From assembly GCF_028389875.1 (NCBI RefSeq), contig NC_084670.1, forward strand, positions 10,201,383-10,265,382: 64,000 nucleotides of DNA. Direction: 5' to 3'. The notes beneath the pieces are model-generated. The model saw nothing but the letters and a program-made list of their open reading frames with translations, was not told where the DNA came from and did not search any database. The position numbers and the translations under genes are program-made. Shown here piece by piece: positions 1 to 64,000 of the stretch (within the stretch, counting starts at the first letter, position 1; each line of letters starts with the position of its first letter). The DNA comes from Rhea pennata (taxonomy: Eukaryota; Chordata; Aves; Rheiformes; Rheidae).

Positions 1-2419
1 AGCCAGCCCATGCCCTATAGCACAAAGAGCTTCCAGGGGAAAGGTCTGCCTCTTGCTGGTGGAAGAAAAGTCAGCTCTTTTGGGTACAAGGGTTTTCAAA
101 TGTTTCAGAGGGGGTAGAAATCACAGCTCACCACAGGGATGCAGGCTTAGTTTTTAGCACATTTCAGTGCATTTCAGTTTTTAGCTGGCTATACGTCAGG
201 AAGCAGCCTGGGGCCAGTACCTGTGCTGAACACTGAGGTTCTGGCGGAGGTCTCCCATGCCGGTCCGGCCCTTGGAGCCAGGGCTTGGCACCTCTCAGAC
301 TATGACCTGAAGAAAACAAATTAGCAAGACTCTTTCCACTGGATTGGACCAGTTTTCAACCAAGGAAAAGCTGAAGTGTCATCTTCAGTAGAAAGGCCTC
401 TCTTTTGGCCAGTGTTGAAGTTTTGCTTGAGGCCTGCTTCTTTGCCCCAACAGACTTCAAGCCATGGGGATGTCCCTAGCTGAACACAGTGAGGAATAGC
501 CATTCCTTCACCTTGTCTCCATCCAACTCCAGCCAAAGGGGTTATATTTCTCTCTCCAAAGGATGCTGCTCTCCATAAATCACAACTTAATCAGTATGGA
601 CCACCATCAAGACAGGCAAAGCAACCTAACCTACGAGCGCATTAGGGTGTTGGAAAACAATAATCCAAGAAGGAAACACATTATCTGGCCTTGTTACTTT
701 ACAAAGTAATTTAAATTAATTTTTCCCTAGAGTGGTTAGGGAGCACTGCAACTTGCCCTTGTCTATTCTCTCCGGCTAATGAAGCTTTACCAGAGACTGC
801 TCGTGAATTCCTATTAAGACCTCATCTTAGAGGTTACAGGGCAAAGCAATTTCTGCTCCTGGGAAAGATGCCTATGAATTTATAATTTTAAGTCCATGTT
901 TGATAGGGATTAGCATCTGAGAGGGGTAGAGTGGTGGATAGTGGGGAAAACATTATTTCAATTAGCAGAAGAAAAGCAACTTAACATCTGATTATAGTTT
1001 ACGCTTTTAATTTTCTTCTGTTCTGGTATCTGGAATAATTATTTCCTGAAACCATTCCCCCCACTGAAACAGCCAACACTTTCTATCTCCTCTTGGTCAT
1101 CTTGGTTAAGATTCATGTGTAAATGGTCAATGAACTGGTATTTTTTTCCCCTTTCCATTCTTCTCCTAGACAATGGCCACACTCACAGAAAAATGTGTAC
1201 AAGCAACAGGGATGTCTCCGTTCATCCATCTTCTGTATCCATCAGGATACCTAGCCAAACTGAACAACTTGTGATGTTCCTCTTCATACTAAGGAAGTGC
1301 AGGATTATGAAGACGGGACTATGCTTGATGACTACGCTCACGTTTAGGATCTTGTCCAGCAGCTTGGCATGATGGTTTTACACCAACTCTTCTAGATGGT
1401 CTCCATACCAGTTTTGGGCTGTGTGGGCGACAAAAGGAGTTCACCCATGTCAACCTCCTCAACCTGCAAGCTTCCCTCCTGCAAGCCAGGGAAAGAACAT
1501 CCATACTGCTTAGGATGGGGCACCCCCAAGGCATCTGCTGGAGGACTGTCACCCCACAAAGCCCTGCCTTGTTGCTTCTTCAGTTCTGTTGCTGGATATG
1601 GCCCAGCCTGCCTCTGACCATCTGAGACACCCCCCCAGAATGGTTTCTCCCTCTCACCTTCCTCCCCTTGGATGAGAGAGCAGCCCAGCTTCGGATCACA
1701 AACTGATGCCATGTGATTGGTTTTCAGGGAGGTCCAGGAGCCCTGTGGTTAAGCTTGGACTGCACAACGCTTGCATGGGACAGGGACATCACCCCCGCCC
1801 AGCTAGGCCTCGCTTCCACCTTGCATGATGGGAGTTATAACCAGGAAAAAGTTTAAAGAGATCATGAATGCTCCAGCACGCTCTGGGCAGAGAGCATAGG
1901 CTTCTGCCCTTCTCTCTTCAGCCAGCAAATAGCTTTCACATGAGGGATAAATTAGCCAAGTACCAGCAAGAGTTGGAGGATTGTTCACCTCAGAATAGCA
2001 GCCCTGATGGCCAGAAATTCTCTGCATTCAGAAATTCCCTCTGATCACCCAGTTTCCTCCGACCCTGTAATGACAGATGCTGTTTGCTCCACAGGGACTT
2101 GGCCCTTGCGCTAACCTGTGGTCCAGCTACTTTTTTCTGCCTGATTGGCTTCCTATTTCCTAATGATGATGCAATCAGTTTTTGGATGGGAGATTCCTCA
2201 TGAGAAGGCTTGTTATTATTTAAGGAAGATCATGAAATCCATCCTTAATGAAAGAACAGGAGAAAACCCTTCCACTAAGTTACACTGGAGCCTGAGATTA
2301 TCATTTTTATGGGCTTCCAATCTTTCCTGCCTCATGTCTTATCAGCGAATGCAGCTGGAGGCTTCAAAAAACCCTCCCAGCTTGCTACTGATTTTACGGG
2401 ATGAAGATTAGAGATGATC

Positions 2420-2610
2420 GGATAGTAAATTATTCATTGCATTTGATAGCGCTGGGCAGAAGGGAATATCCAGATAGAATTCAGCCTTCTTCTCCCTTTC
2501 TGTGCCTCGCGTATCGGGGTCCTGACTATCTGCTGCTCCAGCAGGGCCGAGGCACTTTCCCCTGTGCTTAGAAATCATTAGGAGCGGTTTGCCCTCTGAG
2601 CAGACCACAA
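2420..2610. promoter_or_regulatory. Candidate GATA/E-box regulatory cluster upstream of PDZK1IP1
   Basis: Four GATA-type sites lie within about 125 bp: GATAG 2421-2425, TGATAG 2444-2449, AGATAG 2472-2477 and CTATCT 2526-2531. The last is followed after 7 nt by CAG (2539-2541), which on the minus strand reads CTG-N7-AGATAG, the spacing described for TAL1/GATA1 composite sites. A RUNX-type ACCACA sits at 2604-2609. Function is inferred from motif density and the presumed TAL1 neighbourhood. Confidence 0.3.
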
Positions 2611-3280
2611 AGCCAAAGGGGACTAATTAATGCTGGTTCTTCCCATGGCCATAAGGCTAAGTCAGAGGCAGAAGGATTTACTTCTCTCCTTTCAGGGACT
2701 TTAGGGTCACTTGTGGTCATTTGGTTTGATTCCTACCCAACACAGGGCAAGGTGGGACAGATCAGGTGGTTGTTTTCCTAGCCTCAGTTTTTTAAGGCTG
2801 TAAGGCCCGTGGCTGATGTGAATGTGCTGTCAGCCTTGTTAATAGCTGTTAAACCCACCAGCCTGTTTCACCCAAGCAGACAGAAGAGCAGAGAGCTCAG
2901 AAGGACAAAATCGGCCAGTTATGTACAAATAAGCAGCTAGATAGAGGAGAGAGGGCCTCCTAAAAATTAATAAGTGTGAGAAAATTACCGAGACTGTCCT
3001 AGGAAATACTTGCGGACCACAGTGATGTTACTGAGCAGATCTCAAGGAAAAACGAACTGAGTAGCACAGCCCTTGTGTCGGAGCTCAGTCCCAGACACGG
3101 GCACCTGCACTGGCCACTGCCTGGGGGCTTTATGAGCCTGGTCTCCAGCCTGGAGCACTGGGATGTCCCATGTGGCTGGGATGAAGCGCCCTGCAAGACC
3201 ACCCTCGGTGATGCCACAGGGAGACCTGGGCTGGATGGCACGGCTCTGCGTACAGTGGCTGCTGGGCGCCGTGCCACCCT

Positions 3281-3362
3281 CCGAGCATCTGTGGTGGGGT
3301 GTCAGCCAGGTTTTACAATGTCCGAGCATCTGCAGTGGCATATCAGCCAGGTTTTATGTGGT
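3281..3362 (+). repeat. Imperfect tandem duplication, 41-bp unit x2
   Basis: Both units begin CCGAGCATCTG (3281 and 3322) and share the later block TCAGCCAGGTTTTA. They differ at several positions in the middle and at the end. No coding role is seen. Confidence 0.8.
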
Positions 3363-3422
3363 CTGACGGATTGCTTGTTTTAACAAATTGCCCCTCTAGT
3401 GATTCATTAAGGAGTTAAGTGG

Positions 3423-3424
<2 letters not shown>

Positions 3425-3452
<28 letters not shown>
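3425..3452 (+). repeat. Poly-T tract (28 T)
   Basis: This is an uninterrupted homopolymer of 28 T. It could be the antisense poly-A tail of an old retroposed sequence, but I see no target-site duplication or recognisable body next to it. Confidence 0.9.
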
Positions 3453-3457
<5 letters not shown>

Positions 3458-4802
3458 AGCACTGGAAACAAAATGCCTCCAGCAGCAAGCCAGTATCTAG
3501 CAGTATCTAGCTCTACTGTACTAGATCTGAGCGTCACGTGGCCCCTCTTCCAGGGTCCCAGGTCTCAGTCTGTTCCCAGCATGGTTTGGGGAAGATTTCA
3601 TGTTTTAGAAGAATAGCCTGCTCTCAAACCCAACCTGAATTACCACATCTGAAAGGCAGTCACCTCTGTTTTCTCCTCTCCTTGGATTTGCTTGAAATTG
3701 CATGCCCATTTATGTCGCCATTCTGTGTCTGGGGCTTGTTTAGGCACATGGTGCAGACTGGATGGACACACGGAGAAACACCGCCTTGGCCCAGGGACAC
3801 CCCCGGCTGTGAAGGCACCCTGTGTTTTTGGAGCATCATCTCCCACGCATCATACACCACGAGCGAGAGGCCCTGGCACATATGCCAGGTGTCCTCCATC
3901 CTGCTGGGTGCTGCTCCCGTGGGAGAACGTCACTGGGCTTGGGGAACAGCCACGACGGGCACAGCCTCAACGCGAGCCCTGGGGCCCCAGGGTGGGATGA
4001 GCTTGGTGGTCTGGCACCGGGTGAATGTGGGCACAACCCTGGTGCTGCTGTTTCAGGAGAGGAGAGGACAGGGCCGGTGGGGGGTCAGGGATGATCCTTG
4101 CTGTCCTTGCAAAAAAACAGACGGTGCCTGCAGACAGTGACGGCAGCCGGGTTGGTCTGTAATTAAATAACCCATCGCTGAAATAACTAACTCATTGCAG
4201 GGCACGAGTGTCCTGCCAAGCGCAGTCCTGGCTGACCCCACGGAGGAGTCCAGGCTGCAGAAGGGCCTGGCCTGGCCTTGCTCCCCGCGGCGGCAGCGAG
4301 GGCCGTGGCTGCCCCAGGGGTGCCCTTGCGCCGCGCTGGGTTTGCACAGGCAATGCGCAGCCATCAGCGCTTCCCAAGGCTTTCCCCCCGGCGGGTTATT
4401 GCCGGCTTGCTCCAGTGGAAAAAGGCCTTTTGTAGAGAAACATCTCTAATTAGCATCTGCCTGGGGGACTCATCAATTGTCTGGTAAAATGTGTAATAAA
4501 ACACAGAGACTGGTTTCTTTCTTTGCCCTGTGTGTGTGCCAGAAGGGAGCAAATCTCCTGGCTGGACTGCAGTGCTGGAGTGCAGTGAGGGAAGGTCTGA
4601 AAGTCAATATAAAGTGTGGGAATTCTGGGGCAGGTGGGGAGAATATTTATTTTTTTTATCAAAAATGTCAAAAGAGACAACCAAAAATTTTTTGAGCAGT
4701 CATTTAAAAATCAAAATTTTAAAAGGAAAATACAGCCTCCTTTTTAGGGGCTGTTCAGCCTTGTGCTTATCTATTTTTTTTCTTTATTTTTATGACTCTT
4801 TC

Positions 4803-4883
4803 TGAGAGAGGGGGAGGAGATGGAGAGGATGAAGGAGGGAAGGAAGGAAGGAGAAAGGAAGGAAGTAAAGGAGAAAGAAAAAT
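4803..4883 (+). repeat. Purine-rich GGAAG/GGAGA low-complexity tract
   Basis: About 80 bases are almost wholly A and G, with repeated GGAA and GGAG units. Confidence 0.8.
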
Positions 4884-5166
4884 AACTTCCATAAAAACAC
4901 AGAGCTCCACAAAGCTTTTCTAAAAGGAACTAGCATCTGTGTTTTGAGCCATATCACCCAAGAACACCTTTTAGATTCAGGAATGCATTTGAGCAAATGT
5001 TATTTTGGCTAAAAAAGACATTTCTTTGTTAAAAAAAAAATTGGAGCACATCAGCATAAATGCTGAGATACCGAGATCTGGTTTTGTACAAGACCTGCTG
5101 CATGGGCAACTACTTCTATGAGTCCTTGGGAGAGAACTGACCTGAGGCTGCCTCCAGTCGCACTTT

Positions 5167-5240
5167 GACTAGTTGCTTGGCTGCAGGGGTGACTTTCTTC
5201 CTTCTGTGCCTCAGTTTCCCTTACTTGCAAAATGTGCCTG
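5167..5240 (+). repeat. MIR-like SINE core
   Basis: An ACTAG-type start is followed by a CT-rich stretch, then GTGCCTCAGTTTCCC (5206-5220) and a TTGCAAAATG-like block. This is the order of the conserved MIR core (CTCAGTTTCC then TGTAAAATG). The element is diverged, as expected for an old amniote SINE. It was matched from memory of the consensus. Confidence 0.55.
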
Positions 5241-5712
5241 AAAGGGTTTGTCTCACCACAGCTGTGTACAGCTGAGGACCTAAATGTGAGGGACAGTGAG
5301 ATTTCTCGGAGCATTGCAGTGGGAAATTACAGCTTCCCTTCTCTGCTGGTCCCAAGCTGCACGTTGCTGTGGTGAGAATTATACAATCAGGGATCAGAGG
5401 GCAAATTATTGTTATATGTCACAGCAGCCCTGCATTCATCTCTGCCTGTCACATCCCCACCACATGCCCTAAGAAACGTGACCAGTAGGTGTGCTGCTGG
5501 GACATCCCTGTTCTTTGAATATGAGCCAGGCACCATCCAGGGTCCCCTGGTCCCCTGGAGCTGAGCTGAACCTGGTAGACGAGATGTCCTGGAGTAGATA
5601 TGAATCTCTCCTGTTCATGTCTCAGACACTGTTTGTTTTTTTTTGTTTGCTTGTTTGTTTTCTTTATCCCTGAGAGTGCCACAGGACTGGGGGGTTTATG
5701 TTTGGTGACTTG

Positions 5713-5751
5713 ATTTTTTTTTTCTTTTTCTTTTTTTTTTCTTTTTTTTTT
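5713..5751 (+). repeat. Poly-pyrimidine (T-rich) tract
   Basis: Runs of T are interrupted only by single C bases. Confidence 0.85.
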
Positions 5752-7123
5752 GGATGGATTTGTGCTGAGAGGTGATCAACAAATAACTACCAAAGAGCAC
5801 AAGCTCTGCATGCTTTCCCTGAATGGATGAAGTTCAAATAAGTCATTAAGAAACCAAACTTCACTTTCGTTTTTACATCTTCACAAGCCAACCCATTCCT
5901 TATTATTTGTAACTGAATGGCTTTTACAAGACTTTATTATGGGCAGGTCCCTGTTATACCTTATCCTTCTCAGGAATAGCCCAAGGAAGTTCCTTGCTGT
6001 GAAGAGTTTGTCAGCAAAAAACTATCAGGGCGAGGCAATAGGATCACCTCACTTTGCGAGTGGGCATTTGGGCACAGAAAGATGGGTGACACACAGGAAT
6101 TTGGGAGAGAGTTAGGAGCTAGCCTTCAATCTTGGACTTCTCAGGCCAGCTCAAGCTCCTTTCTGGGATAAATAACATTACTTTAGACCCAGAAGAAAGA
6201 AAAGGAATGAACAGGGGAAGCCTAGCATCTCTTACACCATCAACTACATATTCCTGAGGGTACTGCTTGTTTCCACATGGGTCCCTCTTTGGTGAAGGGC
6301 AGTATGAGAAGAAGTTTATGCTGAATTGAAGCTGTGCGTCCTAACCTCTTGGCTCTTCCTGTGACTCTTCTCTCCTGCCATCTCCGCAGCCCCCTCTACA
6401 TTTCACGCAGGCTCTCAGCCTAGGTGGGAGCTTCCATGGACGGTTCACCAGCTCTGGAGCTGAAGAGCATGAGTTGCTGCAATCCCGTGCCTGTGTCAGG
6501 ACCCGTGGCCCAGCTGGGGTCCTTGTGTGGTGAAGGATGAGATCCAGAAAACGAGAGTTCAGGCGCTGCCGACTGAGCCAAAGGGAGCGTTCAGTGACCC
6601 AGGGTGGGCTTTGCCTTGTGGAAAGGCTCTGAGATACACCAAGGAGAGCACTAAAAATGAAACCACTGCCTCACAATTTTAAAATTTCCTTAGGGAGTAA
6701 CTGCAGTTGCACAGCCATGAAGCCAAATAGCTTTTATTTTCCTGCAGTGTAAGTTTGTCAGCCATCCAAATCCTGCATGTGCTAGAAATCTGCTTAACTC
6801 GAGACCTGGAATAGTATCGTATGCCTTCCCCCGTCCCGCAGCATGTGCGCAGCTCCCTCCAAAGGGAGCTTGCCAGCTGTAAGACGTCAGCTGTAATGTT
6901 GTTATCTGTCACAGTTAATCATGTGTTTCTACCTCTTCTGGTGTCAAAAAAATTTTGGAAACAGCCCTAAAGGCTCAATAAAATGAGCTCTGTGTTTACT
7001 ATGTTTAATGATTCCTGTAATAATCTCGATTTAACAAGGCGTGTGATGTGGGAGGGAGTAATCAGTGTCGAGTGCGGCTGAACCGAGGGATGTTTTTAAG
7101 CCATGAATCTATTTCCCTGGGTT

Positions 7124-7132
7124 GTTAATAAC
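7124..7132 (+). promoter_or_regulatory. HNF1-like half-site upstream of PDZK1IP1
   Basis: GTTAATAAC lies about 600 bp before the PDZK1IP1 start codon and resembles the 5' half of the HNF1 consensus GTTAATNATTAAC. PDZK1IP1 is a kidney-proximal-tubule gene in mammals, which makes an HNF1 input plausible, but a short AT-rich word like this is also common by chance. Confidence 0.25.
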
Positions 7133-7199
7133 GCTGCCTGAAAAGCAAAGAACTGTTTCTCTCCCACCTATGCCTTGGTTTGCTTTTCCCTCCTCATTT

Positions 7200-7900
7200 C
7201 ACTCAGGCTGGGCAGCAAACGGAGCCCGCTGGCGCTCGGACGACTCTCGGGCCGTGCTCCCAGCCCCGGGACCTGCCTGGCAGCACGAAGCCTGGTCGGG
7301 TCTCGCCAGGAGCGCACGTTTGCGGTCCCCCCCTTCGGGATGGGGGTGAGCCGCCGGGTAACTGCCCTTCGGGGGCGGGATTTCAGGTCCCGTCGGTTGG
7401 ACCGCATTCCCGAAACTCCCCAGCCCCGTGCTGGCTACTGGAGAGATTTTGCCGGTCGGGGTGTTTTATCGTGTTCTGTTCTCCCCTGCCCTCCCCACCC
7501 CCTTCTCCAAGCCCTGAGGGAAGTGTCAGGTTCAAGTCACCTGCCCCCAAAATTCCCAGGCAGCCCGTGCTGGGCAGGGCGGGCGGAGGCACCTCCCGGG
7601 GCAGGGCTGCAATAGGCAGGTGTCAGCATCGGCCTCCCGCGACGCGTTTGATAATTCACCCGGCGCTCGCTGCCGCGGGAGGGCTCCGGCGCCCGGCGAG
7701 CAGCGCCCGCGCCCGCCCGCCGGCATGCCCGCCCGCCGGCTCGCCGCCCCGTGCCTGCTCCTGCTCCTGCTCCTGCTGCTGGAGCCCGGCTCGTGTCAGG
7801 AAGGTGAGCGCCCATCGCTCCGGCTCGGCTCCCCGGGGAAACCGAGGCGCGGGGAGCCGGGGGCAGGTGGCCGAGGGGCACCCCGAAAGAGCTCTCTGGG
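7200..7900 (+). promoter_or_regulatory. CpG-rich promoter and first exon region of PDZK1IP1
   Basis: This 700-bp stretch is much richer in G+C and CpG than its neighbours (for example GACGACTCTCGGGCCG near 7240 and CCCGCGACGCG near 7640), and it spans the ATG at 7725 and the first donor at 7804. No clear TATA box is seen near the start codon, as is common for CpG-island promoters. The transcription start site is not fixed by sequence alone. Confidence 0.7.
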
Positions 7901-10900
7901 GGAGCGTCCTGGTTTTGGCTTTGGCTTCGCGGTAGTGGGGGCAGAGGAGAGGTTTGGTGCTCATCAGGCTGCGAAATCTTGCTGGAAACGAAGAGCAGAT
8001 AGTTTTTCCCTGTTTAGTTCAGCACTGACACTCTTGGCAGAGATTTATCTCACCTAGTTACTCAGAGGTAAAAACAACTCTGATTTATCTCCAGCAGGAC
8101 TGTGCACTGCGATGAGTATTTTGTTCTCTTAAGGCTTGTTATTTTTTCTTCTTTTTTTCTTTTCTTTTCTCTTCTCATTCTTCCACAAAAATGCATTGTG
8201 CTTGCTTGCTTTTCCTGTTCATTGAAACCTCATATATTCTCTTGTTAATCTTTAATGTCGATCATTGTTGAGGTGCCAGGAGGAAATATTTTCCTCTGCA
8301 AACTGTGCTTCCATTCCCTTCCTGAAGACTTGATAGAGAAATTTCCTATCACTGTGACAGTAGTTTTATGCCATTCATGAAAGAACATAAATCAGGAATA
8401 ATTAAAACTAATCAGATCCTTGCAAAGTCCTGGAAAATTCCCTCCCCCTTTCTCCTTCTGATGCCCCAACCTTGACTGCTCTTCCTGTATTTGTTTACTA
8501 ACTTGCTAAGGATTTAACAGTGTGGGGTCTCCACCGTCAGCAGGATTAAAAGTTTAGCTGTTGCCTTGAAGGAAAAAAGCCTTTAGCAAGGGTTTAGAGC
8601 CTGGTACAACCTTCTCAGACGTGACAAACCACAGGCAACGGCTGATGTTTTCCGAGCACTAGAGGAGGATGCATCAAAACACGTGTACGTTCATTCAAAC
8701 AACCCTTGATTACAAAAGAGTCAGCATGGGCAAGAGCATATATTGACACTGGTGTTTTTCTTGATCTTGTTTGTGCCTTCAGGTGCGTGGGCACCGGTAT
8801 GTTGATGAGCACAGGGGTTACACCCTGCATTGCCTAATTTGGCTTCGAAGTTCTTGTCCAAGGAAAAAAAAACTTGCCCCAATTGCCTCCGGGCTGAAAG
8901 CAGAGGAGGTGGAAGGGCCATAAGGCATCCTCGCCTGGGAGTATCATCCCTGCTAAGGAATTTTTGGGGGAACGTAGTTCTGCTTCTGCAGGCAAGAGTA
9001 ATTATTTCTGCTGTTCCTTCTCAGCAAGATAGCAAGGTGTATTGCCTTTTGTGTTGTCTTGCAACACCTCTTCCCAGCGGTGTGCTTTGTGTGGATGTGT
9101 CTCAGGGCCCGCCAGGCAAGGCTGAGATTTGCATAGTTCCTTCCTGATAAGATTGCAGCCACCTGACTTTTGCTCCTGTCTCTGCCTGGTTGCTGCTCCT
9201 TCTTTAATATGCCTGTGCAACCTCCTTGTGCCCACCAGGGCATTTCGGCCTGATGCGGCGGGTATTCGACATTTCCACTGCCATATTCCTCCTTGGTGCC
9301 AGCCTCAATGCAGGGGTCACAAGCCAGGGGAGGCTTGAGGGGAACAGCGCAGGACCCACAAACCTGGTCCAAGGGCATGGGCTGATGGAGGAGGCGAGTG
9401 GGGAGACCCTTTTCCCACCATGAGAGCCTCCCCCCCCCATAGGCTTCGAGATGGGAAGGGAGTAATTTCGGCTTGGAGTGCATCTCAGCAGCAAGGAGGT
9501 GAACCTGGCTGTTGAAGCAGGACTTCTTTAGCCTCCGGGGCTGAGGGCAAACTTCAGGCAAGGCAAGGCTTTTCCCTGGGCTGGGGCAGGCTCTCTGGGA
9601 CATGTGCAGCATGTCGCCATGCCGCCTGTGTGGACATTGCTGCCTTCTGCTTGATTTACTTTCGGTGAAACAATCCGAGAAGGGCCCAGCCCAGGCGCCT
9701 GTGCTCAGGACTTGTGACTGCTCCACTCACGTTTAAATCCTTGGCTCCTCAGTTCCCCCTGCAGCAGTGCTTTCTGAGGTCTCTCAAAAGCAGCCCCACC
9801 TGATCTAGGTTTGAGTTTTTCCCCTTTGGCTTTGGATGCTCTGAAGTCTCATGAAAACAGCTGCTTGAGTGAGATTTCCCTTGAAAAAAAAAAAACCCAC
9901 ACAGTACCTCCCAAGACTAGCTGGCTAGAGGAAGTTTCCTGCCCATTTATCTTCTTACCTCCTTTGCTGAGAGATCAAGAGATGCAAGTTTTGAGATTTC
10001 GGTCACCACTGAATATGGGTATATCTAGATTGGCCTTGAACTCCCTTTACCCCAGCAGCAACCTCACTGAGGACTGGATCCAAGCATCGCTTCCTAGGCT
10101 CAGATGGAAAACGCTGGCCCCGGCAGGAAAAATAAAACACAAATAATGAATAAATCTGGCAGCGATGACAGCCAAGGACAGGGCAAAGAAGGAAACAGAG
10201 CAGGCCAAACCTAAAGGCGGTTTTCAGGAGTATGCTTGAGGCTGCACCCTTGTGTGGGCAGCCAAGGCAGGACCTTCTCCTCCATGCCAGATACCCCGGA
10301 ACAATGCCCAAGTCCTGCTCCTCCCTCCAACACCTCTCATCTCTTTGTTATTGGTAACAACAGCCTGCTGATGCAAGGGGATTTCAGCTGAAGCACACTG
10401 ATACAAGAGGGAATTTCCGTCTGCATTCCTCTGAGCAGAGTTTGGCCCTAGGACTCATCAGTAAACACATCTAAGTGTCACTGCCGGCTTGCTCGAGCGA
10501 GGGCTTACTGCTATTGTTCTGCGACTCCGGCTGGCCGGGGCTGCTCCCATGCCTGGTAAGCCCAGGGTGTTTCCAGTTCCCCAAGTAGCAGTGAGTCAGC
10601 TGCCCACCCGCGGCGGCCCCAAGGGTTTGCCTGCCAAGCAGCAGTCCCGACTGCAGGAGATGGGCAAGGAGTGATATACTCTGGGGCTGCATGTATTTGC
10701 TCTGTTTTCTAATCTGAGTTGCACTTCATGGTTTCACCACCATGAGAAAAACAGTTCCTTGTTGGTCGTGGTGTATGTTGTTTTTAATAAAAGCCAAGAT
10801 CCTCTTGCAATAGCATGATCTGAGGATCTGGCACTCTTAAAGAAGACAATCCCCCTTCCCCCAAAGAGACCAAAGAGATGAGATAGCTGTCAGCAGCAGA

Positions 10901-13900
10901 TCCAGTGTGTAGCTGACTGTGGATGTTTAGTTTGCAAATATAGTTTGCACAGCTCACCTTTATTGCCTCTACTAAAGATCATTTGCAATTTATGGCAGAG
11001 ATTTGTCTACTGCAAGCATTCAGCTGGTGCAGACCTCCAGCGCCAGAAGGAAAATACAGGGCAGCAGTATTTGCTGAGGCTGAGGACAGCCCCATGACAC
11101 AGGCCAGTGCCACTTTCTGCAGACCTCCCTGTGGTCAGCCTGTGCTCTGTGCCCTCTGCAAGGGCTTCCTCACATGCGGGCTAGCAGATGGCATGGAGCA
11201 GGTTATTGTATGGATTGAGGTCTGATGCTCCCTGGCAGGGAGCTTAACACCTTCCCCTCCGCCTGGACCCATCTATTCACACTGGGCTGTGGCTGGTAGG
11301 TTTGGTTTATGTGCAAAGATTATGTTTTTTGATCAACAGAAGCAAGAAAAACCTTACCTGAACAAAGTGATAATCATATCCTGAAGGAATGTGTCTACAC
11401 AGTCTTAACATCTCTTAAGTTCTCTTTTCAACATTTTTCAGCAATTTTCAACAAGGATGGGTCTGAGTATGTTTGAGTATGGCAGCCCATGAGAAGTGTT
11501 AAACCAGCAGTTTGAGCAAAAGACTGGGAACCAAGATTTTCCTCTTGGTGCTAGCCTTGAGTTTCTTCTGCATCCTGGAGTACATCTCACAACCTTTCTG
11601 CACCTCTGCAAGTGTTCGTGTGACTAGATCACTTCTTGGGCATGGTTACAGAAAAGTGAAACTCTCTTTTTCAGATGTTCTTGTAAACAGACTTGCTGAA
11701 CCAAGCCAGGCATGTGGTTGTATGCTAGCTGTGCCAGTGTGTGATAAGGTCCTGTCTAGTCGGGGTTTTGCTTCCTCCTGGTCCTTCCCTAGAAAGCTTC
11801 ATGTCCTGACTGACAAGTCAGGTAAAGGCAGTGTTGTCCCATGTGAGGGACTGTGGTCAGTGAGGTCCCAAGTGACAGTGCACCGGTTTCACCAGAGGGT
11901 TGATATCAGCAAGGTTGTCTTGAAGTTCACTGGCCCTCACCCCTGGCCATCTCACGGCTAAAAAAAAAACCCTGTACAGTGTCATCTTTTGGGCCTGTAC
12001 AGAGTCCTTATTTGACCAGGCAGTGTTTGGAAAATAAGCGGGAACATTGTCTGTGGGACTTTGGGATCCAGAGTAAGCAGTTGGTTGAAACCCCTCTTCC
12101 ATCTTTCCCCCACCACTTCAGACAAATACTATCACATTTGGTCAGGTCCATAGCTTTACCCATTAGTAATTCTGGTATTTTTCCTGTTTAACACACACAG
12201 GCTTTCTGTCTTCCTTTGCATTTATTTCCAAGTGTTTAATAATTGTCTTTTAGATTTTCTTCCAGCTACACACAGCAGTATTTGTGCTCAGGTTCACATT
12301 ATAAAGACAATCAAGGTTTGCCACGCTATTCAGGGGAGCCAACCCTAAAATATCTGTCATCTTTGGGAACCTTTCTCCTCAGCCTCTGATTTATTTATTT
12401 TTTTTCTCTTGCTCCTGCCTGTATGGGGAGTTTTCCTCGGTTTCCCCCGTCAGTGCTGCTGCCAGTGCAGCCCCGTCGCTTAAGGGCTGCACTGGTTTAA
12501 CAGCAACGTGCTCTTCTTGGCTTTGCAAGACCGAACTCTTGGCTGGACGTCACTGAAGCTGGTATGAGGAAGCTAAGCTGAATTGGTGAAGTGCAAGGAT
12601 GTATTTCTAATATGTGTTATCCTTTCCTTTTGCAGCCCGGGGTAACCTCCAGCCATGGTCACAAGGTGTCATCGCAGTGGTTGTGTTTCTAGTCCTGGTG
12701 GCCATCGCTTTTGTGGTCAATAAGTTCTGGTGTAAGGAGAAAGAGTAAGTGCTGGGAGTCCCAGGCACCCAGGGGTTATTCTGGGCTTGGCTTAGCTCTC
12801 GCTGCACCAGCATCTCTGCATGGGTCACTTCTAATCGCCTCTTAGATCTGTTCCAGTGCTGGGAACACAGCGATCATTGCACAGAGCAAGCCAAAAACGT
12901 CGAGAAAAGACTGCCTGTCCTGTTCTCTGATCACGTTAACTTCTTGACCTGGCAGCACTCTGACACCATGCAGCCCCTTGCAGGGACATTGCACGCACTG
13001 TTATTTAAGAGTAGACTGCGCGGGGAAGTGCAGATTACGTCATGCTGGGCACAAGGGTCTTCACAGCACTGAGCTGTACCGGAAGGTCAAGGTTGTCCTT
13101 GCCAAGGTTAGCTCAGGTACAGCTCCTCCATCCCATACGAACATGGCTTTAGGACAAAAGATGAGGTGAGCAGACTGGTGCCTAAAGGGTGAACACAACA
13201 GGGAGCCCTGGAGGTGCTCAGGTCTCGGAGGAGAGCAGAAGCATCCTGGGACAGGGTTCACTATTACTGAGGATGTGCAGGCCATCCAGAAGAAGGCCAT
13301 GCAATTCAGCTGCATTAACCCCTCTTGAGAAGAGCCTAGTTGTTCAAGTTTCAAGTCTGAACTTAAAAGACTACAAGTTTGATTTGTAGTCAAGACACTT
13401 CTGGCCCTGTGGAAAAGGGAACTGAGGGATGGTGAGCAGAAATAAGTGTTTTCCTGAGCCTGGTTTCCTAAAGATTAGAAACTGGTGATCTGAATCTTGA
13501 ACTGAATTATACAATGGCTGCAGCATGAGCTGATTCCCTACAAAGATGCCAAAGGAGAGTAAAACCCTTCCTGAGAAGTGGGTACTCTCAAGGCTTGTTG
13601 ATGACAGCTTCCTCGGACTTATTCCCTGTGCATTTGCCATGGTTTCTTGGTGTCAAAGTTGAATTCATACAGTGAACCAAAGAGGGAATTTATCGGGGTG
13701 TGATCCCAGGGGCCTCATGTCCGTGGGAAAACAAGCCAAAAATAGCAGGAATTGCAAAGCAGATAAAGTATGCAAAGATGTATGAAAGGAGCTGGAGAAG
13801 AGCATGACAACAAAGCCAAGACAGCTCTCTATGCAGAGTCTGGGGCACCGACAAGCTAAGCAGGCTGAGCTGAGCCCGCAGGCAGCAAGGCCCATTACCC

Positions 13901-16475
13901 TTCATTCGCTTCAGGCTAAGTGAGCATGCAGACTGCTATTCCTCTCAGCTGACCCATGGTAACTTGCTAAGCTGCAGTAACTTGATCTTGAATCCGAGCC
14001 CAAAGTCAAGGGAAAGATAGAAGATGGACTATAGCCTTGTTCCTACTTGCTCTGTTCCAGCTCTGGCACGCTGGGCTTTCCACCAGCTTGAGGTTTCTTA
14101 TATCTGCGCAGCTCTGCAGCCTCTCCAGACATGAGGAGAAGGGAGGACCTAGAGGGATCTAGATATATCTGTGCTTACCAGGGCAGCTTCCAGCCCAGAC
14201 ACATTTAAAGGGAGGCATTCAGCTCCAGCTGAAACAAATATATGAGTGTGTGTGTGTGTAATATATATGTAGATATACACACATATGTACACACACACAC
14301 ATACATAAACATATCTCCTAATTTGCAGCTTTCTTTTTTTGCATCTGTGAAGTTGTTCCGCAGTCTGGACTGAGCTAAAATGCAGTCTATGTTTGCCAAA
14401 GAGAAACCACTGTCCTTAAACCGAGTCAAAGGAGACCTTGACCCACACGGCAGGAATCAGAGATGCCACCTCCTACCTCTGCCCCTGCCTGCTGGGCTGC
14501 CTCTTCCCAGGGGCACAGAGGTGTCCCTGGCTCCAGCACCAGGGCTCTGCTCTGCCGGCGAGACCAGCGAGGAGGCCTGGGGGGGATGGCAGCTCGTTTT
14601 AATTAATCTGGCCTCTCTTCAGAAGAGATGCTCGCAAAGCTCAGCAGCCTGGCATGCTGCCAGCTCTGCGCTGTCAGTTTGACAGCAGTTATCAGCTTAA
14701 GTCACTGCCTGTTTATGCCGTTCTGTTCCTTGAAAAAGTCTCAGAAATTGCCCTTTAGCGAGCACTAAAGGAGGCAGCAATGTGCACACACAAGGGACCT
14801 GCATCCACCCACCCCAGCTAAACTCTTCTGTGCCTCTGGGGCCATTTGGTTCAGGGGCTCATTCCAGTCTGAGCTTCTCAGCTCCAGCTGAGGTTGAACA
14901 TCCAGCTCCTGCCTTGCAGTTCCTTCTGAAAGGGGTTCAGACTTAGATCCAAACGGGAGCTCTTCAGTATTGCCTGCACGGATACACAGGCACACGCAAA
15001 CACACCCCTTCTGCACCCGTCGAGGTAGAGTCTCTGCATTGTTCTGTGTGTCAGTTTGGACTGCAGGTGACTGTCTTGCAACAGATCACATAGAAGAAAT
15101 CTGGAAAAACCAGTTAGCAGGAGAAAACAATCCCGAGTATTGACTAATGAGTCTGACTGAGTGCCGCAATACTGTCACCAATCCAGGCTGGTGCTGGGAG
15201 TGCTAGCTGCAGTCACAGCTGGATTGCAGGACTGGGTTAAGAGGGAACTGGGGTGCACAGCTGAGCTCCCTGGGGAGCCCTTCTTTCATCCTGTGGCAAA
15301 AGAATCCCCAGGACTTTCTGCCTGGGCGAGCTGCAGCTCTTGGCACTCAGAGTACGGGAGGAGCCGCTGTAAAATTCACTGTGTAACTCAGCAGTGAGGG
15401 GCGTCTTTCCTCTCCTGTGTCCTGGTGGGAAGGCAGTTGGAGTCTACTGCTGCCCCAGGCAGCAAGTTCAGGATCATAGGTTTGGCTGAAGACCCCTATG
15501 AGCCAAGAGAGCGCTGATAATCTGGGAAGCCCTCCCTCTCCCGTATCGTCAAGAGTTCCAGCTGCTCTTTCCTTGCCCACATCAGTAAGGTTCTTCCATT
15601 GCTCTGTCTCAATTCCTACCAATGGGCTCTTCCTTCTCCCCCTTCAGGGAAAACGTCGAGGCAGTGGTGAGCATCGGAGACAAGCAGGAAGTTGTCCTGT
15701 CCAATGGCCATGAAGGGAGATATGTAACAGCAGCAGCTGACTTCAGGTGAAGGCCTTGTTCAAGACTTTCTCCCTGAGCCTCCTGGCTCTGCTCTGGCCC
15801 TCTGGGCATGCACAGCCATGGCTTCCCTCCCACTCTGGGTCTCACAGATCCTATGTATCTGGTTGTTGTGGCCCATATCCTCCACAAGGGCAAAGAAAAG
15901 GTAGTGAAGAATCCAGTTCTCCTAGTCTCTCCCCTTCCATGAAGCCAAGTCCCATGGTCCTTCCACCACCTTGTAACCTGCTACACTGTGGGGTTTTTTA
16001 TGCTGCATGACACCTTTGAATAGGGGAGATCAGAACCACCAAATCATGACCCTAGGTCACCATCCAGATGCTGAGTGTCAAAACAGTCATCTCTATGACC
16101 TCCACTACATGCTCCTGGTCTTAATTGTCCCCCTCAGAGAGGGATCCCTACCTCCATCCCAGCCTCCTTCTTTTGCAGGTTTAATAGCTTGGGAAGGAGA
16201 AGCCTTTAAGATCCTATGTTGACCTCCATGCTTGCCTAACTTCCTACCCTGGGATTGCTGCAAGCACAGAGTCAGTCAGTACGTGGCTGACACAGGCATA
16301 GTCAGTGCCCCAGCAATGCCTTTGAGGAACCTGTTCTTTTTGCTGGAGTCCAGCCTAATCCCTGTGTGAGCTAACTGCCTGTGCTTTTCTCTCCCATTTC
16401 AGGTCCAAAGAGAGCCAGCATGCCTATGAGAACCCCTTGGAGCCTGAAGAGAAGGTGGTCACCACTGCAATGTAG
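7725..16475 (+). CDS. PDZK1IP1: PDZK1-interacting protein 1 (MAP17), complete, 4 coding exons
   Basis: Coding exons are 7725-7803, 12636-12744, 15648-15746 and 16403-16475, all with GT-AG borders and matching phases, giving 119 aa (human about 114). The protein has a leucine-rich signal-like start (residues 7-19), a short lumenal part with the GNLQPW signature, one membrane span at about 37-54 ([10 protein letters not shown], near-identical to mammalian MAP17), an FWC stretch after it, a cytosolic tail with HAYEN, and a C-terminal PDZ-binding TTAM. In mammals this small membrane protein binds PDZK1 and other PDZ proteins at the apical membrane of kidney tubule cells and affects sodium-coupled transport. 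The ATG is chosen because it gives the signal-like N terminus and no earlier in-frame ATG fits. Introns are about 4.8, 2.9 and 0.66 kb. Confidence 0.96.
7804..12635 (+). other. PDZK1IP1 intron 1
   Basis: The intron runs from donor GTGAGC to acceptor TTTTGCAG. It holds a T/C-rich tract at about 8143-8185. Some chance open frames exist in it, but no conserved coding exon or RNA gene is recognised. Confidence 0.85.
14239..14311 (+). repeat. TG/TA/CA dinucleotide microsatellite
   Basis: A GTGTGT run is followed by ATATAT and then ACACAC, inside PDZK1IP1 intron 2. The alternating purine-pyrimidine make-up is typical of a compound microsatellite. Confidence 0.9.
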
Positions 16476-17385
16476 CACATGCTCGGGCGATCAGCCCTCA
16501 TTCGTCCTCTCCACCCCTCACTTTTCTTCCCCCTGTCATGATGGGCATTTTCACAGGGACCCTCTGCACTGACTTCTCCCATACATGACGGCTGCTTTGA
16601 CCTCTCCACGTCACCTTTTTCTGACTTTCTCCCTTACCTTGTCCCATGTGCAGGATGGCTCATGTTCTTCTGCCTCTTAGCAAGGCTCCTTAGAGGCTGT
16701 TATCCATGCAGGGCTCTGTCTCCGGGAGAGTGAGACCTCTCCTGCTGTGGGATCACCAGACCCTGTAGCTCAGGCCAATCTTTCCCGATCCCTGCGGAGC
16801 TGTGGGGATGCTGACCTGCTCTAGATATGGCCACAGGCCTGGAGCCAATCATGGGAGTCTCATTTTGGTTGCATGGGACTGTGTCAACCCTGGAGGCATT
16901 TCAGGATTCCCACCCTGCCTAACCCACAGAGGGAAGGGGAGGGGATGTCCGAGAGTGCAGCGCAACCGAAGCCCTGGGACCGATGCAGAGAGAGGGCAGG
17001 AGAAACCCATCCTCCTCTACACCCCTCTAGGCACAGGAGAGTCTGGTCCTGAGTCATGGCTGCCTCTACCTGACTGCATCCCCAGCAGCCCCAGGGCTGG
17101 TTGTCCCTTCACTGACACATTGCCCCTGTCACCTCTTGTTACTAGCTCTTTTGGGGACCTGGCTGCACTGGATATGGGGCCAAATAGGGCAGGGGACTCC
17201 CTCTGCCCTCCCCCCTATCCCAAGCCAACCTCCTGGGAGCTGCCAATTGAAATCTTCTTTCTCCATATTTCACCCTCTTTTGGACAACTAAAGGACCTGA
17301 ACTGAGCATTTTAATTTCAGAATAAATCATTTCCTCTGTATATATCGTCCCTGTGAGCAATAAAGAGAATTATCCTTCAATACAA
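16476..17385 (+). other. PDZK1IP1: PDZK1IP1 3' untranslated region
   Basis: About 0.9 kb follows the TAG at 16473-16475, in the same exon as the C-terminal coding part, and ends near two polyadenylation signals. The exact cleavage site is not visible. Confidence 0.7.
17321..17364 (+). terminator. PDZK1IP1 polyadenylation signals
   Basis: Two canonical AATAAA hexamers lie at 17321-17326 and 17359-17364, about 850-890 nt after the stop codon. The second is in the better context for the distal end. Confidence 0.75.
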
Positions 17386-18129
17386 CAGCAACACGACCGC
17401 AAAGAGGATCATTTTACTAATCACCCCAAAGACTTTGTGGCATGCAGTAGCACTCCCAAGTAGTGGGTGCCTCTGGGCAGGGTGGGCCTGCAGGGCCAAC
17501 GCCTGCAGGATTGCGGCTCTGAGGTGGGAAGGGGGCTCAGAGGCCAGGAGCAATCCAGCCCTGCAGTCTGTAGGTCTGAGTACCCCCCTTTCCCATCCCC
17601 ATGGTCCCTGCTTGGTGGGATCCGTCCCTTATTTCCTAGCCCAGACTGCAGCCCAGAGTGTTTTCACGTGTGTTTGTGTGCTGGTAGGGGAGAGGAAGAG
17701 GAAAAGGGGTTTTTTTGCTCTGGACTTTGTTGCTTTGCAACAGTAAAAGGCCAGATCCTCCTTTGCTGGTGGTGAATGAAGACACAAAGTGTGTCCTCCA
17801 GCCCATTTTCCATGGTTTTAACCCATAGGAGAAGGAGAAAATAGGGACTGTGCAATGTCCCATTGGTCACCTGCGAGGGAGATGACCAGGAAGCGCTCCG
17901 AGGGGCAGCACCCTGGGCTGCTTTTCAGTCCGCAGGCTCCGGTCCCAGCTGAGGGGGCAAAGCTCGCTGCATGTCATGCCTGGCTGCTGGGACCAGCGGT
18001 TCCACTGAGCCAGGTGGCACTGGGGAGCCCAGAGGCGGGGGGAGACAGGCAGTGCCTGACCCCACTGGCAGCCTGCCTTGGCTTTGCTCATCTCCTGGGC
18101 AGGTCTGTGGGTGGAGGTGAACCTCAGCC

Positions 18130-18170
18130 CTCTTCATTTGCCAGCTGCAGAAACTGAGGCACCGCACTAA
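18130..18170 (-). repeat. MIR-like fragment (antisense)
   Basis: On the minus strand it reads GTGCCTCAGTTTCTGCAG followed by a GCAAATGAAGAGG-like block, as in the MIR core. It is short and diverged. Confidence 0.45.
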
Positions 18171-20096
18171 TCCAGCACTTTCCTGAGGCTGCTCTGCTGG
18201 CAGCGGTCCCTATATGATGTAGGTTACCAAGCACAGGTCCAGAGCAAATTGGGCAGCATTTCCAGGGCTGGAGGCCACGTAGAAGGCAATTACTTCCCTG
18301 ATGTTGCTAGGAAGTGGCACTGGCTCCGCTCCAGGCGGTGCTGCCGGCTCCGGGGCAGCCAGCTGCCAGCGTTAAGCCGTTCCTGCTGGGCTGTTCATTA
18401 ACCCGCTGTCCTCCTGCAGAAGGATCTTGTTTTGCTGAAGCAGGGATTGCGTTTGGGAAGGGATCAGGGCACCTTGCAGCGGCTGCGACGGTCGCAGGAG
18501 CTCCTGCTGCCTGTCGCGCCTGCCCGTGCCCCCAGGACACCTTCCCTGGGAGCAGCAAGCGCTTCCAAGCCGTGGCATTTAGAGGCTGAAACTGCAGACC
18601 TTTAAAAACCTGGCTTTTCATAAAGCCAGTGCAGCTCTTCCCCCATGCTGCGGGACCGCATTCCCTCCAAAATGAGTCACTCAAGCAACATATTGGATCC
18701 TTGCACAGCTCAGCAGGGAAAGGGTTAACTGGCTTTGCACTCAGAGGCTGGCAGCCAGGCCTGTGGGGGGAAGCAGGTGGAGCTGAGCTGGGAGGGGTGA
18801 GGCAAAACGGGCTATAAGAGGGGTGGGATTTTTTTTAACCTCTGGCTGGGGGAGGAGTGGGATGGAGTCGGGGTGCTGGTTCCCACCCAGGGCTCCGCTG
18901 GACAAATGCAAGATGTGGACAGGCCCCGAGGGAGGTGGCAGGGAGGATGCTGAATCGTTGTGGCATTTCTCTTTCTATCTTCACTGTCCATTCTCGAGCA
19001 TCACCTTGAAGGCAAGGGGAGGTGTTTGACCTGCTGTGAAATGCCAGCTTGGGTGGGCTGGGATCTGTAGGTGCAGGGAATGCTGGCTTTGCTTCAGAAG
19101 GTGCTTCAAAGGCCAGTTTTGCAGGCATGTATACCAGGAACAGGCTGCTGGAGGAATAGAGAGGGATATTGGAGACATTATTTTGCTTCTCGCTAGCACA
19201 GCTCCTGCTCTGACACATCTCTCTTCTGCACATTCCAACTCTGAATGGGCTTTTCTGCTGCTGGGGCTTTTCTACTACATTTGCTGGTAACTTTAAAAGC
19301 TCTGACTCTCTCCTAGCAGAGGTGTTTCCCCAGCACAGGCAGATGCTGTAGTTCTCCTCCCAGATGAATGCTTGCAAAACACCCTGGAGTTCTCTGATAC
19401 TGAAACCTGTCAGGTATTCCCCAAAGGCTCCAGCTGAGCTGTGACTGTCCTGATAGAGAGTCCAGCCAAAAAGGGCTGCTCTCTGCTGCTGAGAGCCTGC
19501 AGGCAACGGAGCGGAAGAGGGGAACAGGAGCTGGCTGAAGGGTGCTGCGTGAGCTGGGTATGGTGGCTGTGGGCTGGACCTTGGTGCTCTGAAATACTGT
19601 GAGCTGCTGTCTCCTTGCCCTTGATAGCCCTATGGCTAGTGGGTGGCAATGAGAAAATTCAGATGTGCAGGACATAAGTATTTTGGTAATAGGCTCATCC
19701 TGAAAGCTGCTTCTCTGAAGAGCCGTACGGAGGCAAATGTTTACAAAATGCCCTTGAGCCTCAATGTTGAGAAATCACAATTCCAGCTAAGAAATTCCCT
19801 GGAGGAAAATGGTCAAGAGGTTTGGTGGGGTCAAACCCTTCTACATGGAGGCAGGAGCCAGCCGTTGGTTGTCGGGGCTCGGGAGGGAATGTGTACTCAG
19901 CATTGCTCGGTGGAGATGTTTCCTTTTACTATTGTTCCTCTGGCAGCTAGGGGCTCATCCAGCCTAAGACTATATCCTGGGATTCTGGGGCCTGCCAGGT
20001 TCTCTGCTGTCATTTCTCCATGCTACTGAAGGCTCTTGGCATTGCTGTGAGCCAAATGAGTGTTGCCTTTCTCGACAGATAAATTGGTCTCTACCC

Positions 20097-20165
20097 TGAG
20101 ATGAGGTGACTTGCCTGAGGGTGTAGAAACAAGTCTGTGGCAGAGGTGGGAAGAGAGCTCTTCCC
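20097..20165 (-). repeat. MIR-like fragment (antisense)
   Basis: The plus strand shows GATGAGGTGACTTGCCTGAG and then GTCTGTGGCAGAGGTGGGA, matching the antisense MIR order (GTGACTTGCCCAAGG, then GTGGCAGAGC). Confidence 0.5.
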
Positions 20166-20878
20166 ACTCGCCCTCCCTAATGGATGCCTCTTCCCCCCAT
20201 TTTCTCTTTTGGGTGCCAAACAGCACGTGAATTTGGAAAACAAGGTCCCCAGAGTTCATTGGTAATGATTTGCTCAGCAGAATTTAACGAGGATTAGCCA
20301 TTCCCACTGTGTCAGCACTCCAGCTCCTGGCTGGGGGGTGTGGTGACAGGATAGGAACCTATTAATTTTTACCTCTCAGTTGCAAAATAAGTTATAAACA
20401 ACACCCTTCTAATGAGTAACAGTGCTGGTTTATTCCCTGTCATGTGCACAGCCTGAACATGAGAAAACTGCACATCGTTCTTTGTGGGAGCAGGGAAGGA
20501 GCTGAGTTGTTGCTCTGGGGAGTTTGAGCGTGGAGGCTGCATCGGGTGGCACACCTGGGTATTAAGCTGATTTCCTAGCTGGGAGCATATCTGAAATGCA
20601 AAGGGTCCCTCTCCCTGGCAGAAGACAGGGGACTGAGGAAATCAGGCTGTCTCGAGCCCTCCCTCAGCTGTGGGTCCAAGGAACTTGCTAGCTGCGTGTT
20701 TTGGAATAACCCCAGGAACGTTGGTGCTTGGTCTTGGTCAGAGTCCAGCCACTGCTCAAGTCTCTTTAGAGTTCTCTTTCCCAGGAAACTGTCTATTGCA
20801 CGAGCCATTTCATATGGTTCGTATTACCCGCCAGTGCAGTGGCTGCAGTTTTGCCTCCACGCTGTCTGTTACGCCGTC

Positions 20879-20905
20879 CTGCCTCAGTTTCCCCTATCTG
20901 TCAAG
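20879..20905 (+). repeat. MIR-like core fragment
   Basis: It contains CTGCCTCAGTTTCCCC followed by TATCTGTCAA, a close match to the MIR core words CTCAGTTTCC and ATCTGTAAAA. Confidence 0.45.
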
Positions 20906-22363
20906 CAAGACCTGGAGGCTTTCTGCACAGAAGCAGGCTGCTTGCACTCATGCTGCGAGCGGCGCAGCCCGCACGGGCCGCAATCTCAGCCCAGGAGCGC
21001 AGGGAAGCGCGCGAATAGCTGAGCAGCTAGCTCACGGATGTTTCTTGGTGCGATCCTAAAAAGAACAAAAGAGAGCGAGTATAAATGAAATTTATTGTTG
21101 GAAAATCTTAATTAGATTTTAAGCCCCAAAGGGAGAAAAGTGAAGTATTATCTGACACAGCTAATGAGTGTTAAGGGTCCATTGTTATATTTCTTGTTTA
21201 CCTTTCTGTGCTGGCTGATATGGCCTGGATTCTCGCCTGTATTGCCATAATTAGGATATCTCATCTCTTGCTGATAGGGTCGGGGATGCTGTTGAAAGCA
21301 CAATGCTGTTTCATCCCTCCCTGACAAGAAGAGCGTGATTGGGAAGACAACTTCTGGCGTCCCAGCACTTGTGCCAGCCGTGTTGACCTTGTGAGCTGGG
21401 GACACTTTTGAGAGATGCTATCTGGTACCTGACAAAATCCAGGTGATGGACATCTCTGACAGTCTGAATGACCTCTCGGATGGGCTCCCATCCATTACAA
21501 GGTAATTAAATGGTAGTTAGCGGGGTAAGCACAGGGTCAGGAGTATTTCTTTGGACATCGCAGGGCAAAACTGGCCATTTTGGAGAGACTAATGCTGAGC
21601 AGCCACACCAAGAGAAACTGTCTGCAGACTCAGCCAGACCACTGACCATGAGATTCTCTTGAAGAAACTGTCCTGTCCTGTAAAACATGACTCAAGGGTT
21701 TCAGCAAGCAGATCTTCCCCTTGCCTCCCTCTCTAAGAAGTGGTCCAGTTCAGGCAGTGAATACCGTGCTGAACTGCCAGGGCAGCTCTCGCTCTATTTT
21801 CCTGGAGTAGGCACAAGACTGTGTTGGCCACATGTCAACACCCTCTTTCCTGCTCCCAGCCAAGAGGCAACTATATAATGCCATGGAGCCATGAGCCCAC
21901 TCCTGCTTCTCAAGGGCTGAATCCTTCCCAGGGTGAGGAGTGCCTGTCCTCCAAGTGGCATCCCAGGCACATGTTTAACAAGGAAAAGCATCCTTGGGTA
22001 CTCCAGTCCTACACCATGCTCCATAATGGAGGCCTTTGCTCCCTCCTTGGATTTCAGGAAGACATTCACAGTTGGGACCTATGGACTGGATACTTTCCTT
22101 TTTGAGCTGAAGGTACTCAGGGCACGTGCTCTTTCTGTGTTATCGTAATGCTGTATTTCAAGGCACCTGAGACCTCGGTGCCGCTAGTGTTTATCTGTTT
22201 TGGTCGTTCCTTATGGAGACAACATCTTTCTGTTGTGTTGCAGGGGGATACCTTAGGCCCCCGGATGGCAGGATGTCTTGCTGAAAGACACCATCACCTT
22301 GGCACTTCTTTGATCTCCTAATTTCTCAGTGTCAGATCACACATGTAATGAGGTATTAGAGTC

Positions 22364-22406
22364 CCTTGTGATAAGGTACAACACACCTTATCACAAGGTG
22401 TGTTGT
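22364..22406. repeat. Two overlapping perfect inverted repeats
   Basis: Hairpin 1 has 14-bp perfect arms at 22364-22377 and 22385-22398 with a 7-nt loop. Hairpin 2 has 12-bp perfect arms at 22378-22389 and 22395-22406 with a 5-nt loop. They share bases, so they cannot form together. Confidence 0.9.
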
Positions 22407-23429
22407 GATAACACACAGTCACATCTTTAGTGTGGGGAGAAGGTGTTCAGAAAGGGTTCCCAAGCAGTGGTTTTAGGTTAGCATATGATTGTTTCCAAGG
22501 GGCTGGAGAAAGGCATAGAGGAGTCAGGTAAGGACTCTTTCCTCTGAGTGTTTGGTGCCTTCATGCATGCTGTACACTGGAGACCATGCATCTCTGTCTG
22601 TCCGTCATATCCGCCCACCCAGACAGTGGAGATCATCTCCTCCTTCAGCCCTATTTGGAGGCCATCTGTTGCAGTGTTGCACCCAAACATAACCCATTTG
22701 AACACTGCAGGGGAAGATCTGATGTAGAGCAAGCAGGAATAGGTTGGCAAGGCTCTTCAGCTGCGGAAGCTTCAGATGTTTCTACTCCAGCTGTGGCCAC
22801 AACCCCGGAGCCCTTGGGCAAAGCTTACCCCCTTCCTTGGATACCCAGGCACACTCCAATGCGATTAGCTGTGTTAAGGCACCAGCAAAGATGGGTTAGC
22901 ACTGCCTAGCCCTGAGGATATGTAATTCCGAAGTGATTTAACTAAAGACTTGCTGTAAACAACTGCTCCAGCCTCAGAGCAGCCAAAGCTTGGAGTTTGT
23001 GTCCTTGTGGTGGGCCGTGAGGAGCCCCTGCAGTGACTGCGTGCAGACCCTAGGAAGTGAGGAGGGAGTCAGGTATAGCGCACTGGGGCCAGAGCTCCTC
23101 TCTGCTTCCCCATGGGCAGGTAGCAAATTGCAGAGGAGGAAGAGCAGATAGGAAGTGATGACAGTGCAGAGTCAAAGCCCATGGCAAGGGTGAGGCTGGT
23201 GGCAGCCTATGAGTGCCTGGATCGTCAGCGCTACTCCTGGAAGAGGAAAGGAGCCTGGCTGCAGCAGAGCAGTCAGCCCAGGTGGGAGCGCGTTTGAGTA
23301 GGTGTGTGCAGGCAAAGTGGCTGGGAAGTTTTTGGTCTTGATTCAAGCCACCAAAAGCCAGGAGTAAAATACCATCCATTGTTGGTTTATACACCCGTAG
23401 TAGCCAAACAAACATCCCTGGAGCCTGTC

Positions 23430-23770
23430 CTTATCGCCTTATTACACCTGCTAGAATGAATAGATTAAAGAGGACAGGGGAGGGGGGAGAAAGCAGAAGA
23501 ATCCAGCAGAAAAACTGGGTTTTGGGATTGTTAATTATTCTCTGGGGTCTCTAATCTTTAACTGGCAAACAGCATCACTAACTGTCTTAAAGCCCCTCCT
23601 GGAACATCCTGATAATAAGCCATCTGCATGAAGGCACCCCGTTATCTGCCCTCCTCCAGCCGCCTGTGACATGGCTGGAGTGGGAGATAATGAATGTGTG
23701 GCGTGTAATAACGACACGTCATTCACGATTATCGGGCTGATACCTAACCTTTTAGCTTCATTGTTTGTGC
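23430..23770. promoter_or_regulatory. Candidate haematopoietic enhancer (TAL1 +40-like position)
   Basis: A CTG at 23599-23601, then 8 nt, then TGATAA at 23610-23615 is an exact CTG-N8-WGATAA composite, the recognised TAL1/GATA1 co-bound motif. Further sites follow: E-box CATCTG 23621-23626, TTATCT 23642-23647, GATAA 23686-23690, TTATC 23729-23733 and GATA 23739-23742. It lies about 6 kb beyond the 3' end of PDZK1IP1 and before the CYP4 genes, which is where the mammalian TAL1 +40 erythroid enhancer sits. Activity and homology are inferred. Confidence 0.5.
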
Positions 23771-23771
23771 T

Positions 23772-23855
23772 AAAAAAAAAAAAAAAAAAAAAAAAAGTGA
23801 GAGAGAGAGGGGGGGGTGGGGAAAGGAGGAGGAGGGAAAGAAAGAAAGGGGAATT
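23772..23855 (+). repeat. Poly-A (25 A) followed by polypurine tract
   Basis: Twenty-five A (23772-23796) run into GAGAGAGAGG and GGAGGAGGGAAAGAAAG-type sequence, giving over 80 nearly pure purines. Confidence 0.9.
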
Positions 23856-26074
23856 TTTTGTGCTATAAGCCCAGCCTGGTGTCCCTGAAGCATCTCCCTG
23901 CCAAAGGGGCTGGCTCCCGTGGCATCTCCAAGGTGGTTTGGTGGTACCCTGTAAGAAATCGCCCATTGATTGGCAGCTGCTGTAACCATGGTGATGAAGG
24001 GAGAGAGACGAGAAAGTGCCGAAATGTCATCGTGTGGCAGAGGGACATTTGGGGCAAACGTTCTGGCGATTAGATTTCTGTCACTGTGCCCTGCCCAGCT
24101 CCTCGCGCTGCTTTCGCTTCTCTTGAAGCCATTTAATGTTGGTTTCACAGGGGAGGGTTATCTGGTGTCTCTTTAACACGCTGCCATCCAGAAACTCCCA
24201 GTATTTAAAGGCAGGAGGAATGTTTAGGTTGCCTGGTTTCACCTGGATAAACTGGAATGTGGAAGAATTTTTTTCCTAGTTGCTGCCGTGCTGAGACCAC
24301 TTTAGAGCCTGAGGGTTAGTGACATGTTGGCAGTGGTAGATCTTCCACCAAAATCCTTGGATCTCATGCAGAGAGATTTCAAATCTTGGTTACTGGTAAT
24401 TCTGTCCAGGTGGGAAGAGACTGTTTAAAAGTGTTTGGTTCAGGTTACTTCAATTATTTTCAGAACTGTCTGCAAATATGGTCCATTTTTTGATCAAAAA
24501 TGGAACTAGGTTTATCTGTGTTTCCTGAGCAGATTTCCCACAATGATTTCTCCAGAAAAGGCCTTGCATCAAAATCATCAGGGTCTGGCCACTCACAAAA
24601 ATCAGAAAGACTGCTGAAAACCAAACAAGCAGCCTTAACAGTAATTAATGGGGCAATCCTAACAAGGCTTCTTGCTGTTAAAGATCTCAAGACACTTTGT
24701 AAGGCTGGACTTGGAGGGAAAGCAGGGCATGAGATTACCTGGAGGTTAGAGGTAGAGATCAGAGATCCTGTCTCTCTATGCCCCCTCTGCTGTGCCCCCT
24801 TCCACTTTGACTGCTTCTTTCTCACCTGTGCCTGGGTCAAAGATCTGGTGTGATCAGTTTTTAGCTGCATTTCTCTCTGTTCTGTGTTCTCAGACCTATC
24901 TCAACCAGATTTCTCCTGGTTCCTGTGGAAAGCCTACTTGGGTCAGCTGCCAGAAACTGGACAGAGGGTGGTGTGAGTCCCTAGTGCAGGCACTGCTTGG
25001 GTTTGCAAATTGGACTGGGCCAGATCTTCCAGCCAAATGTTCCCCAAGCTCACTGACTACCAGTTGGTCATCAGAGTTGCAAGATATCTTTTTTTGTTCC
25101 CTGACAGGTGATTGAAACATCTGATACATGATGAAGACTGCAGAGCAGAAATAAATCTCAGCACTCCCATTCAGACAACATGTGCTCTGCAAATAACACA
25201 CCAGCTCCAACGATCAGACCTGCAAGGGTTGTGGATTTATGCCTTCGAAGCAGCTACTTGGTAATACATCTTATAAGACTACCCCTGATGACTTGGGACA
25301 ATTTAACCCTTAGAAAACCTCCCTTTCCTCTTGCAGTCAATCCTGTGCTCTGGCAGTGCAAGATGACTTTCTGCTACTTTGTGTTCAGTGGGATAGGCAT
25401 GACCATGCTGGAGGAGAGCTCAGCACAGCTGGCTCACATGGCAACCTACCCTCCAGTCATGTTGACAGCTGTGTCCCAAACCAAATGTAGCCAGTGATGA
25501 AAAACTGCATAAAAATGCTACCTTTCAAGATCTTGCTGTGCTGGAGCTGGGGGTGGGAAGAAAGAGTTTGACACTAGTTTGAGTTCATGGATGATGGAAG
25601 GAACACTGCATTAGCATCTACACAGTCTGTGTCATTTCTTTCGTGGGACGAAAAGGGAGGGAGTTGGGAGGAGAGGAGGAATTCTGTCTCCAACTGCTTT
25701 GCAAAATTAATGCAATCCAAACCTTATGTGTTTATTTACAACATCTCTATCTCTTTAGATGTTCAGATAGTCTGAATCAAGAGTGGCCGAATGTAGGTCC
25801 AGATGGGGCCCTTGAGGCAGTTCTATTTCTCAAACTCAGGATGTAGCAGGTGTGGTGGGCAGGGAGAAGTGGTAGACCCTTAGGGGCTGTCAAGATCCAA
25901 TTAGATGTGATGCCACTCAGACTTGGCTCTCTTGGTCTGACCACAAGCAGAGAGAAGCTGCCCAGCTTCCTCTGAGAGACAGACACAGTCTGGAGTTAGG
26001 ACCTTCTGCTTGGTCATATCAGCATCAGGCATTTAAACAGCATCTGATAATCCACTATGCTTGTGAAAGGTGGC

Positions 26075-26130
26075 TTTGAGCTAGCTGTGTCTCCCCTCTG
26101 TGCCTCAGTTTCTCCTTCTTGCTGTGAAGA
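26075..26130 (+). repeat. MIR-like core fragment
   Basis: GAGCTAGCTGTGT is followed by a CT-rich run and TGTGCCTCAGTTTCTCC, in the order found in the MIR core. Confidence 0.5.
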
Positions 26131-26304
26131 TACATCAGCCGTCTTATTGAAGTTAATGAACACAAGGCAGTGCCTGGCAGGGATTTGCCTGTGTGTGTTT
26201 CTCTAGTAATGCTGGGTAAAGTTATTGCCAGAGGTGAAAGCTAGACAAATAGCCTCCTTCTATCCTTATTCTCCCGTTGTGGCATTATAAGTATGTGTGC
26301 AGAC

Positions 26305-26330
26305 CTTAGTGCCTCAGTTTCCCCAGATAT
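26305..26330 (+). repeat. Short MIR-like core word
   Basis: AGTGCCTCAGTTTCCCCAG matches the MIR core, but little flanking similarity remains. Confidence 0.35.
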
Positions 26331-27874
26331 ATGCTGAATAACCTGGTACCTGCAGTGGCAAGTGCTCCCTAAAGATTGGTGCTTCAGCCTTCGCAACTGA
26401 TAGTGGATGCCCAATTGCATTACAGTTGGGGACGGTGATAGCAGCTTGGTCTGCTCTGCTCCCCTCCATAGCAGAGAATGGAGATGGGTCAGGAGGCCCC
26501 TGACAGCCCTGCTGGGATGTGGCTCATAGCCACCCCCATCCTCTGCTAAGGCATGCTACAGGCATGCGTGTGGAAATGAAGCGTGGGAAGAGCAGATGCG
26601 CTCTCTGACCGAACTGGATTGGGAGCAGGATGTGTGCTCAGACTCGAGGGGTCAGAACATTTCCAGCACTGCCAACCTAGGCGAAGCTCGAGACTTCACA
26701 GCATGTGAGAGGTGGTCAAGAAGGGTACAAACCCTTCTGTGGCACGGTACCCTCCAGCCAGCCCAGGCCACCAGCCACAGAGAGAGCTCTGATCATCGAC
26801 AGAGATGCAAGCTTGTATTGAAAGGTGCCTGTCACTGAGGAGTGCTGGGTTCTGATTGGAGCTTGCAGATGACCAAATAACATATAATTTGCTGTTTACA
26901 AGAATTTCCTCTTTTTCTGTTACAAAATCAAGCCTACCTTTGCTGGAGCAGTGTTTCTAGCCCTGGTGGTTTGGTTTTTTTCTTCCCTTGGTGCGACAAT
27001 AGTGATAAAGGGCTTCCCTGAACACAGCTCAGAGAGGGTTGAAGAGCTCTGTGTTTTTCTGAATCTCTCACTGCCACCTAGTGATCTGTTTTCGATCAGT
27101 CTCTGGGAGACTTGGCGCACCTTAACCTGGAGCATTTCCCCGCTGTGCAGCCTCAGGGATGGGGGGTCTGGCAGCAGGTGCGTGTACCCCTAAAACATGC
27201 TTGTCCTAGGACCAGCCCTTCCCAGGCCCAACATCTGCCCATGCAAGTGGAGCTCCCACCTTTGCCTCTCTGCCGACTTCAGCTGTGAAAGCCCTTGCTC
27301 ACCTTCCTGCCTCTGTGTTTCATTGCCAAATCCAGTAGGAACATAAATAACCTTAATCTCTCTGTAATTGTAGTCTCTTCATGTACAGCAGCACCTTTCT
27401 CTGGCACAAGGCCTGCTTTTTGCCTCTCACTCCTATACTGGGCTGTCAGTTGTCAGGATTTTAGAAGGATTTGAGGAGAATCCTTGCTCTCACTTGGGGC
27501 ACTTTCTGTGAATGAATTTGTTGTTGCCACTGCCATTTGGGAGTGATTTTTGTTTTGCTTTGTGTTAACCCCGATCATCTCAGTAATGTACTTTATCACG
27601 CAAACTCAGAGAGGGCAGAACAACAGCCTTAGCAAGCCATGATGTGGGAGGGGTAGGAACGGACTCAGCAGGGGTAAAGGAGAGCAGGAGCTTCGCAGCT
27701 TGAGTAATGACTCACAGAACTGCATCCTCACAGTCCTATTTGCTTTGTCTCCTCTCCACCTCCTCGGCCAGCAACAGAGCAAAGAGGGCATGGCTTTGTC
27801 TTGGGGGTGCCAGGCCTCATCTTGTGCAACCTGCCCCACAAATACAGAGGAAACTTTGCTCCAAGAACACTACA

Positions 27875-27880
27875 TTTATT
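27875..27880 (-). terminator. Probable polyadenylation signal of CYP4 copy A
   Basis: AATAAA on the minus strand (TTTATT on plus) lies about 485 nt after the copy A stop codon. Copy B has an AATAAA at nearly the same distance from its stop. Confidence 0.5.
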
Positions 27881-28363
27881 CTCATTTCAGAGAGAAGCAG
27901 AGGATAAGTCTGTTAACACTCACTGTTGAGAATGGTAAGTGCTTTCTTTCTCCGGCTTTCTAATAACATGTCTCTGAGCTGGTCCCTGAGCACCCTCAAC
28001 TCAAGGAAGTTCATCACTGCCAGAAACAGACACTTGCTTTCATTTCCATAATGCGAGGCACAAAACCAGTCAAGAATTGTTTAGTGGGGAAAATTTCTCT
28101 CAGCATTTAGTTTAGTGGGTATTTCTGGGTATGATGTGGTTTCAGGGAGAAGTTCTCCATGCAAAGCAGATCCAGATCTAGGTCTAAGACATCCCGGGTA
28201 GGTCTGTTGGCTATCCCCTTCCCTGGAATGGGAGATCAAGTAGGATACAGGGCCGTCACCATCAGAGTGCATGGCAGTGCGATTCAGCCAGGAGAGGGAG
28301 ATACTTAAACATCCAGATGAAGGATGGTCCTTGGGAAACCACTTGCTCCCATGCTACCCAAGG

Positions 28364-36925
<8,562 letters not shown>

Positions 36926-37095
36926 ACTGCTTCTGTGTTCTGGTTGCCTGGAACACCTTCTCTTCCCTGCTTCCTCTTCCACTCCTTCTGGGTCTTGATC
37001 TGATGAAGAGCTCAGGTGCAGATGAAAAGATCTCTCTCTTTTCTTCTGCTAGAGCTGTCCCTGCTGGACTGCTGCAGGCAGTGCGATCTGGCAGA

Positions 37096-37144
37096 AATTT
37101 AAAGCACAAGAAACATTCTGGTAAGCAATACGTCACTTTGGCCC
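37096..37144 (-). promoter_or_regulatory. Possible promoter of CYP4 copy A (TATA-like box and DR1-like site)
   Basis: On the minus strand a TTTAAAT lies at 37103-37097, about 175 nt before the ATG. Another 30 nt upstream, GGGCCAAAGTGACG (37144-37131) resembles a DR1 nuclear-receptor element of the PPAR/HNF4 type. Many CYP4 genes are PPAR-alpha responsive, which fits, but both sites are degenerate. Confidence 0.35.
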
Positions 37145-38722
37145 AGGGCCTAATAGCCTGCTGCTCCCATTTGTCCTTTTACCCGCTTCCAGCAACCTGT
37201 GGATGGAGGCGGCTTATTAAGAAACAACCTGGTGCTCTGTGTACAGGGTATTATGTAAATATTTACTACTTTTTCTGCAGTCCATTACATCCCAGCAGCA
37301 AATGAAAGTGCTTGCAGTTAGCACAGGGCTCCAGCTCTGCCACTTAAATCCATGCCCAGGTGGATGAAGTCGTAAGAGGGGGGCAAGAGCTAGCCAGGTT
37401 CTGGTTCACACTATGCTCCGTTCTGCCCTTGGCCCTATTCAGGTCTGGAAACCCATGTGAAGTGAGGAACAAATGGGACATCTCTACCCAACACACAGTG
37501 AGGGCATTATGGTAGGATCGTTTTCACCAACATAACCTAGATGCATTCTCCCTCTCCTGTCCACATGGCACCACAAGGTCCCTGAAAAAGGCCCTGCATC
37601 ACATCCAGTAGAGAGCAATTGGGGTGTAGGCAGCCTGGAATGGCTTAGAAAGAATTATGGGGTTGGTGCTGGAGGACTTTGAGTAGAAGCCTGCTGCATT
37701 TGGGTGATTTCCAGGCATATTGCAAAGAGGAGAATCCTTAGACTTGGTAAAATCATTTCCTATTTGGATGTTTGGATGTTATGAGTGTCAAACGGCTCCC
37801 TCCTGTGTCATGAGCTACTGAACCTGGCAGTCTGATGTGTTACTACATAGGGGCTGCTGAATTTTGTGGGTAGTTATTTTTCTAATTTGTACATCTCTAA
37901 GAAAAGTTTCTTCTAATGTTTGGACATCTTCCTTTAGTTTCTAAATTAGTCTATGGCCAATTGAAACCCATATATTTTCTTTTAGCAGAGTCCTTTTACT
38001 GAAAAAATTATATTGCTTATCTGGTATTCACTGTCTAGATGTATTGCTTTTATAGCAACAGAGACACAAAGATCTTTGGTTGAAGTAAAACTGCACAGCT
38101 CCAATGAAGATATTTAGACTTTTTAGAAGGAAAAGTACATGAAAAATCTTACAGGACTCATTGTCTGCCAATTACCTGATTGTGGGAAAATTTTTCTGAA
38201 AATTAGAAAACTGAGTGACTTTTCCCTCTGTTGACTTGTGGCCTATTCATTAATTAATGATTGTAAAGACAGAGCCTTAACTACAGATGATAAGATTTAT
38301 ACAGCAGTCTAAGGGAGATTTGAAGTGCTTGGCTGGTATGAACTCATGATGCATTGGTTGCTTATCTGTTGAGATATGTTGCTCACTGAAAACAAATAAA
38401 GCTCACCACATGCCAATTCAGGTGTAATGTGAGAAGATTCCCACCTAAGAAACCTGAACTCATCTTCTCTAAGAGAAAAATTGACAGACTATAGAAATAT
38501 TTAGGTGTGGCACAAGGCACTCCTCGGGAAGAATCACTGTCAAAGCAACTTTCCTTTCAACTGAAATCTTTGCATACAACTTCTACATACTCTCGACTTG
38601 GAAGCTCACAGTATAAACTGCCATATCTGAGTGCATTCGAGGCAATTTTACTTTGAATCTGTGTAGACTCCATTGAAATATGTACTTTAATTCAGCACTG
38701 GCACCATATTTTTTCTCTTCAT

Positions 38723-38785
38723 TGATGAGTAAACTAGAGCACAGGGCAGCAAGACTGAAGTGCTTTATTCACAAGCCATAGTGCT
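38723..38785 (-). repeat. MIR-like fragment (antisense)
   Basis: The plus strand reads GATGAGTAAACTAGAGCACA and then a GCAAGACTGAAGTGCTTTATTCACA-like block, comparable with the antisense MIR order GATGAGGAAACTGAGGCACAG followed by AAGTGACTTGCCCA. It is diverged. Confidence 0.45.
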
Positions 38786-41700
38786 TAAGGGAAAAATAGC
38801 TGCAAATACCCTTTTGCTATTCTTTCAGAATCGTCTATGCCACTAAGTTTCTTTGGTATTTCCCTAGAAATAGTGAATGAAAAGACTTTTATCTGAAGTC
38901 AGGTGACTCAGCCTTAAGGAAATGGTTGGATGTGCAACCTTTAAATATGAAGAATCCTTGAAATTCCCACTCACCTGCAGATCTGGACTTACTTGGAGTT
39001 GTGCCCTTGCTGAACCGGTGGCTTTTCACCTAGCTGCCATTTTGCTTGTAAATAAAGTGGCAGTCATAAAAGTGAATTCTTGAGACAAATGTATTGCATC
39101 TGTGTTGAAGTTCAAGAGCAATTAGCATTGCTTTGAAAGTGCAAGCTGACAATTAATAACAGGAAGCATAGACAGAGAGAGGCCAGATGTCCTGAATGGA
39201 GAAGACAGACCGCAGAGGTTTGGGGTGGTCAGCTGTGGAGTAGGAAATCTTGAGATGATCAGTAACCAGCACATGCTATATGAGAAAATTAAGCATATGT
39301 CAGGATAGATGCTAAGGACAAACCTTCCAGCATCTGACCCCTTAATCTGAGATCAGGGATCAGCAGTGTCCTCATGCTATAAATCAGCTCAAGCCATATG
39401 ATAAGGGACTTTGTTTGAATCAGGTGGAATGATATGGACATCTAGTGTCCCACGTCTTGCTTCTACAGTAAGTGTTGGCTACAAGTGCCATCCACATGAT
39501 ACTTGACTGTCAACACAACAGCTGTCTGCTTGGCACTGTGCTCTTGTTAGCATGGCAAGATATTGTATTCCAAAGAGCCCATGATGACGGCTGCAAATCT
39601 CTTGCACCTCATCAAACTCAGGTGCTGTGGCTGCTTCAGTGCTGTCCCAGCACATTTCTTCAGCGCCCCTGTTTGATTGTCCCCTGAGCTGGACCTCTGC
39701 AACATGGCATTTCTGGTTCTTTAGTCGAGGAGGAAGAAGAAGTAGGTGTAATACCCTCTGGCTAGCATCTGTCATCTCTACAGCGTCATTCTGCTTTCTC
39801 CACCGCACCACTGTTGACACACCACAGCCTGACAAGTTGTTAGAGTCATACCAGTCAGCAACTTTAAATTTTGAAGAGTGCCTCAATGCTCCTAGTAAAA
39901 CAAAACCAGGGTTTAAGCTGTTGCCTATGAAAACTCCCCTGGCAGGCACTGCTGAGCAGTGTTAGGTTTCTCACCCACTTGGCCAATTTCCTGATGCTAA
40001 GTGTACGCTGTTGTTATGCCAGGCCTGCTGGGTTTATGCTAAAGTTCAGAACAGATTTAAAGTTGTTCTGGAGGCAGAAACTGCAGTCTGTCAGCTTAAT
40101 CATTTCTTAGGGAAGGATGTAGCTGCAGTCAGACCAAGAGTGATCCAGTCTCTGCCGTGACAAGCTGGCATTCCTGAGCAGGAGTGCCCACCTCCAGGGA
40201 CCACATGGCCCTAGAAGAGCTATGAGTCACGTTTCCTTCCCTCTCTTGCACACTTCTACTAGCTCTTCCCGTGCAGCACTATGATTACCTGGCTTACCAT
40301 TAGGAGAGGAAGCAGTACAAGCTGTTTACCTGACTGACCACTTGGCCAATCAGCTGGTTGGCAAGCTGGTTGGGAGGTGTGTGGGTTGTGTTTGGTCAAG
40401 TGGATGCTGCCAATGCTTCGTGGATGCCCCGAGGATGTGGAGAAGGAGGAACAAGCAGCATGAGGGGCATTTTGGGGGCTGCCTATGGAAAATTAACGGC
40501 TCTGCAGGCTGCCTTCAGGATGCAGGGCTGGCCTAAATGGACCAGGAAGGCAAAGGATGTGAGGAGAGCAATGTTGCTACAGTATCCTGGGGACTTCTGC
40601 AAAGAAGACGGAGCACACAGCCTTGGTGTCCAGCATCCCTTTGGTCAGCACTGATAGAGCTGTTTTGGTTTGTCCCACGGTGCCTACCCAACTACCAGAC
40701 TGTCCAATCTGGATCCAACTGGCACCTTTCAGCAATCAGCTGCAAAATGACTCAGAAATCCCCCTAAGATGGATGGAGAGGCCATGCCAGTGGAATTGCT
40801 GGAACTACATCAGATTAAACCTTTATAATGAGACAAAAATGAATGGATGGATTTTTGCCCATCTGGTTCCCTGCTGGTTATTTAATAACCAGCAATAACT
40901 ACGGAACAGGAACAAATGATACATGAGTTGTATTGAAGGTCAAGGGAGATGAAGATCTGTGCTGATAGGGAGGAAAGGTAGAGCCTGGGCAACATGTCAG
41001 GTGATTTCTTTCTGCTCTTTACAGAAGGAGATGGAAAAGAGCTGGACCGGGGGTCACCGATGGGCCAGGACTAGTTGTCACCCAGGTCTACACAGCACTG
41101 GTAGTGTAGCTCTCTCTTCTTCTAAAGTACAAAGTTATTGGCATGCTCAAAACCATTTTTATGAGTGTTTGGAACAACAGGCACCACTGCAGAAGTCTGG
41201 CACCAGTCTAGGCTCTGGTCTGTGTGTTTTCTGTTTCACCAGAGGAGAAGAGTGAAATGCCTTTCTTGCGTATTTCAGAGATTTCATGGCAAGAGGCGCC
41301 TGCTTTGAACGTTTGGTCTGACACTTTAAACATAGCCCATGGAAGAAAAGGGATTTTTGCAGGGGAAGGAACTGTGGAAGTTCAAAAGGGAAAGCGAAGT
41401 GGCTATGGACTTGCAAGTGAAAACAAATGAAAGGGAACAGCACTGATTTGATCATCACAGGAAGGGACTGAAGTGAGGCCAGAAACAGTCTACTTAATAC
41501 CAGAGGAATCTACAGCCCTGTTGTTCCCACACATCCTGAGTAAAGTAAAGAGCTGCAGAAATAAAACATCAGCCTGAAAAAACAATTAAAAAAAATCTCA
41601 TGACAGCTACAGAAGTCTTTGGAAGTTGGAATGGTGCAGAGATACTTGAGCTTCTGGACATCTGAGGCTGGTGAAACTACTGTTGGACATTAAAGGACAC

Positions 41701-43195
41701 TTGGAAGTTGTCAAATGTTTGCAAAAAGCCTCTGCATTGTTGGCTTGATGCTACATATGCCCACATGATAGCAGTACGTGTCATGATAGGTCATGATATA
41801 AATGAAAAACATAGAAAAAGACTGTTGCACTGAAGAATTACATTTCAAACCACAGCCATCAGGACACTGGGTTGCAAAAGTTGCTCTGTTGTTGCTTTCA
41901 AAGTCCTGGGAGTCTCTCCACTCAATTAGAGATTTAAGCTGAAGAAGGAGAGGATCTTTCTCACTGACTTAGTGCATACTGTTGTCATTTGTTGCAGAGG
42001 GTCTGGCTCGCTGAGCATATGTAATTTAGGTGGCGAATCGGTACTTTGCCCTGGAGTATGACCTTGCAGCAGCTGCTTTCCTGGGTATACGTGAGTTTAT
42101 TTGCATAGGAAGAGAGCCTGGGCCCATCTGTCCCTGTGTATTCCTGTAGTGCTTAGTGTTGAGAGATTAAATGTGGCTGTAATGCCAACAAAAATAATAA
42201 TGTTTCAGGCTTCCAAACACATGACATATGAGGAAATCACACTAAGAGCCCAGCAAGTGTTGCAGAGTAATGTGAGCTGCCTATCTTCCATCTGACCACA
42301 CATGTCTTGAGGATGAATTTATATCTGGAAGCATTTAATACAGCTGTCTTACAAATATGTTGCAATAGTTATTTAATTTACAGACTGCTTCCAGGCCTGT
42401 AACATCCCAGTGGAGTTTGGATAGAAATTGTTGGTAGCATCTGATAATGAGTCAACATGTGAACCTGGCGCTAACAGTGGTGCGGACCCATGCAGTGGCT
42501 GCGTTCTCCAGCAGCGCCAACCAGCCGCTGTTGCCACTGGTCCTGTGTCCTCCACTGTACTGGCAGCATGCAGGGAAGTGCCACCACGTGCGGTGCTCCC
42601 TCGTGTCCTGGGATGTGGCTGTATGGCTATTACGGTGATCTCTGTGGGGAAAGGAACAACAATACGGGTAGACAGCATTTTTGCTCTGCTGCCATTGAAA
42701 GGCCAGGACTTTTGCTATCTAGCTGTAACAATTAAAAGCAAGATCTTTTAAACTGAAATGACTACTTCTCCTATTGTATCCAGCATAGTCCCTCTCATGA
42801 ACAGCTGTTAAATTCGTTAGAAGGGCCAAATCAGGCAGTCCAAGTCAGCTCATCATCTTTGCAATTACTGTTTTAGGAGAAAGTAGGGAACAACTAAAGC
42901 ATGAGGTAACCTCTCTGCACCTACTCCTTGACTGTCTTTATTGCCCTAGGTTATATATCCCATGTGAGCAGGTCTTTTTATCACTGCTATGCCTTTAATA
43001 TCTGGTGGGGCCGGGGCAAGGGGGGCTCAGGGAGAAGCTATCTAGGAGGGAGAAGTTCTCGAAATTATATTCTGGAAAAATCTGACTCGCTCTGGTGCTG
43101 GGAAAAGAGTTTCCCCGAAACCCTGTTGCAGCCTCAACACAGCTGTCTGGTGGACAGAGCTGGGCCCAAAGCTGCTGCAGAGCAGCTGTGGGAGG

Positions 43196-43276
43196 TGCAG
43201 GATGCAGAACATGAAATGCAGGATGCAGGACACATCCTGCGCCCGCCACCCCCATCCCACATCCTGGGTCCTGCAT
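43196..43276 (+). repeat. Short direct repeats and inverted repeat
   Basis: TGCAGGATGCAG occurs at 43196-43207 and 43217-43228. ATGCAGGAC (43223-43231) is the perfect complement of GTCCTGCAT at 43268-43276. Confidence 0.75.
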
Positions 43277-44869
43277 GCCATGTTCCCACCTTCCTTCTCT
43301 ATTTCAGGTACAGCGGGGCAGATTTTACTGAGTCCTAAAAATCCCCAGTGGGCCAGTGGCTGAGCAGAGTGAAGGTATGTCCGGCCTGGCTGTTCAGTGC
43401 TACTACCACGAGCGTGCAGGTGTTAGAAGAGATCTCTGGGAAAGCAGAAGCATAGCCTTTCCTCTCTCCACTGGCAAATCTGCTGCCAAAAGATGGACCA
43501 GCCCTTTGCACCACAACACACTCATTGCCTCCTTTGTGCTTTTAAATCATGCTCCAAAAAAATGGCATTTTTCTTTTTTCCTAAATGCATAGGAAAGAGT
43601 ACTCCTCACCAAAAAGAGCTCACAACCCAAAAAGTCATAGAAAAAAAAAAGCAAATTTTGAAAGTGCTGGCAGGGAGGTAACCCAGGAGGGCAGGATGAG
43701 AGCCATGCTCAGGTTTTGGTATACGCTACCAGGGCTCAGCCCAGAGAAGCGGTGACCAGCCGACACTGGGGACAACCCTGCAGAGAGCTGGGAGGCTGCT
43801 CGGCGCCCCAGGGCCTCCTGCCTAGAGATCGCAGTTGGAAGACCAAAAGCAGAGCTTCATGAACAACCTCCCGCCCATTTGAAGTCAGAAACATTCCCAC
43901 CTTCCCAGAGTGGAGCACCACGCTCATACAGCCTGCAAAGCAGAAGCGATTTACCCCTTTGCTGACATCTCCCGCTGCCACTTGGCTTGCAGTTTGTGGA
44001 GCAAACAGTGCAGAATTAGGTCTGCACAAAGTCTGGCAAACTCATGTTGCCTGTGCTTCTGCCAGAAGACAGCACCAAATTACTCCAAACCTCTAAAAAT
44101 GAGGATTCCCCAGACAACATATTCTGGTGCCTACTTAACTTTTTGTGATATGTAATCTAAATCTGCTTACTTGCAATTTAAGCTACTGTCTTATTCACAA
44201 TAAATACGTGCTCGGAGAACAGGTTTCCCTCTGTCTTTGCAGCAGACACTTACGTGAGGGCAGTTACACCAAGTCCCCCAGTCTGATCCCCCTTTTACTT
44301 ACTCCCATTCTGTGGGCAGACTGCGACTTCTGTGTTGTGCCTTAGCTAATCAGGCCTTTTTGCCTCAATCTTTCGTGTTTGCCTGCCAAGGTATGTCTGC
44401 TCCGTGAACTCGTAAGCAGTATTTTTTCAAATCTTATTTTAAAAGAAAATTGAATCCAGTATAGAGACCTGTGTCATTTTTTTCTAGTAACTTTAGCTAT
44501 TTTGATTGAAATTTTTTTCATTTTACAATTTAGAATATGTAGGCAAGCTATATTTTAGAGCATATGTAGCTGCTTTTATACTTCAAATCTCAAAATAGGG
44601 TTCAAGGACATTGTCTTACTTTATCTAGGGGAAGGAAATGCAAGTGAAATTTTTTGAGAAATACTTGTGTTTATATATCCTACTAATTAAGTTTACTTTT
44701 ACTACAACAGCAGGATATTATTGATTCACATTATATTTGTGGTCCTCTATATCTACAAAATATCTTCTCTGGAAGATTATTGCCTAGTTGGTCATTTCCC
44801 TTCTTGGTTTTGTGCAATGATTATGTCTGCTCTTGTGCTTTGTATGTGTCCTTACATAGAAAGAGTTGT

Positions 44870-45110
44870 ATCCTATTCACTTGAGCATTTCTGCAATTTA
44901 TCAAGGTAATTTTGAATCCCAATATTGTCATCCAAAGTGCTTTCAGCTTCTCATGGCTATACAGTATTTTAAATTTTAATAAGTGTACTCCCTACTCCAT
45001 CATCCCAGTCATTCAAGAACACAGTAGATCAAGGACCTTCGCTGAACCCCGAGGATTACGCCTTCCCCGTTTGAAAGTGAACCATCAATGAACTTGCTGA
45101 GCTGGAAAAT
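44870..45110 (-). mobile_element. Ancient CR1/L3-type LINE remnant (antisense coding part)
   Basis: The plus strand reads as the complement of the late ORF2 region of old amniote CR1 elements: ATTTATCAAGGTAATTTTGA, CCAAAGTGCTTTCAG, AATAAGTGTACTCCCTACTC, ATCATCCCAGTCATTCA and GTGAACCATCAATGA appear in the expected order and spacing. Divergence is heavy, with no open frame left. The match is from memory of the family pattern. Confidence 0.6.
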
Positions 45111-45350
45111 GGACATTGTGTGTCTACCTAATGGAAGATAGAACTAAGCCGAGTATCCACACCTGGTTCATGATCACAAGCCTTACACCTTACCTGAGCA
45201 CAGGTCTCGGTATGAGTCTTGGGTCTACTGACATCTTCTCAGAGAAAAAAAAGACACAGGCTTTTGTTGATGAGTTTCTTTTGAAAGCACTTCTGGATAC
45301 ACTCCCATCACTCAACATGCTGCTCCTCATCTGCTACCCACACTTAGCAA

Positions 45351-45378
45351 CATATGAATCTCTTCATATGAATCTCTT
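45351..45378 (+). repeat. Tandem repeat, 14-bp unit x2
   Basis: CATATGAATCTCTT is repeated exactly, head to tail. Confidence 0.95.
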
Positions 45379-45906
45379 CATTTTGCTTAAAAAAACAAAG
45401 AAATAACAGAGTTCAGAACTTATTTTCACTGCAGGGATATTTCAGATTATAGCTTGAGAGTTGCACCTTGCATCTGAAGAGAAAATGTATAGCTCGAAGG
45501 TGAAGTTTCAGGCTTTTGCATTCAGGCTGGACTAGATCGGAGCTGCAGCTGGGGCAGAAGTGGACACTGTGTCGGCAGCTGGCACAAGCGTTCTGTGTAA
45601 ATTGAGCATCGTGTCATGGGGTAGGTATTGCTGCTTCTTTGAGAGGAGCTGAATATGTTCTATATTATTCCTTCTAGTGTTTTCCTGCACAGCAATCTCT
45701 GTTCACACTCCATGCGTGGCAATCTTAGGCTTTCTGTGACAGCTCTCTGCACAGCTCTGCTGTGCTGAGTGCTATCACATGAGGGCTGTTCAACATACAA
45801 GAATGGCAGTGTTTTTAAATAGGAATATTTGCATTGTCCTAGATACATGGTCCTCAGCAGCTGTAGATGGGACAGCCCCAGTGGAGTGACTGAACTGGGT
45901 TTGCAG

Positions 45907-45936
45907 CTTTTACCCAGTGATCTTTTACCCAGTGAT
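45907..45936 (+). repeat. Tandem repeat, 15-bp unit x2
   Basis: CTTTTACCCAGTGAT is repeated exactly, head to tail. Confidence 0.95.
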
Positions 45937-47314
45937 ATTGAAATTTCATTCAATACATCTGAAGAAATCAACTGTTTATCAGCTTATTGCTTCCCTTATC
46001 ACTAAAGACTATAACTGAGAAGCTTTGAGCCAGGTGGATTTACAGCGTGACTTGCAATTCCAGTTGCAACCCCTAAGAAGCGCAGGGAACGGCAGAGGAG
46101 AAAGAAGTCTGTACCAGCCACTATCAGAAAAAGCTTTTTGCTGAGGCTGCAAGCATTGCTCACGATTGGAAGCTCCAGCCCCTGCAATTTTCAATTGCTC
46201 ATCTTTTATTAACACATCCCATCAGCTGCACCCCAGCCTGTGCGTTGCTCTCCTGCAAGCCTGGAGCTACAAGGAATAAGAGGGTCCTGCTGTCCTTATT
46301 TCTGTACTGCTTTAGGAAGAAAAGAAACCAATGTAGAAAACCTGGAAGTGCAAGAGGAACAAGGATAAAATCAGGTAGTGAAAAGTTTGGAAGGACTGAT
46401 TTGATGGAATGATGTATTTGCACATCTCTCAGTTCTTCATAGAGTTTGGAAAGCTATGGGAGAAGTAATGTCTCTATTAACTACATCATGGAATGATGGC
46501 TCCATCTGAATACCCATACGAGCCCATATGAGTCATTTTCCCAAGAAATTATGCACAGGCAGCATAAGATGGCTTTCTCCCTGCATGACGGATTTTTTTC
46601 AGCCTCTTGATCACAATATATACACCATAAGAATGGATGAATACCAATCTCTAACATCAATGGCCTTTAAGGAAGGGATTTTCAAGCATCCTTGGGGTCA
46701 CAAGCATCTAGATTCAGCAGCTTTTAAATAACTCAGCTTCACCTGGTCACCAACACACAATGTGGAGTACAACTCTACTCCCTGTAAATGTCAGGGCTCA
46801 CCAGCTAATTTACTGTAGCACAACAGTGTGTCCGTGCGCCTCCTGAGAACCCATGTGTGAACATGAGAAGGGATTTTTTTCTTACTTGGGAGTCATCAAT
46901 AGAAAATCGGAATGATCACTTAGGAAACTGATGTCCTGATATGCTTGGAATATTTTGACCAACTCTATTTTCCAGGCAAAATATTCAGAGCTAGGGCTAA
47001 AATCTCCTCAGACTCTTTTTTCATTTTTTGCCAAGTGGAACCGAGCACAAAATACTCTTTGTGTAACATTTGGAAGCTTCTGAAATGCTGACTGCTGTTG
47101 AATGTTAAGGGATGGGAGCTAAGCCTCACATTTATTTCTAACTTCTGAGCTCAGCACTTCCAGTACCTTTTGTTTCCATCCCTTGGTTGTGATCCCACCT
47201 CTGCTGGGAGACAGAGATTGAATTGCATCCTGTAGTGTTTCTGCAGGTCCTTCTTCTTCAAGACTCGCACAGCCACTGTGTTACACAAATTAAAAATGAC
47301 GGTGAGACACGTAC

Positions 47315-47359
47315 CGATCCACGGAATTAGGAAGTCATAAACCACACGAGACATGGGAT
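47315..47359 (-). pseudogene. Intact CYP4 exon 3 within pseudogene C
   Basis: The acceptor is CACAG and the donor GTACGT. With its split codons the exon gives DPMSRVVYDFLIPWIG, against DPKSPATYKFLIPWIG in copy A and DPKDNVSYKHLVPWIG in copy B. The YDF resembles mammalian CYP4B1. Confidence 0.85.
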
Positions 47360-49033
47360 CTGTGGAGCTGAATGTAGGAGAGAAATAGTGATCTGGAAAT
47401 ATGACTATGGTGCTAGTCAAGTTGGACAAGACTACCGGATTTGGCTATAGATTAATTACGTCGTGATTAAAGATGTTCCTGAGACTTAGTCAGGCAAAGA
47501 CTGATTTTCTGGGCTTTTTATAGCAAAACTTAGTTTGACACAGATAGCTTTTGGAAAGAAATAATTGTAACTGCGTATATTTGGTTTGAATTTGTGAGTG
47601 GTGTATAACGGTTTGTAAACTCTTGGAAGATATAAAATTTGTTACCGCATTAGTATTCTCCGGCATTGGGGGCTATAGAGATTTAGAAAAGCTGCTTGCT
47701 GCAGTCAGGAGTGCTCAGCTCGTTTGCTGGAGTGCAGTATGACGGTGCCATCATCTGTTTCTTTCTAACAGGAACCTGAATATGAAGCACAGCTGGAACC
47801 GCTCCCAGAAACATGGTCTTTTAATGCTTCCACCAGTGTCTTCCTGTGGGCTGGATCCTGTCCCTCTCTCACACACAATTTCTCCTTGCTTTTTTCATAA
47901 TGCAGCTGTATGTTGTCTTGATAGAAAGGACAGATTATCAGCATTTACTCGCAAGCTGTGACATCCTTACCTATTCTGCTGTAGATAGTCTTTGCATATT
48001 CAGATGGTTGATGCACAGGAATACCAAGACGTTTCACATCCACACAGGATAACAACATGGATATTGCTCTGCCTAGGGCATGATAGTGTTGAGTTATTCT
48101 TCTTATTGAAACTGTGTTGGTAATAAAGGTAGCTATATCCAAAATCAATACTTATTACTGCTACAAGCAGGAAGGATTCATGCAGCAGTTTGATGGAAAT
48201 AGGTCAATGTCCTACTCGAGCTCTTTTCTTCATGGCATAACATAGCAATTGCACTTTGATTTAGATGACACTTTGGATGGATGCTTTGGAATATCCCACT
48301 GGGTGCCTAGCTACACCTCTGCATACTTAAATATCTTTGCAAAGCTGGCTTTAAGTCAGTTTCTGTCAAAAGTTTAAATAGATGCTCTGGTTTTGGTTTA
48401 ACTGTTTCCAAATAATGTGCCTTGCAGAGGTTGGAACTGGCTTAAATGAGACCAAGTTTGCTACGCAGCCTTTAAAATCTGACCATTAATTCAAGTACTT
48501 CAATATAGAATGGGAATTTGTAGAAAGCACAACTGACCCACAGTGCATAGCTCCCCTAGGAAGCAGCAGTCAAACTGCTGGTTACACGTTTGGACATTTC
48601 CTTTAAGCATTGACTTTTCATATTAATACTGTGGGGGCGGATTTAAACATACAGGTTAGAAGCTCCACAAAGTGCACAGCAGGATGGGGAAATGAGGAGG
48701 TTGTTTTCATGATCTCTAGATATCATTTTGACTGTCTCCTAAAATATTTCCTGTTTCTGTGTTCTCTACAGAAAACCTGCAGACTTTCCAAAAGTGCAGG
48801 CCAGGCACGCTCGCTGCCATGACCTCGTGGCAGAGGCCTGCACATTTATCGTTTTGCCGGTGCTGCAGAGCGAGTCCTGGGAAAGCCCCATGTTGCGAAG
48901 TAAAGCCTGGCTGTGCCAGTTGGCCTGGGTTGCTGTGAGGACCACGAAGACAAGAAGCAGAACTGCCACCAGCTGAGATGTCACCAGCTGGCGAGACCGT
49001 AGCCAAATCCTTTGCATTTGCCAGCCGAGGCAT
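47315..49033 (-). pseudogene. CYP4 pseudogene fragment, copy C (exons 1?-3)
   Basis: Exon 3 (47359-47315) is 45 nt, the same as in copies A and B. It has intact splice sites and encodes DPMSRVVYDFLIPWIG with split-codon phases as in the others. Exon 2 (48111-47971) starts at an AG acceptor and ends at GTAAGG, and aligns with copies A and B (FxxEExL, then AEQYP, then EYAKTIYSR). It carries in-frame stops at 48105-48103, 48096-48094, 48075-48073 and 48036-48034, plus a net 2-nt deletion before the EYAK block. An exon 1 remnant near 49000-48850 (hydrophobic LVAVLLLVFVVL, frameshift, then AFPG) lies at the distance expected from copy A, but is weak. No exons 4-12 follow. This is a decayed third member of the array, not simply a copy of A or B. 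Confidence 0.85.
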
Positions 49034-49049
49034 GATGTTCTCGTAGCGC

Positions 49050-51600
49050 TGTCAAGCAGCAAGCACCACCCTCTACCTCGGAGAGCTTCTGCAATACTCT
49101 GCCCTCCGCTCTGGCTACAAGGGCAGTAAATCCTGTTGTGCTCATTCCAGGGTTGCATGACTCACGCTGAGTTGCAGGTGGTTTCCCAGCACTCCCTTAC
49201 TATAACAGCAAAGAAACTGCTCTCAGAGCCAACGAGCTGCCCATGGCTAACTCTGCCCCCGAAACAAGGCTCGTTGTTAGAGGAAACTCTACATTGCAAT
49301 GCAGAGGAAGAGGAGGGCAACTGGATTCGCGTCTCAAAACAGAAGTGAACTATTTACAACTGGAAGAAAAACGCCAGCCCACATCGCTGCGCACTCACCT
49401 TCTCAGAGCTCGCTGCGTGCTCAGCACATCAGCGAGGCTGTAGTGACCCAAGTTTTTTTCCTCACAAGCTACAGACAGAAATCCCCAGCAGGATGGGAAT
49501 CCTTTGATGTTTTTTTGTCAGCTCAGGATTAACAAAATTCTAACCAAATTTGAGATGAAGCTGAACGGAACATTGTTATTCATGCACATAGTGACTTTAT
49601 TTCTTTTAGCATTTCTTCTGGTTAAATTAGCTGTAATGGGGTGTTACTGAATCATAGAAGTTGCCACAGGGCAAATTGGAGGTTTTGCTTATGTGAGGGA
49701 TTAATTTACGGTTTCGGTGCCTGGAGTACCATGGCATATAGAGTTGTTTTAAGGCCACCCTCAGCATGACATTTGTTGTGGGCTGGTAACATGTTCAGAG
49801 CGAGAGAAGAATGACACAGTTTATCTGTATTATCCTTATGTACATTATGGGAACTCTTCGTGCATTTAAAATTAAAATTGCACAGAAACTCATGTCTGAT
49901 ATAACCCTCTGTAGTCCTTTAGGAGCACACATTAAACATGCTATTGCAGTAGAAAGAAGGAAGATAAAGGTTTACGGAGCTTCTCCTAAGAAACATCATA
50001 ACGTCCCACTTCTTGGATTTACCTCCCCTCCCACGGCTGGATTGTGCATCTTCTTGTTTTGGACCATCCAGTACAAATTTCCTTTTCTCACTAGGTAATT
50101 TCTGCCATGCAGCCGTTGCTTAGACCTATGCTTGAACTAAGCCAGCCTGGTAAATTAATTTTTGCCGGTCTGCCCACCAGATGGCAGTTCCTACCATGCT
50201 ACAGACTAAGTGAAACCCTGCACTGGTGCATTACTGTTGCTTGGGAGGGCCTGGCCATTCCCCACTCTGAGCCAAGAAGCAACTTTAAGGTTGTACCTTC
50301 TTGCTCTCCCTAACAAAACCGTTTTGTGCTCAAAACAGCAGTGACTAACAGTGTGCGTGATGACATGGCTGGTGTTAGGACAAGCAGTGAGTGCTGTGGT
50401 TGTGAGAGCAGAGTTGTTCCCATCCTTTGCTCTTAGCTCCTACAAGCATGTTTTGTGACTTCATGGTTTAAGCACTTGCAGGGGGGTCAAACAGTGATTC
50501 AGTCCCAAATCTGCTGTTAAAATGTAGTATATCCTACAAAAAGGAACTTCTATGCCCCACCTTGTCCCCAGTTCTGTATCTGCTCTATCTCTACAAATCA
50601 TAGTTTTATGAAGACGGGCACTGACTTAGCCTTTTTATAGCAGCCTGCTATTAGCCTACTTTATAGCAGCCTGCACAAGATGCTTGAATTGAGGCTCTGT
50701 CGATGTCACTGTAATGCTGATAGCAACAGTAGTATTGAAGTTTAGCAGTTTTACACTTTCTACCCCAGTAATGATTTCTGCAGAGGCAGAGGATAGCTCA
50801 CTGGTGTAATTAAGTGCATCCCCAGAGTACAACTCGTATAATTTCATCATCTTAAAAAAAAAGAGGAAAAAAACAGGTTCTAACCGTCATCATTTTTCCT
50901 GGGCAGCTTCTAAATGAAGGTTGCACATTGCACTCTTGTTAATTCAGTTAACTGAAATGTGGGCAGGCAGAGCAGAGCAGACAAGGATGGGGGTGGTTCC
51001 CTGTGTCCTTTGGCCAGAAAGGAGAGGGGAATTAAAGAGAGAAGATTAGACAGAGGCAGCTGGTCATTAAACCCATCCTTGCATGTCCCACATACGAGCA
51101 GGCCTTTCTAATGCTGCATCAGCCTAAACAGAGCCTCTTGCGACATCAGGAGAAATCCTTTTCTTGCTGCTTTGTCAACCAGTGCTGGTTTATTCTTTGA
51201 TGGTCCCCATCAAAGCAGATGCTCAGTGGGCCAGGGCAGCTAGTGGTGGTGGTAGGGGCTGGGGAACAGGATGTCCTGTCCTGCCCACAGGGTTGACTGT
51301 AGAGTCTGCGAAGAGATGGCGTGGTGCTGGTGCTCTTCCCAGCAAGGAGGGCTGTGAGGCCAGGCCGTGATGGAGGAGGTCTGTGCACAGATGCCAGAGC
51401 AAGCACAGGCTTTGCAGTAATTTCTCTTACACAATTGACCAGGTTCTGGGCTACACTAAACCAGCGCAGGCTGAAATTCGCAGTGCAGTGTGATTTACAC
51501 TGCTGGGAAACATGGCCTTGTTTTTTCCAAGTTCACGTGTTTCCTTTTCATCTCTTATTTCTAAAGGATTTTTGTGATCAAGCTGGTATGCATCAACAGT
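49050..51600. other. Intergenic region between pseudogene C and copy B
   Basis: No P450 exon, RNA gene or clear mobile element is recognised. This is the stretch downstream of copy B and upstream of what was copy C's promoter. Confidence 0.6.
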
Positions 51601-51639
51601 AAAGGCCAATGCAGCCACTATTACAGGAGTAATTATTAA

Positions 51640-51645
51640 TTTATT
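51640..51645 (-). terminator. Probable polyadenylation signal of CYP4 copy B
   Basis: AATAAA on the minus strand lies about 490 nt after the copy B stop codon, matching the spacing in copy A. Confidence 0.5.
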
Positions 51646-52134
51646 AAAAAAAAATGACAAAAAAATGACACAATATTTTGTAATCTGAGCACGAGTTAAG
51701 AGTCCAAACTATAATCAGTGCTTTTAACAAAACAGAGATGCACCGGATACAAGAGACAGGTCTGACACGAACTGTTCTTGTAAGGCCCCACAGAAGTGCA
51801 ATGCAAGTAGAAGAAGATTCAAGTCTAGGCACTGAGGGAAGCACAAAGATCAGAGGATGGCTGGGAAAGGGTAATTGGGAAGAACAGAGGAGACACAAGA
51901 GTGAAGACAGAATTTGGTGAGGAAAAGACTGGCAGAACCTGCAGTTAATCCCAGGCCCATCGATCAAACTAAGAGGGTGTGATACGCTGCCAGGCCAAAA
52001 AGGGCTCTTCAGCTGGTGGAAGAAGCACAGAAATCAGGAATCCTGATCCCTGAATCCTGCCTTTTGCCCTGATGAAATATTGTCTCGTCATCTGCAGGTC
52101 CCTCCTCTTACTGAAGTCAGCACCTTTTCCAGCA

Positions 52135-61915
<9,781 letters not shown>

Positions 61916-64000
61916 CTGTAATTGTAGAAAAGTAAAAAAGAGAAAGAATACTGAGATTGAGCAAACAAACAAACAAAAAAAACAAACAAAAATATAAACC
62001 CCCAAAAACATTGTCTTAGGAAGCTCAAGGACCTCCTGCATCACAAGAACACATCATCACAAACAACATGTGATCCCTCTGGGTTTACATAACATGAGAA
62101 ATAAAGATACTTGTTAGTTTTAAACATCATATAAAATAATTCTTCCATATAAACCGATTCTAACCATAGAGAATACCTTTATGGACAATGGCATAACTGG
62201 CCTATCAGTGCATGTATGGTATGTGCTCTTTTTCCATGGACACTCCAGAGAGGAATCGGATTTACTCCAGACAACATCTGTATTTTGTGAAAGAAATGTA
62301 TGTTCTCACTTGCGTATTGCTGAGCAATTAGCACCCTCCATTCGTGATAAGACACAGCAGCACTTTATGGCAGTCAGTCGCATTGCTGCTTTGCCTGCTG
62401 TGGTACAATGATGCCTTCTGACTGGGAAACCTGCTCCACAGCTTCCTCTAGCCATTTAACATGGAGAAGGCCAGAATCCAGATAAAATTTGATAGAATGA
62501 GTTCAAAGCCAGTGCATTAGAGTGTACAGAGGAAGGGATACTGGATAATAACCTCAGATTAGTATTTCTTTAGATTTCCAGAAACTGAATTTAATACGCA
62601 GTAGAGAGCCATCCCACTCCTAGAAAGATTCATCTCTGGTCATGAAAGTTTCATTCTGAGAAGTATGATTTCATCAGAATTGCTCATATTAGCAGCACTG
62701 AGTAGTTCATCCTTGGGAAATAATCCTTGGTTCATAGCTTTTATAGGCTGTGTTGTTGTATACTAAAGAGGTGGCAACCGAACTAGTCAGAAGACTCAGT
62801 GGAAAGTTGCAGGCAGAGAAAAGAAGATCACATCTGTGCTCACTCTCCAATCCAAGCCCACCAACCATCTACCCTGCAGGGACATGTGTCCTTGTTCAGG
62901 CACTGAGCTCTCTTGACTGAGGCCAGTAAATCCCATACACTAGCCATCCTTGCAAAACTGTCCTTACGGTTAGATGGACTGCTGCAGACTCGCTGTGGAT
63001 GTCTACGGCACAGCCAGGACCTGTCCTGCATCTGGCAGAGTGCCATTGCAGAGACAGCCCCATCTCCAAAGAGCTACATGAGGTTTTCATTTACTCAATT
63101 TTTTTTGTTCAAGCTCAAGACTTTGGACTTACTAAGGAAAAACATAAATTTCTCTGGTTACAGCTTCCAAAACCAAATTTTCCTTGGAAAAAAAGGCACC
63201 TCTCCCCAGTACCCATCTGCTAACTTATACCCTTGGCCACGTCAGCAGAAACTGGACTTGGCCTTGTGCCTTTAGTGTAGTGACACTTAAACAACAGAAA
63301 TCCCCGTCAAGGCGGCTGCTTGTATTTCTGCTTTTCATGAAATAATAGGGAGCATAAATATGGTGGAAGTAACTGGGAGATGCTGAATAAGCCTCACTGT
63401 GCCTGGATTTCTAGGGATGGCAGAAGTCTGAGGAAAAGAAGTCCTTGTACCCTGCTTTCTTCTTAGGGCACCAGCATCCAATTTGATCTGTGCTAGAGAA
63501 AGAAATGCTTTGCTTGCACAGGGTGGAATTATTTTATCTGAAAGGAGAGATAACGTCGAGGTGAATAACCTCTACCTGTCGTGCAGAGCATGCTCAGGGA
63601 GCAGAGCGTTTAAAGTCCTGCAGGTTGAGGACAAAATTGAACTGAATGCTCTCACTTTTCCAACCAATGCTCCAGATACGGGGGTCTGGATGAAAGGCCA
63701 TCATTTTTACTTTTCCTCCCTTGGGTGATTTAAAAGAAATGTATAGCTTTTGCTTGGTTCTAAGGAGGAAAGTTAATAGCCTGATCTCATGCTGAAATGC
63801 AAGTCTTGGAATGGATCCAGCATTAAAAGGACCCGGAAAGAAGCACTTAAAGGTATTTTTTAATGACTACGCACTGATAGCAAATGAAACTGAGAAAACA
63901 GAGGAGCTGAAATCTGACCACTAAGCTGCACTGTGCTCAGTCAGTAACAGGCTTGCTTTCCTCTACCAGGTGCTAGAACAGGAGAGGTACACTCCGGAGG
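61916..64000. other. Sequence upstream of copy B exon 2
   Basis: This is intron 1 of copy B, or its 5' flank if exon 1 was lost. I looked on the minus strand for the exon 1 signature FPGPPxHW after a membrane anchor and found only an isolated FPGP-like word near 63825, with no anchor before it and no HW after it. No other gene or element is recognised. Confidence 0.6.

Follow-up and report, generated by a model that had tools for sequence, protein, structure and literature searches.

Does the DNA between PDZK1IP1 and the CYP4 genes of Rhea pennata hold a bird counterpart of the far erythroid enhancer of TAL1? The erythroid element of TAL1 lies at +40 in mouse (PMC3291548) and at +51 in human (PMC2816701), and the original prediction had placed an avian counterpart of the mouse element at 23430-23770 of the window, the 64-kb stretch of DNA analyzed here. 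We regard a TAL1 distal red-cell switch as a plausible identity for this segment, which makes a good but unproven candidate. Judged by its motifs, we give an even chance to the reading that its core, at 23.58-23.75 kb, is a distal enhancer of the TAL1-type erythroid kind, working in the manner of mouse +40 and human +51.

Gene order and distance

The sequence searched for genes and motifs was 264 kb long, comprising the window with 120 kb of left flank and 80 kb of right flank. Matches by tblastn and Pfam in the window and flanks gave the gene order STIL, TAL1, PDZK1IP1, candidate, CYP4 (Table 1), and they bear out the relative position claimed for the cluster, between PDZK1IP1 and the CYP4 genes. 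The PDZK1IP1 exon limits are approximate, coming from tblastn or open reading frames (those of exon 1 from the open reading frame). When joined, the PDZK1IP1 exons matched the Pfam MAP17 family (E 6.2e-35). Two CYP4 exon sets were found on the - strand; the joined pieces of the nearer gene matched Pfam p450 (E 1.5e-46), and its last coding exon occupies 28373-28531. The candidate at 23430-23770 lies ~7 kb past the PDZK1IP1 coding end and ~4.6 kb short of the CYP4 coding end. We took the two upstream TAL1 CpG islands as marking the promoter region, a third island overlapping the TAL1 coding exon. The downstream distance from this inferred promoter to the candidate comes to about 42-45.5 kb, within the 40-51 kb span of the +40 and +51 elements.

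Table 1 Features of the candidate and the surrounding locus, in window coordinates
Feature	Position	Strand	Basis and remarks
STIL_N domain matches	about -40.2 to -33.4 kb	+	domain match
TAL1 CpG islands, two upstream	-21949 to -20300; -19649 to -18100		computed
TAL1 coding exon	near -16.7 kb	+	tblastn
TAL1 bHLH exon	-10882 to -10688	+	tblastn; 65 residues identical to human bHLH
PDZK1IP1 coding span	7725..16472	+	tblastn
PDZK1IP1 exons	about 7725-7805, 12641-12742, 15649-15747, 16380-16472	+
Candidate distal enhancer	23380..23770	no strand	single copy found; top combined GATAA and composite score in 264 kb
Outlying CGATAA (CGATAAG)	23431..23436	-	sequence
HNF1-like site GTTAATTATTCTC	23530..23542	+	rank 4 in 264 kb; consensus model, 1 of 16 models
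TAL1-GATA composite CTG-N8-TGATAA	23599..23615	+	sequence
E-box CATCTG/CAGATG	23621..23626	+	5 bp 3' of TGATAA, unlike the usual upstream placement
AGATAA with CTG at N9	23642..23659	-	one base off the N7/N8 spacing; absent from original prediction
Second TAL1-GATA composite CTG-N7-AGATAA	23675..23690	+	sequence; absent from original prediction
CGATAA	23729..23734	-	sequence
GATA core (GATAC)	23739..23742	+	sequence
CTCF-like motif	27069..27087	-	16.0 bits, ranking third in the 264 kb
Nearer CYP4 gene, 3' exons	28373..31483	-	tblastn; tail to tail with PDZK1IP1

The genome available for copy and layout searches comprised 1.27 Gb in 180 contigs. Searched against it with very common words skipped, 23380-23770 matched only itself, and the candidate is therefore not an evident repeat. 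A repeat or retroposon origin, at which a run of A at 23772 had hinted, was set aside on this self-match, the run lying outside the query. The run itself, at the candidate's 3' edge, consists of 25 A in a row (23772-23796) and leads into a GA-rich tract. Scans of the window with Rfam (gathering threshold) and ARAGORN (tRNA genes) came back empty. We also rejected, as signs of conservation, matches to an 18-base core in 2 stretches of viral contigs and 20 of prokaryote genome contigs: in BLAST no match at the pattern exceeded 25 bases, and every one of the 20 that carried a title was bacterial. All 22 were dropped as chance.

Motifs inside the candidate

TAL1-GATA1 motifs have a spacing of N7 or N8, and the candidate holds one composite of each kind on the same strand. 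The CTG-N8-TGATAA named in the original prediction is present at its coordinates, as is the E-box CATCTG, but 3' of TGATAA; the further claim of four more GATA sites within 130 bp also holds, with five cores between 23611 and 23742 (starts at 23611, 23643, 23686, 23730 and 23739), of which three are WGATAA, one CGATAA and one GATAC. With the second composite added, the motif observation is slightly stronger than first described. The pair, as far as its letters go, fits the kind of site bound by a TAL1-GATA complex. The pattern CANNTG-N6-12-WGATAR is absent from the candidate, whose GATA sites have no full upstream E-box; it occurs once in the 17.0-28.6 kb interval, at 26423.

The observed/expected CpG ratio reaches 1.84 in 23700-23799, where the GC content is 0.33. 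The nine 100-bp bins before 23700 range from 0 to 0.45, and at 24000 and 24100 the bins give 0.72 and 0.65. The raised ratio may reflect constraint or low methylation.

The motif content also bears on a different function, in which the candidate would regulate PDZK1IP1 (or CYP4) as a kidney, gut or liver enhancer bound by HNF1 and GATA4/5/6, with TAL1 not involved. PDZK1IP1 is expressed in epithelium too. Near the GATA sites, the predicted HNF1-like site GTTAATTATTCTC at 23530 agrees with the consensus at 11 of 13 positions, the free one counted, and a weaker site lies at 23550 (rank 78 in 264 kb). The human locus offers a parallel at LINC00853, which lies 3' of PDZK1IP1. In human colorectal tumours, the LINC00853 peak forms part of a super-enhancer at PDZK1IP1 and contacts the PDZK1IP1 promoter while TAL1 is silent (PMC9576746). 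Against such an epithelial role, HNF1 was one among 16 motif models, its model is a consensus, and for HNF4 and CDX the candidate's top matches are no better than chance would give in 400 bp. Nor are two TAL1-type composites expected in a plain GATA4/6 element, and we consider this function improbable.

Motif statistics

Single motifs do not set the candidate apart. N7/N8 composites number 14 in the 264 kb, where 13.96 are expected under a third-order Markov model (936 simulations of the same length), so that a single composite occurs at the chance rate; under consensus models ending in G, the candidate's N8 composite ranks 27th in this sequence and its N7 composite 10th. Plain GATA density is likewise not exceptional. 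Per 150-bp window the candidate has a GATA count of 5, with four other clusters at 6 and at least seven others at 5, and its WGATAR count is 3 versus 4 in two other clusters; its GATAA count of 4 is joint first. These figures favor a cluster of short motifs brought together by chance in intergenic DNA that evolves neutrally.

Two composites lying no more than 100 bp apart are unusual, and this counts against chance. The candidate's pair is the sole one in the 264 kb, where 0.06 are expected, and the expectation for a 12-kb interval is 0.0027. Its layout, defined as two same-strand composites separated by a gap of 45-75 bp with one N8 in the candidate's place, was found 37 times (16+21) in the 1.27 Gb, candidate included, or ~3.5e-4 per 12 kb, and the 36 other places speak for chance. 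A reversed-pattern control for the layout gave 1 match and is a weak control, differing in composition. When GATAA sites and composites were scored together, the candidate came first in the 264 kb with 8 versus 5 for the runner-up, a score reached by two clusters in 135.7 Mb of simulated sequence. All of these enrichment scores are post hoc, having been devised once the motifs were known, a point in favor of chance; against it, the cluster sits where it was predicted. By our own estimate, the odds against chance in the named interval lie somewhere between 1 in 100 and 1 in 1000, and as an account of the candidate a chance gathering seems to us unlikely.

Comparison with mammalian TAL1-locus enhancers

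Mouse Scl/Tal1 +40 (Delabesse 2005 and Ogilvy 2007, via PMC3291548, PMC4197694 and PMC12431775) resembles the candidate in lying 3' of Map17/Pdzk1ip1 and ahead of Cyp4x; in mouse the +45 CTCF boundary comes next (PMC3291548). Its targets are given as midbrain and primitive and definitive hematopoiesis in the title of Ogilvy 2007 (via PMC3291548), and CUT&Tag in mouse brainstem places Tal1, Gata2 and Gata3 on the +40 feature (PMC12431775). Binding and activity have been demonstrated for the mouse element, whereas the candidate is known from motifs alone. Human SCL +51 shares with the candidate its GATA sites and its place 3' of MAP17, with CYP4 genes beyond; CTCF in human sits at +57 (PMC2816701). 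Three GATA sites of the human element are conserved, a GATA/E-box composite accompanies them, and the factors bound are GATA1, SCL, E2A, LMO2 and LDB1 (PMC2816701); by contrast, the candidate's composites carry half E-boxes (CTG) only. The element called +40 in human numbering is a different one, the MAP17 enhancer (PMC2816701). The original prediction of a TAL1 +40 counterpart is partly supported: the candidate's position and motif content fit, and its homology to mouse +40 and an age before the bird-mammal split are tentative.

The gene served by such an element need not be fixed. A TALE activator directed to the +40 element raised SCL ~4-fold in human K562 cells with MAP17 little changed, raised Map17 ~22-fold in mouse 416B cells with Scl little changed, and raised both genes in mouse embryoid bodies (PMC4197694). 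Since these effects vary by cell type, the target gene of +40 can differ. The available text of PMC4197694 prints neither a mouse +40 oligo nor a TALE target sequence. In mouse reporters, the Scl +19 stem-cell enhancer can likewise drive the Pdzk1ip1 promoter in addition to Scl (PMC3145975). It differs from the candidate in lying, judging by distance, between Scl and Pdzk1ip1, and in its dependence on Ets and GATA factors, the candidate's best Ets match being weak (7.0 of 16.9 bits).

In birds, ATAC-seq of chicken HD3 proerythroblasts exists (GSE206194), and a re-analysis names TAL1 as an example next to HD3-specific intergenic peaks, in an available text that carries no coordinates and so offers a lead only (PMC11066237). 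Among the titles and abstract openings of CC0, CC BY and CC BY-SA literature, we found no published chicken counterpart.

Two questions can be separated here, what the candidate does and whether it descends from the same ancestral element as its mammalian likeness. On the first, we hold an enhancer role to be about evenly balanced. Under the preferred reading, the two same-strand CTG-N7/8-WGATAA composites and the flanking GATA sites would recruit a complex of TAL1, E-protein, LMO2, LDB1 and GATA factor; the GATA member on the composites would be GATA1, with extra GATA occupancy around them. The candidate would then loop over ~42-45 kb to TAL1 in erythroid cells, and might perhaps act on PDZK1IP1 as well. 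What the sequence shows is the motifs with their unusual pairing, a search that found no further copy, and the order and spacing of the genes; binding by factors, activity, the gene served and shared ancestry are inferred. It is likely, from its motifs and place, a new bird instance of a known mammalian element type.

On the second question, true homology with mammalian +40/+51 is a tentative proposal, one to which we lean less than to the enhancer role. The candidate might instead be a real erythroid enhancer of the TAL1 locus that arose through site turnover and is not base-for-base homologous to mammalian +40. The half E-boxes, set beside the GATA/E-box composite of human +51, point this way, and in the 2002 fish comparison by Gottgens most mouse enhancers reportedly had no match; the same place and similar distance point the other way. 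Turnover seems to us a minority prospect, though its odds overlap those of the preferred reading, which does not need homology.

If the candidate is homologous, the TAL1-PDZK1IP1 domain, its far erythroid enhancer and its CTCF fence would form a unit that predates the bird-mammal split, and the red-cell switch of a leukaemia gene would be dated to before that split. The enhancer would serve both TAL1 and PDZK1IP1, and with one gene's far enhancer lying beyond the other, it would help account for their linkage. That this far enhancer keeps TAL1 and PDZK1IP1 together has already been argued by the mouse group (Ogilvy 2007, via PMC3145975).

CTCF-like motifs and a possible CYP4 boundary

In mouse, a CTCF-dependent boundary at +45 has +40 on one side and Cyp4x on the other (PMC3291548). 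In human, CTCF is found at +57 and +53 on the CYP4 side, and also at +40, -7 and -31 (PMC2816701). The predicted CTCF-like motif at 27069 may correspond to mouse +45 and human +57, and with it the window would have the order enhancer, CTCF, CYP4 in common with mouse and human. A CTCF site near 27.07 kb could fence the candidate off from CYP4. Since human CTCF also occurs at +53, +40, -7 and -31, one CTCF-like motif is not specific, and finding one per 12 kb is only mildly unexpected. A further CTCF-like motif lies at 28285 (14.4 bits). The two best of the 264 kb by the same matrix are at 50171-50189 and 58729-58747, in opposite orientation, one next to the second CYP4 gene and one within it.

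Other TAL1-GATA-type sites in the locus

Similar motifs occur elsewhere around TAL1. A full E-box/GATA composite, CAGCTG-N7-TGATAA, lies on the - strand at 2339-2357, in the TAL1-PDZK1IP1 interval, at a distance of about 21-24 kb from the upstream pair of TAL1 CpG islands; by its letters, it is nearer the textbook TAL1 site than the candidate's composites. At 22369-22411, 1.2 kb ahead of the candidate, three TGATAA are contained in an inverted repeat (TGATAAGGT...ACCTTATCA). Immediately upstream of the 5'-most TAL1 CpG island, a CTG-N7-TGATAA at about -22065 is possibly a proximal TAL1 promoter element.
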